Assembly (NCBI GenBank): GCA_013177825.1
Contig: JABLXX010000009.1
Coordinates: 1 to 64,000 of the forward strand
Direction: 5' to 3'
Source: Syntrophaceae bacterium
GTDB lineage: Bacteria > Desulfobacterota > Syntrophia > Syntrophales > PHBD01
DNA: 64,000 bases
This document shows positions 1 to 64,000 of this stretch, one piece after another. Under the pieces are notes generated by a model. The model had not been told where the DNA came from. It worked only from the letters and a program-made list of their open reading frames with translations, and did not search any database. The translations under genes were made by a program, and so were the position numbers. Position 1 is the first letter of the stretch. Every line of letters begins with the position of its first letter.

Positions 1-1
1 G

Positions 2-124
2 CTCCGCCAGGTTCTCTCCGGCCCGTCCCTGAAACGCCCCCCGTCAGCGGGAAAGACGCTGGCAAAGGGCAAGAAACCCCAGGACATCATTCCCCTGGAA
101 GATGGCGATTTCAAGGATTTCTGA
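2..124 (+). CDS. C-terminal tail of a protein cut by the window edge (possibly a chemotaxis receptor)
   Basis: Only about 40 codons are visible, in the frame that begins at base 2, ending at TGA 122-124. The tail is basic and then acidic and finishes IIPLEDGDFKDF. Similar acidic-aromatic endings occur on many deltaproteobacterial methyl-accepting chemotaxis proteins, but that comparison is from memory and no domain is visible. A strong terminator follows at 182-215, which supports this being the end of a real + strand gene. Confidence 0.4.
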   Translation, partial: LRQVLSGPSLKRPPSAGKTLAKGKKPQDIIPLEDGDFKDF

Positions 125-181
125 GATAGCGTTCTTTCAGACCGCCGCATAACGGACGGCTACCGTCCAATCGTTATTCTC

Positions 182-215
182 AAAGCCTCCGGCAAAGCCG
201 GAGGCTTTGTTTTTT
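182..215 (+). terminator. Rho-independent terminator
   Basis: A perfect 12-bp stem (AAAGCCTCCGGC at 182-193, loop AAA, GCCGGAGGCTTT at 197-208) is followed by GTTTTTT. It closes the upstream + strand gene. Confidence 0.9.
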
Positions 216-376
216 GACCTCTCAAAGCGGCCGGATAACGGAGTCCACCGAAGGTGGCCATTCCGCACATATGCTCCGTTGATGCGCTGAAAAATACATC
301 CTCCATCCTTCATCCCGAAAACAGGCCCTTCCGGCCTCTTCCGGCCGCCCGTGTTTTCGTCCTTCGGAAATAACAC

Positions 377-488
377 TTGACAAAAGTTTCCTCATCTGCA
401 AAAAAGTTTCCTAAAAGGAAATGCTGCAGATCAGCAAATAGACCGATATTGCAATTCGTTACATAACATATCCCTTAGCAAGGAAACT
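377..488 (+). promoter_or_regulatory. Promoter and repeated operator-like sites upstream of the XRE-cupin gene
   Basis: TTGACA at 377-382 is a consensus -35; 17 bp on there is only an A-rich stretch, so the -10 is unclear. AAAAGTTTCCT occurs at 382-392 and again at 402-412, exactly 20 bp apart, and its inverted core AGGAAACT is at 481-488, just before the start codon. Two same-face repeats plus an inverted copy between promoter and a regulator gene suggest binding sites for the regulator itself (autoregulation). The rest of 216-501 shows no gene. Confidence 0.5.
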
Positions 489-501
489 ATTGTAGCATAA
501 G

Positions 502-1095
502 ATGAAACAAAATCCCGCCATTATCGAATCGGAAATCGGCAAGCGGATCCGGTCCATCCGAAAGGAAAGAGGCATTACGCTCGAACAGCTGGCGCAGCAG
601 GTCGGATTCACAAAAGGGTATCTTTCAAAGGTCGAAAAATCGGGGAAATCCCCGCCGGTTTCCACCTTGGGCATGATCGCCCGGACCCTCGGCGTAACCA
701 TCTCCGCCCTTCTGGGCGAGGAGAACAACTCCACCCCCATCTCCATTGTTCGCAGGGAGGAAAGGCCTATAATCGCACGAGGCGGAACCGCTTTCGGGTA
801 CTCGTATGAAGCCGTGGCGCACAAATTTCCGAACAAGATCATGGAGCCCTTCGTGCTCACGCTTCCGGTCAATCCGAAGAAAAAAACGATGTACCGTCAT
901 GAAGGACACGAGATCCTTTTTGTCCTGGAGGGAACGATGAGGTTCTTCCACGGCGGGGAGGTGTTCATCGTCGAAGAGGGCGACTGCATCTACTTCGAGT
1001 CCAGTTATCCGCATTTCGGCGAGTCCGTGGGAGAAAAAGAGGTCAAGTGTTTCATGGTAGTCTGTAACCAATCCGACAAAGAAAGGACGCCTTAG
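502..1095 (+). CDS. XRE-family transcriptional regulator with cupin sensor domain
   Basis: This 197-aa protein has an N-terminal lambda-repressor-type helix-turn-helix (about residues 10-68, with the motif LEQLAQQVGFTKGYLSKVEK) and a C-terminal cupin_2 beta-barrel (about residues 115-190, containing RHEGHE and the PHFGES strand). Family members bind a small metabolite in the cupin barrel and control the adjacent catabolic or amine/amino-acid genes. It lies 2 bp upstream of a 3-hydroxyacyl-CoA dehydrogenase and the transporter genes, so it is most likely the local regulator of that unit. AGTTTCCT repeats upstream are candidate operators. The ligand cannot be read from the sequence. Confidence 0.9.
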   Translation: MKQNPAIIESEIGKRIRSIRKERGITLEQLAQQVGFTKGYLSKVEKSGKSPPVSTLGMIARTLGVTISALLGEENNSTPISIVRREERPIIARGGTAFGYSYEAVAHKFPNKIMEPFVLTLPVNPKKKTMYRHEGHEILFVLEGTMRFFHGGEVFIVEEGDCIYFESSYPHFGESVGEKEVKCFMVVCNQSDKERTP

Positions 1096-1097
1096 CC

Positions 1098-2057
1098 ATG
1101 GAATACCGGGATATCGATCACATCGGCGTCCTGGGAGCCGGTCTCATGGGCCACGGCATTGCCCAAGTATTCGCTTCCGCCGGCTTCCGGGTCAACATCT
1201 TCGATGCCGACACCGCCTTCCTCAAGACGGCGAAAGACAGAATCGCCAACAACTTCAAGCCGTTCATCAGCCTCAACCTTGCCGGCCCGGAGGATGTGGA
1301 AAAGTGCCTGGAACGGGTCACGCTGTCCGGTTCCATGAAGGCACTGTGCGACGGCCCCCAGGTGATCATCGAGGCCATCTCGGAGGATGCGGGCGCGAAG
1401 AAGAAGGTCTATGCGGAGATGGAAGCCCATTCCCCCACCGACACGATCTTTTCCAGCAACACCTCCGCCCTCAGCATCACCGAGATCGGCTCCGGTCTCC
1501 GGCACCGGGAGCGCTTTCTGGGCTCCCACTTCTGGAATCCCCCCCATATCATCCCCTGCGTTGAGGTCATCATGGGGGCCTTCACCGCGGCGGATGTATT
1601 CGAGACATTCTACTCTCTGATGGAGAAAGTGAACAAGGTGCCCGTCCGGGTCTTGCAGGACGTTCCCGGCTTCCTCGGAAACAGGCTCCAGCATGCCATG
1701 TGGCGGGAGGCCATCTACTTGAGGGAGAAGAACATCGCCTCCGCCGAGGATATCGACAAGGTCGTGAAATACGGGTTCGGGGTCCGCATGTCCTTTATCG
1801 GCCCCCTGGAAACGGCGGATCTGGCCGGGCTCAACCTCACGCACGACATCGAGAAGTATCTCTTCCCCTACCTGAATGCATCCACGGAACCTTCGCCGGC
1901 CCTGGAGAAGCTGGTCGTCGAAGGTTCCACGGGCGTCAGGGCGGGCAAAGGATTCTATGACTGGACGCCTGAAAAAATCCGGGAAATCATCGCCCGCCGA
2001 GATGTCGTTCTTCTCCGCATCCTGCATGAAATTGTCGCAGAGGCAAAACGCGGTTGA
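1098..2057 (+). CDS. 3-hydroxyacyl-CoA dehydrogenase family protein
   Basis: The 319-aa protein has the NAD-binding Rossmann start IGVLGAGLMGHGIA (about residues 9-22), the SSNTSALSITEI catalytic-region segment, the HFWNPPH motif with the likely catalytic His, and the C-terminal helical 3HCDH domain. The family oxidises a 3-hydroxyacyl group to 3-keto with NAD+; single-domain members of this length also include L-carnitine dehydrogenase and lambda-crystallin-like enzymes. It is 2 bp downstream of the XRE-cupin gene and 44 bp upstream of a Liv-type transporter, and a beta-keto acid cleavage enzyme lies at 7835-8755, so a 3-hydroxy acid that is imported, oxidised and cleaved is a plausible substrate. 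The exact substrate is unknown. Confidence 0.88.
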   Translation: MEYRDIDHIGVLGAGLMGHGIAQVFASAGFRVNIFDADTAFLKTAKDRIANNFKPFISLNLAGPEDVEKCLERVTLSGSMKALCDGPQVIIEAISEDAGAKKKVYAEMEAHSPTDTIFSSNTSALSITEIGSGLRHRERFLGSHFWNPPHIIPCVEVIMGAFTAADVFETFYSLMEKVNKVPVRVLQDVPGFLGNRLQHAMWREAIYLREKNIASAEDIDKVVKYGFGVRMSFIGPLETADLAGLNLTHDIEKYLFPYLNASTEPSPALEKLVVEGSTGVRAGKGFYDWTPEKIREIIARRDVVLLRILHEIVAEAKRG

Positions 2058-2101
2058 ATCCGGTCTCCTGAAACCGGACCGCCACCGAAAGGGTTACCGA
2101 C

Positions 2102-2962
2102 ATGTCTGAATTTGCCGTTTTCTTCCTGCACGGTCTCGCCTATGCCGGGCTTCTCTTCCTGGTCTCGGCGGGTCTCACCCTCGTCTTCGGGATGATGAAC
2201 GTCCTGAACTTCGCCCACGCCGCCATGTACATGCTGGGCGCCTACTTCTCCTACACCCTGCTGCAGGAAACCGGACAGTTCTGGCTTTCCCTGATGGTCT
2301 GCCCGCTCCTCCTTTTCGCCATCGGCGCCCTGATCGAACGCCTCCTGCTACGCCGGGTCCACGTTTACGGGCATGTGCACGAACTGCTTCTGACCTTCGG
2401 CCTGGCATATATCATTACGGAAGTCGTGAAATGGACCTGGGGAAACTACCCCCTGGCCGTGAACATCGGCGGTTTCCTGGGAGAAACCGTCGAGCTGTTC
2501 GGCATCACCTATCCTATTTATCGGATCTTCATCTTCGTCTGCGCCATTTTTGTGGGCGCCGTCATGGCGCTTATCCTTTACAAAACGCGTCTCGGGATCA
2601 TCCTGCGGGCGTCCGTAAATGACGGAGAGATGGTCAACGCACTGGGAATCAACGTTCCCCTCGTCTTTACGGGTGTCTTCGCCTTCGGAGCCGCCCTGTC
2701 AGGGTTTGCCGGCGTCATCGCAGGACCGCTCCTCTCGACCTACCCGGGCATGGCCGCCGAAATCCTGATCGACGCCTTCGTCGTCATCGTCGTCGGCGGA
2801 TTCGGAAGCCTCGGAGGCGCAGTCGTCGCCTCGCTCCTCATCGGGGAGCTCCAGTCCTTCGGGGTTCTGCTGTTCCCGAAGCTCTCCATAGCCTTAGTCT
2901 ATCTGCTCATGGCCGCCGTCCTGATCATCAAACCCTCCGGACTCTTCGGTGAAAAACAATGA
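2102..2962 (+). CDS. Branched-chain amino acid-type ABC transporter permease (LivH family)
   Basis: The 286-aa hydrophobic protein has about eight membrane segments and the LivH-type beginning AGLLFLVSAGLTLVFGMMNV. It is one half of the inner-membrane channel of a HAAT-family importer. It overlaps the second permease by 4 bp (ATGA), so the two are translationally coupled. The transporter class imports branched-chain amino acids, but many paralogues carry other carboxylates, amides or aromatic acids; the surrounding catabolic genes suggest a dedicated substrate rather than general leucine uptake. Confidence 0.9.
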   Translation: MSEFAVFFLHGLAYAGLLFLVSAGLTLVFGMMNVLNFAHAAMYMLGAYFSYTLLQETGQFWLSLMVCPLLLFAIGALIERLLLRRVHVYGHVHELLLTFGLAYIITEVVKWTWGNYPLAVNIGGFLGETVELFGITYPIYRIFIFVCAIFVGAVMALILYKTRLGIILRASVNDGEMVNALGINVPLVFTGVFAFGAALSGFAGVIAGPLLSTYPGMAAEILIDAFVVIVVGGFGSLGGAVVASLLIGELQSFGVLLFPKLSIALVYLLMAAVLIIKPSGLFGEKQ

Positions 2963-3954
2963 CGACACAGAAATACACATCCTATCTGTTCATCGCCGGC
3001 CTATTCCTGCTCGGAGCCGTGATGCCGATGGTGCTCAAGCAATACCACCTGAACATGCTCACGGAGATCATCCTCTTCGCCCTCTTCGCAGTCAGCTACA
3101 ACCTCCTGCTCGGCTACGCGGGGCTGCTCTCCTTCGGACACGCCATGTTCTTCGGCATGGGGGCCTTCACAGTGGCCGTCTCCCTCATCCACATTCCGGG
3201 GCTCTCCATATGGGGCGCCATCACGCTGGCCGTTGTCATGACGACGCTGGTCGGCTTCGTCACGGGGGGGCTCCTGCTGCGGCACAAGGGTTCCTACTTC
3301 GCGCTGCTCACGCTGGCGTTCAACTCCCTCTTCTATGCCGTGGCCACGAAGTGGCACAGCGTCACGGGAGGCGACGACGGCCTCAGCGTCACGCGGCCCG
3401 ATCTTGATTTCGGGTTCGCAGCGATCAGCATGGGGGATCTCACGAACTTCTACTACTTCACCCTGGTCATCGTCGGGGCGGTCATTGTCTTCTGCTGGTA
3501 TTTCACCCAGACGGCCATGGGGCAGACCGTACTGATGATGCGGGAAAACGAGGAACGGATGAAGTTCCTCGGATACAACACCAACATCAGCCGGCTCATC
3601 CTCTTCACTTTCACGGGGACCCTGGCCGGTCTGGCCGGGGCATTCTACACGCTGCACTTCCAGTTCTGTTCCCAGTCGGCCATCAGCGTCGACATGACGA
3701 CGACGGTGCTCCTGATGACCTTCGTGGGCGGGACCGGGAGATTCTGGGGGCCCATGCTGGGCGCACTCGTCTACGTCATTCTTCAGAACTACCTGAGTAA
3801 TATAACGGACCGCTGGCCCCTGTTCATGGGTTTGATCTTCGTCTTCATGGTCCTGTTCATCCCCGGCGGTCTGACGCAAATCATCCAGTCCCTCAAGAAC
3901 CTGTTTTCCGGCAAGCGCGGCACGGGCAAGCCACTGGCTGCGAAGGAAGGTTGA
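2959..3954 (+). CDS. Branched-chain amino acid-type ABC transporter permease (LivM family)
   Basis: The 331-aa partner permease carries the LivM hallmark LSFGHAMFFGMGAF (about residues 54-67), eight to ten membrane segments and the cytoplasmic coupling region MRENEERMKFLGYN. It starts inside the last codons of the LivH-type gene and ends 2 bp before the ATG of the ATPase gene, so the five transporter genes form one operon. It ends in a basic tail, as usual for the family. Confidence 0.9.
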   Translation: MTTQKYTSYLFIAGLFLLGAVMPMVLKQYHLNMLTEIILFALFAVSYNLLLGYAGLLSFGHAMFFGMGAFTVAVSLIHIPGLSIWGAITLAVVMTTLVGFVTGGLLLRHKGSYFALLTLAFNSLFYAVATKWHSVTGGDDGLSVTRPDLDFGFAAISMGDLTNFYYFTLVIVGAVIVFCWYFTQTAMGQTVLMMRENEERMKFLGYNTNISRLILFTFTGTLAGLAGAFYTLHFQFCSQSAISVDMTTTVLLMTFVGGTGRFWGPMLGALVYVILQNYLSNITDRWPLFMGLIFVFMVLFIPGGLTQIIQSLKNLFSGKRGTGKPLAAKEG

Positions 3955-3956
3955 CC

Positions 3957-4700
3957 ATGGGCGAATACCTGCACATCAAGGACATCCACAAAGACTTCTC
4001 CGGCCTGAAGGTCCTCACGGGCGTCAATTTCCAGGTGAAGGAAAAGGAAAGGCACGCCGTCATCGGCCCCAACGGGGCCGGCAAGACGACGCTGTTCAAC
4101 ATCATCAGCGGGAATTTCAAGGCCTCCTCGGGAGCGATTCTGTTCAAGGGGCGGGACATCTCCGGCAAATCCGCCCATGCCCGCAACCGCGCCGGACTGT
4201 CGCGGTCGTTCCAGATCACCAATGTCTTCCAGGAGCTTTCCGTTTTCGACAACATCCGCTCCGGCGTACGCTCCCGCCATGGCCTCCGGTACAATTTCTT
4301 CCGCAGGCCCGACCACAACCCCGAGATCAACAAGCGCACGCTGGCCATCATCGAGGAAATCGGCCTCCAGGACGTCATGGAGATGCCCGTCAGCGCCCTG
4401 TCCTACGGTCAGCAGCGAGCGCTGGAAATCGGCATCACACTCTCCACGGAACCCGAGATGATCCTCCTCGACGAGCCAACGGCGGGGATGACGCGGGAGG
4501 AGACGGGCCAGGCCATCCGCATGATCGACCACGTAACGGCGGGCCGCACGCTGATCATCATCGAGCACGACATGGATGTCGTGTTCTCGCTTGCCGACAG
4601 GATCTCGGTGCTCCACTACGGCACGATCCTTGTCACGGGAACACCCGACGAGGTCCGCAACGACCAGCGGGTGAAAGACGCCTACCTGGGGGACGGATAA
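3957..4700 (+). CDS. ABC transporter ATP-binding protein (LivG family)
   Basis: This 247-aa ATPase shows Walker A GPNGAGKTT (about residue 37), Q-loop, the degenerate signature SYGQQRALEIG, Walker B MILLDEPTAGM and the switch His in IIIEHDMD. The BCA_ABC_TP_C ending (VTGTPDEVRNDQRVKDAYLG) is typical of LivG. ATG 3957 is chosen over a TTG at 3951 because AAGGAAGG ends 6 bp before it. It energises the two permeases upstream together with the LivF-type ATPase that starts 2 bp downstream. Confidence 0.9.
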   Translation: MGEYLHIKDIHKDFSGLKVLTGVNFQVKEKERHAVIGPNGAGKTTLFNIISGNFKASSGAILFKGRDISGKSAHARNRAGLSRSFQITNVFQELSVFDNIRSGVRSRHGLRYNFFRRPDHNPEINKRTLAIIEEIGLQDVMEMPVSALSYGQQRALEIGITLSTEPEMILLDEPTAGMTREETGQAIRMIDHVTAGRTLIIIEHDMDVVFSLADRISVLHYGTILVTGTPDEVRNDQRVKDAYLGDG

Positions 4701-4702
4701 CC

Positions 4703-5410
4703 ATGCTGGAAGTAAAGGACATCCACAGCTACTACGGGAAGAGCCACATTCTTCAGGGCGTTTCCATGACCCTGAACGAAGGAGAGCTGGTCTGCCTCCT
4801 CGGGCGCAACGGGGTAGGAAAGTCGACAACGCTGAAAAGCATCATGGGCCTCGTGAAGCCCAGCGAGGGCAGCGTCCGCTTCGAGGGCCGGGAGATGATC
4901 GGCCTGCAGCCATTCGAGATCGCCCGGCACGGGGTGGGCTACGTACCCGAGGACCGGCGGATCTTCCGCAGCCTCACCGTACATGAAAACCTCCTCATGG
5001 GCGTCAAGACCGCCAAGAGCGCAGCCGGGGAAAGCGGCTGGAGCATCGAAAAGATCTACGAGAAGTTCCCGAAGCTGAAGGAGCGGCGCGACAACAAGGG
5101 GGGGCATCTCTCCGGCGGCGAGCAGCAGATGCTCACGGTGGCGCGTACCCTCATGGGCAATCCCCGACTCATTCTGGTCGACGAGCCCACAGAGGGCCTC
5201 GCCCCCCTGATCGTGACGGAGGTGCTGGAGATGATGGCGGCCGTGCGGGACTCCGGGGTGACAGTGCTCATGGTGGAGCAGAACTTCAAGGCATCCATCA
5301 AGGTAGCCGACCGCTTCTACATCATGAGCAAAGGGCACATGGTTTTCGAGGGCGATATGGAGGCCCTGATGGCGGCCGAAGACATCCGGCAGAACTACCT
5401 GGAAGTCTAG
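4703..5410 (+). CDS. ABC transporter ATP-binding protein (LivF family)
   Basis: The 235-aa second ATPase has Walker A GRNGVGKST (about residue 36), the canonical signature LSGGEQQML, Walker B LILVDEPTEGL and the switch motif VEQNF. The length and the GYVPEDRRIF segment are characteristic of LivF. It completes the heterodimeric motor of the importer and precedes the binding-protein gene by about 135 bp. Confidence 0.9.
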   Translation: MLEVKDIHSYYGKSHILQGVSMTLNEGELVCLLGRNGVGKSTTLKSIMGLVKPSEGSVRFEGREMIGLQPFEIARHGVGYVPEDRRIFRSLTVHENLLMGVKTAKSAAGESGWSIEKIYEKFPKLKERRDNKGGHLSGGEQQMLTVARTLMGNPRLILVDEPTEGLAPLIVTEVLEMMAAVRDSGVTVLMVEQNFKASIKVADRFYIMSKGHMVFEGDMEALMAAEDIRQNYLEV

Positions 5411-5546
5411 AAGACAGGAACCGCAGGACAGGTGCGGGTCTCAGGGAAGGCAAGGCGGCGCCGGAACGGAAACGCCGGCAGCCGGTAAGGAAAAGCGTAT
5501 GATCAACAGCAAGCGGCCCTCGGGTCAAAAGACAAAGGAGGCAGTT

Positions 5547-6749
5547 ATGAAGAAGTTGGGACTGGCGGTCGTGATGTCCGTCTTTGTCATGCTGGCGGCA
5601 TTTCCCGCGGCGGCGGCGGACACCATCAAAATCGCGGCAACGGAGCCGCTTTCCGGAACCTTCAAGGACATCGGTGAGCGCTACCTGGACGGGGTTGTCT
5701 ATGCCGCCAAGGTCATCAATGAGAGCGGCGGCCTGCTGGGCAAAAAGGTCGAAGTCATCCCGGTCGACTCTGAGCTGAAGCCGGACGTGGCGACCCGCAA
5801 GGCGCAGAACCTGATCCTGAAGGACGGCGTGAAGTTCTTCACCGGCGGTACGGGAAGCTCCGTAGGCGCAGCCATGGAACAGCTCGCGGAAAGACAGAAT
5901 GTCATCATGATCAGCTACGGCATGGCGGCGGCCAGCATGACAGGAGCAAAGTGCAGCAAGAACTTCTTCCGGACATGCGCCAACACGGACCAGCAATCCT
6001 TCGCCCTGGCCGCGCTGGTTGCGAAGAAAGGCTACAAAAGGGTGGCCATCATCGCCCAGGATTACTCCTTCGGGCAGGAGGCACTGGCGGCATTCAAGAA
6101 GAAGCTGGCCCAGCTGAACCCCGCAGCGAAGATCGTGGCCGAGCTCTACCATCCCGCCGGCACAAAGGATTTTGCACCTTACATAAGCCAGCTGATCGCC
6201 GCCAAGCCCGACGTCATCTTCACGCCCAACTGGGGCAACGACCTGACCCTTCTCCTGAAGCAGGGACGTCCCATGGGGATGAATCAGAAGGTGCTTTCCT
6301 ATTACATCAACGACGAGTTCACGATCCAGGCCATGGGCGACGACCGGATCATGATCGGCAACATGGGGGCCGAGGTGTACACCCTTTCCATCCCCACGAA
6401 GAAGAACAAGGAATTCGTCGCAAAATTCAGGAAGGACAAGGGCTACTATCCGACCTGGCTGCGCGGCAAGGCGTTCATGTCCACGATGTTCTGGGCCGAG
6501 GCGGTCAAAAAGGCGGGCACGACCGATGTGGCGGCTGTCATCAAGGCCTGGGAAGGCCTCACCTATGACGGCCCCGCCGGCGTCTGGACCATGAGAGCCT
6601 GCGACCACCAGGTCCAGCTGCCCTTGTGGTACACGGAAATCGTCAAGAAGACCCCCTACTTCAAGCATGCGTTCGAGGCTCCCGCGGGCATGGTCGCCGC
6701 CAAGGACGTGGAAGTGCCGTGCACGGCGACGGGCTGCAGAATGAAGTAG
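5547..6749 (+). CDS. ABC transporter substrate-binding protein (Leu/Ile/Val-binding type)
   Basis: The 400-aa protein starts with a clear Sec signal peptide (MKKLGLAVVMSVFVMLAAF, cleavage probably after AAA before DTIKIA). ATG 5547 is preferred over an in-frame ATG at 5499 because AAAGGAGG lies just before it and the signal peptide starts there. The type I periplasmic-binding fold is evident from the IKIAATEPLSGTFKDIGERY start and the ASVGAAMEQLAERQNV-like hinge region. It captures the substrate of the upstream permease/ATPase set. The ligand cannot be assigned. Confidence 0.88.
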   Translation: MKKLGLAVVMSVFVMLAAFPAAAADTIKIAATEPLSGTFKDIGERYLDGVVYAAKVINESGGLLGKKVEVIPVDSELKPDVATRKAQNLILKDGVKFFTGGTGSSVGAAMEQLAERQNVIMISYGMAAASMTGAKCSKNFFRTCANTDQQSFALAALVAKKGYKRVAIIAQDYSFGQEALAAFKKKLAQLNPAAKIVAELYHPAGTKDFAPYISQLIAAKPDVIFTPNWGNDLTLLLKQGRPMGMNQKVLSYYINDEFTIQAMGDDRIMIGNMGAEVYTLSIPTKKNKEFVAKFRKDKGYYPTWLRGKAFMSTMFWAEAVKKAGTTDVAAVIKAWEGLTYDGPAGVWTMRACDHQVQLPLWYTEIVKKTPYFKHAFEAPAGMVAAKDVEVPCTATGCRMK

Positions 6750-6767
6750 CAGCCGGTCACAACCAGT

Positions 6768-6829
6768 CTGTTTCATGAAACAGATCGGGACGTCCCGGGA
6801 GAATTTCGTCATTATCGGGACGTCCCGAT
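6768..6829. promoter_or_regulatory. Cluster of three palindromes upstream of the SDR-BKACE genes
   Basis: The gap holds a perfect 16-bp palindrome CTGTTTCATGAAACAG (6768-6783), then CGGGACGTCCCG (6786-6797) and ATCGGGACGTCCCGAT (6814-6829). The last two share the same 12-bp core with centres exactly 30 bp apart, about three helical turns. There is no T-run, so these are not terminators. They look like tandem operator sites for a dimeric repressor controlling the genes at 6849 and 7835, or a small repeat element. Confidence 0.5.
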
Positions 6830-6848
6830 CCTTATTGGAGGCGGTCTT

Positions 6849-7811
6849 ATGGCAGTCATGATCACGGGCGGTACCGGTTTTATCGGTTCCCACCTTGCAG
6901 AGATGCTCATCGGAGCCGGCGAGAAGCCCGTCCTTTTCGACATCGCACCCGTCCGGGGCCCTCTGCGTGAACTGGAGGGGTGCTACATCTTCGAGCGGGG
7001 CAGCCTTTGCCATCTATCCGTCCTGATGGACGCCATCGAGCGGAACGGGATCGACCGGATCTTCCACCTCGGAGGGATGCTGTCCCTTCCCGCGGAGGAC
7101 AATCCCCAGGCGGCGTTTGACGCCAACGTCATCGGAACCTGGAACGTCCTGGAGGCGGCCAGGGTCCATGAGATCCCGCAGGTGATCTATGGCAGCACGA
7201 TCGCCACCTACAGCCGGGACATCCCCGGCGACACAATCGACGACCGCACCATCCAGCGCCCGTCCAGCCTATACGGAATCACGAAGACCTTCGGCGAAAA
7301 CCTTGGCCTGTATTATCACCGACGCTACGGCATGGATTTCCGGGGCGTCCGGCTGCCGTCGGTCGTGGGGCCAGGCGCCAAGACGGCCCACATGTCCATC
7401 TACAACGCCTGGGCCATCGAATATCCTCTCCGGGGCCTGTCCTACAAGCTTTCCTGTTCCCCGGAAACCCGGTGTCCCGTTCTGTACTACAAGGACGCGG
7501 CAGAGGCCGTCCTGTCACTGTCCAGAGCGGAGGCCGCAGCGATCGAGACCAGGGTCTACAACATCGCCGGGATTACCCCGCCCTTTTCGGCGGCGGAGCT
7601 CGTGGCAATGGTCGAACGAAGAATATCCGGTGCCCGTCTCTCCTTTGTCCCGGATCCCGTCGTCGTGAGACTGCTCCGGGAGATCGGAGCGCTGAAAATC
7701 CGCGACGATGCGGCCGCCAGGGAGTGGGGATGGCGGCTCTCCTACCCGCTGGAGGCGATGGTGGAGGACTTCATCGCGGAATTCGAACAACACAGGTCGT
7801 ATTACGAGTAA
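6849..7811 (+). CDS. Extended SDR, NAD-dependent epimerase/dehydratase (threonine dehydrogenase-like)
   Basis: The 320-aa protein opens with the NAD-binding GGTGFIGSHL motif (about residues 7-16) and has the SDR catalytic pair in SSLYGITKTFGE (Tyr and Lys, around residue 141). The overall layout, with the STIATYS segment before it and a short C-terminal substrate domain, resembles SDR-type L-threonine 3-dehydrogenases and UDP-sugar epimerases. It lies 23 bp upstream of a beta-keto acid cleavage enzyme. Together this favours oxidation of a hydroxy (amino) acid rather than sugar metabolism, but that is inference. Confidence 0.8.
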   Translation: MAVMITGGTGFIGSHLAEMLIGAGEKPVLFDIAPVRGPLRELEGCYIFERGSLCHLSVLMDAIERNGIDRIFHLGGMLSLPAEDNPQAAFDANVIGTWNVLEAARVHEIPQVIYGSTIATYSRDIPGDTIDDRTIQRPSSLYGITKTFGENLGLYYHRRYGMDFRGVRLPSVVGPGAKTAHMSIYNAWAIEYPLRGLSYKLSCSPETRCPVLYYKDAAEAVLSLSRAEAAAIETRVYNIAGITPPFSAAELVAMVERRISGARLSFVPDPVVVRLLREIGALKIRDDAAAREWGWRLSYPLEAMVEDFIAEFEQHRSYYE

Positions 7812-7834
7812 CATTTGTAAGGAGAGAACAATCC

Positions 7835-8755
7835 ATGAGCAAGAGAATCTTTACCGCCGCATTGACGGGCTCCATCCACACACCCAGCATGTCACCCTAC
7901 CTTCCGGTGACGCCGGAGGAACTGATCGAGGAGAGTGTACGCGTTTTCGAGGCGGGAGCGGCGGTCGCCCACATCCATGTCCGCGATCCCCAGACCGGAA
8001 TGCCCTGCGCGGACCAGGACATATACCGGCAGGTCGCAACGGAGGTCAAAAAGCGCTGCAACATCGTCATGTGCTTCAGCACCGGCGGCAAACTCGGCGA
8101 GCCGGTCGAAAACAGGGTCCGGGTCGCCTCCAGCCTCCAGCCGGAGATGACCTCGCTGAACGCCGGTTCGCTGAATTTTGCCCTCTTCCACATCAAGGAC
8201 AACGTCCAGGAATGGAAGCACGACTGGGAGGAATCCTACCTGGAGAACACGGAGGATTTCATCTTCCCGAACACCTTCCGGACCATGCGCCAGTACCTGG
8301 AGATCATCCACGCCAACGGGGCCAAGCCGGAGTTCGAAATCTACGACGTGGCGATGATCAACAACCTGGCCTTTCTCCTGGAAAAGGGCATCGCCAGGAG
8401 GCCCATTTACCTCCAGTTCGTCATGGGCATCCTGGGCGGAATCCCGGCCACCGTAGAGAATCTGGTGTTCCTGGTCGAGACGGCCCGCCGGCAGATCGGA
8501 GATTTCGAATTCTCCGTCTGCGCCGCCGGACGATTCCAAATCCCGATGTGCAACATCTCTCTCCTTCTGGGAGGCCACGCCCGGGTCGGCCTAGAAGACA
8601 ACCTGTACCTCGACCGGGGTGTTCTTGCCGAGAGCAGCGCTGAGCAGGTTGCTAAGATCATCCGGATCGCCCGGGAGCTGGGAATCGAGCCCGCAACGCC
8701 GGATGAAGCGAGAAAAATCCTCGGATTGAAGGGACTGGACCGGGTCCGGTTCTAA
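7835..8755 (+). CDS. Beta-keto acid cleavage enzyme (BKACE, DUF849 family)
   Basis: The 306-aa protein matches the DUF849/BKACE TIM barrel: an early Glu in the PVTPEELIEE segment, the zinc-binding HIHVRDP motif (about residues 46-52), SLNAGSLNF, a central FEIYDVAMI and the C-terminal GLEDNLYLDRG segment. The family condenses a beta-keto acid with acetyl-CoA and releases acetoacetate plus a new CoA ester; known substrates include 3-keto-5-aminohexanoate and dehydrocarnitine. ATG 7835 is chosen because GTAAGGAGAG lies 8 bp upstream. With the 3-hydroxyacyl-CoA dehydrogenase and SDR it suggests a route that oxidises a beta-hydroxy acid and cleaves the product. The side chain accepted is not predictable here. 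Confidence 0.88.
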   Translation: MSKRIFTAALTGSIHTPSMSPYLPVTPEELIEESVRVFEAGAAVAHIHVRDPQTGMPCADQDIYRQVATEVKKRCNIVMCFSTGGKLGEPVENRVRVASSLQPEMTSLNAGSLNFALFHIKDNVQEWKHDWEESYLENTEDFIFPNTFRTMRQYLEIIHANGAKPEFEIYDVAMINNLAFLLEKGIARRPIYLQFVMGILGGIPATVENLVFLVETARRQIGDFEFSVCAAGRFQIPMCNISLLLGGHARVGLEDNLYLDRGVLAESSAEQVAKIIRIARELGIEPATPDEARKILGLKGLDRVRF

Positions 8756-8815
8756 AAGACGGAAGTGATCGGATTGTGCCGGCCGATTGATTTCATCCCG
8801 CCGGCAAAAAAAGCA

Positions 8816-8847
8816 AAGGGGCCCCTGACACACAGCCGGGCCCCCTT
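8816..8847. terminator. Probable bidirectional terminator between convergent genes
   Basis: AAGGGGCCC (8816-8824) can pair with GGGC-CCCCTT (8838-8847) with one bulged C, flanked by A-rich sequence on the left and CTCTTTT on the right. It separates the + strand BKACE gene from the - strand gene ending at 8877. Confidence 0.55.
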
Positions 8848-8876
8848 CTCTTTTGCAAACAGCGGCAGCAGACGAA

Positions 8877-10079
8877 TCAGTCGTACACAACATGAATCTG
8901 AATGGTGGACACGTCGCGCAATTCGTCGTGGGAAACGTTCGCAAACTTGGATATATAGCTCGCACTTTTGACCAGCGGATAATACTCGAACGTTGAATCG
9001 CTGAGTTTCGGATTGTACCGTACCGGCACCCTGTGGGTCCGGCCCCGCCTGTCAACATATTTCCTGTCGGTCACGACGGAAGAGACGGCGACCGCTTCCT
9101 TGAGGGTTCGCTTTCCCACCTTGATCACGATCCGGAACTTGCGGACTTCTTCATTGAAGTACACAAGGGACCGGTCACACTTCCTGCTGCCGCGGTCGGC
9201 GCATTTGAAGAAAAGACCGCCGTTGGAAAAGGCCATGACCTTGAAACCCAGGGCCATGAATTCGTTGCTGCAGGGCACGGAGATCACGGAGTTGTCCAGG
9301 CTGTAGCGACCGGGGAGATGGATGGAATAGTGGATCGAGATGTTGGAGGTGCCGTCTCCGTTGTCCTCCACCTCCGGGTCCTGACTGTCGATCCGATAAG
9401 CGGCGGCCACTTCCTTCAGGAAACGTCTGACCAGCTGCCGGTCGTCCTGCTTCTTCTGCCGCTCCAGGAGGGAAACCTTCACCAGTTGCTCGCCGCTGAC
9501 CAGCATGGTGAGCCCCTGGTCGTTTTCCAGGATCTTGTCCAGTGCCGCCTCGCGTTTCAACCGCAGTTGCTGGTACTGTCTTCCGCTCAGCACACCCTTC
9601 AGCTGCGCATTCAACTGCTCGATGTCCTTTCGGAGCAGCTCGTTTTCGGTCGAGAGCTTCTTCGCCTTTTCCTCCACGTCCTTGCGGTCCCGAAGGGCCA
9701 GAAGCTGCTTCACCAGGACACCCGGGTCAACCGTCGCCGAGACATGCACCCGGATCAGTGTTGCCTTGTTGTCCAGGAGCTTCCTTTCCTCATTGATCTC
9801 CTGGACTTTCACGATACCGGCGCTGTACTGCCGGATTTCGTCCCGGGTGACGGCGTTATCCCTCACCTCCGTCGTACTCTCCACGTACGTCCCCACCTTC
9901 TCCAGGGCGAGCCGCTTGGCGTCCTGAAGCGCCAGTTTTTTGGCTACAATGACGGTGTCGTTGTCACCCATGATGTATTCGCCGGTAGCATCGATAGTCG
10001 TTGTCACGGCAAAGGCGGAAAGAGGGGAAATCATAACCAGGGCAATGATCATCAGCGTTCTCATGAATTTTCCGTTCAT
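8877..10079 (-). CDS. Secreted protein with FlgT/LPP20-like N-terminal domain and coiled coil
   Basis: From the ATG at 10079 the protein is about 400 aa. It begins with a signal peptide (MRTLMIIALVMISPLSAFA after a short lead). The segment ATGEYIMGDNDTVIVAKK and AKRLALEKVGTYVES is typical of the FlgT N-terminal/LPP20 domain found on envelope proteins. A coiled coil follows (about residues 125-170), then an uncharacterised C-terminal domain with Cys pairs. An upstream in-frame start at 10121 with GGAG 10 bp before it is also possible. No specific function is recognised. It follows the ferredoxin gene by about 100 bp and may not belong to that operon. Confidence 0.65.
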   Translation of the reverse strand: MNGKFMRTLMIIALVMISPLSAFAVTTTIDATGEYIMGDNDTVIVAKKLALQDAKRLALEKVGTYVESTTEVRDNAVTRDEIRQYSAGIVKVQEINEERKLLDNKATLIRVHVSATVDPGVLVKQLLALRDRKDVEEKAKKLSTENELLRKDIEQLNAQLKGVLSGRQYQQLRLKREAALDKILENDQGLTMLVSGEQLVKVSLLERQKKQDDRQLVRRFLKEVAAAYRIDSQDPEVEDNGDGTSNISIHYSIHLPGRYSLDNSVISVPCSNEFMALGFKVMAFSNGGLFFKCADRGSRKCDRSLVYFNEEVRKFRIVIKVGKRTLKEAVAVSSVVTDRKYVDRRGRTHRVPVRYNPKLSDSTFEYYPLVKSASYISKFANVSHDELRDVSTIQIHVVYD

Positions 10080-10176
10080 CGCGATCTCGACCTGTTCCTC
10101 TTTTTTTTGTTTTCCGAGCACATTTTAAGCAAACTCCGATCCAACGTCATCCCAGAGATGGAGGCTCCGCCCGGCT

Positions 10177-10620
10177 TCAGCTCTGCTTCACCTCCACGGC
10201 CGGTTGTTCGGGCACGACCAGGCGGATGGCCTCCACGGGGCAGTCGGCCTCGCAGAAGCCGCAGGAGATGCACGCCTTCGGCTCCGCCAGAAAGGCAATC
10301 TCGTGTTTCTCCCCCCCGTCCATCCTGCCTGCAAGGCAGGAGGCCGGACAGCCTTCGATGCAGATCCGGCAGGAGACGCAGATTTTCGCGTCCACCACCG
10401 GTTTCGGCCACAGGGACAGCTTCGGAATTCTCCGGCAGGCGATCCCGAAGGCGTCCTGCACCGCATCCTGGGGACAGACGCGCCCGCAGGCTCCGCACTC
10501 GATGCACAGGGACGGGTTGACGGCGTGGAGGGCTTTTCTCTCGCCCGCGATGGCCCCCGTCGGGCAGAGGCGTACGCAAGCGGTGCAGCCGTTGCATTCG
10601 GTCGTGATCCGGTATGCCAT
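10177..10620 (-). CDS. Polyferredoxin with four [4Fe-4S] motifs
   Basis: This 147-aa protein holds four ferredoxin motifs: CNGCTACVRLCP, CIECGACGRVCP, CVSCRICIEGCP and CISCGFCEADCP. Such proteins carry electrons between an oxidoreductase and other redox partners in the cytoplasm. The gene starts 24 bp after the aldehyde:ferredoxin oxidoreductase stop codon, so it is most likely the dedicated electron acceptor of that enzyme. The 38-residue spacing between the second and third motifs shows it is two 2[4Fe-4S] modules in tandem. Confidence 0.9.
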   Translation of the reverse strand: MAYRITTECNGCTACVRLCPTGAIAGERKALHAVNPSLCIECGACGRVCPQDAVQDAFGIACRRIPKLSLWPKPVVDAKICVSCRICIEGCPASCLAGRMDGGEKHEIAFLAEPKACISCGFCEADCPVEAIRLVVPEQPAVEVKQS

Positions 10621-10644
10621 GATCTACCTTCCTGTTCCGGTTTC

Positions 10645-12600
10645 CTAAGTCTTGATCCCCAGGCGCTCCAGCGCCTCGGGGTCGGGCACTCCCGTCTCGG
10701 GATCCCAGCCGAACTGGTCCCAGTAATTGCCCCTTACTTTCTCCAAGTCCGTAGTCCTGCCCTTGTTCGCTCCCGCGGGCAGAGCCGGCTTGCCCAGCAT
10801 CCGGTCGGAAACCCGGATGGAGCGCGGGTCCACGCCGTGCTTGATATTGAAGGCCTGTTTGAGGGTCTGGATACGCGCCCCTATGTCCAGGTACTGCCCG
10901 GGCGTTTTCCGCCATCCCGTCGCGGCGTTGAGCCAGGCGAACAGGGGGGTCCGGGTCACTCCCATGAGCAGGCCGAACATACAGAGTCCCGCTCCGTTGG
11001 CCACATTCATGTACTTGCTGCACGCGGCCGCCATGACCGCCTTCTCGTGATCGGCCAGGTATTTCCTGTCTTTCGAATAGAGGGGCTTCGCCCTGGGGAT
11101 TCCCTTGACCTCCTTCCAGAGCTGGAACATTTCATAATAAAGCTGGGCGCCGATGGTGTGGCGTCCCGGGGTTGCCTCTACAGCGTAGTGGACGTTGAAC
11201 CCCGGATCGTTGCGGCCGTCGTGCATGGCCGGCTCCTGCCCGCCGACGTGCATGGCGAATGCCTCGGAGCCCTTTCCGATCCTGCGGGCCGCGACTTTCG
11301 TACCGTCCGCGAGAACGTCGCCGATTCCCTCGCGCCGGATCATCTTCTCCACCAGGGCCAGGATCGCCGGGGCGTTTCCCCAGGTTAGCTCCAGGCCGCC
11401 GGTGTCGTCCTTCGTGAGGATCCCCTTTTCATAGCACTCCAGGGCAAAGGCAACGGTTCCTCCTGCGGAGATCGTGTCCATGCCGGCTCGATTGAGCATC
11501 TCGTTCATGTGGAAGATGCTGTCGGCATCCTCGTTCATGCAGAGCCCGCCCAGGGCCAGCACCGTTTCGTACTCCGGCTTGTGGGTCTCCCCGCCTTTCT
11601 GTCCCGGCAGGGAGCATTTTCCCCCGCACCCCAGGGGACACCCGTAGCAGTGGTACTTGACGAACTCCCTGCCGGTAATGGCGTCCGGATTGACGGTTAG
11701 TGAGCGCCCGGGCCCGAAGTCCTCGTTCGTCCCCTTCCAGTTCTTGATCGGCGAGTCTCCGATCTCGATGGACACCTGGTTCATGCTCACGGTTCCCCAC
11801 TTCTTGAGGAAGAACTTGTAGAGCAGGCCGTCCTGGGCCATCTGGGTCGGGAGGAGCCTCATCAGGGTCCCCACGCGGGACAGGGCGGGACCCGAAAAGA
11901 GGGGCGGTTGAAACTGGACCCAGCGGTTGCAGGACTGGCTGAGGCGCTTGATCTCGTGTCGGTTGAAGGGCTGGATTCGTCGCTTCCCGTTCACGACCAG
12001 GGCCTTCAGTCGTTTGGACCCCATCACGGCCCCCAGACCCGACCGGGCGGCCAGGCGCCCCTTGTCGTTGCAGATCCCGGCAATGAGCGAACGGTTCTCC
12101 CCCGCCTGTCCGATGCAGGCCACCCGGGCTCCCTTTCCGCCTTCCAAGAGCAGGGTTTCCTCCGTCTCCACCGCATCTTTGCCCCAGAGGGAAGAGGCGT
12201 CCCGAAGCTCGGCCCGCCCCGAATCGACGTAGAGGTAAACAGGTTTTTCGCTGATGCCCTTGAAGAAGATCCCGTCATACCCGCACCGCTTGATGGCCGG
12301 CGACAGGTTTCCGCCGCAGTTGGCATCCCCCCAGCATCCCGTCAGGGGCGACTTGCCCGCCACCATCCACCGGCCCGAGAAGAAGCTCCCCGTACCCGTG
12401 AGCAGGCCCGTGAGGAAGCCGAGGATATTGTCCGGCCCCAGGGGATCGGCGCCCGCCGGGATCCGGTTGAAGAGGATATAGGCCCCGAGGCCGAGGCCGG
12501 AGAGATAGTTTTCATAGACATTATCGGGGATGACCTCTTCGGAGATTTCTCCCCGGGACAGGTCCACCATCAGGATCTTTCCCATGTAGCCCCTGTTCAT
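10645..12600 (-). CDS. Aldehyde:ferredoxin oxidoreductase (tungsten pterin enzyme)
   Basis: The 651-aa protein spans all three AOR domains. The N-terminal pterin region contains SGRWMVAGKSPLTGCWG and GGNLSPAIKRCGYDGI; the iron-sulfur ligands are in CYGCPLGCGGKC (about residues 328-339), with the fourth Cys expected in the GAGLCMFG segment. The family oxidises aldehydes to acids with ferredoxin, or runs in reverse to reduce acids. Here it sits between an Fe-ADH pair (upstream) and a polyferredoxin (downstream), a natural acid-aldehyde-alcohol chain. Length is slightly above the usual 600-620 aa. Substrate range is not predictable. Confidence 0.92.
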   Translation of the reverse strand: MNRGYMGKILMVDLSRGEISEEVIPDNVYENYLSGLGLGAYILFNRIPAGADPLGPDNILGFLTGLLTGTGSFFSGRWMVAGKSPLTGCWGDANCGGNLSPAIKRCGYDGIFFKGISEKPVYLYVDSGRAELRDASSLWGKDAVETEETLLLEGGKGARVACIGQAGENRSLIAGICNDKGRLAARSGLGAVMGSKRLKALVVNGKRRIQPFNRHEIKRLSQSCNRWVQFQPPLFSGPALSRVGTLMRLLPTQMAQDGLLYKFFLKKWGTVSMNQVSIEIGDSPIKNWKGTNEDFGPGRSLTVNPDAITGREFVKYHCYGCPLGCGGKCSLPGQKGGETHKPEYETVLALGGLCMNEDADSIFHMNEMLNRAGMDTISAGGTVAFALECYEKGILTKDDTGGLELTWGNAPAILALVEKMIRREGIGDVLADGTKVAARRIGKGSEAFAMHVGGQEPAMHDGRNDPGFNVHYAVEATPGRHTIGAQLYYEMFQLWKEVKGIPRAKPLYSKDRKYLADHEKAVMAAACSKYMNVANGAGLCMFGLLMGVTRTPLFAWLNAATGWRKTPGQYLDIGARIQTLKQAFNIKHGVDPRSIRVSDRMLGKPALPAGANKGRTTDLEKVRGNYWDQFGWDPETGVPDPEALERLGIKT

Positions 12601-12660
12601 AAGGCACTCCTTCCTTCCTGATCCCGGCCCGGCGGCCGTGCCGAGCGGCGATCCCCGGCC

Positions 12661-13908
12661 TCACCCCTTCTTGATGCGGTTTCGGTCCAGGGGACGGCCC
12701 TCCCAGGCCGCTTCCAGGACCATCAGCATGTCTTCCGCGTCCATTTCCTCGGGATTGTAGAATACGGCCCCATCGCGCCGGGCCGCCTCCACCACGGCTG
12801 GAAGCTTCTCCCGCGGAACCATGGGCTTCCCGTCGCGATCCACGACCTCCTTGAGGAAGCGGAAATGCCGCCCTCCCGTCGCGTCGTGAAGATCCTGGTT
12901 CATCTGCCGGACAAGGTCGATCACCTTCTGCGCCCGTCCGGCCGGCGGTGTGGCGGCGAACACTCCCGGACCTGCCAGAGGCAGGAGCAGTTCGGCGATG
13001 ACGGCCTCCCGCTTGTGGAGGTTGTATTCCAGCCCGTAAGGAAGAAACATGGCCATGCAGGCCCCATGGGGAACCCCGCAGGCGGAGCCGGTGGCATGGC
13101 CGAGATTGTGGACGAGACCGACCATGGAATTGGAGAAGGCGATCCCGGCCAGGGTCGCCGCATTGGCGAGGGCCAGCCTGCCCTCCCGGTCACCCGGATT
13201 CCGGACCACGGTGAGGAGGTGCCGGCCGATCAGGTCGATGGCGGCCAGGGCATGGGTGTCGCTCAGGGGGTTCTTGGCAAGGCAGAAATAGGCCTCCATG
13301 GCGTGGGTCAGGGCGTCCATTCCCGTCGACGCCGTCAGGGCGGGCGGCAGGGTGAGGGTCATGCGGGAGTCCAGGACGGCGGCATCGGGGAGGAGGAAAT
13401 AGCTGGCAAAGGCCAGTTTCAGGGACTTCTCGTGGTCCTTGATCACCGCCGCCTGGGTTACCTCGGAACCCGTGCCCGCCGTGGTGGGAATGGCGACAAA
13501 TGGTTTCAGGGGACGCTTGAGGGCGTTGGCACCCGCAAATGCCAGGAGGTTGTCGGAATTCTCGGAAACGAGGATGTTCACGCCCTTGGCCGTGTCCATG
13601 ACGGAGCCGCCGCCGATGGCCACAATACCGTCGCAGCCGCTCGCCCGGAAAAGCCCGGCCAGGCGGTTGACGACCTTCACATCCGAATCGGGCGGGACTT
13701 CGTCGTTGATCGCCCCGATCTCGATGCTGCCGCGAATGGCATCCGTGACCAGGTCCAGGAGCCCGGCGCCGGACACCCCCCGGTCCGTGACGATGAAAGG
13801 CCTCCCGGCCCGCAATCCCGCCAGGACAGCGGGAATCTTTTCCAGTGTGTCGTGGCCGGACAGGACGTTCACGCGGCAGCAGAATTCGTAATAGCCAGGC
13901 ACATTCAT
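12661..13908 (-). CDS. Iron-containing alcohol dehydrogenase (intact)
   Basis: The 415-aa Fe-ADH has GGGSVMDTAKG for the nucleotide, PTTAGTGSE, and all metal ligands of the family: Asp in GMDALTH, His in THAMEAY, His in LVHNLGHATG and His in VPHGACM. It should interconvert aldehydes and alcohols with NAD(P)H. ATG 13908 is used because AGGAAAG precedes it and the longer open frame has no such site. It is 20 bp downstream of a second, degenerate Fe-ADH gene and about 60 bp upstream of the AOR gene, so all are probably one transcript. Confidence 0.9.
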   Translation of the reverse strand: MNVPGYYEFCCRVNVLSGHDTLEKIPAVLAGLRAGRPFIVTDRGVSGAGLLDLVTDAIRGSIEIGAINDEVPPDSDVKVVNRLAGLFRASGCDGIVAIGGGSVMDTAKGVNILVSENSDNLLAFAGANALKRPLKPFVAIPTTAGTGSEVTQAAVIKDHEKSLKLAFASYFLLPDAAVLDSRMTLTLPPALTASTGMDALTHAMEAYFCLAKNPLSDTHALAAIDLIGRHLLTVVRNPGDREGRLALANAATLAGIAFSNSMVGLVHNLGHATGSACGVPHGACMAMFLPYGLEYNLHKREAVIAELLLPLAGPGVFAATPPAGRAQKVIDLVRQMNQDLHDATGGRHFRFLKEVVDRDGKPMVPREKLPAVVEAARRDGAVFYNPEEMDAEDMLMVLEAAWEGRPLDRNRIKKG

Positions 13909-13928
13909 GGGTTCTTTCCTTTCACCGT

Positions 13929-15092
13929 TCAGGCGGCTCGCTTTCCGTTCCAGGCCTCTTCCAGGACAGCCCGTGAATCTTCCGCCGTCCATGATTTCTC
14001 GCCGCTCACGGTATTTCCGGCCAGATCCGGAATCCGTTCCCGCGCAAGGCCCGCCTCCTTCAAATTCAGAGGGACGTGTCCTCCCGCCGCCGCCAGGACG
14101 TCCGCCAGCATGCGGCCGAGAAGAGCGGGAACGACTCGGCTCCGCTCCTCCTCCGCCGTTGCCGCAAACCGGTCCATTCCGGCCAGGGGAAGAAGAAGAC
14201 GGGAAACGTCCCGTCCATCCCGACCGGCCAGGCGGGCCGCAACGGAAGGCAGGAGAAGTCCCATGGCGGCTCCCGCCGAGATGTTCGCCACGCGCGCGAC
14301 GGCCTCACCGAGGACGTGGGCCGGCCCGAGGGGGGCATTGGAGAAGGCGCAGGCGGCATAGACGGCGGCGTTCGACAGGGCGACCCGCCCGGTTTCGTCC
14401 ACCGTTCCCCGGATTCCCGGGAGCAGGGCTTCCCGGAGGAGGGCCAGCGCGCCGCCGGCATACGCCTCCACCAGGGGATTTTCCGGGGCGGTGAAGTACG
14501 CCTCGACGCTGTGCGCCCAGGACGTGAGGGCGCCGGCAATCAGCGAATCCCTGTTTCCGGAGGCGAGCATCCGGGGGTCGACGACGACCAGATCCGGCAT
14601 CAGGCGGCGGGAAGAGTACATCCTGTTCCCGAGAACGGCAAAGCGCGACGTCTCGTAGCCGGTCCCTCCGGAGCGGGGCACGGCGACGAAGGGACGAAGC
14701 CGTCCCGGAATCCGGTCGACCCCGGCGAAGGATTCCAGGTCCCCGGGCGTACCGGACACGGCAATGTTCAGGATTTTTGCGGCGTTCATGACGGGGCCGG
14801 ATCCGACGGCCACGAGGGCGTCGAACCCCCGCTCCCGGTACAGGGCCGCCAGGTCCCGGATCAGGGCGAGATCCGGTTCGGACGGGATCCCGCCGTAGAA
14901 CCCCAGAATGAGCCCCGAATCGCCGAAGGACTTCTCGACGGTCCGGTCCAGTCCCGCCCGGACTCCCTCCTGATCTGTCAGTATCAGGGGTTTTCCCGCG
15001 TTCATCGCGTCCAGTTCGAAGGGGAGGTGTTCGAGGGCTTTCAGTCCCGAGTTGATTTTGATGGGATTCAGGAAGGCAAAGGGTTCGGTCAT
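13929..15092 (-). CDS. Degenerate Fe-ADH paralogue, metal site incomplete
   Basis: The 387-aa protein aligns along its length with the neighbouring Fe-ADH. Compared with the neighbour, GGGSVMDTAK is GSGPVMNAAK, TTAGTGSE is RSGGTGYE, the metal Asp of GMDALTH is Thr (LTSWAH), the second His of VHNLGH is Glu (AHVLGE) and the His of VPHG is Ala (ISAGAA). Only two of the four canonical iron ligands remain. The frame is open and well preserved, so it is probably a non-catalytic partner or an enzyme with another chemistry rather than a pseudogene. The gene order SCP2-like, this, Fe-ADH, AOR suggests a role in the same module. Confidence 0.85.
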   Translation of the reverse strand: MTEPFAFLNPIKINSGLKALEHLPFELDAMNAGKPLILTDQEGVRAGLDRTVEKSFGDSGLILGFYGGIPSEPDLALIRDLAALYRERGFDALVAVGSGPVMNAAKILNIAVSGTPGDLESFAGVDRIPGRLRPFVAVPRSGGTGYETSRFAVLGNRMYSSRRLMPDLVVVDPRMLASGNRDSLIAGALTSWAHSVEAYFTAPENPLVEAYAGGALALLREALLPGIRGTVDETGRVALSNAAVYAACAFSNAPLGPAHVLGEAVARVANISAGAAMGLLLPSVAARLAGRDGRDVSRLLLPLAGMDRFAATAEEERSRVVPALLGRMLADVLAAAGGHVPLNLKEAGLARERIPDLAGNTVSGEKSWTAEDSRAVLEEAWNGKRAA

Positions 15093-15102
15093 GGCTCCCT
15101 CC

Positions 15103-15633
15103 TCAGATCCCCAGCACGGCCCGGAGATAAATCAGGGGCCGGCCGATCAGGATCCGGCTCAAAGGCCAGGAGGGGTATCGCTTGACGGCCAGCCTGGCGA
15201 TGGGTTTCACCAACAGGTAGACTTCCACGGCATCGAGGATGCGGACGACCGCGCAGGCGGCGGGGATGTCGCCGTCCACGATCAGGCGGTTGCGCGCCGT
15301 GGCGGCCGCCGTGCTCTCCCGGAACGTGAACATGAGCATGGCCGCCTCGATGCTTTTGATCTTCATCTCCAGGTCCAGTTTCCGTGATCCCGGGCTCTTC
15401 CCGAGATAGCGCACGCATCCGTCCGCGTCCTTGCCGATTACCAACGAAGGGCCGGATGGAAGGACCACCAGCGAGAAAGCGAACCCGGGCGGCAGGGCCT
15501 CAAATTCCGCGGCAATCTCGTCGTCGACCCGGGCGGCGGCCTGAATCGCCCGGCCGACAAACCAGAGCATGAAAGCGACATACGCCCTCTGGAGAGGCTT
15601 TTTCCCGGCGGCAACCTGTCGAAATGCCTCCAT
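15103..15633 (-). CDS. SCP2-like sterol/lipid-carrier-fold protein
   Basis: This 176-aa protein ends with a segment (about residues 75-140) resembling the SCP-2 sterol transfer fold: KIKSIEAAMLMFTFRES, then RNRLIVDGDIPAACAVVRIL. The start at 15633 is chosen because AGGAGG lies 8 nt upstream; longer frames lack one. It is first in the - strand cluster with the Fe-ADH pair and AOR, stopping 10 bp before the next start. A role in presenting acyl or other hydrophobic substrates is possible. The assignment rests on pattern only. Confidence 0.6.
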   Translation of the reverse strand: MEAFRQVAAGKKPLQRAYVAFMLWFVGRAIQAAARVDDEIAAEFEALPPGFAFSLVVLPSGPSLVIGKDADGCVRYLGKSPGSRKLDLEMKIKSIEAAMLMFTFRESTAAATARNRLIVDGDIPAACAVVRILDAVEVYLLVKPIARLAVKRYPSWPLSRILIGRPLIYLRAVLGI

Positions 15634-16079
15634 CCCGTCCACCTCCTGTTCCACAAAGTAACCCGCAGATGGCAGCATCCTCCAGCCGCGGGCATGAGAA
15701 CCACCCCCATCGGGGGCCCGATCCCGAATCACGGCACCTGCCCATGCATGGAATGCAGGACGGGGCATTATACAATGGTCGGACCGTTCGAAAAAGACAA
15801 ATTGACAAAAATATCACCTGTACCGCGAAACAAACCGCTTGCTTACAAGGGGGGGGCGGAACGGACAGGCGGGAGACGCCGAGCGAAGGAAAGGAATGGC
15901 CGCCATGCGGTGTGCAGAGGCAAAACGGGGCGGGACGGGATATTCCCGATCCTTCTCTATGACGGCATCAACCCGGAGACAAAGGCCAAGCGTCATCCTG
16001 CCTTAAATGCTTGACTTGGGAACCCGTCCCGATTACATTCCCCTCCCGTGGAAACATCCGGAAAGGCAGGATCTTGTAT
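15634..16079. promoter_or_regulatory. Divergent intergenic region with a candidate promoter for the AOR cluster
   Basis: This 446-bp gap separates the - strand SCP2-like gene and the + strand menA-like gene. A perfect - strand TATAAT lies at 15767-15772, about 130 bp before the first gene of the cluster, with only a weak -35 (TTTTTC 17 bp upstream). A TTGACA at 15802-15807 on the + strand has no good -10. No gene was found here. Confidence 0.35.
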
Positions 16080-16976
16080 ATGCTGGAGACCATAAAGAAA
16101 TACTTCATCGCCACCCGCCCCTGGTCGTTCACGATGTCCCTTATTTCCGTTTCCGTGGGTACCCTGCTCGCCGCGGAGGAGGGATCGATTTCCTGGGTCT
16201 GGTTCGCCCTGACCGCCGTCGGCATCATGACCTTTCATGCGGCGGCCAATCTCATCAACGATTACTGCGATACTCGATACGGCGTCGATCAGGAGGATTC
16301 GCCGACGGCGAAGTACCGTCCCCAGCCGCTGATCTCGGGAATGCTGACTCCCCGGCAGCTCCTCGCGGAGACCGCCGTCATGCTGGCAATAACCGTCACC
16401 ATAGGAACAGCGGCGGCTTTCTTCCGTTCCTGGCACGTCCTCTGGATCGGAACGATCGGGGTCCTGACATGCATTTTCTACACGGCGGGTCCAGTCAAAT
16501 TCAAATACCGCGCCCTCGGGGAGTTCGCCGTCTTCATGATGTGGGGCCCCCTCATGATCGAGGGAGCGTATGCCGTCCAGCGCGGGATCCTTTCGAGCAA
16601 GGCCCTGCTCATCTCGATTCCTTTCGGCGTCCTGGTCGCCCTGGTCCTCTTTGCCAACAACATGCGGGACATCAACTATGACGCCCGCCAGAACGTGAAG
16701 ACCATCAGCATCATGCTGGGCACCCGAAAGAGCTATCTGCTCTTCGCGGGAATGATCGTTCTCTCCTACGCCTACGTTCTCGGCATGATCGCCACGGGCG
16801 TCATGAGCTTCTGGGGCCTGCTGATTTTCCTCTCCGTCCCCAAGGCGGTGAGCCTTCTGAAAACCTTCCGGGAAAGAATCCCCGATATGGCCGACGCCCT
16901 GACGGCCCAGTTCGATACGGTCTTCGGGATTCTGCTCCTGCTGGCGATCCTGCTCGATACAAAAGCAGTCCTGTGA
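16080..16976 (+). CDS. menA: UbiA-family prenyltransferase, probable MenA
   Basis: The 298-aa membrane protein has about eight to nine transmembrane segments and both Asp-rich motifs: NDYCDTRYGVD (about residue 60) and MRDINYDARQN (about residue 198). UbiA enzymes attach a polyprenyl chain to an aromatic acceptor; this pair of motifs and the TRPWSF start fit 1,4-dihydroxy-2-naphthoate prenyltransferase, the membrane step of menaquinone synthesis. ATG 16080 is chosen at the start of the conserved LETIKKYFIATRPW. No other men genes are in the window, so other UbiA substrates remain possible. Confidence 0.8.
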   Translation: MLETIKKYFIATRPWSFTMSLISVSVGTLLAAEEGSISWVWFALTAVGIMTFHAAANLINDYCDTRYGVDQEDSPTAKYRPQPLISGMLTPRQLLAETAVMLAITVTIGTAAAFFRSWHVLWIGTIGVLTCIFYTAGPVKFKYRALGEFAVFMMWGPLMIEGAYAVQRGILSSKALLISIPFGVLVALVLFANNMRDINYDARQNVKTISIMLGTRKSYLLFAGMIVLSYAYVLGMIATGVMSFWGLLIFLSVPKAVSLLKTFRERIPDMADALTAQFDTVFGILLLLAILLDTKAVL

Positions 16977-17014
16977 AGGTGTGATTTCCATACCCACCGA
17001 ACCGGAAATCGCTG

Positions 17015-17040
17015 AAAGCTCCCGCAGGGGAGCTTTTTTT
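17015..17040 (+). terminator. Rho-independent terminator after menA
   Basis: AAAGCTCCC (17015-17023), loop GCAG, GGGAGCTTT (17028-17036), followed by a T-run to 17040. Confidence 0.9.
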
Positions 17041-17259
17041 GTTCCAAGAGTTCATCGGCAACGGCTTGGCCGGTACGACTGCAGGATGCCGGGAGGAACA
17101 ATGCAAATTCTTTCGGAATCTGTTATGGTTCGCACATCAAACGGAAGTTGTCCCGGGTGCGTTGCCACGAAAAACAAAAACCCGGATAAAAAACGGATAT
17201 TTCTCGCTCCATGCTGAAAAACGATCAATCTCCAGAGAGGAATCCGCAATATTGTACCC

Positions 17260-18657
17260 ATGACTACTGAAAACGATAAACCGCAGGAAATGAAGTTCCG
17301 ACCCAACCGGACGTTCATCTGCAGCGTCGTGTTCATCGACATCGTGGCCTATTCGATGAAACCCGTCGACGACCAGATGCGGCTCAAGGAGCAGTTCACC
17401 GCCATTCTCGCCAATTCGATTCGGGACGTTGCCGTCAGCGACCGCATCGTTCTCGACACCGGCGACGGAGCGGCCGTCAGCTTTCTCAGCGATCCGGAAG
17501 AAGCCCTGATCGCCGCGATGGGGATCCAGGGCACCATCCGGAGCCTTCCCCGGGACGCGTCGCCGCTGCTGGAGGTCCGTATCGGCATCAACCTGGGCCC
17601 CGTCAAGCTCATCAAGGACATCAACGACAATCCCAACCTCGTCGGCGATGGCATCAACGTGGCCCAGCGCATCATGAGCTTTGCCGGTCCGGGAGAGCTG
17701 CTTGTTTCGAGGTCCTATTTCGATGTCGTGTCCCGTCTCTCGGAGGATTATTCCCGGCTCTTTCAATACCGGGGCGCCCGGGCAGACAAGCACGTCCGGG
17801 AGCACGACATTTACCAGGTGACCCCCCCGGCGGCAAAGCCTGCGCCCGCCCCGGAACCTGTTATCATCGGACAGCCCCCCCCGCCTCAACCCATAGCGAT
17901 TGAACCGGAGAAGGAGAATAAGCAGGATGCGGGGGAAGAAAAAGAAATCGAAAGAGAGAAGCAAACCACGGAGGCTGAACCGGCGAAACCGGCGGCAAGA
18001 CCACAGGCCGGGCCGGGCCTTCTGCGGAACCGCAAGAGGATGTTCGGCATCGGCGGCGCCCTCCTTGCGGTCATCGTGATCGTGGTTCTGCTGATCGTTC
18101 CCGGTGTGAGGAAAGCCTCCCAGACAGGCAAGACCGCCGACGCACCCAAAACCTCAAAAGAACAGCCCGCCCAGCCGGCATCCGCCCTTCTCTCCGGGAA
18201 GAAAAGAGCCGAAGCAGAGGAGGAACGCCTGGAATTTCGTGCCCAGTCGCTGAAAGCCGACGAGATCGTCTTCACGCTGAGCGGAGCCAGGCTGTCGGGA
18301 AAGCAGGTCACCCTCGTCGTCCATGCGAGGAACCAGTCCAGGGCAGCCAAGAGCATCGCGCTGTATGACTCGGCCTATCGCTGGACCAAATCGTCCATCA
18401 CCGACCAGGCAGGCAGATCGAGTGTCGTTTCCAGTGTTTATTCCATGTCGGGGGGAAAGAAGACGACCATGTACCAGGCGGGAACCGCGGGCCTGCCTGT
18501 CGCCGCCGGCAGTTCTACTTCGATATACATGACCTTCCCCGCTCCTTCACGCTCCGTAAGGAGCCTCAGGAGTTTCCACCTCCACCCGTTCATCTATCAG
18601 GGAAGGAACTGGAGGGAACACAGCCTCACCTTCCGCAGCGTCGGGATCGAGTCATGA
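17260..18657 (+). CDS. Class III adenylate/guanylate cyclase-domain protein with membrane anchor
   Basis: The 465-aa protein has an N-terminal class III cyclase homology domain (about residues 18-185). The first metal Asp is in VVFIDIVAYS, the second in DTGDGAAVSF, and the transition-state Asn/Arg pair in DGINVAQRI, so the catalytic set looks complete. A Pro/Glu/Lys-rich linker (about 190-255) leads to one transmembrane helix (GIGGALLAVIVIVVLLIVPG, about 265) and a C-terminal domain of about 170 aa on the other side. This inverted order (cyclase first, sensor last) is unusual. The C-terminal domain is not recognised. The next gene starts 43 bp downstream. Confidence 0.8.
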   Translation: MTTENDKPQEMKFRPNRTFICSVVFIDIVAYSMKPVDDQMRLKEQFTAILANSIRDVAVSDRIVLDTGDGAAVSFLSDPEEALIAAMGIQGTIRSLPRDASPLLEVRIGINLGPVKLIKDINDNPNLVGDGINVAQRIMSFAGPGELLVSRSYFDVVSRLSEDYSRLFQYRGARADKHVREHDIYQVTPPAAKPAPAPEPVIIGQPPPPQPIAIEPEKENKQDAGEEKEIEREKQTTEAEPAKPAARPQAGPGLLRNRKRMFGIGGALLAVIVIVVLLIVPGVRKASQTGKTADAPKTSKEQPAQPASALLSGKKRAEAEEERLEFRAQSLKADEIVFTLSGARLSGKQVTLVVHARNQSRAAKSIALYDSAYRWTKSSITDQAGRSSVVSSVYSMSGGKKTTMYQAGTAGLPVAAGSSTSIYMTFPAPSRSVRSLRSFHLHPFIYQGRNWREHSLTFRSVGIES

Positions 18658-18700
18658 CGGGGATAGGCAAAAGAGAACATCCAACCTTCAAGGAGGCATC

Positions 18701-19483
18701 ATGAGCAGAAAGCGTTTCGTTGACCTGAGCATTGCCATCGAGTCCGGCCTTCCTTCGGACCCGCCCATGATGATCCCCAGGATCGACTACATCGATCATG
18801 CCATGGGCGCTCCCAGCATGCTCGAGTTCTTCCCGGGAATCCGGCAGGACCAGCTCCCGGGCGGCGTCGGCTGGGCCGTCGAATTCGTCCATCTCGCCAC
18901 CCACAGTGGCACCCACCTGGATGCGCCGTACCATTACCATCCAACCCAGGATAAGGGCAAACCGGCCATGACCATCGACGAGATCCCCCTCGAGTGGTGC
19001 ATGAGCGACGGGGTCCTGCTGGACTTCCGGCACAAGGGGGACGGAGAGAGAATCACCGCACGGGACGTTCAGAAGGAATTGGAACGAATCCGCTATGAAA
19101 TCAAACCCCTGGACATCGTTCTCGTCCAGACGGGAGCGGAGGCGGCCTGGGGTAAGGCCGAGTATCTCCTCAAGGGGGCCGGCATGGACCGGGAAAGCAC
19201 CCTGTTCCTGACCGAAAAAGGCGTTCGCGTGGTGGGCATCGACGCCTGGAGCTGGGACAGACCCCTGCCGTTTCTGGCCAAAGAGTTCCAGGAGAAGGGG
19301 GATCCCCGGGTCGTGTGGGAGGCGCACTTCGCAGGCATCGAGATCGGTTACTGCCACATGGAAAAGATGGCCAACCTCTCCGCCATCGGCCGTTCCCACG
19401 GGTTCACCGTCTGCTGCTTTCCCGTGAAGATCAAGGGGGCCTCCGCCGGGTGGTGCCGGCCGGTGGCCATCATCGAGAATTGA
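18701..19483 (+). CDS. Putative cyclase/metal-dependent hydrolase (KynB-type, PF04199)
   Basis: The 260-aa protein carries the family signature HSGTHLDAPYHY (about residues 68-79), whose His and Asp residues bind two metals, and a second conserved set around VVGIDAWSWD and the C-terminal HMEKMANL. Related enzymes hydrolyse N-formylkynurenine or isatin, or act on other cyclic amides or esters. Start supported by AAGGAGG 6 bp upstream. No tryptophan-degradation genes are adjacent, so the substrate is open. Confidence 0.8.
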   Translation: MSRKRFVDLSIAIESGLPSDPPMMIPRIDYIDHAMGAPSMLEFFPGIRQDQLPGGVGWAVEFVHLATHSGTHLDAPYHYHPTQDKGKPAMTIDEIPLEWCMSDGVLLDFRHKGDGERITARDVQKELERIRYEIKPLDIVLVQTGAEAAWGKAEYLLKGAGMDRESTLFLTEKGVRVVGIDAWSWDRPLPFLAKEFQEKGDPRVVWEAHFAGIEIGYCHMEKMANLSAIGRSHGFTVCCFPVKIKGASAGWCRPVAIIEN

Positions 19484-19502
19484 AGGGGAAAAGGGGATTT
19501 TT

Positions 19503-20372
19503 TCAGAGCCGGGTCGGCGTCACCGTCACAGTGGCGCCCGTCCAGACTTTCAGAAAGCTCCGGTAGGGCACCTGGATGGTCGACCCCGTGGCGGGCTCCG
19601 CCAGGGTCATGATTTGCCGGCCGTCGTCGTACCCGATGGCCACGGCAAGGTGCCCTTCGCTCTGCCCGGGTTCCTTCAGGGGCACCAGCACGGGAACGTT
19701 CGCGTCGATGCAGCGCTTGACGATATCAAAGCTCGTCCGCTCCCGGAGCCATGCCCTGAGCCCTGCGATCCGATTGATGTAACGGGAGATAGTCGCCAGG
19801 GACGTGCCGGTGCCCCGGTTTTCGTAAGCCGCAAAGGCGATGTCGTCCTGCCGCCCCGGGAAGCCATAGTACTTCAGGACCATCTCGGCGCTGGCGGCTA
19901 CGCACCAGGGTCCCTTCTGCTTCACCAGTGGAAAATGGGGGATCAGGTGGGAAGCCGCCGCGGATTTTCCCGCCCGCCCTGCCGGCAGAAAGCCGTTGGT
20001 TGCGGCTCCTGCATTCATCGGCGAAGGGGCCTGCTGAGCGGAGGAACCAAGCCCGGACGCAGGGGCCGGCGGGTCGTGGAAAATCCGTTCGGCCTGGGCT
20101 GGCGCCATGGGCATATTCGTATATAGAACGCTCCCGTCGGGGGCTGTATAGCGATAGAGCTCTCCCGCCTGCGCGGGCGGCGCCATGGAGACCGCAAGGC
20201 CCAGAAGGAGCAGGAGCATCAGGAGGGCGGCACCCGCGGTTCCATCCCTGCCCGGCAGGGGACTACTGTCGCATTCGGCACGGAAACCGCCGAAGTGGAT
20301 GCCTTCCCCGCCGCAGGATCGCGTTTTTCCCCCGGATCGACACCCCGGTGAAAACATTTGCCGAAACATCAT
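19503..20372 (-). CDS. Secreted C39-like cysteine protease with DUF4124 domain
   Basis: The 289-aa protein has a hydrophobic export segment (about residues 47-68), then a DUF4124-like stretch (LYRYTAPDGSVLYTN), a low-complexity linker, and a C39-like peptidase domain from residue 145. Catalytic residues can be placed as Gln152 and Cys157 in KQKGPWCVAASAEM, His in EGHLAVAIGYDD, and Asn/Asp-type partner downstream. The ATG at 20372 overlaps the stop of the preceding gene (ATGA), which supports this start despite the long N-region. C39-like domains cleave double-glycine leader peptides or act as bacteriocin-processing proteases; the two small coiled-coil genes directly upstream are the obvious partners to consider. 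Confidence 0.75.
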   Translation of the reverse strand: MMFRQMFSPGCRSGGKTRSCGGEGIHFGGFRAECDSSPLPGRDGTAGAALLMLLLLLGLAVSMAPPAQAGELYRYTAPDGSVLYTNMPMAPAQAERIFHDPPAPASGLGSSAQQAPSPMNAGAATNGFLPAGRAGKSAAASHLIPHFPLVKQKGPWCVAASAEMVLKYYGFPGRQDDIAFAAYENRGTGTSLATISRYINRIAGLRAWLRERTSFDIVKRCIDANVPVLVPLKEPGQSEGHLAVAIGYDDGRQIMTLAEPATGSTIQVPYRSFLKVWTGATVTVTPTRL

Positions 20373-20572
20373 TCCAAATCAACCCCGGAAAGAAGGGTCT
20401 CGATCCGGTCAAAGATCTCTTCCATTTCTTCCGTCTGATCGTCGTCCAGCTTGAGGGAATACACAGACTGTTTCAAGTCCTCCACGGCCTCCCGGATTTC
20501 TTCGATGCGCTCTGCAAGCTTCTCCGCCATTTCCGAAATGGACTCTATCTGAGCCTGCAGCCGCTCGATCAT
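20369..20572 (-). CDS. Small coiled-coil protein, paralogue of the upstream gene
   Basis: The 67-aa acidic protein is almost entirely helical heptads and contains IEEIREAVEDLKQSVYSLKL followed by LDDDQTEEMEEIFDRIETLL. The start at 20572 follows GGGAGG by 8 nt. Its second half closely matches the gene at 20605-20859 (shared pattern EAV-DL-Q-L-LDD-E-VE-LL). Its stop overlaps the protease start. No family is recognised. Confidence 0.65.
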   Translation of the reverse strand: MIERLQAQIESISEMAEKLAERIEEIREAVEDLKQSVYSLKLDDDQTEEMEEIFDRIETLLSGVDLE

Positions 20573-20604
20573 GGTCCAACCTCCCCGGCTCCAACCATGC
20601 CGGT

Positions 20605-20859
20605 TCAAGCCAGCAAATCTTCCACTTTCCTCAAGTGCGCATCAAATTGGGCTCTTTCCCCGTCATCCAGTGAACTCAGAACGATTGTCTGCCTCAGGTC
20701 ACCGACAGCCGCTTTGACCGCCTCGATCTTTTCCTGCAGGGAGATCGATTCCTTCTGCAACTCCTTCAGGATGTCCCAAACCGATTCCAGACGCCTGGAC
20801 AGGACGTCCACAATCTCCTCATAGGTCGTCTCCAGTTCACCCTTCAGCGCATCGATCAT
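20605..20859 (-). CDS. Small coiled-coil protein
   Basis: From ATG 20859 the protein is 84 aa, acidic and helical, starting MIDALKGELETTYEEIVDVL and ending LDDGERAQFDAHLRKVEDLL. It is a paralogue of the next gene, 32 bp downstream. A longer in-frame start exists at 21009, but its extra 50 residues are Gly/Pro-rich and unlike the rest. Function unknown; a complex with the paralogue is plausible. Confidence 0.6.
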   Translation of the reverse strand: MIDALKGELETTYEEIVDVLSRRLESVWDILKELQKESISLQEKIEAVKAAVGDLRQTIVLSSLDDGERAQFDAHLRKVEDLLA

Positions 20860-21181
20860 GATTCCATCAACCCCGTTCTTTATGAGTCCACATCTGCCGA
20901 TCCCGAATGTCGCGTCCGGGGGAAAAAAGGCCTGCGCGGGAAAGAATCCCGTCGTCATCCCGGACCCTAAACCGGGCAGCCGACCGCCTGCCTGTCGACC
21001 CTGGAGCACCGGTTGTCTTCATCATACGATTCCCCTGCTTCGGTCGTCAAGGAGCAATGCCGACATTCCCATGCCCCATGCCCCATGCCCCCAGCCGGCC
21101 GTCCATCGCGGTCTTTGTACGGAACCATTGCGAAACCGGCTAGGATCGGTTACAGCACCGTGTAAAGAAAAGAGGAACGGA
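20860..21181. other. Divergent intergenic region with short tandem repeat
   Basis: About 320 bp without a convincing gene. It contains three direct copies of ATGCCCC near 21071-21095 and a G+C-rich stretch. No clear promoter pair was identified. Confidence 0.3.
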
Positions 21182-21976
21182 ATGATATCGTGGCTGACGC
21201 AGGCATTTCGCCGGGTATGCAGGGCAGAGCCCGATGATCCCGGCCGTGAGGCCGGTCAGTACTGGCGGATGAGCGCCAACGACGACCGAATCCGCGACCA
21301 GTCCCACTGGTTCGGCTCCGGGCGCTGGGAACGGGAGCGCTGGATGGAACATGGAGAGTTCCACCGGCGCCTCCTGGAAGACCGTTTCCGCCGGTTTGCG
21401 GCCGCCGGGAATCCATTCCCGTCAGGGGAAACTCAGGCCCTCGAATGGGGATGCGGCGGCGGTGCCCTGACCCGGATTCTCTGCGAGCGTTTTGACCGCG
21501 TTTACGGCGTCGAAATCTCCGGCGCCACCCTCCGGGAATGCTCACGCCAGATGGAGCGGTTGGGACATCGCAATTTCATAGACTCCCTGGTCGCCGCGGA
21601 GCATCCGGAGTCCGTGCTGGAAACCGTCCCGGCGGGGTCCGTGGATTTCATCCTCTCAGTCGCCGTCTTTCAGCACTTTCCTTCCCGGGCCTATACCATA
21701 CGGGTGCTCCGGGTCATGGAAACGCTGCTCCGGAGCGGCGCCTTCGCCTTCCTGCAGATGCGCTACTCCGACGGCTCGGACCGGTACCGGACGAAAGAAG
21801 GGGAAGGATCGTACGCCGCTCACGTGATCACCATGACTTCTTTTCCCTTCCAGGCTTTCCGGGATCTCCTGGAAGAGGCCGGACTGGATGTCCTGGAGGC
21901 GTCCTGCGACCTCGACGACAGGAACGAAAACCACGGATACTTCTTCATACGGAAAGGCGGCGGTTTGTCAGCCTGA
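21182..21976 (+). CDS. SAM-dependent class I methyltransferase
   Basis: The 264-aa protein contains motif I LEWGCGGGALTRILCE (about residues 83-98), the acidic end of strand beta2 in VYGVEISG, and a motif IV-like SVDFILSVAVFQHF. The fold transfers methyl from S-adenosylmethionine; the acceptor is not predictable. ATG 21182 follows AGAGGAACGG and starts a MISWL amphipathic helix. It is the first of two methyltransferases within 2 kb; their sequences are related only at the SAM site. Confidence 0.8.
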   Translation: MISWLTQAFRRVCRAEPDDPGREAGQYWRMSANDDRIRDQSHWFGSGRWERERWMEHGEFHRRLLEDRFRRFAAAGNPFPSGETQALEWGCGGGALTRILCERFDRVYGVEISGATLRECSRQMERLGHRNFIDSLVAAEHPESVLETVPAGSVDFILSVAVFQHFPSRAYTIRVLRVMETLLRSGAFAFLQMRYSDGSDRYRTKEGEGSYAAHVITMTSFPFQAFRDLLEEAGLDVLEASCDLDDRNENHGYFFIRKGGGLSA

Positions 21977-22055
21977 GTTTTTTCTGGTAAGAAATGCACC
22001 CGCTCGAACAGCCGATCCGGATGAAGGGGTAAAATTCAGGAGGAAATCCGATCCC

Positions 22056-22340
22056 ATGAATACGGACCCGTACGAAGTGCTCGCCCAGATGAAGATATCG
22101 GCGCTCTGCCTGCAGGTATGCATGATGAGCACCGATATCGGCGAATCCGTGACCGCGCAGGATGAATTCGAGCAGGTCGTGGAGAGTTTCCATAGCATGT
22201 TCGGGGATTGGATGACCCCCGAACAATGCGAGGCGTCGAAAAGAGACGTGGAACGGTTCCTCTCCATCCTGCAGCCCTTACTGGACCATCTTATCCGTGA
22301 GCGGCAGGCAGCGGGGCGCAATGCCGGAAAGCCGGGATAG
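22056..22340 (+). CDS. Small hypothetical protein
   Basis: The 94-aa protein starts at ATG 22056 behind AGGAGGAAATCCGATCCC, a good ribosome-binding site. It is helical, with Cys and Met-rich segment ALCLQVCMMSTDIGES and an acidic middle, and no recognised domain. It lies 79 bp after the methyltransferase and converges on the OmpH-like gene. Confidence 0.6.
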   Translation: MNTDPYEVLAQMKISALCLQVCMMSTDIGESVTAQDEFEQVVESFHSMFGDWMTPEQCEASKRDVERFLSILQPLLDHLIRERQAAGRNAGKPG

Positions 22341-22357
22341 GTCTTCCCCGGAATCCC

Positions 22358-22888
22358 TTACTTTTTCTTCCCTGTTTCGCCGTCGTATATTTTGATGATC
22401 CGGTCCGTGATGTCCAGGGCCTCGTCATAGGTAGCGGCAGAGGATTTGTAGATAATAACCGCCAGCTTTTCCTTCTTTCGGTACTCCTCCAGAACGCGGT
22501 TCAAATCCTGGATGACTTTCGTCGTCAGCTCGATTTCCCTGCGCCGGAGTTCCTCTTCGAGATCGTCTTTGAACCGCTTCAACTCCTTGGCCTCGATATT
22601 GAACTTGTCCGTCTTCGTCTTCCGAAGTTCCACCGGCGCATTGGCGTCGAGATTTCTCAACTCCTCCTGGAGCTTCACAACCTCTTTCTCTCTCGCGGCA
22701 TAGGCAGCCTGCCTCTTTACCTGTTCCTTCTGAAAGACAGCCCGGGCCTCCTTGGCCGCCCTGGAATCCTTGATGATTTTCTGGGTGTCGATGATGCCGA
22801 TCCGAACGGGGGCGGCCTGCGCCGACATGACAACGGAAACAAAAACCCACGGGATGCACAACAGGAAAAGGACCAACCATCGTTTCAT
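22358..22888 (-). CDS. OmpH/Skp-family periplasmic chaperone
   Basis: The 176-aa protein has a signal peptide (MKRWLVLFLLCIPWVFVSV to AQAAP) and then the OmpH pattern: VRIGIIDTQKIIKDSRAAKE, a long charged coiled coil (about residues 50-140), and a closing strand/helix region with LAVIIYKSSAATYDEALDIT. Skp-type trimers hold unfolded outer-membrane proteins in the periplasm. GGGAGGA lies just before the ATG at 22888. No bamA, lpxD or fabZ, the usual neighbours, is nearby, so this is a dispersed paralogue. Confidence 0.85.
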   Translation of the reverse strand: MKRWLVLFLLCIPWVFVSVVMSAQAAPVRIGIIDTQKIIKDSRAAKEARAVFQKEQVKRQAAYAAREKEVVKLQEELRNLDANAPVELRKTKTDKFNIEAKELKRFKDDLEEELRRREIELTTKVIQDLNRVLEEYRKKEKLAVIIYKSSAATYDEALDITDRIIKIYDGETGKKK

Positions 22889-23144
22889 AAACATTCCTCC
22901 CATCTTCGGCCGAGAGGCCGGAATCGTGTGAATGGATCGGGAAGCGGTCCGAGGCATATAACAGAAATGGAAAAAGCCCGACAGGGAAAAGAGGAACTCC
23001 TCCCCGGGGTCATTATGCCTGTCGGATCGTGGACTTCTCCATCCAATCATGTTACCTTGAAACGGCAGGAGCCAGCCGGCTGACAACGTTCACTCCAGGC
23101 CCGATTCATACCGGCGGCATGGAACGTCGAAGGGGAAGTCCGCG

Positions 23145-23798
23145 ATGCACCCGAGGAAAGACAATTACTGGGGCCGTTTCGCCGGCCGCTACGACCGCGC
23201 CACGGAATATGTCGTAGGGAGAGACCTCCGGGAGGTCCTGGCAGATGAACTGCGCCGCGAGGAACCGCTGCAGGAGGTTCTCGAATGCGGGTGCGGATCG
23301 GGGTATTTCACCCGGATCCTTGCGGAGCGATCGTCGCAGGTACTGGCAACGGACCTGTCCGGAGAAATGCTGGAAGCAGCCATGATCCGGCTAGGGCGAT
23401 ATAACAATGTCCGGCTGCAGGAAGCGGACTGCGCAAATCTCCCCTTCCCCGACGAACACTTCGATGCGGTCGTTATGGCCAATGTCCTGCACACCCTGCC
23501 AAATCCGCTGAAGGCCCTTCGAGAAGCGGGCCGGGTGGTTCGGTGGAACGGTCGGGTTCTTGTCCTTTCCTACACGGATTTCGGCATGGCTCCCTGGGAA
23601 GTGTTCTGGATGGCGCTCAGATATTACAGGATGTTCGGCCCGCCCCCTCCGGAGGGCCTGATCCTCTTCACCCCTTCCCAACTCAGAGGCCTGCTGGAAG
23701 AAGCATCCCTCACCGTTCAGGAAATCCGGATCATTGGATCACGGACCCTGGCACTATACGGCCGGGCCGTCAGACAAAGGAAGGGAGACAGATTGTAA
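23145..23798 (+). CDS. SAM-dependent methyltransferase (Methyltransf_11 type)
   Basis: The 217-aa protein opens YWGRFAGRYDRATEYVVG, as in the UbiE/type 11 family, with motif I VLECGCGSGYFTRIL (about residues 44-58), LATDLSGEML and the motif IV region FDAVVMANVLHTLPNP. It also has a GRVLVLSYTDFG strand typical of UbiE-like enzymes. A small-molecule acceptor is likely. It stops 25 bp before the convergent cutA gene. Confidence 0.85.
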   Translation: MHPRKDNYWGRFAGRYDRATEYVVGRDLREVLADELRREEPLQEVLECGCGSGYFTRILAERSSQVLATDLSGEMLEAAMIRLGRYNNVRLQEADCANLPFPDEHFDAVVMANVLHTLPNPLKALREAGRVVRWNGRVLVLSYTDFGMAPWEVFWMALRYYRMFGPPPPEGLILFTPSQLRGLLEEASLTVQEIRIIGSRTLALYGRAVRQRKGDRL

Positions 23799-23822
23799 GC
23801 AAAAGGGGCAGGCCCTATTTTC

Positions 23823-24146
23823 TCAGTAGAGTTCCTGCCGGAGCCATTCCCGATAAGCGCTGCTCACACGATTCAGGGGCATGGAAACGATTTCGGGAAC
23901 CTCGTAGGGATGAATCTCCAGGATGGCCTGTTCCAGCGCCTCGAACCGGTCCTCCCGCGCTTTCAGGAGACACTGCCATTCCGTCGCTTCCTCAATCCGC
24001 TCTTTCCACCAATAGGTGCTTGTGATCGGCCCAATCACCTGGGCACAGGCTGCAAGGCGCTTCTCTACGGTGACCCGGGCGATCCGCATCGCGTCTTCCC
24101 GGCTCTCCATAGTCGTGACCACCAGGATAAACGACTCCATCCGCAT
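23823..24146 (-). CDS. cutA: CutA-family divalent ion tolerance protein
   Basis: The 107-aa length and motifs are diagnostic: VVTTMESREDAMRIA at the start, RLAACAQVIGPITSTYWWK in the middle and IHPYEVPEIVSMP near the end. CutA forms a PII-like trimer in the cytosol; a copper-tolerance role was reported in E. coli but is not general. The gene starts 9 bp after the stop of the sigma-54 response regulator, so it is co-transcribed with the two-component genes. Confidence 0.95.
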   Translation of the reverse strand: MRMESFILVVTTMESREDAMRIARVTVEKRLAACAQVIGPITSTYWWKERIEEATEWQCLLKAREDRFEALEQAILEIHPYEVPEIVSMPLNRVSSAYREWLRQELY

Positions 24147-24155
24147 CCCTCCGCA

Positions 24156-25520
24156 TCAGCCCCGGATTCCGTATTTCTTCAGCTTGTAACGGAGCATCCG
24201 CTTGTTCAGCCCGAGGATTTCCGCCGCCTTGAGATGCTGTCCCCCCGACTTTTCCATGGCCTCCAGGATCAGCCGCTTCTCCAGGTCCTCGACGGCGTTC
24301 TTAAGCGGCCCCTCCCCACCTGCGACATCTTCCTCGGCCTCAGGCCAGTCATCGCGGAAGGGAAGGTCTTCCGCAGTGATCACCGGGTTCCGGGCAATGA
24401 CGACGGCCCGCTCCAGGATGTTTTCCAGCTCCCGGACATTCCCCGGGTAGTCGTATTTCATGAGCAGGTCCTGGGCCTCCCGGCTTACTCCCTCGATCTC
24501 CTTTCCGTTCTCGGCGCCGAAACGGGAAGTGAAGTGATTCACGAGGGCGGGGATGTCATCCTTCCTGTCCCGGAGCGGCGGGACCGACATGACGACCACG
24601 TTGAGGCGGTAAAACAGGTCTTCCCGAAATGCACCCTCCCGGACGCGGACTTCCAGGTTCCTGTTGGTGGCGCTGATGATCCGTACGTCCGACCGCAGCG
24701 TCTGGTTTCCTCCGAGGCGCTGAAACTCCCGCTCCTGGAGAAAGCGGAGCAGTTTCACCTGGACCGAGGGCGAGAGCTCCCCCACCTCGTCCAGGAAAAG
24801 GGTTCCCCCGTCGGCCTCTTCGAACCGCCCGATGCGCCGGACGACGGCCCCGGTGAAAGCGCCCCGCTCATGGCCGAAGAGTTCGCTCTCCAGGAGATTT
24901 TCGTGCAGGGCGCCGCAGTTGACGGCGATGAACGGCTTTGTCGACCGCGGACTCAGCTGGTGGACCAGACGGGCCATCAGTTCCTTCCCTGTCCCGCTCT
25001 CTCCCTGGATGAGAACGGTGGCGCGGCTGGCTGCGACCCGCCCGGCCATGTTGATGAGCTCCCCCATAGCCGTGCTCGAGTAGATGATCTGATCCGATGT
25101 AACCCCCTTTTGCTGGAGTACCTGGCGGAGCATCTCGTTTTCCCGGATCAGGATCCTTCTCTCCGCCACCCGGTCCACCAGGAGGAGGAGCTCGTCGAAC
25201 TCGATGGGCTTGGTGATGTAGTCGAGGGCGCCGGCCTTCATGGCATCAACCGCCGTCTCGATGGTTCCGAAGGCCGTAACGATGACGACGTCGATCTCGG
25301 GATTGATCCGCTTGACCTCCTTGAGAACCTGCATGCCGTCCATGCCGGGCATCTTGTAGTCCAGAAGGAGCAGGTCGAAATGACGGTTCTTCACCTGGGA
25401 GAGGGCTGCTTCGCCGTTTTCCGCCTCGGCTACACTGTATCCCTCCCGGTCCAGAAAATCACGGAGCATCTGCCGCTGCGACTGGCCGTCTTCGACAATC
25501 AGGATATTGAGGTTCTTCAT
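24156..25520 (-). CDS. Sigma-54-dependent response regulator (NtrC family)
   Basis: The 454-aa protein has a receiver domain (residues 3-120, phospho-acceptor Asp54 in LLLLDYKMPGMDG), an AAA+ sigma-54 activation domain with Walker A GESGTGKE (about 167-174), the sigma-54 contact loop GAFTGA, and Walker B GGTLFLDEVGEL, and a Fis-type DNA-binding end (LKAAEILGLNKRMLRYKLKK). ATG 25520 starts the receiver strand directly. It is downstream of the histidine kinase with a 126-bp repeat element between them, and upstream of cutA. Confidence 0.93.
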   Translation of the reverse strand: MKNLNILIVEDGQSQRQMLRDFLDREGYSVAEAENGEAALSQVKNRHFDLLLLDYKMPGMDGMQVLKEVKRINPEIDVVIVTAFGTIETAVDAMKAGALDYITKPIEFDELLLLVDRVAERRILIRENEMLRQVLQQKGVTSDQIIYSSTAMGELINMAGRVAASRATVLIQGESGTGKELMARLVHQLSPRSTKPFIAVNCGALHENLLESELFGHERGAFTGAVVRRIGRFEEADGGTLFLDEVGELSPSVQVKLLRFLQEREFQRLGGNQTLRSDVRIISATNRNLEVRVREGAFREDLFYRLNVVVMSVPPLRDRKDDIPALVNHFTSRFGAENGKEIEGVSREAQDLLMKYDYPGNVRELENILERAVVIARNPVITAEDLPFRDDWPEAEEDVAGGEGPLKNAVEDLEKRLILEAMEKSGGQHLKAAEILGLNKRMLRYKLKKYGIRG

Positions 25521-25644
25521 TCCCGTCCCTCTAGGTCGTGATATAGAGTATAGGTTGGCAGATCGGGGAAGATTCAATCTGTCCCCAACCCGAAACATTA
25601 AAGGCAGCTGCTTTTCAACAACTCTGTCAACTTAAAACCCTTCA

Positions 25645-25770
25645 CAGGGCTGCTCAAAAATGCCCGGATGCAAGGCTCCCGATGGCTTGAGCCGCGAGTT
25701 GTACTTTTTCGTACGTCGAGCGGCGAAGGACGAGGGGAGCGAAGCAGGCGGGCGTTTTTGAGCAGCCCTG
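25645..25770. repeat. 126-bp element with 22-bp terminal inverted repeats
   Basis: CAGGGCTGCTCAAAAATGCC (start at 25645) and the reverse complement of the segment 25749-25770 match at 21 of 22 positions. Between them is a short region containing TTGTACTTTTTCGTAC and the segment GTCGAGCGGCGAAGGACGAG. There is no open frame. Size and structure fit a non-autonomous MITE-like or palindromic intergenic element; similar elements are common between genes in this group as I recall. It ends exactly next to the kinase stop codon at 25771. Confidence 0.75.
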
Positions 25771-27594
25771 TCACACTTTGGAGCCGGCCCTCTCGGCCGG
25801 CAGATAAATCTCGAATGAGGTCCCTTCCCCTTGGCGACTGGTGACGCGAATCTCCCCGCCGTGTCCGCGGATGATCTCATGAGCCAGGGGAAGCCCCAAT
25901 CCCAGCCCCTTTTCCTTGGTCGTGTATTCGGGATTGAAAATCTGTTCGATCTCCTCCGCCGTCATCCCGCATCCCGTATCAGCCACCCGGATGTTCACCC
26001 GGCCACGGGAAGATCTGCCCACCGCAAGAGTCAGCGTACCGGAAGTCTCCATGGACTCCATGGCATTCTTGACGAAGTTGAGGAGCGCCTGCTGGAGCTT
26101 GTCCACGTCCATGGGAACGACGACCGGCGGATCTGCCCAGCGGGTCTCGATAGCGATTCCTTTCTCATCGGCCTCCAGCCGGATCAGGTTAACAATCTTC
26201 TGGAGAACCTCCGATATCGGATAATCGTGCAGCTCCAGCCGGCGGCTCCTGGAAAAGGTGAGGAACTCCTCTATGATCCCGTTGAGACGTCGGATTTCAT
26301 CCCGGATCACTCCGGTCAGGACCTGAAATTCATCCTGCTTTGCCTCCTCCGCGGGCACATACTCCCGCTTCAGGCGCTGGCTGGCCATGCTGATGGCATT
26401 CAGCGGATTACGGATTTCGTGAGCCACACCAGCCGCCAGTTTCCCCAGGGCCGAGAGCCGCTCTGCCTTCTCCAGTCTCCGCTCCATCTCGACAATCCGG
26501 GTGATGTGCCGGTTCTGGCTCTGATAAAGGAACCACATCGACAGAAGCATGATGACCATCACCAGGGCTGCAAAGATAAAAATCTGGCGCTCGTTCTCCG
26601 ACAGGATCTGGTCAACGGCGTCCCGTTCCAGGCCCACCCGGACATATCCCGCCACCTGGCCGTTCAGTTTCAGGGGCGTGACAAAGTCGAAGAGCCGCTT
26701 CCCCTCGAAGGCGACCTTGCGGCTGTAAATCGCCTGGGCCCCCGACAGGATCTGCGCAAGTGGAATCTCTCCCTCGGCCCAGGCCTCGGGCTGCTTGCCC
26801 AGGCTTCCAAGGAGACGTCCCTTCGGCTCCTTTGCCACGAGATAAACGAGCCCCTGGCCTTTCCCCAGTTCCCGGAGAGCCCGCTCCACGGATATCTTCG
26901 CACCGAAGGAACGGTTTGTGCTGGCGTCCAAGGCAATGATGGTCGTCCCGCTCCCGTCGGGTCTCCGCAGGGCGATAAAGGAGATCCGTTTTTTTTCCGA
27001 CAGGCGGTTGAGGGCTCCCAGCGTGACCGGCCGGGATTCCGCGGCATCGTTGTTCGGTTCCGTATCACCGGGCAGGAGCCGGCTCGAGTGGACGGACACG
27101 CCCTCCCGATTCAGGGCGGCGATGAGCCAGACCCCCCGCTCCCCTGCAAGTTTCTCTAGGGATGCATTGTTCAGCCGTCCCTCTTTCCATTCCAGATCCA
27201 CTTCCCGGGCGATCTCGACAAGGGAAGCCATGAAGGAGCGCTGGGTGGCCAGCATCGATTCCGAAAGCGGGGTAAACCGTCCTCCCTGATGGCGCTGTTC
27301 TTGCACCAGCCGGTTGAGGTTGTCCATGTTCTCCTGGGCAAGCCGCTCCACGACGCCGACAAATCCCTGAGCGCGTTCCTCCATGAAGCGCGTCAAGGTT
27401 CGATCGATGCTCTGGCGCGTAAACAGGCCCATGATCAGGATCAGACCGATGAAAACGCCACACACGACCAGGACGGCCACGGGAGGCAGGAACGAACGGC
27501 GATCCTGGGCAGCGGTATGTTCCCAAACGATTCTTCGAGGGTCTTTCACGGAGCGGCTTTCCTCCGGCAATATTCTGGAAGTTTTCCGCATCAT
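25771..27594 (-). CDS. Membrane sensor histidine kinase
   Basis: The 607-aa kinase has one N-terminal transmembrane helix (FLPPVAVLVVCGVFIGLILI), a large extracytoplasmic sensor region of about 250 aa, a second helix (IFIFAALVMVIMLLSMWFLY), then HisKA (AAGVAHEIRNPLNAIS) and HATPase domains with N (VKNAMESM), G1 (DTGCGM) and G2 (GLGLGLPLAHEI) boxes. Start 27594 is chosen because it precedes the membrane helix by a normal basic segment; the open frame continues to 27723. It pairs with the NtrC-type regulator downstream. The signal is unknown. Confidence 0.9.
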   Translation of the reverse strand: MMRKTSRILPEESRSVKDPRRIVWEHTAAQDRRSFLPPVAVLVVCGVFIGLILIMGLFTRQSIDRTLTRFMEERAQGFVGVVERLAQENMDNLNRLVQEQRHQGGRFTPLSESMLATQRSFMASLVEIAREVDLEWKEGRLNNASLEKLAGERGVWLIAALNREGVSVHSSRLLPGDTEPNNDAAESRPVTLGALNRLSEKKRISFIALRRPDGSGTTIIALDASTNRSFGAKISVERALRELGKGQGLVYLVAKEPKGRLLGSLGKQPEAWAEGEIPLAQILSGAQAIYSRKVAFEGKRLFDFVTPLKLNGQVAGYVRVGLERDAVDQILSENERQIFIFAALVMVIMLLSMWFLYQSQNRHITRIVEMERRLEKAERLSALGKLAAGVAHEIRNPLNAISMASQRLKREYVPAEEAKQDEFQVLTGVIRDEIRRLNGIIEEFLTFSRSRRLELHDYPISEVLQKIVNLIRLEADEKGIAIETRWADPPVVVPMDVDKLQQALLNFVKNAMESMETSGTLTLAVGRSSRGRVNIRVADTGCGMTAEEIEQIFNPEYTTKEKGLGLGLPLAHEIIRGHGGEIRVTSRQGEGTSFEIYLPAERAGSKV

Positions 27595-27716
27595 AGGAGT
27601 TTCCAGGGAAAAGTCAACCGTGACGACGCGACAGGGAAGCAAAGGACTTCCAATTCCGGAGGAAGACCTTCCGATCAGCCGGGAAAGGACAGCAAGCGGA
27701 CATTTTTTGTCGCGGC

Positions 27717-27733
27717 GTGACAATTTTTGTCAC
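27717..27733. promoter_or_regulatory. Palindromic enhancer-like site
   Basis: GTGACAA-TTT-TTGTCAC is a perfect 7-bp inverted repeat with a 3-bp spacer. A related half-site (TTTTTTGTCGC) lies directly before it. It is about 170 bp upstream of a sigma-54-like promoter and 120 bp from the kinase start, a position expected for binding of the neighbouring NtrC-type regulator. Confidence 0.45.
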
Positions 27734-27887
27734 GATTCGCTAGCGTTTGATTTCTATATGTTTTTTTAAAAGGCGGCGGCATGGCAAGCAGAGGGCCGGA
27801 CAGCGATTGTTCTTCATGGATGTTTTTTCAAACCGGTCGATTCGTACAAAACGAAACGAATTCAATCTCATACGACCATCTTATGAT

Positions 27888-28037
27888 TTGGCACGATTCC
27901 TGAATAAAGAAAAGCAACAAACAAAACGTTACGGCTGATCAACCGGGCAGGGTCGGCCGATGGCAAAGCAAGCGTTTCAAAAAGCAATCCAACAAGAGAA
28001 CCGGAAGAGGAGGCCATCAGGCCTCCTCTTCCTTTTT
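27888..28037 (+). ncRNA. Candidate sigma-54-type promoter and small RNA ending in a strong terminator
   Basis: TTGGCACGATTCCTGAAT at 27888-27905 resembles a sigma-54 -24/-12 promoter (GG at 27890-27891; the -12 GC is GA here). About 110 nt further is a perfect 13-bp hairpin GGAAGAGGAGGCC-ATCA-GGCCTCCTCTTCC (28003-28032) with TTTTT on the + strand. There is no + strand gene between them, so the terminator implies a short + strand transcript of about 115-125 nt. The hairpin overlaps the end of rarA on the other strand. The transcript itself is inferred. Confidence 0.4.
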
Positions 28038-29369
28038 GTGCACACCTTTCCCTTCCTGCAGCCGTTTCCGCCACCAGGCCAGCCTTTCCCCGATCATTTT
28101 CTCGTATCCCCGGTCCGTCGGGTGATAGAAGTGTTTCCCCTGAAGCTCTTCCGGCAGATGCTCCTGGAATACCATGGCGTCCTCGTAATCGTGGGCATAC
28201 TGGTATCCGCCTCCGTACCCAAGATCCTTCATGAGCCGGGTGGGGGCATTTCGAATGTGCAGGGGAACAGGAAGGCTTCCCGTTCTTCTGATTTCCGCCT
28301 GAATTTTTCCGAAGGCAATGTAAGCGGCGTTGCTCTTGGGCGCCGTGGCCAGGTAGAGGGCCGCCTGTGCCAGGGCCAGCTCCCCCTCCGGGGAACCCAG
28401 GAAGTGATACGCCTGCAGAGCATCAACTGCCAGGGATAAAGCCCGGGGATCGGCGTTGCCGACGTCTTCCGAGGCGAAGCGGATCATTCGCCGGGCCACG
28501 TAAAGAGGATCCTCCCCCGCCGCCAGCATCCGGGCCATCCAATAGAGAGAGGCGTCGGGATCGCTGTCCCGAAGGCTCTTGTGCAGCGCCGAGATGAGAT
28601 TGTAGTGTTCCTCTCCTTCCTTGTCGTACAGGAGCGACTTCCGCTCAAGGATCTGTCCGATCCGCTCGGGCGTAACGACAGTATTGCCTCCCTCCTCGGA
28701 GGAAAGAAACGCCGCCACCGCCTCCAGACCGTTCAGGGCCGCCCGGGCATCTCCATCGGCGAAGCGGGCGAGGATCTCGAGGGCGCTGTCTTCGATCGTC
28801 AGGTTTATCTTCCCGAGCCCCTCTTCCGGATCCTCGACGGCCCGCCGGAGCAGGCGGACCAGGTTTTCTTCCAGGAGGGGCTTTAGAACCAGGACCCGGC
28901 AGCGGGAAAGCAGGGGGGCAATAACCTCGAAAGACGGGTTTTCCGTTGTCGCTCCGATCAGGGTGATCAGACCGCTTTCCACATGGGGAAGAAACGCGTC
29001 CTGCTGGGCCTTGTTGAAGCGGTGGATCTCGTCCACGAAAAGAATGGTCTGCCGGCCGAGCTGCCTCACACGGCGGGCTTCCTCGATCACGGCCCGGATC
29101 TCTTTTACACCCGAAAGGACGGCGGAAAAGCTGATGAAATGGGATTTTGTCTCCCCGGCAAGGATCCGGGCAAGGGTGGTCTTCCCGGAGCCCGGCGGGC
29201 CCCAAAGGATCATGGAAAACAGTCGATCCTGGCCGATGGCACGCCTGAGAAGGGTATCCGGCCCGATCACATGCTCCTGGCCAGCGTATTCCTCCAGGGT
29301 GCGGGGTCTCATCCGCTCAGCCAAGGGGCGGGCGGATGTTCCCGGTTCTTCTCGATCAAACAGTTCCAT
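28017..29369 (-). CDS. rarA: Replication-associated recombination ATPase RarA (MgsA)
   Basis: The 450-aa AAA+ protein has Walker A GPPGSGKTT (about residues 58-66), Walker B FVDEIHRFNKAQQD, sensor 1 GATTENPSF and the C-terminal MgsA-type tetramer domain (DPDASLYWMARMLAAGEDP, then SEDVGNADPRAL). RarA acts at stalled replication forks and gaps. Lengths and motifs are standard. The last five codons form one arm of a terminator that faces the opposite strand. Confidence 0.95.
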   Translation of the reverse strand: MELFDREEPGTSARPLAERMRPRTLEEYAGQEHVIGPDTLLRRAIGQDRLFSMILWGPPGSGKTTLARILAGETKSHFISFSAVLSGVKEIRAVIEEARRVRQLGRQTILFVDEIHRFNKAQQDAFLPHVESGLITLIGATTENPSFEVIAPLLSRCRVLVLKPLLEENLVRLLRRAVEDPEEGLGKINLTIEDSALEILARFADGDARAALNGLEAVAAFLSSEEGGNTVVTPERIGQILERKSLLYDKEGEEHYNLISALHKSLRDSDPDASLYWMARMLAAGEDPLYVARRMIRFASEDVGNADPRALSLAVDALQAYHFLGSPEGELALAQAALYLATAPKSNAAYIAFGKIQAEIRRTGSLPVPLHIRNAPTRLMKDLGYGGGYQYAHDYEDAMVFQEHLPEELQGKHFYHPTDRGYEKMIGERLAWWRKRLQEGKGVHKKEEEA

Positions 29370-29399
29370 AGGCTGTCCTGCCGGTTTGCGGGGCTTTCA

Positions 29400-29651
29400 T
29401 CATCCCTTTCCCCGCTCCGCCGCATCCAGAATGACGGACATCCGGTCCCGCGGCATGGGATCCAGCAGGCGGTTTTTTTCGGCTTCAGGCAGATGCTTCA
29501 TCAGGAACTCAAGGACAGGCGTAATCCCCTGCCAGCACTGCAGGGTCCGGAGGCAGGGACGACCCTCCGATTCCTTGAGACAGTAGGTCAGATGAACATC
29601 TCCACCCAGGCGGGGGCAGCGCATGCTGATTTTTCCGGAACTCTCTTCCAT
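29400..29651 (-). CDS. Small conserved-looking cysteine protein
   Basis: The 83-aa protein contains four cysteines in RCPRLGG, TYCLKES, PCLRTL and QCWQG, a spacing that could bind zinc or an iron-sulfur cluster. The rest is helical. It lies 30 bp downstream of nothing else but directly before rarA in the same direction, so it is probably co-transcribed with it. No family is recognised with certainty. Confidence 0.6.
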   Translation of the reverse strand: MEESSGKISMRCPRLGGDVHLTYCLKESEGRPCLRTLQCWQGITPVLEFLMKHLPEAEKNRLLDPMPRDRMSVILDAAERGKG

Positions 29652-30005
29652 GCTTCTCGCCTCTTTCCTGCGTCATCCGCCGCAGCAATACCTCCGGTTT
29701 CTTTCATCATGCCGCATGTCCCGCAGATTGGCAACGGAATAAACGGCACACCCGGTCCGTCCTCTCTGCCTTCACTCCGGCATCGACAAAAGGGGGCCGT
29801 TCGCGTGCGGTAAACCGGACAAATTGCGAGTTGCTGACAAGGAACAAACGGGCCAAACAGGGTCCGGCGGGGGATCAGGTGAATGATCCGCGAAGATGAA
29901 TACCGTTCATCGTGACCGGGCATCGGTCAGGAAGAATCCGACCGGCGGCGGGCGAACCGCCGCCGGTTTTCAATCCTTCCTGCAAACGGCGAAAATCGGA
30001 ACGCC
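29652..30005. other. Intergenic region downstream of trpB2
   Basis: About 350 bp. A perfect 11-bp hairpin (ACCGGCGGCGG 29941-29951, loop GCGAA, CCGCCGCCGGT) lies 40 bp beyond the trpB2 stop and may end its transcript, although the T-run is on the + strand side. No gene was found. Confidence 0.4.
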
Positions 30006-31367
30006 TCAGGGCTTCGGGAACCCCTCAATCGCCTTCAACGCTCTCTCGATCTCCTCTTCGGGCAATTCATAGGGAAGCAGGTTTCCGTCGAAATATGCAT
30101 CGTAAGAGGCGAGATCCACCATTCCATGGCCGCTCAGGTTAAAGAGGATCACCTTTTCTTTCCCCTCGGCCTTGGCCCGGCGAGCCTCGTCCACCACTGT
30201 GGCGATCGCATGGTTGGACTCGGGTGCCGGGATGATACCCTCCGTTCGGGCAAACTGAACACCCGCCTCAAATGTCTCTAGCTGGTGATAACCTCGGGGC
30301 TCGACCAGGCCGAGCCGGACCAGGTGGCTGACAACCGGGGCCATGCCGTGATAGCGGAGGCCCCCGGCATGGATCGGCGCCGGCACAAAGTCATGACCCA
30401 GCGTATACATGGGAAGAAGTGGCGTCATCTTCGCCAGATCTCCGAAATCATAAGCAAATGGCCCCCTTGTGAGAGTCGGGCAGGAAGTGGGTTCGGACGC
30501 AATGACATGCACCTGTTTGCCATGGATCTTGTCCCGCAGAAACGGTGTGGCGATTCCGGCAAAGTTGCTTCCGCCGCCGGCGCACCCAATGACCACGTCG
30601 GGATACGCACCGGCCTTTTCCATCTGTTTCTGAGCCTCCAGCCCGATGATCGACTGGTGAAGAAGGACATGGTTCAGCACGCTCCCCAGGGAGTAGCGGG
30701 AATCGGGTTTCGTGACGGCGTCCTCGATGGCTTCGCTGATGGCGATGCCCAGGCTGCCGGGGGAATCGGGATGCTCCGCCAGGACGTTCCGGCCCGCCTG
30801 GGTAAGGGTGCTGGGGCTGGGGAAACAGTCGGCACCCCAGGTCCGCATCATCATTCTCCGGTAGGGCTTCTGTTCGTAACTGACCCGGACCATGAAGACC
30901 CGGCATTCCAGGCCGAACATCGCACAGGCCATGCTGAGCGCGCTTCCCCACTGGCCTGCTCCCGTTTCCGTGGACAGCCGTTTGATCCCGAAGACCTTGT
31001 TGTAATACGCCTGCGGTATGGCCGTGTTGGGCTTGTGGGATCCCGCAGGACTCACACCCTCGTATTTGTAATAGATCTTTACCGGCGCATCGAGAAGCTT
31101 CTCGAAGTTTCTGGCCCGGCACAGGGGACTTGGGCGATAAAGAACATACTTCTCCAGAACCGGCTCTGGGATGTCGATCCACCGTTCGGTGCTCACTTCC
31201 TGCTCGATGAGGTTCATCGGAAAGATGGGGGCCAGGTCCTCGGCCTTGACGGGCTCCCCCGTGGCGGGATGGAGGGGAGGGCTCATGGGTGTGGGCACGT
31301 CCGCCAGGATGTTGTACCACTGCCTGGGGATCTCCCGGTCTTCAAGAAGGATCTTCGTCTGTTCCAT
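30006..31367 (-). CDS. Tryptophan synthase beta chain, TrpB2 type
   Basis: The 453-aa PLP enzyme has the TrpB2 features: a long N-terminal extension, [12 protein letters not shown], the PLP lysine in GSHKPNTA (about residue 112), [10 protein letters not shown], and the phosphate loop [10 protein letters not shown]. TrpB2 converts indole plus serine to tryptophan without a canonical TrpA partner. AAGGAG precedes the ATG. The gene stands alone, with no trpA or other trp genes nearby, but its leader (31456-31621) is a classical trp attenuator. This supports a genuine role in tryptophan supply, such as indole salvage. Confidence 0.93.
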
Positions 31368-31455
31368 GGTTTTCTCCTTTCATTGTCGGATGGTCGGCCC
31401 TGGACTTACCCATCCGGAAAGTCCTCCGGCCCCTTTGGGAAGAACCCGTCACGGC

Positions 31456-31487
31456 AAAAAAAATGCCATGGGGTCTTCCCATGGCAT
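31456..31487 (-). terminator. trp attenuator terminator and competing antiterminator
   Basis: On the - strand, ATGCCATGGG (31487-31478), loop, CCCATGGCAT (31472-31463) is followed by eight U (31463-31456). It lies in the trpB2 leader, about 90 nt before the gene. The 9-nt segment CTTCCCATG (31518-31510) upstream is the exact complement of CATGGGAAG (31483-31475) in the 5' arm, so a 9-bp antiterminator can form instead. A 6-7-bp pairing of CTGCCC (31565-31560) with GGGCAG (31532-31527) could serve as the pause hairpin. Confidence 0.88.
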
Positions 31488-31555
31488 GCTCTTTCAGGTT
31501 CGTCAGAGTCATGGGAAGGGATCCCCCTGCCCACGGCTCTTTTCAGCAAAGAACG

Positions 31556-31621
31556 CTACGGGCAGACGCTTTGCGCCTGCCACCACCACAACCGGGATAT
31601 TGCTGCTTTCAATACGGTCAT
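31556..31621 (-). CDS. trpL: trp leader peptide with three consecutive Trp codons
   Basis: A 21-codon reading frame on the - strand starts ATGACCGTATTGAAAG and contains RLWWWQAQ (Trp12-14), ending at TAG 31558-31556. AAGAGG lies 7 nt before the ATG. The position directly ahead of the terminator/antiterminator and the gene for a tryptophan synthase makes it a regulatory leader: ribosome stalling at the Trp codons when charged tRNA-Trp is scarce should favour the antiterminator. It is too short for usual gene calling. Confidence 0.88.
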   Translation of the reverse strand: MTVLKAAISRLWWWQAQSVCP

Positions 31622-31639
31622 GAGAACGCCTCTTTGCAG

Positions 31640-31679
31640 AAGTTGGTGATGGGTATCATACGGAAAACAGACAAGTCAA
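31640..31679 (-). promoter_or_regulatory. Probable promoter of the trpL-trpB2 unit
   Basis: TTGACT at 31679-31674 on the - strand is a near-consensus -35, followed by the AT-rich GTATGATACCC; the best -10 spacing is 15-17 bp, so the -10 is ambiguous. The position, about 55 bp before the leader peptide ATG and just after the previous gene's stop (31695), is right for the leader transcript. Confidence 0.45.
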
Positions 31680-31694
31680 GCGGATTTTCCCGTT

Positions 31695-32900
31695 TCAGAT
31701 GTCGACGCGGCCCAGGAAACCCTTGTGCCGCCGGTACCAGAGATTTGGAATGAGCCGATAGAGGATCCGGGAGAAGGGGCCGATGTATTCCTTCGTTCGC
31801 TTGTCGAACTGACAGGCCTGAATGACCAGCTCCCGGATGTCGTTCTTGCTCCCCCCCTCATTGAAAATACGGTAAGCACTGGAAAAGAGCGGACTGTACA
31901 TGTTCTTCTTTTCCAGATATTTTTGAACGTTTCGAATGGTGTTGGGCCCCTCCGGCGTACCGTCGATTTTCTCCAGAACCTTCAGATTCGTTTCAATGGG
32001 ATTGCCCGAGTACAACTCGTAAAACAGCTTCCCGTACCGGTAGTTCTTGCTCGCCTCGGAGGAGACGGTGACGTACATGTCGCCGACGCCGGCCTGACTG
32101 AAAAAGGCCTGGAAGCTTCCGCCCAGGAGTTTCGAAATGGATCGTATCTCAACTCCGGACCGGGCAAAGAGAGTCCCTGGAATGGAGTCCCCCAGCTTCA
32201 GGCAGTCCGTGACCCCTTTGATGTTGGCCACGATATTCTTGAGGGAACCGCAGGCCTCGACGCCTACAATGTCGAAATTATAGTAGGAAGACAGCTCCCG
32301 TCGGTTGAACTTGATGATCCGCTCCTTGATGAGCGTGGCGACCCGCTTCTTGCCCGCCACTGTCACGCACACCGGATTCCCCAGTGCGATGTCCGTATCG
32401 AAAAAAGGACCGCCGATGCAGACGATGTCATATTTATATTTCAACTTGTAGAGGCTGTTGTGGATCATCTGGGACGGCGTGAGGAGTTCCTTGGTGATCG
32501 GATCAGCCGCCAGGCCTTTGATTGGAGAGATGAGGCAGGTATCCCCGCCTTTCTTCTCCATGATGGGCTTCAGATAATCGAGAAGCTCCGGAAGGCGGTT
32601 CATCGTCAGGGCCAGAACGATGAAGTCGTTGTCTTCCACGACCCGCTCCAGGTCGTTGGTGGCAAAAACCTTGGGGCCCAACCGGGGTACTTCATCCATG
32701 CTCCCCAGACGCCGGGCCAGATCTTCCGTAAGATGGATGGGATTTAGATGATCCCGGTTGATGGCCTTGCAGACGGAAGCATCGTGATAATAGATTGTTA
32801 CCCGCTTGTTATCCCGGCCGAACTTGTAGGCAAAGGACGTTCCCAGGCGGCCGGGTCCGATGATGGCAATGCGGGTTGTGTCGAGATCGGTCAGGAGCAT
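31695..32900 (-). CDS. NAD(P)-dependent glycerol-3-phosphate dehydrogenase homologue, divergent
   Basis: The 401-aa protein starts a Rossmann fold at RIAIIGPGRLGTSFAYKF and carries the GpsA-like segments FIVLALTMNRLPELL, ISPIKGLA, CIGGPFFDTDIALG, the central GVEACGSLKNIVANIKGV with the catalytic Lys region, and GVGDMYVTVSSEASKNYRYG. GpsA enzymes make sn-glycerol-3-phosphate for lipid synthesis. It is about 70 aa longer than standard GpsA and diverges in several loops, so it may act on another substrate. It lies 22 bp downstream of the lipoprotein gene. Confidence 0.75.
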   Translation of the reverse strand: MLLTDLDTTRIAIIGPGRLGTSFAYKFGRDNKRVTIYYHDASVCKAINRDHLNPIHLTEDLARRLGSMDEVPRLGPKVFATNDLERVVEDNDFIVLALTMNRLPELLDYLKPIMEKKGGDTCLISPIKGLAADPITKELLTPSQMIHNSLYKLKYKYDIVCIGGPFFDTDIALGNPVCVTVAGKKRVATLIKERIIKFNRRELSSYYNFDIVGVEACGSLKNIVANIKGVTDCLKLGDSIPGTLFARSGVEIRSISKLLGGSFQAFFSQAGVGDMYVTVSSEASKNYRYGKLFYELYSGNPIETNLKVLEKIDGTPEGPNTIRNVQKYLEKKNMYSPLFSSAYRIFNEGGSKNDIRELVIQACQFDKRTKEYIGPFSRILYRLIPNLWYRRHKGFLGRVDI

Positions 32901-32922
32901 TCGCGCCCGGTTTCCTGGTCTG

Positions 32923-33660
32923 TCAGAGCTTCATGATCAGAGCGTGAAGCTTGCCCGTGTCGCCTTCCCGCAGCTGGATCCGGAGTTCGACCGGTTTCTT
33001 CGACTCCGCCGGGAAGAAAATGAATCCGTAGGCGATTTCCTTCGGCCGGACAGACCGGTTCTCAAGGGATCGCTTGTTGAGATCGTCCCGGATCCGCGCT
33101 TGCACATCCGTCTGGGACAGAGCGGTGGTTCCCCCCACGCTAGCCCCGGCGGCAGCCCCGACAGCGGCTCCTCGCATGGCCGCCTCACCGACGCTTTGTC
33201 CGGACACGATACCGATGGCAGCCCCGATGAGGCCGCCCGCAATCCCTCCCAGGACGCCGTATTTCGCCGACTTCGGGGCAACTTCTCCCAATTCCGTCTG
33301 ACGCTCGATCCGTTCATACGCTACTTTCTGATCCAGTACGGGCCAGAGATTGTTTTCCTGATCCACCAGGAACGTCTGGGCCGGAACGATGTCCAGGGGA
33401 CGATCACCACGGTTGTCGAAGACGACCATAACCGGCAGGACGCCCGCACCCAGGATGTCGAAGCCAAAGGCATCCTTCGCCGTCTTGGGGTCTCCGAAAG
33501 CCTGGGCAGCCACGGTTGTCCCGTCCACCTCCACGGCGTTCGGGTAGGCCTTCGGCATCTTGAACGGTACAACCTGCGACTCGTAACGCGTACAGGCGAG
33601 AATCCAGAAAACGGCCAACAGGATGCACGCGATGCTTCGCCCTCCGAAACGACGGCCCAT
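32923..33660 (-). CDS. Glycine-zipper lipoprotein
   Basis: The 245-aa protein starts at ATG 33660 (GGGAGG upstream) and has a lipoprotein signal ending ILAC, so it should be lipidated and anchored in a membrane. A glycine-zipper stretch (GGIAGGLIGAAIGIVSG to GAAVGAAAGASVGG) lies in the middle, and the ends are beta-rich, with a final RIQLREGDTG segment. Glycine zippers insert or oligomerise in membranes. A strong promoter shared divergently with the + strand gene at 34062 lies upstream. No specific function is recognised. Confidence 0.75.
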   Translation of the reverse strand: MGRRFGGRSIACILLAVFWILACTRYESQVVPFKMPKAYPNAVEVDGTTVAAQAFGDPKTAKDAFGFDILGAGVLPVMVVFDNRGDRPLDIVPAQTFLVDQENNLWPVLDQKVAYERIERQTELGEVAPKSAKYGVLGGIAGGLIGAAIGIVSGQSVGEAAMRGAAVGAAAGASVGGTTALSQTDVQARIRDDLNKRSLENRSVRPKEIAYGFIFFPAESKKPVELRIQLREGDTGKLHALIMKL

Positions 33661-33702
33661 GATGCCTCCCGTGAAGTTGTGATACAGTGACAAACAACGC
33701 GC

Positions 33703-33790
33703 AGTTTATGAAACGAGCCCCCGTTTGTCAATGTGAAAGGACCGTTTTCAAACCATTCACATTGACAAGTTTTCGTTACGAATCAATAAT
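33703..33790. promoter_or_regulatory. Symmetric divergent promoters on a 13-bp inverted repeat
   Basis: TTGTCAATGTGAA (33725-33737) and TTCACATTGACAA (33756-33768) form a perfect inverted repeat. The right arm holds TTGACA (33762-33767), 17 bp from AATAAT (33785-33790) on the +; the left arm holds TTGACA on the - strand (33731-33726), 17 bp from TAAACT (33708-33703). Both -35 boxes thus face outward from one symmetric site and drive the lipoprotein and the YwqK-like gene. Confidence 0.7.
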
Positions 33791-34061
33791 TAAGGAATGC
33801 ATAAGCATTCGGAAGGGGAAAACATCGGCAATCCGGCAGTTGGATCCGAAAACGCCAATTTCCTTCCGAAAAAACCGGGGATCAAGGGGCATAAGGGGGA
33901 TGGAGCCAATAAAGGCGAAACGCTTTCTTCCGCAGATGAACGGGTAGGAAGATCCGGCCGGAAGCAACGTCGCGCCTTGACAGGGAAACGGCATCAACGT
34001 ATGGATGCCGGAAATCATACCGCGACACTGTCTTTCGCAACAAATCGGAGGAACCCGCCTC

Positions 34062-34775
34062 ATGGCAAAGAAACCCGAGACTCCCCGGGAAGTCGTCGTT
34101 TACTACGATGAGGAACAAACCCAGATCAAGGAACGGAAGTGCCTGCTCGGGAAAAAGCTGCACGGTGAATACACCTCCTATTATGCGAACGGTCAGCTTA
34201 TGGTGCGAATGAACTTCCGGGAGGGTCGCCGGCACGGAGAGGCGGAGTCTTACTACCGCGACGGCAAGCCCCGTGAGCGGGCCGAATTCCGGGACGACCA
34301 TTTCGAAGGCGATTACAGCTGCTGGTACGAAAACGGGCATATCCGGGAGAAGGAAACATACCGGGCCGGACGGCTGGACGGTCCTTACTGGATGTATTAT
34401 CGGAGCGGTCAGGTGAAGGAGGAGGAGTTTTTCTCCGACGGCAGGCTCCACGGGCCGTACCGATCCTATTACAAATCCGGCCAGCTCAAGGAAGAAGGCA
34501 CCTTCGAGAACGACAAGCGGGAAGGGACGTACACGGCCTATCACCGGAACGGGCAAATCCGGGAGCAGGCCCGTTACCGGAACGGGAAACTGATCGGGAA
34601 GTTCCGTACCTTCAACGAGAAGGGCGAGGAGATTCGCACCGTCGTCGATGACGGGGAAAACGGCGAATCGGATGAAGAATGGCTGGAAAAGGAACTCCAG
34701 GCGGACAACATGCTCCGCAGCCTGGAGACATTCCGCGAGGAGGACGAGCAGACGGATCGGAGGGAAAAGCCATGA
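34062..34775 (+). CDS. MORN/YwqK-type repeat protein
   Basis: The 237-aa protein is built of six to seven repeats of about 23 residues, each with a core like YYANGQL, YYRDGKP, WYENGHI, YYRSGQV, YYKSGQL, YHRNGQI, separated by Gly/charged turns. This is the YwqK/MORN pattern, named after a Bacillus antitoxin component, though most homologues are not linked to a toxin. No signal peptide is visible. ATG 34062 follows CGGAGGAACCC. It overlaps the USP gene by 4 bp (ATGA). The leader from the predicted promoter is about 265 nt. Confidence 0.8.
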   Translation: MAKKPETPREVVVYYDEEQTQIKERKCLLGKKLHGEYTSYYANGQLMVRMNFREGRRHGEAESYYRDGKPRERAEFRDDHFEGDYSCWYENGHIREKETYRAGRLDGPYWMYYRSGQVKEEEFFSDGRLHGPYRSYYKSGQLKEEGTFENDKREGTYTAYHRNGQIREQARYRNGKLIGKFRTFNEKGEEIRTVVDDGENGESDEEWLEKELQADNMLRSLETFREEDEQTDRREKP

Positions 34776-35611
34776 TCGAGCGCATCCTGATCGCCACGGA
34801 CGGATCAGCCCACAGCCAGACGGCGCTGGAATACGGCATTTACATAGCCGGCAAACTCGAGGCACGATTGACGGGCCTGCACGTCATGGAACTCCTGCAG
34901 CTGCAGGCCCCTGTCTTCAGCGACATCTCAGGATCCATCGGCATTCCGCCCTGCCAGGAGTTTCTTCCCGTCATGGAAAACTCTCTGGAGACAAAGGCCG
35001 ATGCCATATTGCAGGCGTTTCGGGACCGCTGCCGGAAATCGGGGCTCGTACCGGAGGTAAAAAAATGCCTGGGCGTGATCGACGAAATCATCATTGAGGA
35101 AGGCCGGCAGGCCGACTTGATCCTTCTGGCCCAGAGAGGGGAGCATTTTCATCTCGGCGGAGGCGCGATCCTCGGCACAACAGCCGAATCGGTGGTCCGG
35201 AAATCGGGGAAACCGGTCCTGGTAACCCCGGCTGCATACCGGGAAATCGAAAGCATGGCCCTTGCCTATGACGGTAGTTCCCCCGCCGGCAAGGCCCTGG
35301 AAATGGCCGCCGAACTCTCCGAGAAAGCCGCCTGGCCACTGACCGTCATCACGGTCTCGAACGATCCCGCCGCTTCTGATCGGGTCTGCAAACAGGCCGA
35401 AACGATGCTGGACACATGGATGATCGACTGGGAAATGATTCAACTGACCGGAAGGGAAGACAAGGCGATCCTCCACTTCCTTCGGGACGGGTCGGTGGAA
35501 CTCCTGGTGATGGGGGCTTACGGCCATAACCGGCTTCGGGAACTTCTCGTCGGGAGCACGACAAGCCAGGTCATCCGCAAGAGCCCGATCCCGGTCCTTC
35601 TGACCCGTTGA
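34772..35611 (+). CDS. Tandem universal stress protein
   Basis: The 279-aa protein has two UspA domains: residues 1-155 (ILIATDGSAHSQTALEYG to KPVLVTP) and 160-279 (LAYDGSSPAGKALEMA to PVLLTR). The second has the ATP-binding pattern GAYGHNRLRELLVGSTTSQ, and the first has a weaker version (GAILGTTAES). Tandem Usps bind ATP and act in stress survival. It is translationally coupled to the YwqK-like gene, and its 3' end overlaps the convergent surE gene by 41 bp. Confidence 0.9.
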   Translation: MIERILIATDGSAHSQTALEYGIYIAGKLEARLTGLHVMELLQLQAPVFSDISGSIGIPPCQEFLPVMENSLETKADAILQAFRDRCRKSGLVPEVKKCLGVIDEIIIEEGRQADLILLAQRGEHFHLGGGAILGTTAESVVRKSGKPVLVTPAAYREIESMALAYDGSSPAGKALEMAAELSEKAAWPLTVITVSNDPAASDRVCKQAETMLDTWMIDWEMIQLTGREDKAILHFLRDGSVELLVMGAYGHNRLRELLVGSTTSQVIRKSPIPVLLTR

Positions 35612-36371
35612 GATCCCGCTCCACCAGGTTTTTCAGATCGGCCAGCACATCCATGCGGGTCAGATCGCTGTGAATGGGCGTGACGGTGATCCAGCCTTTC
35701 TTCAGGGCGCTGATGTCCGAATCGGCCTCCTCCGTGGGCGCCGGCTGCGTCTCTCCCGCCAGCCAGTAATACGCATTATCCCTAGGATCCACTCGTTTTT
35801 CGAAGCTTTCGATGAGACGGGCCTTCCCCTGTTTGACAACGGCCACGCCCCTGATTTTTTCCTCCGGCAAGGCCGGGATGTTTACATTGAGAGACAGGTT
35901 TTTCGGAAAGGGGTGGGACACGATAAAGGAGCAGATTCTTCGGGCAAACCGGGCGGCAAAGGCAAAATCCGCCTCCCGATGCGTATCGAGCGAGACGGCT
36001 ACGGAAGGCACGCCCATGATGGCTCCCTCCGTGGCTGCCGAGACCGTACCCGAATAGATGACGTTGATGCCCACATTGGCGCCCAGATTGATCCCGGAGA
36101 CCACCAGATCCACGGCCCCGCCGGCCAGCTCCCTGATGCCGATTTTTACACAGTCCGCCGGCGTGCCCGCCACGGCATATCCGATGACCCGGCCGTTCTT
36201 CCTCGCCTTCCGCACCATCAGGGGCCGGAAAAGCGTGATGGCGTGCCCTACGGCGCTCTGCTCCACCTCCGGTGCCACGACGAGGCATTCGGCATCCCTG
36301 GACAATTCACGCCTCAGGGCTTCAAGACCCCGGGCATAGATTCCATCGTCATTCGTCAGCAGAAACCTCAT
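35571..36371 (-). CDS. surE: 5'/3'-nucleotidase SurE
   Basis: The 266-aa SurE has the metal-binding start LLTNDDGIYA, VVAPEVEQSAVGHAIT, the central SGINLGANVG with its conserved Asn, and GTVSAATEGA. SurE dephosphorylates nucleoside 5'/3'-monophosphates and short polyphosphate. The C-terminal tail (DLNGSEGPGSGSCG) is encoded in the stretch that overlaps the convergent USP gene, so the ends of two proteins share 41 bp of DNA. Confidence 0.95.
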   Translation of the reverse strand: MRFLLTNDDGIYARGLEALRRELSRDAECLVVAPEVEQSAVGHAITLFRPLMVRKARKNGRVIGYAVAGTPADCVKIGIRELAGGAVDLVVSGINLGANVGINVIYSGTVSAATEGAIMGVPSVAVSLDTHREADFAFAARFARRICSFIVSHPFPKNLSLNVNIPALPEEKIRGVAVVKQGKARLIESFEKRVDPRDNAYYWLAGETQPAPTEEADSDISALKKGWITVTPIHSDLTRMDVLADLKNLVERDLNGSEGPGSGSCG

Positions 36372-36380
36372 GGAGACCCT

Positions 36381-37598
36381 CTACTCGCCCACCGGAACAA
36401 TCTGTCCCTGCGTGATTTTCAAAACCATGGCGCCCCTCCGGCTTTCTCCATCGGGCGCAAAGGAGAGCTTCCCGGAAACGCCCCGAAAATCCGGATTCGC
36501 AATGATCAACCTGCGCAGATCTTCTCTGGAGCCTGGTTTTTCCTTCAGCAGGAGCCGCACGGCAAGCATCGTTCCGTCATAGGCCATCGCTTCCAGACTC
36601 CCCGGTTCACGCCCCGTGGCCGCATAATACCGCTCAATAAAATCCTGAACCATTCGGGAAGAATCGTTCATGCAGAACGTATCTGTGAAGACGGCTCCCT
36701 CAAGAACGCCTCCTTCTTTCCGGACCCTGTCGGACTGATTCCAGGATGACAGGCCCATCATCTGAACGCCCCGGATCTGAAGATCGGCCAGTTGGGAGGC
36801 GGCCAGAAAGGCCCGCCCCAGGGAGTCGGGAAAGAATAGGGCTTCGAAATCAACGACCGGTGAAATGGAGATTTCAATGGACCCTTCCGGCTCCACGATC
36901 TCTCTTCCGGAGGTCCCCTTGACCCCGGCCAGAAACCGGATCTCGTCCGCAAAATCGATCTGCCGACGTCCGTATGTTCTCTCCCGGAGGATTCGCCCGC
37001 CCCGCCGGGTCACTTCTTCCCGGAAGAGCCTTGCCGCTTCCCGGCCGCCGTCATCAGAGGGATAAAGCATGGCAAAACGCCGCAGCCCCCTCCGGGAGAC
37101 GGCATAGTCGGCCAGGGCCTGAATCTGAACCCGAATCGTCAAATAATCCCTGAGGATATAGGCATTGTCCCCGCCGATACCCTCCTGCTGGGTAAAGACC
37201 AGGATCGGCACCTTCTTTTCGCGGGCAAGGCGAGCCGCCTCCGTTCCTTCACCCAGCGGCCCTAGAATCAGGATGACCTTCTCGCGGTCCGCCAGTTCTC
37301 GTACCAGACCCGGCAGGGTCTCGGGGCGGCTCTCGGAGTCGCGGATCAGAAGGGTGAGGCGGTGGTGGTTCGTCCGCTCCAGAACGGACGAGGCCATCAG
37401 AATGGCGTCCAGGACATGGTTTCCATAGGCGGCGTGCTTTCCGGTGAGCGGGAGGATGACCCCGATCGTCTCCGCTCCGCGTTTTTCTCCCGCCGCGAAG
37501 AGGGCGGATGGGAAGGGCGGATGGTCCGAGCAAAGGGCTCCCCGGGCGGCAACAGCCAGGGCAAGCGTGGCAAAAATGATCAAAAGGGAACGTTTCAT
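36381..37598 (-). CDS. Periplasmic leucine-binding-fold protein (LpoA/ABC-type)
   Basis: The 405-aa protein has an N-terminal signal peptide (MKRSLLIIFATLALAVAARG) and a type I periplasmic-binding fold: ETIGVILPLTGKHAAYGNHV, VILILGPLGEGTEAARLARE, FAMLYPSDDGGREAARLF, and a C-terminal part with MAYDGTMLAVRLLL. Proteins of this length and form are either ABC receptors or penicillin-binding-protein activators. No transporter genes are adjacent, which favours the second group or an orphan receptor. It stops 9 bp before surE starts, and surE follows in the same direction. Confidence 0.75.
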   Translation of the reverse strand: MKRSLLIIFATLALAVAARGALCSDHPPFPSALFAAGEKRGAETIGVILPLTGKHAAYGNHVLDAILMASSVLERTNHHRLTLLIRDSESRPETLPGLVRELADREKVILILGPLGEGTEAARLAREKKVPILVFTQQEGIGGDNAYILRDYLTIRVQIQALADYAVSRRGLRRFAMLYPSDDGGREAARLFREEVTRRGGRILRERTYGRRQIDFADEIRFLAGVKGTSGREIVEPEGSIEISISPVVDFEALFFPDSLGRAFLAASQLADLQIRGVQMMGLSSWNQSDRVRKEGGVLEGAVFTDTFCMNDSSRMVQDFIERYYAATGREPGSLEAMAYDGTMLAVRLLLKEKPGSREDLRRLIIANPDFRGVSGKLSFAPDGESRRGAMVLKITQGQIVPVGE

Positions 37599-37657
37599 GA
37601 TTGGACCATTGGATGAAAGCGTCCTGTATGCTACAGGAAATGATTCCCTCCGTCGAC

Positions 37658-37698
37658 AAAAAAAGGCCCGGAAACCGATCCAATCAGTCCCGGGCCTT
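37658..37698 (-). terminator. Terminator after dnaK
   Basis: On the - strand, AAGGCCCGG (37698-37690) and CCGGGCCTT (37671-37663) form a 9-bp stem followed by a run of U (37664-37658). It lies just beyond the dnaK stop. Confidence 0.85.
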
Positions 37699-37716
37699 GA
37701 ATCAACGGGGGTTTGC

Positions 37717-39636
37717 TTACTTGACTTCCTCGAAATCGGCGTCCACGACGTCGTCGTCTTTCCTCCCGGAAGACTGCTGGGCTCCGCCCGCCTCTCCACC
37801 GGCCTGAGGACCTCCCGGCCCGGCTCCTGCCGTTGATTTGGCGTACATAGCCTCGGCCAGCTTGTGGGAGGCCGTCGTCAGTTCCTCCTGGGCCGATTGG
37901 ATCGCCTGGAGGTCATCTCCTTCAATCGCCTTCTTCAATCGGGCAATCGCCTCTTCGATCCGTGTCTTTTCGGCCGCATCGATCTTATCGCCGAACTCCT
38001 TCACGTTCTTCTCCACACTGTATGCCAGGGCATCGGCGTGATTCCGGGCCTCGATGAGCTCGCGCTTCCGCTTGTCTTCGTCAGCGTGGAGCTCCGCTTC
38101 CTTGACGAAGCGCTGGATCTCGTCGTCCGAGAGGCCGCTGGAGGCCGTAATGCGGATGCTCTGTTCCTTCCCGGTGCCGAGATCCTTTGCCGCAACGTGA
38201 ACGATGCCGTTGGCATCGATGTCGAAGGTGACCTCGACCTGCGGGAGTCCCCGCGGCGCTGCCGGGATGCCCACCAGCTCGAAATGTCCTAGGGTCCGGT
38301 TATCCGCCGCCATGGGACGCTCTCCCTGGAGGACATGGATGGTCACGGCCGTCTGGTTGTCCGCCGCCGTCGAGAAGATCTGGCTCTTCTTCGTGGGAAT
38401 GGTCGTATTCTTCTCGATGAGCTTCGTCATGACGCCGCCCAGGGTTTCGATGCCGAGAGACAGGGGCGTCACGTCCAGGAGCAGCACGTCCTTCACGTCT
38501 CCGGCGAGAACACCGCCCTGAATCGCGGCCCCCACGGCCACGACTTCATCCGGGTTGACTCCCTTGTGGGGCTCCTTCCCGAACATCTCCTTGACCTTCT
38601 GCTGGACCCGGGGCATGCGGGTCATGCCTCCCACGAGGATGACCTCGTCGATGTCCTTCGGCGTGAGGGAGGCGTCCTTCAGGGCGGTCCGGCAGGGAGG
38701 CTCCAGCTTCTCGATCAGGTCCTCCACGAGGGCCTCCAGTTTGGCCCGGGTGAGCTTGATATTCATATGCTTGGGTCCCGATGCGTCGGCCGTGATGAAG
38801 GGGAGGTTTATGTCCGTCTCCATGGAGGTGGAAAGCTCCATCTTGGCCTTTTCCGCCGCCTCCTTGAGGCGCTGAAGGGCCATCCGGTCGTTTCTCAGGT
38901 CGATCCCCTGGTCTTTCTTGAATTCCGTCACCAGGAAGTCGATCAACTTCTGGTCAAAGTCCTCTCCGCCAAGGTGTGTGTCCCCGTTGGTGGACTTCAC
39001 CTCGAATACACCGTCACCGATCTCCAGGATGGAGATGTCGAAGGTGCCGCCGCCCAGATCGAAGACCGCGATCTTCTGGTCTTTCTTCTTCTCCAGGCCA
39101 TACGCAAGGGCTGCCGCCGTAGGCTCGTTGATGATACGCAGGACGTTGAGCCCGGCGATCTTTCCTGCGTCCTTCGTCGCCTGCCGCTGGGAGTCGTTGA
39201 AATAGGCCGGTACGGTGATGACCGCATCCGTCACTTTTTGGCCCAGGTAGTCTTCTGCCGTCTGCTTCATTTTTCCTAGAACCATTGAGGAAATCTCGGC
39301 AGGGCTGTAGTTTCGTCCCCGGACGGTGACCTGACCATCTCCGTTTGCGGCCTCCGTAATCTTGTAGGCCGTAATGCTCTTATCGTACTGCACTTCCTTG
39401 GACGTGAACTTCCGTCCGATGAGGCGCTTGATTGCATAAACCGTATTTTCGGGGTTGGTGATAGCCTGTCGTCTGGCCACCTGGCCAACCAACCGCTCCC
39501 CGTTGTCCGTGAAGGCAACGACGGACGGCGTGGTGCGGTTTCCCTCCTGGTTTGCGATGACGACGGGGTCTCCCCCTTCCATGATGGCTACACACGAATT
39601 GGTCGTCCCCAAGTCAATTCCGATAATCTTTCCCAT
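37717..39636 (-). CDS. dnaK: Chaperone DnaK (Hsp70)
   Basis: The 639-aa Hsp70 starts [20 protein letters not shown] and contains [25 protein letters not shown] and the substrate-binding domain [12 protein letters not shown], ending with a Gly-rich tail and [11 protein letters not shown]. It folds proteins with GrpE and DnaJ in an ATP cycle. AAGGAGGA precedes the ATG. The order is gmhA-grpE-dnaK on the - strand; dnaJ and hrcA are not beside it, unlike the commonest arrangement, and no CIRCE operator is visible. Confidence 0.98.
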
Positions 39637-39675
39637 GATCCTTCCTCCTTAGCCGCCGTTTTGGACGGTTTCATC

Positions 39676-40278
39676 TTAACAGTTCTGGTCGCCGCGCGTT
39701 CGTTTACAAACGGAAACCTTGGCGGGCCTCAGCAGCCTGCCGTTCAGCAGATATCCTTTCTCCAGTTCATCCACGACTTCGTTCTCTTCGTGACCATCTC
39801 CGGCTACCTGCATCAGCGCTTCGTGAATGTTCGGATCGAAGGGTTTGCGCAGGCAATCGATGGCCTCGACGCCATGCCGGCCCAGGCAGGCCGTCAATTG
39901 GGAGCGCAGCAGATCAAGCCCCTTCCGGAACGCATCGAAGTCACAGGATGTCTCGGAGTGCTGCAGAGCCCGGTCCATGGCGTCCGTCAAAGGGAGCAGG
40001 TCCTTCAGGATCTGCTCGTTACCGTACTTGATGGCATCCATTTTGTCCCGTGCGGCGCGTTTTCTAAAATTATCCAGTTCCGCAACGGCTCGCAAATACT
40101 TGTCGTAATTCTCCGCCGCTTCCCTCTCCTTTTCCTGCAGTTTCGCCTTCAGGGCTTCCCGTGTTTCTTCGGTTGCATCCGCTTCACGAAATTCAGTCTC
40201 GGCTTGGGATGTCGGCTCGTCTCCCCGGCCATGCATTTCTTCCTTTTCCTGCTTCGGTTTCTTCACCATATTTATCAT
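39676..40278 (-). CDS. grpE: GrpE nucleotide-exchange factor
   Basis: The 200-aa protein has a long acidic coiled coil (about residues 40-100) and the GrpE core: YLRAVAELDNFRKRAARDK, LLPLTDAMDRAL, then PFDPNIHEALMQV and the C-terminal LEKGYLLNGRLLRPAKVSV. It dimerises and releases ADP from DnaK. An alternative start three codons later (ATG 40269) is possible. It lies 39 bp upstream of dnaK. Confidence 0.97.
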   Translation of the reverse strand: MINMVKKPKQEKEEMHGRGDEPTSQAETEFREADATEETREALKAKLQEKEREAAENYDKYLRAVAELDNFRKRAARDKMDAIKYGNEQILKDLLPLTDAMDRALQHSETSCDFDAFRKGLDLLRSQLTACLGRHGVEAIDCLRKPFDPNIHEALMQVAGDGHEENEVVDELEKGYLLNGRLLRPAKVSVCKRTRGDQNC

Positions 40279-40311
40279 CCGTCCACCGGCCGGTGTCCTG
40301 ATGTGTCCTGC

Positions 40312-40896
40312 CTACTTCAGGTCCGGCTTCTGAAAGAGTTTATAATCCACCATTTCGCAGATTACGTGGCCCGCTGTGATGTGCACCTCCTGAATGCGGG
40401 GAGTGCTGCTGGAAGCCACGTGCAGGGAGTGATCCGCCATGCGGGCGATCGGGCCGCCGTCCCGTCCTGTCATGGCCAGCGTGATCATTCCGATTTTCTT
40501 CGCCATTTCCAGCCCTTTGAAGACATTGGACGACGTCCCGCTCGTACTGATCCCCCAAGCCACATCTCCGGCCTGTCCCAGAGCCCGAATCTGCTTGCTG
40601 AATATCTCCGAATAATCGAAGTCGTTTGCAATGCTCGTAATAACGGAGGTATCGGTCGTCAAGGCAATCGCCGGCAGGGGTGGCCTTTCGATCAGAAATC
40701 GGTTGATGAACTCACCGGCCAGATGCTGGGCATCACCAGCGGATCCTCCATTTCCAAAAAGCAGAATCTTGTTTCCCGCCTTCAGGGCACCCGTGATGGC
40801 AACCACGGCCGCCACGATTTTCCCCAGATTGTCGTTGATGAAGACATCTTTCAGATGCGCGCTCTCACGAAATCTCTGAACGATATTGTCTTCCAT
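40312..40896 (-). CDS. gmhA: Phosphoheptose isomerase (SIS-domain, GmhA)
   Basis: The 194-aa SIS protein has LLFGNGGSAGDAQHLAGEFINRF (the GmhA substrate loop), ISTSGTSSNVFKGL and the C-terminal VHITAGHVICEMVDY with the active-site His. It isomerises sedoheptulose-7-phosphate to D-glycero-D-manno-heptose-7-phosphate for LPS core. ATG 40896 is used with AAGG 5 nt upstream; a GTG at 40902 is in frame. It starts the gmhA-grpE-dnaK run; the combination with heat-shock genes is unusual. Confidence 0.92.
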   Translation of the reverse strand: MEDNIVQRFRESAHLKDVFINDNLGKIVAAVVAITGALKAGNKILLFGNGGSAGDAQHLAGEFINRFLIERPPLPAIALTTDTSVITSIANDFDYSEIFSKQIRALGQAGDVAWGISTSGTSSNVFKGLEMAKKIGMITLAMTGRDGGPIARMADHSLHVASSSTPRIQEVHITAGHVICEMVDYKLFQKPDLK

Positions 40897-40918
40897 AACC
40901 ACCTTATATCATTCCACT

Positions 40919-40938
40919 ATTATAATAAATGCGGCCCT
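40919..40938 (-). promoter_or_regulatory. -10-like element before gmhA
   Basis: TATAAT on the - strand at 40924-40919, 23 bp before the gmhA start. A TTTGAAA 14-15 bp further upstream resembles the -35 of a heat-shock (sigma-32) promoter (CTTGAAA), which would fit the downstream grpE-dnaK, but the spacing is short. Confidence 0.35.
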
Positions 40939-41085
40939 TTCAAAGCGTGCATAATGTAGGGATCGAACCCTGCAATGTCAAGGGCACGGGGCTCTTTCCC
41001 GTCGGGATGCGGGCCTCTTTACCAATTGGAACGGGAGTCACAAAAATGGAACGGGCGGGTATCGGAAAGACAGAGCCCGGATCTC

Positions 41086-43152
41086 TCAGGAATTGGGAGG
41101 AAATCCTCGATGCCGATCCCGGAGTTCCGCCCGCTTCCCGCGATTCCAGGCCGATACCCGACTGAAATACTGGGTGATCTGGGCGATCTGCTCAACCCGG
41201 ACGGACCCGCATTGCCGGCAGGCGTCCCGCAGCCCGCGCTCTACAGCACAGCAGTCAAGGCAGGAGGTGAATTCAGGCGACAGGGATATGCAGCCACAGG
41301 CGGTCTCCCGAAAAATCCGTGCGAGAAAACGGGCAACCAAACTCGCTGACGGCCTATCCTCGCCCAGCCAGACCTGGGTGATTGGAAAAGCTGGCAGGTG
41401 GGGATGGAAGGCCCCTTCCAGCCGAGCCCGAGCGAAGGGATCCAGCGGAACCGATATGGGCAGATGGGTGGAGTTCGTATAATACAGCTCGCCCCGGGCC
41501 AGATTTCCCCGCACGGTGTGGCCGGCCCTGGGAGAATGATACTTCAGATCAAGGCGGGCGAAGCGGTACGACGTGGTCTCCGCGTGAGTCTGTCCCGCCA
41601 GCAGCGGAATACCAAGGCGACGTCCCAGTCCGGCCGTAACGGTTTCCAGCTTGCGAACCACCTCCAGACCAAACCTCCAGGCTTCTTCGGATCCGTCCAG
41701 TCCCTCACCCCGGTGAAGCATCAAGAGTTCATGGAGGCCCACCATGCCCACGAGCGATACCGATTGGGCCAGGTCCAGAAACGGTTCCCCATCCACGGCC
41801 ATGACCAGGGAAGCCAGCGGCCCCTCTTCGCCCAGACCGATCAGACCCTCCAGGTATTGTTTTTTCTGAAGATGAGCCTGAGCAGCCAGGTGGATCCGGT
41901 CTGTCAGAAGGGCGAACAGCCGGTCGTCGTCACCCCCGGCCAGGTAGCCCAGGCGGGGCAGATTGAGGGTTACGTTGTGGAGAAAGAACGAACGGGCAGC
42001 TCTTGCCCCGGACAGCCCCGCCCCGGGTTCCGTATCCGGAAAGCCCGGACCGAACAGGGACGGACGCCCCCCCCGGTCGAAGACAAAACAGGGATTCCCC
42101 TTCTCTACGGCCGCTTCAGAGGCCAGTTCAAGAAGGTATTGCCCCTGGGGATCGAGGAAAAAGCTTTCGGTCAGGTGAATCAGGGGACGAGGGAAGATGA
42201 AAGGTCTCCCCGTAGCGTCTCCCCGACGAAAAACCTCCAGGAGGGCCGATATGAACCGCCGGGCATCGGGCAGGCAATCGGCATAGCTCCTCTTGCCTTC
42301 TTTTCCGCCGGGCCCGACCACCCTTAATTCCCTGAAATGCGGAGGGATATCCCAGTAGAGATGAATGTCCGTAAACATCGCCTGGCCGCCCCGGCCGGCA
42401 GTGAGTTGGGAAAACTCATATACGAGCATTTGAGCGAACTGGCGGATTTCCCGGTCCGACATTCCCGCCAAGTAAGGGGCAAAAGACAGATTGATCCCGT
42501 CCCACGCCACCATGGCGGCGAAATGCCCCTGGAGAACCGTGCTGTATCGGACCATGTGGGCCAGGAGGACTTCCGGATGTTTCGCCGGCTTGGCTGCGTT
42601 CAGAGAATGGGGGAGACAAAGCCCCGCTTTCTTGAGGTGCTCCAGGGTAAGGCAGGCGCTGTAGGGCCGGTCAATGGAGCCGAGGCCATGGAGGTGGATG
42701 TCCCCGGCGGCATGGGCATCTCCGACCTCCTGTGAAAAGACCTCATGAAGGGCGTATTCCCGTTTGACGCCCTCGGCCAAGAGGAGGTTGGTTCCCTCCG
42801 GGCCGTGGGGGATATTCGCGTTTTCCTTGTTCTCGTGGGAAATGAGCTGCCGCACGTCGTACAGGGGGAACCCGAGGCGGGCATGCATCTTCCTTGTCTG
42901 TTCCAGACCCCGTTCGATGAGCTTTGCATCCACCAGTTCACGGATCAGGGAGGCGGTCAGGACGGCTATCCCCGACGCAACGATCTGTTTTTCCACCTCA
43001 CGGCTCACGGCATCCGCCGTTTCCCGATCGATGTCGGTCTCCCGCATCAGGGCATCGACGATGCGCTGGCGGCTCCAGCGGGCGATCTCCTCGCCGGAAG
43101 TCCGGACGAAAAGCGTGATATCGGTTGTTTCGGAAGGAGGTCGGGGCATCAT
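41086..43152 (-). CDS. NrdD-like anaerobic ribonucleotide reductase homologue lacking the glycyl-radical loop
   Basis: The 688-aa protein has an N-terminal ATP-cone-like region (residues 10-100), NrdD core motifs (ISHENKENANIPHGPEG, HDLHLHGLG-type GDIHLHGLGSIDRPYSA, NVTLNLPRLGYLAGG) and the C-terminal zinc site CGCISLSPEFTSCLDCC with CRQCGS. At the C-terminus the glycyl-radical segment reads SRV-SAWNRGKRAELRDRHR (residues 664-681); family members carry an insertion like TGYYQPV between V and S, whose Gly is the radical. The usual Cys-rich motif between FDRG and NVTxNLP is also absent. It is coupled (4-bp overlap) to an HD hydrolase gene. No nrdG is nearby. Catalysis by the usual mechanism is unlikely. 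Confidence 0.85.
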   Translation of the reverse strand: MMPRPPSETTDITLFVRTSGEEIARWSRQRIVDALMRETDIDRETADAVSREVEKQIVASGIAVLTASLIRELVDAKLIERGLEQTRKMHARLGFPLYDVRQLISHENKENANIPHGPEGTNLLLAEGVKREYALHEVFSQEVGDAHAAGDIHLHGLGSIDRPYSACLTLEHLKKAGLCLPHSLNAAKPAKHPEVLLAHMVRYSTVLQGHFAAMVAWDGINLSFAPYLAGMSDREIRQFAQMLVYEFSQLTAGRGGQAMFTDIHLYWDIPPHFRELRVVGPGGKEGKRSYADCLPDARRFISALLEVFRRGDATGRPFIFPRPLIHLTESFFLDPQGQYLLELASEAAVEKGNPCFVFDRGGRPSLFGPGFPDTEPGAGLSGARAARSFFLHNVTLNLPRLGYLAGGDDDRLFALLTDRIHLAAQAHLQKKQYLEGLIGLGEEGPLASLVMAVDGEPFLDLAQSVSLVGMVGLHELLMLHRGEGLDGSEEAWRFGLEVVRKLETVTAGLGRRLGIPLLAGQTHAETTSYRFARLDLKYHSPRAGHTVRGNLARGELYYTNSTHLPISVPLDPFARARLEGAFHPHLPAFPITQVWLGEDRPSASLVARFLARIFRETACGCISLSPEFTSCLDCCAVERGLRDACRQCGSVRVEQIAQITQYFSRVSAWNRGKRAELRDRHRGFPPNS

Positions 43153-44567
43153 ACGTTGGTAGCGGAGGCTTCCTCGATCACTTCAAGGGCCTTTTCCGCG
43201 GCCTCGGAGAGGGATCGGTCATAGACGTGATTCAGGGCAAATACTCGAAAATGAACCACCCGGGCGGGGATGAACCGATATATCTCCCGGAGAGGTTCCG
43301 GAGAGGTCCGCCCCGTCACCGGGTCGAAAATGAGGATGCGCCTCTCCGACTCCGCCATGGGATTGAGCGGACGGGGATCCTGGGTTGCAAGGTCGACCCG
43401 GAAAGACAGGCCCCGCAGGGGCTTCGGCAGAAAGGAACGGATCCGCTCCTCAAAGTGGGCTGAGCTGGAGAATTGAGTGCCCCGCGGGAGACGATCCACG
43501 GGGATCTCCGTCGAATAGGCCATTTTCCACTTCAGCTGCCGGTTATGGAAACGCTGCCACTGGCGGGCGAGGCGCTCCTTCTTCTGTTCTCCGCATCCGA
43601 GCCACGACTGGACTTCCTGGAAAAGCCGCCATTCATCGCAGGTCAGATACCCGTCCAGGTCTTCCGCAGGGCTGCCCGTCAGGAGGAAGTCCAGGGTGTC
43701 GCTGAAAACCTCCTGGAGATGAAGGTCCAGGGCCCGGGTCGTGCGGTGGAAATAGACATTCGTATACAGGTTCAGACGGGCGTTGACGAAGCGGCTCAGA
43801 GCGGTCACACCGGCCTTGTGAAGGGTCAAGCCTTGCTCCGTGAAAAACGTGTAAAACCGGAGCCGGGCCATGTCCACCATGTCCAGGGAAAAGCCCGTCA
43901 TGTAGGCGTCCCGCTGGACATAATCGAGGTTGTCCACGGTGTAGATTCCCGAAAAAAGCTGGCGGAGGAAGCGGAGCCAGCGGGGCCTCCGGGCGTCGAC
44001 CCGGGATGGTCTCTTGATCAGGAAGGCCACGTCGCCCGGCGTGAGCCGCTCACCCGGCGCGAAAGGCCCCTCGGGGCTTCGCCGGATCCGGGCGATGATC
44101 CGGCCGAGCCGGCGCGTGATGATCAGCCCTCCGAGGTCCTCGTGCGTCAGTCCGTAACGTGACAGGTAGTGGTCGTCAAAGAAGTGGCCGAAAGGGCCGT
44201 GGCCGACATCATGGAGGAGGCCCCCCAGGCGGAGGAGTTCTTCCACATAGGGAAGGCTCGGGGCATCGGTGCAGACATCCTTCAGGCTGGGATAAAGGTG
44301 TCGGGCGAACTCGCCGGCGTTGTGCATCGTCCCCAGGGAGTGCTGAAACCGGGTATGCTCCGCCGAGGGATAGACCCAGCGGGCGCTCTGGAGCTGATAG
44401 ATCCGCCGGAGCCTCTGGAGCCAGGGCGTATCGATGAGGTCTTTTTCCGTTGCCTCCCCGGACGCCTCCGGCGTCGGCACGGTAAAAAACGCGTACGAAT
44501 AGATCGGGTCGGCGATGAGGGCCTTTCCCTGGTAGACCCGGCTGGAATCGTTCCCTGGCACATCCAT
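43149..44567 (-). CDS. HD-domain phosphohydrolase (dGTPase-related)
   Basis: The 472-aa protein has the HD signature of the YdhJ/dGTPase-like group: TRFQHSLGTMHNAGEFAR, LLRLGGLLHDVGHGPFGH (the metal-binding HD pair) and DNLDYVQRDAYMTGF downstream. Such enzymes cleave (d)NTPs or other phosphomonoesters. ATG 44567 sits 9 bp after a - strand TATAAT, so the mRNA may be nearly leaderless; a TTG at 44603 is the only longer start. It overlaps the NrdD-like gene by 4 bp, suggesting joint nucleotide metabolism. Confidence 0.82.
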   Translation of the reverse strand: MDVPGNDSSRVYQGKALIADPIYSYAFFTVPTPEASGEATEKDLIDTPWLQRLRRIYQLQSARWVYPSAEHTRFQHSLGTMHNAGEFARHLYPSLKDVCTDAPSLPYVEELLRLGGLLHDVGHGPFGHFFDDHYLSRYGLTHEDLGGLIITRRLGRIIARIRRSPEGPFAPGERLTPGDVAFLIKRPSRVDARRPRWLRFLRQLFSGIYTVDNLDYVQRDAYMTGFSLDMVDMARLRFYTFFTEQGLTLHKAGVTALSRFVNARLNLYTNVYFHRTTRALDLHLQEVFSDTLDFLLTGSPAEDLDGYLTCDEWRLFQEVQSWLGCGEQKKERLARQWQRFHNRQLKWKMAYSTEIPVDRLPRGTQFSSSAHFEERIRSFLPKPLRGLSFRVDLATQDPRPLNPMAESERRILIFDPVTGRTSPEPLREIYRFIPARVVHFRVFALNHVYDRSLSEAAEKALEVIEEASATNV

Positions 44568-44576
44568 GTCGGCTCT

Positions 44577-44605
44577 ATTATACCATTCCGGAGGAAAGTT
44601 CAAAC
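44577..44605 (-). promoter_or_regulatory. Promoter of the HD-nrdD-like operon, close to the start codon
   Basis: TATAAT at 44582-44577 on the - strand, with TTGAAC 15 bp (or GTTTGA 17 bp) upstream. Only nine bases separate TATAAT from the ATG at 44567, so transcription would begin at or within a few bases of the start codon. Confidence 0.45.
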
Positions 44606-44709
44606 GGCCAAACCCTTTTGTTCTTGACAGATTTCGGGGGGCTCCCTATCATCAGCGCCGTCCGGACCGCCATTCCAGGGCTGGTGCGAATCGATGTCGG
44701 GAGGTTTCC

Positions 44710-45837
44710 ATGGGCACGAACAACATTGTCTTTCTGGAAGTCATCGAGTGGTTCGACGATTCGGGGCGGGAGCTCGCTCACCGGATCCCCCAGGAAGGTT
44801 CGGGGGAGATCAAGTGGGGGGCCCAGTTGACCGTGCGGGAAAGTCAGGCGGCAGTCTTCTTCTACAACGGCAAGGCTGTGGATGCCCTCGGACCGGGACG
44901 GCACACCCTCAAGACGATGAACATCCCGATCCTGACGAAAATCCTGAGCACGCCCTGGGGGATGACCAGCCCGCTCCGTGCCGAGGTCTACATGGCCAAC
45001 ATGAAGGTCTTCCCGAACCTGAAATGGGGAACCCGCGATCCCGTGGCCTTCCGCGATTCCGAGCTCGGCCTGATCCGTCTGCGGGCCTTCGGCGTCTTCA
45101 ACATCCGGATCATCCAGCCGGTCCTCTTCATCAACAGCCTGGTGGGAACGAAGGCATCCTACGGAACGGAGGACCTGGAGGAATACCTGAGCCGCGTCAT
45201 CGCATCACGGTTTAACGACTTCATGGGAGAGCAGATCGATACGATTTTCAATCTGCCGGCGAAGTACGACGAGTTGTCGGCGGGGCTCAAGCAGCTTCTC
45301 CAGGAGGACCTGGCTCAGTTCGGGCTGAGACTGCTGGATCTCTACATCAATTCCATCACGCCTCCGCCGGAGGTCCAGAAGGCCATCGACGACAAGAGCA
45401 AGCTGGGGGTATTTGACGACCTGAACAAGCTGCTCAAGATGAAAGCCGCCATGGCCCTGGAAAGTGCCGCTGCGAATCAGAGCGAAGCCGGTTCGGCCCT
45501 GGGCATGGGGATGGGCTTCATGATGCCCGCCATGTTCGCCGACGCCTTCCGTCCCGGTGGTACGGCCGGTGCAGCCGCGGCCGATACCGCCCTTTCCTGT
45601 CCCGGCTGCAGCCAGCCCGTCCCGAAGGGGGCCAAGTTCTGTTCCTTCTGCGGCCATCCGCTCCTGCTATACAAAAAGTGCGCTTCCTGCGGCGGGGACA
45701 TTCCGCCCCAGGGCCGGTTTTGCCCGACCTGCGGAAAGCCGGCGGATGAAAAACCCGTAATGAAGAAGTGCGGGGCCTGCGGGACGGAAAACCTGCCGGG
45801 ATCTTCTTTCTGCAATGCCTGCGGTGAACGGATCTGA
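44710..45837 (+). CDS. SPFH-domain protein with C-terminal zinc ribbons
   Basis: The 375-aa protein is an SPFH/band-7-like protein of the 'virion core protein-like' group: VFLEVIEWFDDSGRELAHRIP, the QLTVRESQAAVFFYNGKAVD segment and a helical part ending in a Gly/Met-rich stretch. Three zinc-ribbon CxxC pairs follow (CPGCSQPV with CSFCG; CASCGG with CPTCG; CGACG with CNACG). GGGAGG precedes ATG 44710. SPFH proteins form ring scaffolds on membranes. A gene with related zinc ribbons lies at 51173. Confidence 0.8.
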   Translation: MGTNNIVFLEVIEWFDDSGRELAHRIPQEGSGEIKWGAQLTVRESQAAVFFYNGKAVDALGPGRHTLKTMNIPILTKILSTPWGMTSPLRAEVYMANMKVFPNLKWGTRDPVAFRDSELGLIRLRAFGVFNIRIIQPVLFINSLVGTKASYGTEDLEEYLSRVIASRFNDFMGEQIDTIFNLPAKYDELSAGLKQLLQEDLAQFGLRLLDLYINSITPPPEVQKAIDDKSKLGVFDDLNKLLKMKAAMALESAAANQSEAGSALGMGMGFMMPAMFADAFRPGGTAGAAAADTALSCPGCSQPVPKGAKFCSFCGHPLLLYKKCASCGGDIPPQGRFCPTCGKPADEKPVMKKCGACGTENLPGSSFCNACGERI

Positions 45838-46441
45838 CCCGCAGACCGAAAAACAGGTTGCCGATGTTCAACATTTCTTGAAAGGATCACATGCCATCCA
45901 TCGTGTGATGCCAGCAAACAGAAAAGTATGAGGGCGTCGAACTCGAAAAGAAGCACTGTCTGGGCTGTCTTTCTCGTGATCCCTTTCATCACGGTGATCA
46001 TCGGGGAAAGTTTGCTCAACTCCGGTTCCAGCCCCAGCAACATCAGGACGATTGCAAATTGCTCCCCTTCCTCCAGCAGTTGCATTGACACCGGCCTGCG
46101 ATTTCAATGTAGCGTCCTTGACAAGGCGGTCCAGGATCCGTGGTCATGCATCAACTTTCTTATCTCTAAATACGCATCTCTTCATATAGACTCCCGAAGT
46201 GCGATCCGAGTCTATCTGCCCACCGAATCGGACCGCGCCCCTCCCATGACGATCTTTTCTTAGCAAAATCAGACGCCCGAGACAGGTCCGTACGATTCCG
46301 TTTCCTCTTTCTGCACGTTTGGAAGCGGAATCGACGGGTGATTGCGAGAAGGTGCCTCCAACGGGCATGTGCAGGATTGCCTGCAATGACACCGACACGC
46401 CACCATTCCACGACAAGTCTGCGAGAAGGGAGACATGAAAA
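45838..46441. other. Low-G+C intergenic region
   Basis: About 600 bp, clearly lower in G+C than its neighbours. The only open frame of note is 45928-46263 (+), entered separately. This could be decayed or recently acquired sequence. A TTGACA near 46085 has no convincing -10. Confidence 0.3.
45928..46263 (+). CDS. Doubtful hypothetical protein
   Basis: A 111-codon frame with one N-terminal hydrophobic segment (TVWAVFLVIPFITVIIG) and a cysteine-containing remainder. There is no ribosome-binding site before the ATG and no recognisable domain. It may be spurious. Confidence 0.25.
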   Translation: MRASNSKRSTVWAVFLVIPFITVIIGESLLNSGSSPSNIRTIANCSPSSSSCIDTGLRFQCSVLDKAVQDPWSCINFLISKYASLHIDSRSAIRVYLPTESDRAPPMTIFS

Positions 46442-46633
46442 ATGGGCAGCTTGACTTCCGAGTTGATTCTTTTCCTCGCCATTGCTCTCATAATTGCCGC
46501 TGTTTGCATAATCCCGGCCGCACGAAAAAAAACGGGCAGTTCAAACGGCAGCCATGAGAAGGACGTGAATGCCACCTCAGGCACTTCACCCGATTCCCAC
46601 AAACCTGTGAAGCGGAATGAGAATAAGGAATAA
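46442..46633 (+). CDS. Small single-pass membrane protein
   Basis: The 63-aa protein has one transmembrane helix (ELILFLAIALIIAAVCIIP) followed by a Lys/Ser/Asn-rich cytoplasmic tail. GAAGGGAGAC lies upstream of the ATG, and a very strong + strand terminator follows at 46657, so the unit is probably expressed. No family is recognised. Confidence 0.55.
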   Translation: MGSLTSELILFLAIALIIAAVCIIPAARKKTGSSNGSHEKDVNATSGTSPDSHKPVKRNENKE

Positions 46634-46656
46634 TCGGGGGATTGAACGCTGGCATA

Positions 46657-46696
46657 CAGGAGGGGTGCGGCCGATGTCGCACCCCTCCTGCTTTTT
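46657..46696 (+). terminator. Rho-independent terminator after the small membrane protein
   Basis: A perfect 13-bp stem CAGGAGGGGTGCG (46657-46669) and CGCACCCCTCCTG (46678-46690) with an 8-nt loop, followed by CTTTTT. Confidence 0.92.
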
Positions 46697-46761
46697 CGCC
46701 TCCTGAAACGACTAGGAAAATCAAGCCGCCGGCTTGCCCCCGGGCCTGATCAGTCGAAGAC

Positions 46762-48063
46762 TCATTTCATCCAGGCAGGCAGGAATAACGCAATTTGGGG
46801 GATGAAAATGAGCAGCAGGGCCGTCACCATCTGGGCCATGAGCATCTTCATGGCACCCTGGAAAATAATGTGAAGCGGCACGTCCCTCGCAACTCCTGCC
46901 ACCACGTAGACATTGATGCCGACCGGAGGCGTAATGACGCCCATTTCCGTCACGAGGACGATGATAACCCCGAACCAGATCGGGTCATACCCGAGGGCGA
47001 CGACAACCGGATAGAAAACGGGGATGGTCAGCATGATCATGGCCAGGCTGTCCATCAGGCAGCCCAGGACCAGATAAGTAAGAATGATCAGACCGATTAC
47101 AGCCCAGGGAGGAATCGGAAGCTGCGATACCCAGGCACCCACCTCGGACGGGATCGTGGTCACCGCAAGGAAATGGCCAAACACGGTCGCTCCGGCAACC
47201 ACCACGAAAATCATGCAGGAAATCCGGGTCGTTTCGTTCAGGGCCGTCATGAACCCCTTCCAGGACAGGGTCCTCCCTATAACGGCAATCAGAATGGTTC
47301 CAAAAGCCCCGACGGCCGCGGCTTCCGTCGGCGTGAACAGCCCAACAAAGAGGCCGCCCATAACCATGATGAAGAGGATGAACGTCTCGATGACGCCCGC
47401 CAGGGATTGCAGTTTTTCCCTGAAGCTACAGGGCGACGCCTTCTCATAAAGACCGGGATTGATATGCGTCCAGATCAGAATGGTGACGACAAAGAGCAGG
47501 CTCAACAGGATTCCCGGCAAGATCCCGGCGGCAAAGAGCTTGCCGATGGACTGCTCCGTCATTACTCCGTAAATAATGAAGATCGTACTTGGCGGAATCA
47601 GGATGCCGAGACTTCCTCCGGCGGCAACCACGCCCGTTGCCAACGCGGGATCGTATTTATACTTCTTCATCTCCGGCAGGGCTACGGAGGCCATCGTGGC
47701 AGCGGTTGCGCTGGTGGACCCGCAGATTGCCGAAAAGCTGGCACAGGCCCCGATCGTGGCGATGGCCAAGCCTCCGGGAAGATGCCCGAGGAACTTGTGG
47801 GCGGCATTGAAGAGTCTGGCGCTCATGCCGGAATGAAAGGCCACCTGGCCCATCAGGACGAAGAGAGGAATCACCGTCAGATTGTAGGAACTGAATGTCG
47901 CAAAGAAATCGCGGGCGATGATGCTCAGCGAGGCATCCCAGGAAACGAGATAGGCAAACCCGACGAATCCGACGATGCCCATGACGAATCCGACCGGAAT
48001 CTGCATGAAAAGCAAGGCGACGAGAACGAGGAATGCGACGATGCCCGTTGTGATCGGAGTCAT
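46762..48063 (-). CDS. TRAP transporter large permease (DctM)
   Basis: The 433-aa protein has the roughly twelve-helix DctM form with GSTSATAATMASVALPEM, ILIPPSTIFIIYGVMTEQS, LFTPTEAAAVGAFGT and ITPPVGINVYVVAG. TRAP systems import organic acids with a sodium gradient. The start at 48063 overlaps the DctQ stop (ATGA). No DctP binding protein is nearby, so the substrate protein must be encoded elsewhere or the system is incomplete. Confidence 0.92.
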   Translation of the reverse strand: MTPITTGIVAFLVLVALLFMQIPVGFVMGIVGFVGFAYLVSWDASLSIIARDFFATFSSYNLTVIPLFVLMGQVAFHSGMSARLFNAAHKFLGHLPGGLAIATIGACASFSAICGSTSATAATMASVALPEMKKYKYDPALATGVVAAGGSLGILIPPSTIFIIYGVMTEQSIGKLFAAGILPGILLSLLFVVTILIWTHINPGLYEKASPCSFREKLQSLAGVIETFILFIMVMGGLFVGLFTPTEAAAVGAFGTILIAVIGRTLSWKGFMTALNETTRISCMIFVVVAGATVFGHFLAVTTIPSEVGAWVSQLPIPPWAVIGLIILTYLVLGCLMDSLAMIMLTIPVFYPVVVALGYDPIWFGVIIVLVTEMGVITPPVGINVYVVAGVARDVPLHIIFQGAMKMLMAQMVTALLLIFIPQIALFLPAWMK

Positions 48064-48545
48064 TTCGCAAACCCTCTTCTCAGGAAAAGGAGACCATCCA
48101 TAATCAACACAATGCTGAGGAGACCGCAACCGGCGGACATGCCGAACACGAAAGGATGGATGGGCATCGCGACCGTCATCGAGACCTCTCCCGAATCAAA
48201 GAGCTCCCTGGCGTAGAGAAAGGATTGCCACATCAGGAACAGAAAGAAAACGGCACCTCCGAGATTCCCTATACATTGCAGCCGGAACTGGATCCTTTGC
48301 GGCAGCCTTTCCATCACGATTTCAACCGCCACGTGACCGCGCTGCACGGAGGTGTACGCCAGGGCGAAAGAAACGGAGACGGCCCCCAGAAACCCGACGA
48401 GGTCATACACGCCGGGAAGGGGCTTCCCGAAAAACCGCATGACGATGTCGGCGCAGGTCAAGAGCATCATCGCCACAACGGCCGCCCCGGCAATGTAATT
48501 AACGCGGGTCATGGCACTTCCGATCCTGTCGCGGATATACAACAC
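48060..48545 (-). CDS. TRAP transporter small permease (DctQ)
   Basis: The 161-aa protein has four transmembrane segments and the DctQ features TCADIVMRFFGKPLPG, ALAYTSVQRGHVAVEIVMERLP and a C-terminal SIVLIMDGLLF. It partners the DctM permease. The frame starts with GTG at 48545 (AGAGG 6 nt upstream); an ATG at 48512 is an alternative. No dctP precedes it. Confidence 0.88.
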   Translation of the reverse strand: MLYIRDRIGSAMTRVNYIAGAAVVAMMLLTCADIVMRFFGKPLPGVYDLVGFLGAVSVSFALAYTSVQRGHVAVEIVMERLPQRIQFRLQCIGNLGGAVFFLFLMWQSFLYARELFDSGEVSMTVAMPIHPFVFGMSAGCGLLSIVLIMDGLLFLRRGFAK

Positions 48546-48812
48546 GTGAAGCCTCTTTATGTTCCGAAAAGATGTATGTTTATGGAAAGTCTCTGGAGGA
48601 ATCAGCCTGCAGTCCCGGCCCTGTGCCGGCTGCAGGCATCAATAGATATAGAAGCAGGAGGAATGTCTCAGGGCTGAAACAACAGGAATCATAGATGGCC
48701 GCTTTTCCGTTATCGTCCTAACCTGATGGCCTGTACCTGCAGACGCTTTTATGGGAACGGCATTCCCTTGTCAACACGATCTTTCGATTCATTTCCCCCT
48801 TCCGCGGAGGGC

Positions 48813-48841
48813 TTGACAACGTACGGTTCAAGATCTAAAAA
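48813..48841 (+). promoter_or_regulatory. Promoter of the kup leader
   Basis: TTGACA (48813-48818), 17-bp spacer, TAAAAA (48836-48841). Transcription would start near 48848, the first bases of the riboswitch. Upstream, 48546-48812 shows no gene. Confidence 0.6.
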
Positions 48842-48847
48842 CCACCC

Positions 48848-49038
48848 TTAACTGCCGAATTCCGCCACCTATGGCGGAAGCGGGGGAACCGAGTTCCAGG
48901 GGCGCATCGCTGCATCCGGCGTAGGGCAAACCTCTTCGGCCCGAGCCCGTCAGCTAACCTCGCAGGCGTCGAAGGGGGAGAACCTTCCATGGGCAGGACG
49001 GGTTTATCCTCCACAGTCCACAGCCTGGAGGTTTTCTC
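48848..49038 (+). promoter_or_regulatory. c-di-AMP (ydaO/yuaA) riboswitch controlling kup
   Basis: The leader contains the conserved blocks of the ydaO class in the correct order: ACTGCCGAATTCCGCC (48851-48866), GGCGGAAGCGGGGGAACCGA (48873-48892), GTAGGGCAAACCTC (about 48921), CCGAGCCCGTCAGCTAACCT (48941-48960) and CGAAGGGGGAGA (about 48970). These are the class's nucleotide-binding and core segments as I know it. Downstream, CCTCCA (49008-49013) can pair with the ribosome-binding site TGGAGG (49026-49031), so ligand binding probably limits translation. It precedes a potassium transporter, the classic regulon. Confidence 0.9.
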
Positions 49039-50982
49039 ATGACTGATTCCCCCAGAGAGACGAAAGAGAAGCCATCATCCCCCCGGAACGATTCGGACCA
49101 TCCTGCCGTTCAGCATCCGCCGGGGGAAAACCTGCCCCTGGTTCTAGGGGCTCTGGGGGTTGTATTCGGCGACATCGGCACAAGCCCGCTGTATGCCGTC
49201 AAGGAGTGTTTCCACGGCACGCACGCCATTGCACTGAGCGAAGCCAACATTCTTGGAGTCCTGTCCCTTGTCTTCTGGTCCCTGACCGTTGTGATCAGTG
49301 TCAAGTATGTAACCTTTCTTCTCCGGGCCGATCATAAAGGAGAGGGAGGCATTTTCGTTCTTCTTGCGCTCACTCTTTCGGGCAAGCGCCCTTTGTCGCC
49401 TCGATTGAACTCCACGGTCGTACTCGCGTCATTGTTGGGGGCGGCGCTTCTGTACGGTGACGGGATCATCACACCCGCCATTTCCGTGCTATCGGCTGTC
49501 GAGGGTTTGGGTGTTGCCACAAGGGAGGCACAGCCTCTCATCCTCCCGTTTACATGCTTGATTCTTCTCCTGCTCTTTCTTTTCCAGTATCGCGGAACGG
49601 CAAATATCGGGCGTATTTTCGGTCCGATCATGCTGATCTGGTTTTCTTCCATCGCTGCGTTGGGTATTAAGGAGATCCTTATCAACCCGGAAGTCCTGCG
49701 GGCGGCGAACCCGCTTTATGCCTATGAATTCTTCGTCCTCAACAAACTGCACGGATTCATCGTGCTGGGCTCGGTGGTGCTTTGCATTACGGGAGGAGAG
49801 GCGCTCTATGCGGATCTCGGTCATTTCGGAAGAAGGGCCATCCGGCTTTCATGGCTGGGTGTGGCCTTCCCTGCCCTGCTCTTGAACTATTTCGGCCAGG
49901 GCTCTCTTCTTCTGACCCATCCGGAGATGGCCTTCAACCCGTTTTACGGTCTTGTGCCGAGATGGCTCCTGTATCCCATGGTCGGGCTCTCCACGGTTGC
50001 GACCATCATCGCCTCGCAGGCCATGATTTCCGGCGTCTTTTCACTGACCCAACAGGCGATCCAGCTCGGTTTCTGCCCTCGCATGCGGATCATCCACACG
50101 TCCCAGGAAACAAGAGGGCAGATTTACATGCCCGGCATCAATTATAGCCTGATGTTTGCCTGCATTGGAGCAGTGCTCTTTTTCAAGGATTCGAGCGGCC
50201 TTGCCGGAGCTTACGGCGTTGCAGTCACATCAACGATGGGCCTTACCTCCGTCATGTATCTCTTCGTTCTCCTGAGGGCATGGGATTGGCCTCTCTGGAA
50301 AGCGCTCCCGCTGGTCGGTCTGTTCCTCATGTTTGACTTGTCGTACTTCATCGCAAATATCCCGAAGATACCCTATGGCGGGTGGTTTCCCATCATCATG
50401 GGAGGGTCAATCCTCGCAGTCATGGCCACATGGAAGGAAGGCCGCAACGAACTGTCCCGCATGATGCTGAGCAGCCGCTTTCCACTGGATCAGTTTCTGG
50501 AAGAACTCTCCAGAAGCACGATGGTGCGCGTGCCGGGAACGGCAGTTTTCATGACGATCTCGCCCGTCGGCACCCCGTCGGCGCTGCTGCATCACGTCAA
50601 ACATAACCGCATGCTGCATGATCGGGTAATCCTGTTGACGGTAAAGACCATCGACAATCCAAAGGTGCTGATTAGTGAGCGGCTGAGTGTGGAGGATCTG
50701 GGGCAGGGATTCTATCGAATCCAGGCTGCTTACGGGTTCATGGAAAAGCCCAGTGTCTCGGAAATCTTCAGGCTGGCGTCCCGATCCGGCCTCCGGGTCG
50801 ATCCGGCCATATCAACGTTCGTCCTCGGGAGGGAAACATTGTTGACAACGGGCAGGGGGAAAATGATGGAATGGCGCAAACATCTTTTCGCGTTCATGTC
50901 CAGAAACGCTCAGACGGCAACACTATTTTTCGGCATTCCGCCAGGGCGGGTGATTGAAATCGGCATTCAGATCGAGCTCTAA
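49039..50982 (+). CDS. kup: KUP-family potassium transporter
   Basis: The 647-aa protein has about twelve membrane helices with the KUP hallmark LGALGVVFGDIGTSPLYAVKE, GDGIITPAISVLSAVEGLGV, ITGGEALYADLGHFG and GQGSLLLTHPE, and a C-terminal cytoplasmic domain from about residue 460. It imports K+ with protons. Control by the c-di-AMP riboswitch directly upstream fits the known role of that messenger in limiting potassium uptake. Confidence 0.95.
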   Translation: MTDSPRETKEKPSSPRNDSDHPAVQHPPGENLPLVLGALGVVFGDIGTSPLYAVKECFHGTHAIALSEANILGVLSLVFWSLTVVISVKYVTFLLRADHKGEGGIFVLLALTLSGKRPLSPRLNSTVVLASLLGAALLYGDGIITPAISVLSAVEGLGVATREAQPLILPFTCLILLLLFLFQYRGTANIGRIFGPIMLIWFSSIAALGIKEILINPEVLRAANPLYAYEFFVLNKLHGFIVLGSVVLCITGGEALYADLGHFGRRAIRLSWLGVAFPALLLNYFGQGSLLLTHPEMAFNPFYGLVPRWLLYPMVGLSTVATIIASQAMISGVFSLTQQAIQLGFCPRMRIIHTSQETRGQIYMPGINYSLMFACIGAVLFFKDSSGLAGAYGVAVTSTMGLTSVMYLFVLLRAWDWPLWKALPLVGLFLMFDLSYFIANIPKIPYGGWFPIIMGGSILAVMATWKEGRNELSRMMLSSRFPLDQFLEELSRSTMVRVPGTAVFMTISPVGTPSALLHHVKHNRMLHDRVILLTVKTIDNPKVLISERLSVEDLGQGFYRIQAAYGFMEKPSVSEIFRLASRSGLRVDPAISTFVLGRETLLTTGRGKMMEWRKHLFAFMSRNAQTATLFFGIPPGRVIEIGIQIEL

Positions 50983-51172
50983 TGCCGGGTCAAACAGCCT
51001 GCTCGCCAACGCTCTGACTTTTTTCATACTGTGCCGAGCGGTCCTTCAAAATGACACCTTTTTATTCATCCTTCCAATTCTCATCTCCCTGCCATCGGAT
51101 ACCTCTGCCAGGCGTTGCAGATGGGTTGCGTTTCGCCTTCATCGGTGATACCCTATCCGTAACTCTGAGCGA

Positions 51173-52417
51173 ATGAATTCAACCACATACAACTCTTCCG
51201 GGAATTGGCAGATCGAGCAGCAGTGTCCTCAGTGCGGGGCCCCCGTCACCCTTGACGAGGCGGACCGCCTTTTTCTGTGCGGTTACTGCCGGACAAAGCT
51301 CTACCTGGCGTCAGCGGGCCATTTCCGGTATTACCTTCCCCCTCCACCTCCGGGGCCGGAGATCCTCTTTCTTCCCTATTGGCGGCTCAAGGGACTCGCC
51401 TACCGGATGGCGGACCTTGAATTTCAGCATCGTTTCGTAGACACAAACATCCTCGCCCTCGACACGGCCGGGCCGTCGACATCGCTGGGACTCCGGCCAC
51501 AGGTGATGAAACTCCGTTTTGTCAGCGCCAAGACGGAAGGCAGGTTCCTGGCTCCGGGCCGCCTCCCCCGCGAGGCGGCGCCACGATTCGACACCGACGG
51601 CCACCCGACTCGCCTGACCGACCAGTCCTACATCGGTGAAACGGTCAGCATCATTTATACCCCGGTCTATCTGGAGGGTGACTTCCTTTATGATGCCATC
51701 CTCAGGAAACTCATCCCCGACTGGAAGAAGGAATACCGGGATATCCTGCTCTCTCTCCCCGACGCCACGCCCTGGCAAGTCCGCTTCGTTCCGACCCTCT
51801 GCCCTCATTGCGGCTGGGACATGGATGGAGAACGGGATGCCCTTGTCATGACATGCCGGAACTGCGATTCTGCCTGGAGCTGTAACGGCGAGGAATTTTG
51901 TCCGGTCCCGTTCTGTTACCTGGAAAGCCCCGCCGAACCGTTTATCTACCTCCCCTTCTGGCGCTTGACGGCCCGCATTGAAGGTGTTCCAATGGACTCC
52001 GTTGCCGACCTGATCCGCCTCGGCAATCTCCCCAGGGTGGCAACCCCCGCCCTGGAGGCTGCACCGGTCCACTTCTGGTCCCCCGCCTTCAAGGTGAATC
52101 CGGCTCTTTTCGTCCGCTGGGCCCGGCAGATGACGGTCTTCCAGCCGGAAGGTGCAGCAATGGCAATCCTGCCGAAGGTCCCGGCACACCCGGTTACACT
52201 GCCACTCTCCGAGGCCTTCGAGACCATACCGATCACAATGGCCAGCATCGCGGCCAACAAACGGATGTTTCTGGCCGGTCTGCCGGACATGCGGATCCGT
52301 CCCGGGGAGTCTCGACTGGTCTATCACCCCTTCTTCCTCCGGCAGAACGAACTGGTCCACGCTACCATGGGGCTGGCGGTGGACCGGCGGGCCCTGTCCT
52401 TAGGCGGGTTCCTGTAA
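51173..52417 (+). CDS. Zinc-ribbon protein of unknown function
   Basis: The 414-aa protein has two zinc ribbons: CPQCGAPVTLDEADRLFLCGYC (residues 18-39) and CPHCGWDMDGER with CRNCDSAWSC (about 210-240). Between and after them are repeated segments like EILFLPYWRLKG and FIYLPFWRLT, suggesting two copies of one module. No enzyme signature is seen. It resembles proteins found near SPFH/zinc-ribbon genes, one of which is at 44710; a functional link is a guess. Start is weakly supported. Confidence 0.65.
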   Translation: MNSTTYNSSGNWQIEQQCPQCGAPVTLDEADRLFLCGYCRTKLYLASAGHFRYYLPPPPPGPEILFLPYWRLKGLAYRMADLEFQHRFVDTNILALDTAGPSTSLGLRPQVMKLRFVSAKTEGRFLAPGRLPREAAPRFDTDGHPTRLTDQSYIGETVSIIYTPVYLEGDFLYDAILRKLIPDWKKEYRDILLSLPDATPWQVRFVPTLCPHCGWDMDGERDALVMTCRNCDSAWSCNGEEFCPVPFCYLESPAEPFIYLPFWRLTARIEGVPMDSVADLIRLGNLPRVATPALEAAPVHFWSPAFKVNPALFVRWARQMTVFQPEGAAMAILPKVPAHPVTLPLSEAFETIPITMASIAANKRMFLAGLPDMRIRPGESRLVYHPFFLRQNELVHATMGLAVDRRALSLGGFL

Positions 52418-52772
52418 GGAGGGTTCGCCGAATCGGATCCGGATGCACCTCCCGCCGATCCAATCTCATTCTTCGCGGTATTCCCGACTAACCCAGCATG
52501 AATCGGCCAAGCACGTCGGCAATGGTAAGGCCCCGTTCTCGATTCCCGTCCCTGACAGGCACCAGTTCCCGGGCGCCGGCGAGGCGCGGCTCCTCGCATG
52601 CCGTTCTGTCCATTGTTCGCTTCATCTTCATCACCTCCCTGCACATATTTTCCAATCCGGGACTGATTTTGCTCCTAACCGACGGCAGTGCAATCCATGA
52701 TCTTCGCAAAAATACATCGGGCAGGACGGATACTCCGGATCGGAGTCGGTCCGATAGCTGAACTTTCCCAAC
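52418..52772. other. Intergenic region with one small candidate gene
   Basis: About 355 bp between two convergent genes. Apart from the 45-codon frame at 52488-52625 and the terminator at 52773, nothing was found. Confidence 0.3.
52488..52625 (-). CDS. Candidate 45-aa protein with near-perfect ribosome-binding site
   Basis: On the - strand AGGGAGGTG lies 6-8 nt before ATG 52625, matching the anti-Shine-Dalgarno closely. The frame reads MKRTMDRTACEEPRLAGARE and ends ADVLGRFMLG. It is basic at the start and has no membrane segment. Small, unannotated-looking, unrecognised. Confidence 0.35.
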   Translation of the reverse strand: MKRTMDRTACEEPRLAGARELVPVRDGNRERGLTIADVLGRFMLG

Positions 52773-52804
52773 AAAAAGGGCCGTACGGCAGTACCGTACG
52801 GCCC
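52773..52804 (-). terminator. Terminator after atoE
   Basis: An 11-bp perfect stem GGGCCGTACGG (52778-52788), loop CAGTA, CCGTACGGCCC (52794-52804), with five U on the - strand side (52777-52773). It closes the - strand atoE gene. Confidence 0.88.
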
Positions 52805-52831
52805 CGATCCTTCAGGGAAAGGATGGTTGCG

Positions 52832-54187
52832 TCACATGACCCCGAACCCGATCATGAGGGCAAAGAGGGACAGGACAAGACCGATCCAGAGGAGGACCAT
52901 GGTCGTGTAACCCATGATGTCCTTGGCGGACAGGCCGGCCAGTCCGAGGAGCGGCAGCGCCCAGAACGGCTGGATCGCATTGGTCCACTGGTCTCCCCAG
53001 GCCACCATCATGGCCGACTTCACCATGTCGATGTTCATCATCTTCGCCGCCTCGACCGTGATGGGCCCCTGCACGGCCCACTGGCCGCCGCCTGAAGGCA
53101 CGAACACGTTAATGATGCCGGCCCCCCAGAACTGGAACATGTAGAAGGTTTCCTTCGTAGAGAAAGCGACGAACCACCCGGCGATGATCTTGGCCAGACC
53201 GGTGCCGATCATGATGCCCATGATCCCCCCATAGAGCGGGAATTGCAGGGCGATGCCGCCGCAGGAGCGGATGGCCTGGTTCATGGCCTGGACGTAATTG
53301 ATGGGCTTCCCGTGGAGGATCACGCCAAGAATGAAGAACGTGAAAATGACGATGTCCAGGTTCAGGTCCAGACCCTTCGTGGAGAAATGGCTATAGAGAT
53401 AAATCAACCCCATCGCCGCGAAAACGAAATTGATGATGTAGCTGTGATCGACCCGCTCCGCCAGAGTCGGACTTACGGGTTTCTCGACATGGACGGTCTC
53501 TCCCAGGAGTTCCTTCACCCTTTCCTCAGAAATCGTCTGGGTCTCTTCCTCCCTGGGATGCATGAAATAGAAAAGGATGGGAATCGTGAACAGGAGGAGG
53601 AGCGCCGGGACCAGGTTCCAGGAGGCCAAAATCGTGTCTGATATGGGGGTTACCAGTCCCGTCGCCTTCTCAACGAGGTTTTGGGGATGCTTCGCCGTGG
53701 CCAGAAGCAGGGGGATGGAACCGGAAAAGCCCATGTGCCAGATGCACAGTCCGCTGTAGGCGCCGGCGATCAGGAGCGGAAAGTCGGATTTCCTCTGCCG
53801 ACGGGCGATTTCCAGGGCCAGGAACCCCCCCATGATGAGACCGAATCCCCAGTTGATCAGTCCACCGAAGCTTCCCACGAAGGCGGTGATCATGGCACCT
53901 CTCACGGGTGTCGTCGCCAGGGAGGCCACCCAGTCCAGGACTTTCTTCAGCGGAGGCGTCAGAGCCAGGCAGTAACCCGTCACCAGGACCAGGATCATCT
54001 GCATGGTGAAGGCGAGGATTCCGTACACGCCTTTCCCCCAGGTTGTGATAACCTTCATGAAATCCGCGCCTGCAAAGAGCAGGGCCAGCACAGCAGTGAG
54101 AAAGGTCAGGAGAATGGCGAACAGGTAGGCATCCGGAAGGAAATGCCTCATGAAATAAGTGAAGAAACCTGCCAACTTACGAATCAT
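52832..54187 (-). CDS. Short-chain fatty acid transporter (AtoE family)
   Basis: The 451-aa protein has about twelve membrane segments and the AtoE pattern: FGGLINWGFGLIMGGFLALE, SGLCIWHMGFSGSIPLLLAT, FQFWGAGIINVFVPSGGGQWA and GDQWTNAIQPFWALPLLGLA. AtoE imports short-chain fatty acids such as butyrate or acetoacetate. ATG 54187 follows AAGGAGGTGTGCT, an ideal site. In a syntrophic, fatty-acid-metabolising organism it would supply acids for activation by the CoA transferase next door. Confidence 0.92.
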   Translation of the reverse strand: MIRKLAGFFTYFMRHFLPDAYLFAILLTFLTAVLALLFAGADFMKVITTWGKGVYGILAFTMQMILVLVTGYCLALTPPLKKVLDWVASLATTPVRGAMITAFVGSFGGLINWGFGLIMGGFLALEIARRQRKSDFPLLIAGAYSGLCIWHMGFSGSIPLLLATAKHPQNLVEKATGLVTPISDTILASWNLVPALLLLFTIPILFYFMHPREEETQTISEERVKELLGETVHVEKPVSPTLAERVDHSYIINFVFAAMGLIYLYSHFSTKGLDLNLDIVIFTFFILGVILHGKPINYVQAMNQAIRSCGGIALQFPLYGGIMGIMIGTGLAKIIAGWFVAFSTKETFYMFQFWGAGIINVFVPSGGGQWAVQGPITVEAAKMMNIDMVKSAMMVAWGDQWTNAIQPFWALPLLGLAGLSAKDIMGYTTMVLLWIGLVLSLFALMIGFGVM

Positions 54188-54251
54188 AGCACACCTCCTT
54201 ATTGAAAGAACAGAACGCGAGGACCACAGCCTCCTTACAGGCCGGCCCCCC

Positions 54252-54289
54252 AAAAAAAAACTCCAACTTCAGTTCAGAAGTCGGAGTTT
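54252..54289 (-). terminator. Terminator after the CoA-transferase gene
   Basis: On the - strand AAACTCCGACTTC (54289-54277) and GAAGTTGGAGTTT (54270-54258) pair (one G-U), followed by a U-run to 54252. It separates atoE from the CoA-transferase. Confidence 0.85.
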
Positions 54290-54431
54290 GCCCCTTTTAA
54301 CACCATCGCTTCTTCCTCCAGGATGAATTCATGATGGTGATACTGACGGACCGTATCAAAAAATGCCTATCCTTGTCAAAGCCAAACACCGAATGACGCC
54401 ATGTCAGTCCCATCGACTCTCGGATTCACCA

Positions 54432-55607
54432 TCAAATTATGCCGCGTTTCCTCAGATCGATTCTCGAGCGGGCGTCAATCCTCATTGCCTCCAACAGTTC
54501 ATCCGTATGCTCCCCCAACGCGGGCGGCGGTGTTCTCCAGCCCGGCTGCTCTCCGGAAAACTGGACGGGAAAAGCCTGCTGCAGGATCTCTCCGTTTCCC
54601 TGCTGTAGCGCCCGGAACCAAAGTCCCCGATGGCGCACTTGGGGATCGTCCAGAACCTCGTCCAGCGAATTCACCGTGGAGAAACAGACGTCGAAGCGGT
54701 CCAGGAGTTCCACCCATTCCCCCCGGGTCCGCTGCAGGAAGACGGCCCGGAGCTCCGAGATGATCTCAACCTGCCGGTCGAGCGGAGCCAGCAGATCGCC
54801 GGCAAGATCGTTGCGGCGGATCGCCCGGCAGAAGGATTCCCAGAACTTCTCCTCCAGGCAGCCCAGAGCGATGCAGCGGCCGTCTTTTGTTTCGTAGACA
54901 TTGTAACAGGCATATCCGCCTCCCACTCTGGCCTCCCCTCTCCCCGGCGCGGATCCCCGGGCGGCGAACTCGGACATGATAAGGCCCAGGTATGGGGAAA
55001 GGCCGTCCAGCAGCGACACATCGAGGTACTGGCCCGCTCCGCAAAGCCGGCGTCGGAGGAGTGCCGCCAGGATTCCCAGGGCGGCCAGAATCGCTCCGCC
55101 CGCGCCGGCAATCTGAACCGCCGGTACAATCGGTCGGCGTCCACTCTCTCCCAAGAGATCGAGGATACCCGAAATGGCCAGAATATTGATGTCATGTGCG
55201 GGTTTCAGACTGTAAGGGCCGTCCTGTCCGAAGCCGCTCAGGGAACAATACACGAGGTTATGATTGATCTCCCGTACCGTTTCATAACCCAGTTCCCAGC
55301 GGCCCATGGTTCCGGGCCGGAAGTTCTCCACCAGAACGTCGGCGCCCGGGATCATGCGCCTCAGGATCGTCCTCCCTTCTTCCTCGTGCATGTTTAACGT
55401 CATGCTTCGCTTGTTACGGTTGATCACGAGAAAAAAACTTCCGGTGTCCCCCATCAGGGGCGGCGCTTTGCGAAATCCGTCTCCGCCTTTCGGATTCTCG
55501 ATCTTGATCACGTCGGCGCCCAGATCCGCCAGGATCTGGGTGCACAGACCTCCCGGGAGCACCTGAGATAGATCCAGCACCCGGGTTCCTTCCAGAGGCA
55601 AAGGCAT
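54432..55607 (-). CDS. Class III CoA-transferase (CaiB/BaiF), AMACR-like
   Basis: The 391-aa protein has the family start VLDLSQVLPGGLCTQILADL, ADVIKIENPKGGD, RNKRSMTLNM, and the catalytic-region Asp in AHDINILAISGIL, which resembles the GHDINYLA of alpha-methylacyl-CoA racemase. The family transfers CoA between acids or racemises 2-methylacyl-CoA esters. It shares orientation with atoE but lies upstream behind its own terminator. The substrate is open. Confidence 0.88.
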   Translation of the reverse strand: MPLPLEGTRVLDLSQVLPGGLCTQILADLGADVIKIENPKGGDGFRKAPPLMGDTGSFFLVINRNKRSMTLNMHEEEGRTILRRMIPGADVLVENFRPGTMGRWELGYETVREINHNLVYCSLSGFGQDGPYSLKPAHDINILAISGILDLLGESGRRPIVPAVQIAGAGGAILAALGILAALLRRRLCGAGQYLDVSLLDGLSPYLGLIMSEFAARGSAPGRGEARVGGGYACYNVYETKDGRCIALGCLEEKFWESFCRAIRRNDLAGDLLAPLDRQVEIISELRAVFLQRTRGEWVELLDRFDVCFSTVNSLDEVLDDPQVRHRGLWFRALQQGNGEILQQAFPVQFSGEQPGWRTPPPALGEHTDELLEAMRIDARSRIDLRKRGII

Positions 55608-55726
55608 CCTTTAGCTCCTCGTTTTTTCATTCTGCGGCAGATTTCCCGAGCCCGGCTGACAGAAACAGCGGGATCAGGTTCATGGAAACTACGGCAGGGA
55701 ATGGCGTCATGCCCGATCGATCTGCT

Positions 55727-56281
55727 CTATGGGTTCCCGCGGGACAGCAGCTGCTTGAGCCGCTCCAGCCCGCGATAAATCCTCATCTTGGCGGCACTGA
55801 GGGAAATGCCCAGGATCTCCGATGTCTCCTCCAGGGAAAGTCCCTGGTAAAACCGGAGAATCAGGGCCTCCCGCTGGTCCGCCGGGAGGCGCCACAGCAT
55901 CCGTTGCAGCCGTTCCGCTTCTCTCGCTTCATCCAGGCGGTCTTCCATCCCCGGGGCGTTGTCGGCCGGATCTCCCTGGCAGGCCGACTCGATGGATCCC
56001 GCTTCCTCCCGTTTTTTCTTTTTCAAGTGGTTCCGGATCCCGTTCAGGGCAACCGTATACAGCCAAGTGAAAAACGGTCGCTCTCTGTCATATCGATGAA
56101 GGTTCCGGAAGGCCCGGATAAACGCTTCCTGGGACAGATCGTCGGCATCCTGAAGGCTGCCCGTCATTCGGTACGCCAACTGGAGAATGGGATTCTTGTA
56201 AGCATCGACCAAAAGAGCATAGGCATTGGTATCGCCCTCCAGGATTCGTTGGACAATGTCTTTCGCCTGCCGCTGGTCCAC
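55727..56281 (-). CDS. ECF-subfamily RNA polymerase sigma factor
   Basis: The 184-aa protein has sigma region 2 (AYALLVDAYKNPILQLAYRM, then DADDLSQEAFIRAFRNLHRY) and region 4 (LPADQREALILRFYQGLSLEETSEILGISLSAAKMRIYRGLERL). No region 1.1 or 3, so it is an ECF factor. No anti-sigma gene is adjacent, which is unusual; regulation may be transcriptional or by an unlinked partner. Its own regulon is unknown. Confidence 0.92.
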   Translation of the reverse strand: MDQRQAKDIVQRILEGDTNAYALLVDAYKNPILQLAYRMTGSLQDADDLSQEAFIRAFRNLHRYDRERPFFTWLYTVALNGIRNHLKKKKREEAGSIESACQGDPADNAPGMEDRLDEAREAERLQRMLWRLPADQREALILRFYQGLSLEETSEILGISLSAAKMRIYRGLERLKQLLSRGNP

Positions 56282-56562
56282 CTTTTCCTCCCGGTCCGGG
56301 AGCCGCGAAGACGATTCCGCAACCTGCAGACAGGCTTTCCCGATTCCTTTATCCCCAGATCCCTGCGGTTGCCGCTGTTGTTTCCCACAAGCGAATCGCC
56401 ATTAGCCGATCAATACCATGTTGCCGGATGCATGACAATGGCAGAGGGGACAAGCTCTCTTCCACACAAAATTAGCCCCCCAAATGACGCCCTGCCGGAA
56501 GCACAAAGCGGGGTTGCCTGAAAAAGACCCTTTACATTCTCTACAGGAACATCATTTCGTAG
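56282..56562. other. Divergent intergenic region
   Basis: Upstream of the ECF sigma factor (-) and the ferredoxin oxidoreductase operon (+). No gene or clear - strand promoter was identified. Confidence 0.3.
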
Positions 56563-56602
56563 TTGACAACCCCGATCCCTTGTTTTAAAGTTCACGAACT
56601 TT
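56563..56602 (+). promoter_or_regulatory. Promoter of the leader-oxidoreductase operon with overlapping palindrome
   Basis: TTGACA (56563-56568), 17-bp spacer, TAAAGT (56586-56591). A perfect 7-bp inverted repeat AAAGTTC-AC-GAACTTT (56587-56602) overlaps the -10 and start site, a typical repressor position. Confidence 0.65.
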
Positions 56603-56617
56603 TTTTGGAGTTTTCCA

Positions 56618-56740
56618 ATGACGATGGCACTCGGACTGGACAAAGCAAGGGGTTTGATGAGGGATCTGCTGCTCCTATTGTGCCTTCCCCTGCTCCTTCT
56701 GGGGTCCCTTCCGACGCCCATCGTTTTTAGGAAGCGCTGA
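56618..56740 (+). CDS. Leucine-rich leader peptide
   Basis: A 40-codon frame, with GGAG 8 nt before the ATG, encodes DLLLLLCLPLLLLGSLP at residues 16-32: ten of residues 17-28 are Leu, and 14 of 40 in total. It ends PTPIVFRKR. It lies directly upstream of an attenuator-type terminator and the 2-oxoacid oxidoreductase genes. By analogy with leuL/ilvL this should be a regulatory leader that senses charged tRNA-Leu. It could instead be a small hydrophobic protein, but the RNA structures argue against that. Confidence 0.7.
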   Translation: MTMALGLDKARGLMRDLLLLLCLPLLLLGSLPTPIVFRKR

Positions 56741-56795
56741 CCGAAACGCAACGAGACGATCCTAAAGGCCATGGGTGACCACCCATGGCCTTTTT
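56716..56795 (+). terminator. Attenuator terminator with competing antiterminator
   Basis: AAAGGCCATGGGT (56764-56776), loop GACC, ACCCATGGCCTTT (56781-56793) is a perfect 13-bp stem running into TTTTTG. Upstream, GCCCAT (56716-56721) and TTTAGG (56726-56731) can pair with ATGGGT (56771-56776) and CCTAAA (56761-56766), a 12-bp antiterminator with a small internal loop that would dissolve the terminator. A ribosome stalled on the Leu run (about 56666-56701) leaves this region free. Confidence 0.75.
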
Positions 56796-56829
56796 GTTTA
56801 TGGCGGACAACAACCAACGGGAGAAATGC

Positions 56830-57393
56830 ATGTACGAGATCATCTGGCACGGCAGGGGAGGACAGGGCGTCGTCATCGCGGCACAGATGCTGGCGGAGGC
56901 CGCCTACCTGGGAGGATTCAAGGGTGTCACATCGGCTCCCACCTTCGGTCCCGAGCGCCGGGGAGCTCCCGTTACCGCATCGACCCGGATTGCCGAAGAA
57001 CCAATCCGCACCTTTTCCCAGCTTGAGAAGGCAGACATCACCGTCGTTCTGGATGATACGCTGTTTCAGGTGGCGGACATCTGGGGACGATCGAAACCGG
57101 GCGGTATGGTTATCATCAATACGGCGAAGCCCCCAAACCAGTTCTCCTGTCCGGAGGGAATCCGGACAGCCTTCGTGGACGGTGCATCGATCGCCCTGAA
57201 GAATCACCTGATCCGGGAGGGAGCGCCGGTGGTTAACACTCCCATGCTGGGCGCTTTTGCCAAGGCCACCGGCTTGGTATCCTTGGAAAATCTGGAAAAA
57301 GCACTGGAGGAAAAATTATCCCGGGAGGCAGTTCGGCGGAATTTCGCCACGGTTACGGATGCCTACCAGGAGACGACCATCGTCACCGGCTGA
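56830..57393 (+). CDS. 2-oxoacid:ferredoxin oxidoreductase, gamma subunit
   Basis: The 187-aa protein is the gamma (domain III) subunit: YEIIWHGRGGQGVVIAAQML at the start, then FGPERRGAPVTASTRI, the CoA-region segment, and NTPMLGAFAKATG. ATG 56830 is chosen at the conserved start. Gene order gamma-delta-alpha-beta matches archaeal/bacterial POR and VOR. The leucine-sensing leader suggests a branched-chain 2-oxoacid enzyme, possibly used to make branched-chain amino acids by reductive carboxylation. Confidence 0.9.
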   Translation: MYEIIWHGRGGQGVVIAAQMLAEAAYLGGFKGVTSAPTFGPERRGAPVTASTRIAEEPIRTFSQLEKADITVVLDDTLFQVADIWGRSKPGGMVIINTAKPPNQFSCPEGIRTAFVDGASIALKNHLIREGAPVVNTPMLGAFAKATGLVSLENLEKALEEKLSREAVRRNFATVTDAYQETTIVTG

Positions 57394-57471
57394 CGCGACA
57401 GATTTCGAGTCGTTGGAAAGTTGCGTTCCGGGAGTCGGCCGGGAGGCTCCCCACAGAAATTAGAGGCGGTT

Positions 57472-57765
57472 ATGGAAAAACGAGACGAAAACATTTCGGC
57501 CATGTGCAGGCCCGCTGTCGGGGAAGCGGGAAGAACCGGGGACTGGCGTACCGTCCGGCCGGTCATCGATCCGACAAGATGCATCCCCGCCGTGAAGAGG
57601 AAATCCGCCTGCTTCCTCTGCTGGCTGTACTGCCCCGAGGGCGTTGTCAAGGCCACCATCCCGGTCGAGATCGATCTGGATTACTGCAAGGGATGCGGCA
57701 TCTGTGCCGAGGAGTGTCCGGCCAAGGCCATCCAGATGGTAAGGGAGGACCAGTCCGATGAGTAA
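57472..57765 (+). CDS. 2-oxoacid:ferredoxin oxidoreductase, delta (ferredoxin) subunit
   Basis: The 97-aa subunit has two cluster motifs. The second is standard (CKGCGICAEECP). In the first, CFLCWLYCP lacks its normal partner two residues earlier; the next upstream Cys is nine residues away (CIPAVKRKSACFLC), so the first cluster may be bound with altered spacing. Start 57472 follows AGAGG. It overlaps the alpha gene by 8 bp. Confidence 0.88.
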   Translation: MEKRDENISAMCRPAVGEAGRTGDWRTVRPVIDPTRCIPAVKRKSACFLCWLYCPEGVVKATIPVEIDLDYCKGCGICAEECPAKAIQMVREDQSDE

Positions 57766-58966
57766 GGTGCAGATCATGACTGGCAATTCGGCAGCGGCGG
57801 CAGCCGTCATGCTTTGCGACGTCCAGGTGGTGGCGGCCTACCCGATCACCCCCCAGTCGCAGCTGGCGGAGATGATGTCGCAGTACATCGAAAGCGGGGA
57901 GTTGAAAGCCGAATACGTCCGGGTCGAAGGAGAGCACACCGCCCTGACCGTCTGCATTTCCGCCTCCACCGTCGGCGCCCGGGTCTTCACCGCCACCAGC
58001 GCCAACGGACTTCTCTATATGCACGAGCAGCTCCACTGGGCGGCGGGGGCCCGCCTCCCGATCGTCATGTGCTGCGTCAACCGGGGTGTCGGCGCACCCT
58101 GGACCATCTTCAACGACCAGCAGGATTCCCTTGCCCAGCGCGATACGGGATGGATCCAGCTCTACTGCCGGAACAACCAGGAAATCCACGACACGATCCT
58201 GCAGGCCTACCGGATCGCGGAATCGGTCTATGTCCCGGTCATGGTTTGCTACGACGGCTTTGTCCTTTCACACACCATGATGCCCGTGGATATCCCGGAG
58301 CAGGAAGGCGTGCGGGAGTACCTGCCGCCATACAAGCCCCACACGATCCTCACCCCCGACGACCCCCGCTGTCTCAATCCCGTGCTTTTCCCGAACCGCC
58401 GGGCCGACAGCGAAGGAGTCCTGCGGGACGGTTACATGGAGATGCGCTACAAGCTTGAAGCCGCCCTGGAAAAAGCACTGGGCGCCATCACCGAGGCGAG
58501 TGACACCTTCGCAAAGCGTTTCGGGCGCGATCATGGCGGCCTGGTCTGGGGCTATCGGACGGAGGACGCTGAACTCCATCTCGTCGCCATGGGTTCCCTC
58601 GCCAGCGAGGCCACTCTGGCCGCCGACGCACTCCGCGCCCGGGGCATCCGGGCCGGCGTTACGGGAATCCGGGCATTCCGACCGTTCCCGAAGGCGGCCG
58701 TCAGAAAAGCCCTGCAAGGAGCAAAGGCCGCTGTCGTCTTCGAAAAAAGCATCAGTTACGGGAACGAGGGCGCGCTGTGCACGGAAATCAAGGGCGCCCT
58801 GTTCGGAACGGGAATCGAGCCGGCCGTTTACAACTACATCGCCGGCCTGGGGGGGCGGGACGTAAAGGCCCGCGAACTGGAGGCCGCAGCCGGAGAGTCG
58901 TGGGATGACCTGTCAGCGGGTCGGCGGGAAAAGAACACAACCTGGCTCAACTGCGTTACGGAGTGA
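57758..58966 (+). CDS. 2-oxoacid:ferredoxin oxidoreductase, alpha subunit
   Basis: The 402-aa alpha subunit shows the domain I/II pattern: TGNSAAAAAVMLCDVQVVAAYPITPQ, YVRVEGEHTAL, GARVFTATSANGLLYMHEQLHW, and the conserved RNNQEIHDTILQAYRIAE. It holds part of the TPP/substrate site with the beta subunit. It starts inside the delta gene and ends 4 bp before beta. Substrate specificity (pyruvate versus branched-chain 2-oxoacids) cannot be fixed by eye. Confidence 0.92.
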   Translation: MSKVQIMTGNSAAAAAVMLCDVQVVAAYPITPQSQLAEMMSQYIESGELKAEYVRVEGEHTALTVCISASTVGARVFTATSANGLLYMHEQLHWAAGARLPIVMCCVNRGVGAPWTIFNDQQDSLAQRDTGWIQLYCRNNQEIHDTILQAYRIAESVYVPVMVCYDGFVLSHTMMPVDIPEQEGVREYLPPYKPHTILTPDDPRCLNPVLFPNRRADSEGVLRDGYMEMRYKLEAALEKALGAITEASDTFAKRFGRDHGGLVWGYRTEDAELHLVAMGSLASEATLAADALRARGIRAGVTGIRAFRPFPKAAVRKALQGAKAAVVFEKSISYGNEGALCTEIKGALFGTGIEPAVYNYIAGLGGRDVKARELEAAAGESWDDLSAGRREKNTTWLNCVTE

Positions 58967-58970
58967 GACG

Positions 58971-59870
58971 ATGCCGGAAAATCTCTTCAAAATCAACAGC
59001 AAGGAATACATCCTCCCGGGGAGCCGGGCCTGTCAGGGCTGCGGGTTGTCTCTCTTCTATCGATATGCCTTGAAGGCGCTCCGTGAGAACACGATCGTCA
59101 CGCTTCCGGCATGCTGTCTGTGCGTCCTCCAGGGTCTCTATCCGAGCACGCCGGTCATGGTGCCCGCCCTGAACAACTCTTTCGCGAGCACGGCGGCATC
59201 GGCATCCGGTCTGGTTGCAGGTCTCCGGGCGCTCAATAAGGCGGATACCACCGTCGTGGCCATCGCCGGAGACGGAGCGACCTTCGACATGGGAATCCAG
59301 GCCCTGAGCGGAGCGGCCGAGCGGGGAACGGATTTTATCTACGTCTGCTATGACAATGAAGGGTACATGAACACGGGTACCCAGCGCTCCAGTGCCACGC
59401 CCATGGGCGCCCTGACGACGACGACGCCGATCCTCACGAAACAGCAGCCGAAAAAGGACTTTCTGAAGATCATGGAGGCCCACAACATTGCCTATATCGC
59501 CACGGCCTCTCCTTCCTATCCCCTCGATCTTTATGACAAGTTCGTCAAAGCCAAGAAAATCCGGGGGACGCGGTACATCCATATCCATGTTCCCTGCCCT
59601 CCCGGCTGGGTGTATCCGCCCAAAGACACTGTGAAAATGGGTCGGCTGGCCGTGGAAACGGGGTTGTTCCCACTGTTTGAAATCGAAAACGGGAAGTTCC
59701 GTTTCACCGGCCGCAGCAAGACCCAGGCGGAACGGGGAAACCGTCTTCCGGTGATCAATTACCTGGAAAAACAGGGAAGATTCCGGAAGATGGACGCCGA
59801 ACAGCTCAGCCAGTTTCAGTCCATGGTGGATGCCAAATGGGACGAGTATCTGCGGAAAACGGAAGGATAG
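58971..59870 (+). CDS. 2-oxoacid:ferredoxin oxidoreductase, beta (TPP) subunit
   Basis: The 299-aa beta subunit has CQGCGLSLFYRYALKAL with Cys ligands for the proximal cluster, the TPP motif GDGATFDMGIQALSGAAERG and CYDNEGYMNTGTQRSS, and ATPMGALTTTTP typical of the PorB/VorB group. The fourth Cys ligand region is CPPGWVYPP. It is the last gene of the operon and converges on waaA. Confidence 0.92.
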   Translation: MPENLFKINSKEYILPGSRACQGCGLSLFYRYALKALRENTIVTLPACCLCVLQGLYPSTPVMVPALNNSFASTAASASGLVAGLRALNKADTTVVAIAGDGATFDMGIQALSGAAERGTDFIYVCYDNEGYMNTGTQRSSATPMGALTTTTPILTKQQPKKDFLKIMEAHNIAYIATASPSYPLDLYDKFVKAKKIRGTRYIHIHVPCPPGWVYPPKDTVKMGRLAVETGLFPLFEIENGKFRFTGRSKTQAERGNRLPVINYLEKQGRFRKMDAEQLSQFQSMVDAKWDEYLRKTEG

Positions 59871-59928
59871 GAATCATGGCGCGGCCCTGAGCCGGTCCGC
59901 AAAGGGATCGCACCGGGAAACACGCATT

Positions 59929-61227
59929 TCATTTCTTTTCCAGCTGGATCCGGATCATGGCCGCATAGCGCTCTGCCGCGCCCATGTTGGCGATAACGGC
60001 ATCCCGGCCGCGGCCGCCCCGCCGGGCCATGTCCTCCGGATGAGCGAGAAGTCCGGAGATTCCCTTTAACAACTCGTCGCCGCTCCTCACGGTCACCCCC
60101 GCCCCCGTTTCCTCGAGGAGCTTCCTTTCTTCCAGGAAATCGTCCATGGAGGGACCATAAAAGACAACCTTGCCCCACGCGGCGGGCTCGAGAATATTCT
60201 GGCCTCCCTTCGGAACAAGGCTTCCGCCGCAGAATACAATAGTGGCCACACTGTAGAGCTTGAACAGCTCCCCGATGACGTCTACCAGCACAATCCGCTC
60301 GGCCTGCCTTGAACGGCCGGCCTGAATTTCCGAAAAGGTGATCACGTCTTCGAAGCCCGCCGCGCGTACCATCGAAAGCACCGCCTGAGCGCGCTCGATA
60401 TGCCTGGGCACGAGAATCAGCGTGAAATCGGGGTGATCCATGAGCAGACGACGATAGGTTTCCAGGACGACCGTCTCCTCTCCCTCGTGGGTGCTCCCCG
60501 CAACCAGCACCTTCTCCGACCCGTTTAAGTTTAACTTTCGCACGGTCTCGCGGTGAAGCACCGGCGAGGCGTTGGCGGCGAGTCCATCATACTTCGCATT
60601 TCCCAGGACGTGTACCCGCTCCTTCGGGAGTCCCAGTTCCACAAGCCGGCGGGCATCCGTAGCGGAAATCACGCCCACATCGGCAACCGCGTCCAGAAGG
60701 GGCTTCCAGAAAAAGCGGGACAGTCGATATCCCCGGAATGATCTCGGCGACAGGCGCCCGTTCACCATCAAGGTCCGGATCCCCCTCTCCCTGCAGATCC
60801 GCAGGAAATTCGGCCACAGTTCCGTTTCCACCATGATGTAAACATCCGGGCGGACCCCGTCGAGCATCTTCCGGACGACCCACGGAATATCGAGGGGATA
60901 GTAAAGAAACGCCGAGGCGTCTTTGACCATGCGCCGGGCCATGTCCTGGCCCGTTTCCGTGCCGGTGGAAAAAACCAGGCAGGCACCGGGATAATGTTCC
61001 CTTAGAGACGCCACAATAGGGGCGGCGGCGGTAACTTCCCCGACGGACACAGCATGGATCCAGATTCGGGGGCTTCCCTGCAGTTCTCCAAAGAATCGGG
61101 GTTCGACATAGCCGAACTTCCGCGTCAGGCTTTTCCGGTACTTCCCGGTCGTCCACATCTTGACGGCGTAGTATGGAATTGCAAATAGGCCGACAACGAA
61201 CATCAGCAGATTGTAGAGAAAAAACAT
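59929..61227 (-). CDS. waaA: 3-deoxy-D-manno-octulosonic acid (Kdo) transferase WaaA
   Basis: The protein (432 aa from ATG 61227) is a membrane-anchored GT30 glycosyltransferase: N-terminal hydrophobic helix (FFLYNLLMFVVGLFAIPYYA), IWIHAVSVGEVTAAAPIVASL, FSTGTETG, VETELWPNFLRICRERG, and the nucleotide-binding GSTHEGEE and FCGGSLVPKGGQNILEPAAWG. It adds Kdo to lipid A precursor. An upstream start (61317) would extend it by 30 aa. No lpx or other LPS genes are adjacent. Confidence 0.93.
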   Translation of the reverse strand: MFFLYNLLMFVVGLFAIPYYAVKMWTTGKYRKSLTRKFGYVEPRFFGELQGSPRIWIHAVSVGEVTAAAPIVASLREHYPGACLVFSTGTETGQDMARRMVKDASAFLYYPLDIPWVVRKMLDGVRPDVYIMVETELWPNFLRICRERGIRTLMVNGRLSPRSFRGYRLSRFFWKPLLDAVADVGVISATDARRLVELGLPKERVHVLGNAKYDGLAANASPVLHRETVRKLNLNGSEKVLVAGSTHEGEETVVLETYRRLLMDHPDFTLILVPRHIERAQAVLSMVRAAGFEDVITFSEIQAGRSRQAERIVLVDVIGELFKLYSVATIVFCGGSLVPKGGQNILEPAAWGKVVFYGPSMDDFLEERKLLEETGAGVTVRSGDELLKGISGLLAHPEDMARRGGRGRDAVIANMGAAERYAAMIRIQLEKK

Positions 61228-61460
61228 GAATGCCCCGTCACGAAAAGGATTCAGCCCCTCAAAGACCGGGGATGCGGCGAGGATCTTGGTTCTTTTCCCC
61301 ATGACTGTCAAGGCCAATCAGCCCTGCCGTTCAGACGATCCGATCAGCCGCGGGGGCCGGGCCAACGTTTCGGGAATGGGGACACATTTGAAATCCGCCC
61401 CCATTCCTGTACGACCCGAGCCAAACAGCCATCCGCATCGTGCATTAGAAAGACCTTGAA

Positions 61461-61489
61461 TTGACAGGGCTTCATCAATTGTGTATGGA
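61461..61489 (+). promoter_or_regulatory. Promoter of rpe
   Basis: TTGACA (61461-61466), 17-bp spacer, TATGGA (61484-61489), with the GTG start 30 bp downstream. The rest of the divergent gap shows nothing further. Confidence 0.6.
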
Positions 61490-61518
61490 ACGCACAGACA
61501 AAACCGGGAGGACACTTC

Positions 61519-62172
61519 GTGAAACTCATTGCCCCTTCCATCCTCTCCGCTGATTTCAGCCGCCTCGGAGAAGAAATTGCCGCCGTGGAGCGGGCCGGAG
61601 CGGACTGGATCCACATCGACGTAATGGACGGCCGCTTTGTTCCGAACATTACCATCGGGCCGGCCGTGGTCGGACACCTGAGGAAATGCACAAAGCTTCC
61701 CTTCGACGTCCATCTGATGATCGAGGAGCCGGAACGCTATGTCGATGCGTTTGCCGCAGCGGGCAGCGATTTCCTGACGATCCATATCGAGGCTTCGCGC
61801 CACCTGCACCGGACTGTGTCCCAGATCCGGGAAAAGGGAATCAGACCCGGAATTTCCATCAACCCGGCAACATCCCTGGCCCTGCTGGAAGAGATTCTCC
61901 CGGACGTGGACCTGCTCCTGGTCATGACGGTCAACCCCGGATTCGGCGGGCAGAAGTTCATCAAAAACGCCCTTTCCAAGATTAAAAAGGCGCGGGAGAT
62001 GATCGACCGTGTTGCTCCCGGGGTTATTCTGGAGGTGGACGGCGGAATCACGCCGGAGAACATCGGGCAGGTCTCCGCAGCCGGAGCCGGGGTCTTTGTG
62101 GCAGGGGCCGCTGTTTTCGGGGGGCCGGATTACGGAGAGAAGATCCGTCTTCTGAAAGAAGCCGCCGGCTGA
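61519..62172 (+). CDS. rpe: Ribulose-phosphate 3-epimerase
   Basis: The 217-aa TIM-barrel enzyme has IAPSILSADFSRLGEEI, IHIDVMDGRFVPNITIGP, FDVHLMIEEPERY, MTVNPGFGGQKFI and LEVDGGITPENI, a full set of catalytic Asp/His and phosphate-binding residues. It interconverts ribulose-5-phosphate and xylulose-5-phosphate. The start is GTG with GGGAGG 6 nt upstream. Confidence 0.97.
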   Translation: MKLIAPSILSADFSRLGEEIAAVERAGADWIHIDVMDGRFVPNITIGPAVVGHLRKCTKLPFDVHLMIEEPERYVDAFAAAGSDFLTIHIEASRHLHRTVSQIREKGIRPGISINPATSLALLEEILPDVDLLLVMTVNPGFGGQKFIKNALSKIKKAREMIDRVAPGVILEVDGGITPENIGQVSAAGAGVFVAGAAVFGGPDYGEKIRLLKEAAG

Positions 62173-62188
62173 ACATGCTTTCACAACC

Positions 62189-62218
62189 AAGCCCCCTCCC
62201 TGACGGGAGGGGGCTTTT
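62189..62218 (+). terminator. Rho-independent terminator after rpe
   Basis: AAGCCCCCTCCC (62189-62200), loop TGAC, GGGAGGGGGCTT (62205-62216) followed by TTCTTT. It ends the rpe transcript just before the convergent gene. Confidence 0.9.
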
Positions 62219-62229
62219 CTTTGTCGATC

Positions 62230-63267
62230 TCAGGCCACTTGCCGAGCCATCTTTTCCTGCACAGCCTTCGCTTCCGCGACCATGCGTTCGAAGAGTTCCG
62301 CCACGGTCGGCTCGTCGTGAATCAACCCCGTGTTCTGGCCGATGGGAAGAATGCCCTTCTCCACATCGCCGTCTTCCGTCGCCGCCTTGAAGAACCGGAA
62401 GGCGTTGGCCATGTAGGCCAGCTGCTTCGCATTGCCGTATCCGGAAGCCAGGACGCCGAGGAACAGCTTGAAAAAGGGAACCTTGATCTGCCGGGCGATG
62501 TCCTGGGAGCTGAAAAACGCCGATACCCAGTCCAGACCCTTCTTCGCCTGCTGGCGCGCCGCATCTGTGTCCAGAACACGGCAATAGATGCCGTCGATCC
62601 GCTTGGAGAAGACCGTGTCGTAGACGTCCTTCTCGATGGACAGCTTTTTGAAATTCGCATGGAGCGGGCTTTCCTTCGTATTCATCAATCGCGTGCCCAT
62701 GGCGATCCCCTCGGCTCCCAGTGCCAGGGCGGCGGCCAATCCTCTTCCGTCGGCAAACCCTCCGGCTGCGATGACGGGAATCTTCAGAACATCCGCCAGG
62801 CTCGGCACCAGGACCAGTGACGTGACTTCCTCCCCGTGGGCGGCCGCTTCGTTCCCCGTTGCGATCACACCGTCGGATCCATAGTCCTGCGCCCGCAGGG
62901 CGTGGCGTGCGTTGACCACCGTGGCGATCACCTTGCCGCCGTATTCATGGGCGCGCTTGACGATCCAGTCTCCCTTTCCAAGGGCAAAATTGATGACCGG
63001 GACTTTCTCCTCCAGAAGAATCTTGGCGTTTTCCATCGCCCCCGGAAACAGCAGGGATGCGTTCGCCCCGAAGGGTTTGTCCGTCAGTGTCCGGATCTCC
63101 CGGATGGCCTTCCGAGTCTCTTCCACCCCCAGCGCTCCGGTGGCCAGGATGCCAAGCCCTCCGGCGTTGGAAACGGCCGCCACCATCTTCGGCGTACTGA
63201 TCCAGCTCATGCCGGACAGCAGGATAGGATACTGAATTCCAAAAAGCTCCGTAATCTTCGTCTTCAC
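62230..63267 (-). CDS. NAD(P)H-flavin nitronate monooxygenase / enoyl-reductase-like protein
   Basis: The 345-aa FMN-binding TIM barrel matches the 2-nitropropane dioxygenase/FabK group: LFGIQYPILLSGMSWISTPK, VSNAGGLGILATG, PFGANASLLFPGA, VPVINFALGKGD, GGFADGRGLAAALALGAEGIAMGTRL. Members oxidise nitronates, reduce enoyl-ACP or have unknown roles. The divergent acyl-CoA dehydrogenase next to it favours fatty acid or related metabolism, but this is only context. Confidence 0.85.
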   Translation of the reverse strand: MKTKITELFGIQYPILLSGMSWISTPKMVAAVSNAGGLGILATGALGVEETRKAIREIRTLTDKPFGANASLLFPGAMENAKILLEEKVPVINFALGKGDWIVKRAHEYGGKVIATVVNARHALRAQDYGSDGVIATGNEAAAHGEEVTSLVLVPSLADVLKIPVIAAGGFADGRGLAAALALGAEGIAMGTRLMNTKESPLHANFKKLSIEKDVYDTVFSKRIDGIYCRVLDTDAARQQAKKGLDWVSAFFSSQDIARQIKVPFFKLFLGVLASGYGNAKQLAYMANAFRFFKAATEDGDVEKGILPIGQNTGLIHDEPTVAELFERMVAEAKAVQEKMARQVA

Positions 63268-63294
63268 AGCCTGACTCCTCGTGCATGAATCATT

Positions 63295-63317
63295 CCCCCT
63301 CCCCGGCGGGGAGGGGG
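63295..63317. other. GC-rich hairpin between two - strand genes
   Basis: CCCCCTCCCC (63295-63304), loop GGC, GGGGAGGGGG (63308-63317). No U-run follows on the - strand, so termination function is uncertain. The sequence echoes the rpe terminator arms at 62189-62216. Confidence 0.45.
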
Positions 63318-63355
63318 CTATTCGCCAAATGGAACAACCGCTTTGGCAACCGTTC

Positions 63356-64000
63356 CTATCTCGTCTGGAGATACCGACCGATGGTCATGATCTCCGCTTC
63401 CTTCGTCCCCTCGTACAGCTCCAGGATCTTCGCGTCCCGGTACCACTTCTGCACCGAGTACTCGTCGATGTACCCATATCCTCCGTGAAGCTCGACGCCT
63501 GCATTCGCACAGAACACCGCCGTCTGACCGCTGTAGAACTTCGCCATCGCCGCCAGCGTGTAGTCCGGAGTTCCCTGGTCGATCAGCCACGCCGATTTGT
63601 ACACCAATCCGCGCAGCGCCTCAATCTGAATCACCATCTCCGTCAGCTTCTTCTGCGTCAGCTGGTAGTTCCCGATCGGTGTCCCGAACGCCGTACGCTC
63701 CTTGACATATTTCACCGACGTCTCCAGGCACGCCTCCGATAAACCCAGACCCTGCGCCGAAACCATCACCCGCGTCGTATCGAAGAAGTGCATCAGCTGG
63801 ATGAACCCCTTCCCTTCCTTCCCGATCAGGTTCGCCTGCGGAACACGAACGTCCTCCAGTGCGATCTCCGCCGTGTCGCTCGCCCGGATCCCCAGCTTCC
63901 CCTTAATCTTGTTCCGCGTGATCCCCGGCGTCGTCATCGGAACCACGATCAGGCTGAAACTGTTGTGCTTCTTCTCGTCCGGGTTCGTGATGCATGCCGT
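63356..64000 (-). CDS. Acyl-CoA dehydrogenase, C-terminal part (truncated by window)
   Basis: The frame is open to the window edge, so the N-terminal half is missing. The visible part has the acyl-CoA dehydrogenase C-terminal helical domain: KGFIQLMHFFDTTRVMVSAQGLG, ERTAFGTPIGNYQLTQKKL, ELHGGYGYIDEYSVQKWYRDAKI and ELYEGTKEAEIM, in which Glu of YEGT is the likely catalytic base in this family. It performs FAD-dependent alpha,beta-dehydrogenation of acyl-CoA. The N-terminal section would be needed to choose a substrate class. Confidence 0.92.
   Translation of the reverse strand, partial: TACITNPDEKKHNSFSLIVVPMTTPGITRNKIKGKLGIRASDTAEIALEDVRVPQANLIGKEGKGFIQLMHFFDTTRVMVSAQGLGLSEACLETSVKYVKERTAFGTPIGNYQLTQKKLTEMVIQIEALRGLVYKSAWLIDQGTPDYTLAAMAKFYSGQTAVFCANAGVELHGGYGYIDEYSVQKWYRDAKILELYEGTKEAEIMTIGRYLQTR

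Follow-up and report, generated by a model that had tools for sequence, protein, structure and literature searches.

Known leucine attenuators and the locus under study

The enterobacterial leu operons (leuABCD) are governed by the leucine attenuator leuL. A Leu-leader attenuator has also been described for the ilv-leu operon of Staphylococcus aureus (PMC5794164), and candidate Leu attenuators have been recognized at leuS in the Actinobacteria (PMC1262725); the known Leu leaders control biosynthetic or tRNA-synthetase genes (PMC5794164; PMC1262725). In the Actinobacteria leuA is associated with the LEU element, for which a pseudoknot involving the leuA Shine-Dalgarno box was proposed (PMC1262725). 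On the metabolic side, rumen bacteria were found by labelling to carboxylate isovalerate on the way to leucine (Allison et al. 1962, 1966, as cited in PMC7356843); this route is known from labelling, and the openly searchable literature linked neither a gene nor any regulation to it.

The window, by which we mean the whole stretch of 64,000 nucleotides that was analysed, derives from a member of the Syntrophales (G000) whose only relative of the same genus in our sample is HGW-Deltaproteobacteria-19. Between positions 56563 and 56800 it carries a promoter, a Shine-Dalgarno sequence, a Leu-rich leader, an antiterminator and a terminator, followed by a gamma-delta-alpha-beta operon for a 2-oxoacid:ferredoxin oxidoreductase (OFOR). 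In common with the leuL-type, ilv-leu and leuS attenuators, this element has a leader with Leu codons, mutually exclusive antiterminator and terminator helices, and leucine-related targets; unlike the leuL-type attenuators, the Syntrophales element also targets an OFOR, and in the window it matches no Rfam family. It resembles the actinobacterial LEU element in placing a Leu-run leader 5′ of leuA, but it is a terminator/antiterminator switch and not a pseudoknot. The enzyme shares with the POR/VOR gamma-delta-alpha-beta OFORs its subunit set, its domains, and the Thr and Arg of the oxoacid-binding loops, and differs from them in forming a separate clade (100/100), in a changed loop, in scores that lie under the equivalog cut-offs, and in its Leu attenuation. 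The reaction that we propose for it is that of the rumen isovalerate route. The original prediction held that leucine attenuation of a ferredoxin oxidoreductase had not been described, and the searchable literature (subscription papers being outside its scope) likewise yielded no report of any OFOR under attenuation.

The leader and its RNA structures

A sigma-70-type promoter (TTGACA-17-TAAAGT; 56563-56591, plus strand) was located by sequence scan, its TTGACA box being present at the equivalent position in several relatives. It is followed by a Shine-Dalgarno GGAG (56607-56610, plus) and a leader ORF of 40 codons (56618-56740, plus; stop codon 56738-56740) which specifies the peptide MTMALGLDKARGLMRDLLLLLCLPLLLLGSLPTPIVFRKR. 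Residues 17-28, encoded at 56666-56701, contain exactly ten Leu, precisely as originally predicted. Divergent from the leader is a gene for an ECF-type sigma factor (55727-56281, minus).

Duplex energies and covariation define region 2 (GCCCATCGTTTTTAGGA; 56716-56732, plus), which is the 5′ strand of the antiterminator, and region 3 (TCCTAAAGGCCATGGGT; 56760-56776, plus), which serves both as its 3′ strand and as the 5′ strand of the terminator. The competing antiterminator that had been predicted is present, yet at 16 pairs with one C-C mismatch it is longer than the 12 bp assigned to it. The predicted 13-bp terminator is there as described: sequence scan and covariation place an intrinsic terminator at 56764-56799 (plus), with the stem-loop at 56764-56793, the loop GACC, and a U-tract after it. 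The antiterminator duplex has an energy of -21.8 kcal/mol, versus -14.4 in shuffled sequences, and the terminator one of -22.2 kcal/mol. A candidate region 1 (protector) at 56610-56628 (plus) overlaps the start codon of the leader and is able to pair with region 2 (-18.1 kcal/mol, z -1.5); this pairing reached z < -2 in only a subset of the leaders, namely 17 of 41 preceding gamma and 6 of 26 preceding leuA. The full element is matched by our covariance model R1 at 56710-56800 (plus, E 4.9e-13). Among the Rfam covariance models neither Leu_leader nor any other family matches the attenuator in the window, which rules out a known Rfam element as its identity.

Conservation across the Syntrophales

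Orthologues of the gamma subunit occur in 78 of 149 Syntrophales genomes with 49-93% identity, and are clearly separate from paralogs (approximately 40%). Most of these genes, in many Syntrophales families, have a Leu-rich leader at the equivalent position on their 5′ side. We assembled a detailed set of 73 leaders or upstream regions of gamma and leuA, and 69 of these contain a leader in which 14 codons include 5 Leu or more; comparison of upstream regions had been named beforehand as a test of the prediction, and Leu-rich leaders do recur 5′ of orthologous operons. Leu accounts for 57% of the residues in the 14-residue windows (548 Leu, 35 Ile, 24 Val), and all six Leu codons are in use across the leaders. 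In one leader (L029, genome G051) the terminator and part of region 2 are kept and the Leu run is lost, and another (L017, genome G003) has three Leu only in the leader window; these two variants possibly represent decay or altered specificity. The exact pattern CGTTTTTAGGA-N10-40-CCTAAAGGCC gave 25 matches in the 149 genomes, two of them upstream of leuA, and none in the reversed control.

The RNA helices are conserved as well. The antiterminator has z < -2 in 62 of the 73 upstream regions. In an alignment of 59 leaders 91.8% of cells allow it to form, and both sides have changed in 31 cells compared with 10.1 in shuffles (0/500; the shuffles ignore relatedness), and the terminator is formed in 96.9% of cells, with 24 such changes compared with 9.6 (0/500; the same restriction applies). 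Examples of compensatory pairs are TAGGA/TCCTA, TAGGT/ACCTA and TAGAA/TTCTA. When control structures were slid along the alignment the paired fraction dropped to 38-57% for the antiterminator and 20-62% for the terminator. As in attenuators of the trpL/leuL type, the run of control codons lies in a short leader ORF upstream of region 2 (median of 15 nt from the last Leu codon), the leader stop codon falls at the end of region 2 and 26 nt before the terminator stem, and the antiterminator and the intrinsic terminator, both covarying, are mutually exclusive.

The region 2 sequence GTCGTTTTTAGGA is translated in all three frames in different genomes (PVVFR, PSFLG, and ARRF followed by a stop), from which we conclude that it is the RNA that is conserved and under selection, and that the end of the peptide is not. 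A conserved small hydrophobic protein is thereby ruled out. The broader alternative, that there is no attenuator here and that such a protein, or a chance Leu run, lies near an unrelated terminator, draws on the hydrophobic nature of the peptide and on the occurrence of terminator-like sites by chance (mean 2.0 in shuffles). It is already contradicted by the three-frame peptide end over a conserved RNA, the covarying alternative helices, and the presence of the same element before leuA, and we consider it exceedingly improbable.

Genes preceded by the element

Model R1 was run on the 149 Syntrophales genomes and detected the element in 134. The best 150 hits comprise 90 upstream of leuA, 56 upstream of gamma, and four at or near contig ends, of which three are consistent with the OFOR operon and one (in G098) has no assignment. 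Two of the copies at contig ends (L255 and L256) come from a single genome, G038, and each reaches the end of its contig just after the terminator; they are probably a duplicated operon that was broken in assembly. At the hit in G115 a truncated gamma follows at the contig end. The site in the window is the sole R1 hit in G000. The same terminator, behind a Leu leader, accompanies nearly all of the 30 leuA genes examined. A scan of 297 genomes from the phylum gave few strong hits outside the Syntrophales; the two that could be identified precede leuA, and none preceding an OFOR was recognized.

A conserved, predicted Leu attenuator is thus shown by sequence comparison to be common to leuA and the OFOR operon, and the predicted regulon is shown to be confined to these two targets. 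That one RNA element precedes leuA across the Syntrophales strongly supports the Leu-sensing attenuation that had been proposed from the window.

The oxidoreductase

The genes for the gamma (56830-57393; TIGR02175), delta (57472-57765, inferred start; 4Fe-4S ferredoxin-like, TIGR02179), alpha (57758-58966; POR_N, PFOR_II) and beta (58971-59870, inferred start; TPP-binding) subunits all lie on the plus strand, and NCBIfam and Pfam confirmed all four in the predicted order. The most likely start of gamma is 56830; an alternative at 56785 falls inside the terminator.

Scores above cut-off for TIGR02175 and TIGR02179, together with the POR_N, PFOR_II and TPP domains, place the enzyme in the OFOR superfamily and in the POR/VOR gamma and delta subfamilies. 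No subunit reached a curated equivalog cut-off: alpha scored 435 bits against PorA_Arch, its best-scoring model (cut-off 550), 344 against PRK08367 (pyruvate synthase; 625) and 377 against PRK08366 (2-ketoisovalerate ferredoxin oxidoreductase; 646), and beta scored 371 against PRK11864 (2-ketoisovalerate ferredoxin oxidoreductase; 405). Alpha, beta and delta score higher with VOR models than with the sister POR models (377/344, 371/350 and 82/68, respectively), unlike the paralog G000_C1, where the order is reversed (VOR 316, POR 414), and this lends mild support to a branched-chain substrate. Phylogenetically, alpha groups with other Syntrophales proteins and one related MAG in a clade of their own (100/100). 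Behind the oxoacid-binding arginine, the loop has the sequence NRGVGAPWTIFNDQQDS in this clade, as opposed to NRALSAPINIWNDHQDS in the pyruvate enzymes.

These results bear on the possibility that the operon encodes a pyruvate synthase (POR) whose expression tracks leucine because leucine reports the demand for amino acids at large. PorA_Arch is the top model for alpha, and the nearest solved structure, 9bt4, is a pyruvate:ferredoxin oxidoreductase. However, the PorA cut-off is missed, the loop is not that of POR, and two other POR-type alpha subunits encoded by G000 score higher on PorA; nor would a pyruvate synthase explain why the switch is shared with leuA. We regard this role as quite improbable. 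The two POR-type alpha subunits, and one of VorB type also encoded by G000, could serve pyruvate and catabolism.

The neighbourhoods in relatives contained no conserved acyl-CoA ligase beside the operon, and conserved neighbours offered no useful clue to the substrate, the upstream genes being those for HflX, a TPR protein and a short-chain dehydrogenase. In the window a short-chain fatty acid transporter (SCFA_trans) and a family III CoA-transferase adjoin the operon (52832-55607, minus); this pair could supply acyl-CoA, and its conservation beside the operon in relatives was not found. Elsewhere in the window a c-di-AMP riboswitch (ydaO/yuaA, RF00379, 95.1 bits; 48843-48983, plus) lies 5′ of an ORF of 647 amino acids (49039-50982).

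Absence of leuA

Canonical leuA, fragments included, was detected in 108 of the 149 Syntrophales genomes. It was not found in G000 or G001, each of which is rated 100% complete. Examination of the HMGL-family proteins of G000 revealed no 2-isopropylmalate synthase of any type. The protein most like LeuA is the citramalate synthase CimA (TIGR00977, 733 bits; cut-off 450), and the remaining members are an HMG-CoA lyase, a distantly related pair of lyase-like proteins with scores far under cut-off, and ORFs that resemble biotin enzymes (identity inferred), so that another isopropylmalate synthase is ruled out.

In relatives that possess leuA the gene order, assigned by similarity, is cimA-leuA-leuC-leuD-leuB, with leuA found at this place in G037 and G018. 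In five others (G005, G023, G031, G043, G053) cimA is directly followed by leuC, without leuA. Of 12 genomes lacking leuA that were tested, 11 retain leuC, which would fit a role of LeuCDB in making isoleucine from citramalate.

Among the genomes at least 90% complete, with G038 taken as operon-positive, 39 have both leuA and the operon, 19 the operon only, 44 leuA only, and four (G025, G033, G066, G093) neither as far as seen. The association is significant by Fisher's test (p 0.004), but not with one genome per genus (p 0.28); we therefore treat this statistic as supporting evidence only and base our argument on the switch shared with leuA and on the lack of LeuA in complete genomes. The leader was found in 24 of 28 operon-bearing genomes without leuA among the matches listed; G043 and G021 match more weakly at the expected position, and in G029 the site is cut by a contig end. 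Most genomes that lack leuA possess the OFOR, and in nearly every case the leader accompanies it. Both leuA and the OFOR operon coexist in many genomes.

Proposed mechanism and role

We propose that the element is a ribosome-mediated transcription attenuator sensing charged tRNA-Leu. Under leucine shortage the ribosome would stall within codons 17-28 and leave region 2 free to pair with region 3, whereupon the terminator would be blocked and the OFOR operon transcribed; with ample leucine it would reach the stop codon at 56738-56740 and cover region 2, and the terminator would form. The enzyme would run reductively, most likely converting isovaleryl-CoA, CO2 and reduced ferredoxin to 2-oxoisocaproate, which would be transaminated to leucine in a bypass of the 2-isopropylmalate synthase that G000 lacks. 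The isovaleryl-CoA would probably come from exogenous isovalerate. To this reading as a whole, namely Leu-controlled, ribosome-mediated attenuation of a reductive OFOR that bypasses LeuA, we assign a probability of about three in four.

The biosynthetic direction, part of the original prediction, is supported by the content of the regulon, by the absence of LeuA from G000 and many relatives, and by the sense in which the switch works, and it is from sequence comparisons of this kind that we infer both the reductive direction and the formation of 2-oxoisocaproate from isovaleryl-CoA. Most VORs that have been studied work oxidatively, which would suit a catabolic branched-chain OFOR for leucine degradation; the geometry of the switch, by which the operon is off at plentiful leucine, is the opposite of what degradation needs, and makes this very unlikely.

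Archaeal VOR-type enzymes accept several branched-chain oxoacids, and this breadth, together with the many genomes in which leuA and the operon both occur, could indicate that the same Leu attenuator controls an OFOR yielding 2-oxoisovalerate from isobutyryl-CoA, or branched-chain 2-oxoacids generally, for valine, isoleucine and LeuA. We think this unlikely, since the control residues are Leu only, the element is otherwise shared with leuA alone, and genomes without leuA cannot turn 2-oxoisovalerate into leucine. The Leu-only control codons and the last of these points narrow the product in our reading to 2-oxoisocaproate.

The leucine bypass is weakened by the four genomes with neither leuA nor the operon, by the one-per-genus p value, and by the coexistence of the two loci; also by the unattained equivalog cut-offs, by PorA_Arch as the best alpha model, and by the want of a conserved acyl-CoA ligase. 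Moreover, CimA may moonlight as an isopropylmalate synthase. We think it fairly probable that the Syntrophales encode a second leucine pathway, in which a dedicated OFOR that shares the Leu attenuator of leuA turns isovaleryl-CoA and CO2 into 2-oxoisocaproate and has replaced leuA in several lineages.

OFORs are reversible; since their sequence by itself reveals neither direction nor substrate, annotation commonly labels them catabolic or pyruvate enzymes. An enzyme that is under the leucine switch of leuA, and occurs in genomes without leuA, would be expected to produce leucine; the regulatory RNA hints at both direction and substrate, and singles out a small number of genes that can be tested directly. 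Many genomes of apparent leucine auxotrophs may not be those of auxotrophs, and syntrophic users of fatty acids would be tied to cross-feeding of branched-chain acids. If true, this would be the first gene set, with its regulation, for the isovalerate carboxylation route. The combination of attenuator and OFOR could be read in the same way for other paralogs, and attenuators before OFORs, such as the Trp leader described below, would then mark biosynthetic OFORs generally.

Other candidate attenuated loci

In the relative G094 (locus L294 on contig C49, minus strand) a Trp leader, MNRTLNLWWWRSSHKGSGVRV (NLWWWRSS), at approximately 1590-1670 of the locus is accompanied by a terminator, GGCCATGGGC..CCCATGGCC, of the same kind as that of the Leu attenuator. 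It lies directly 5′ of the gene for the alpha subunit of an indolepyruvate:ferredoxin oxidoreductase (TIGR03336, 526 bits), which is truncated by the end of the locus. This arrangement suggests a second attenuated, biosynthetic OFOR, in this case for tryptophan from indoleacetate.

Terminators of the same GGCC-RY-GGGC style follow leaders of other apparent specificities at four further loci, L281, L282, L283 and L300. The leader of L283 is Trp-rich, as perhaps is that of L281, and those of L282 and L300 are of the Phe/Tyr type, the last lying 5′ of a DAHP-synthase-like gene. Within the phylum, one common attenuator scaffold may have been adapted repeatedly to different amino acids.
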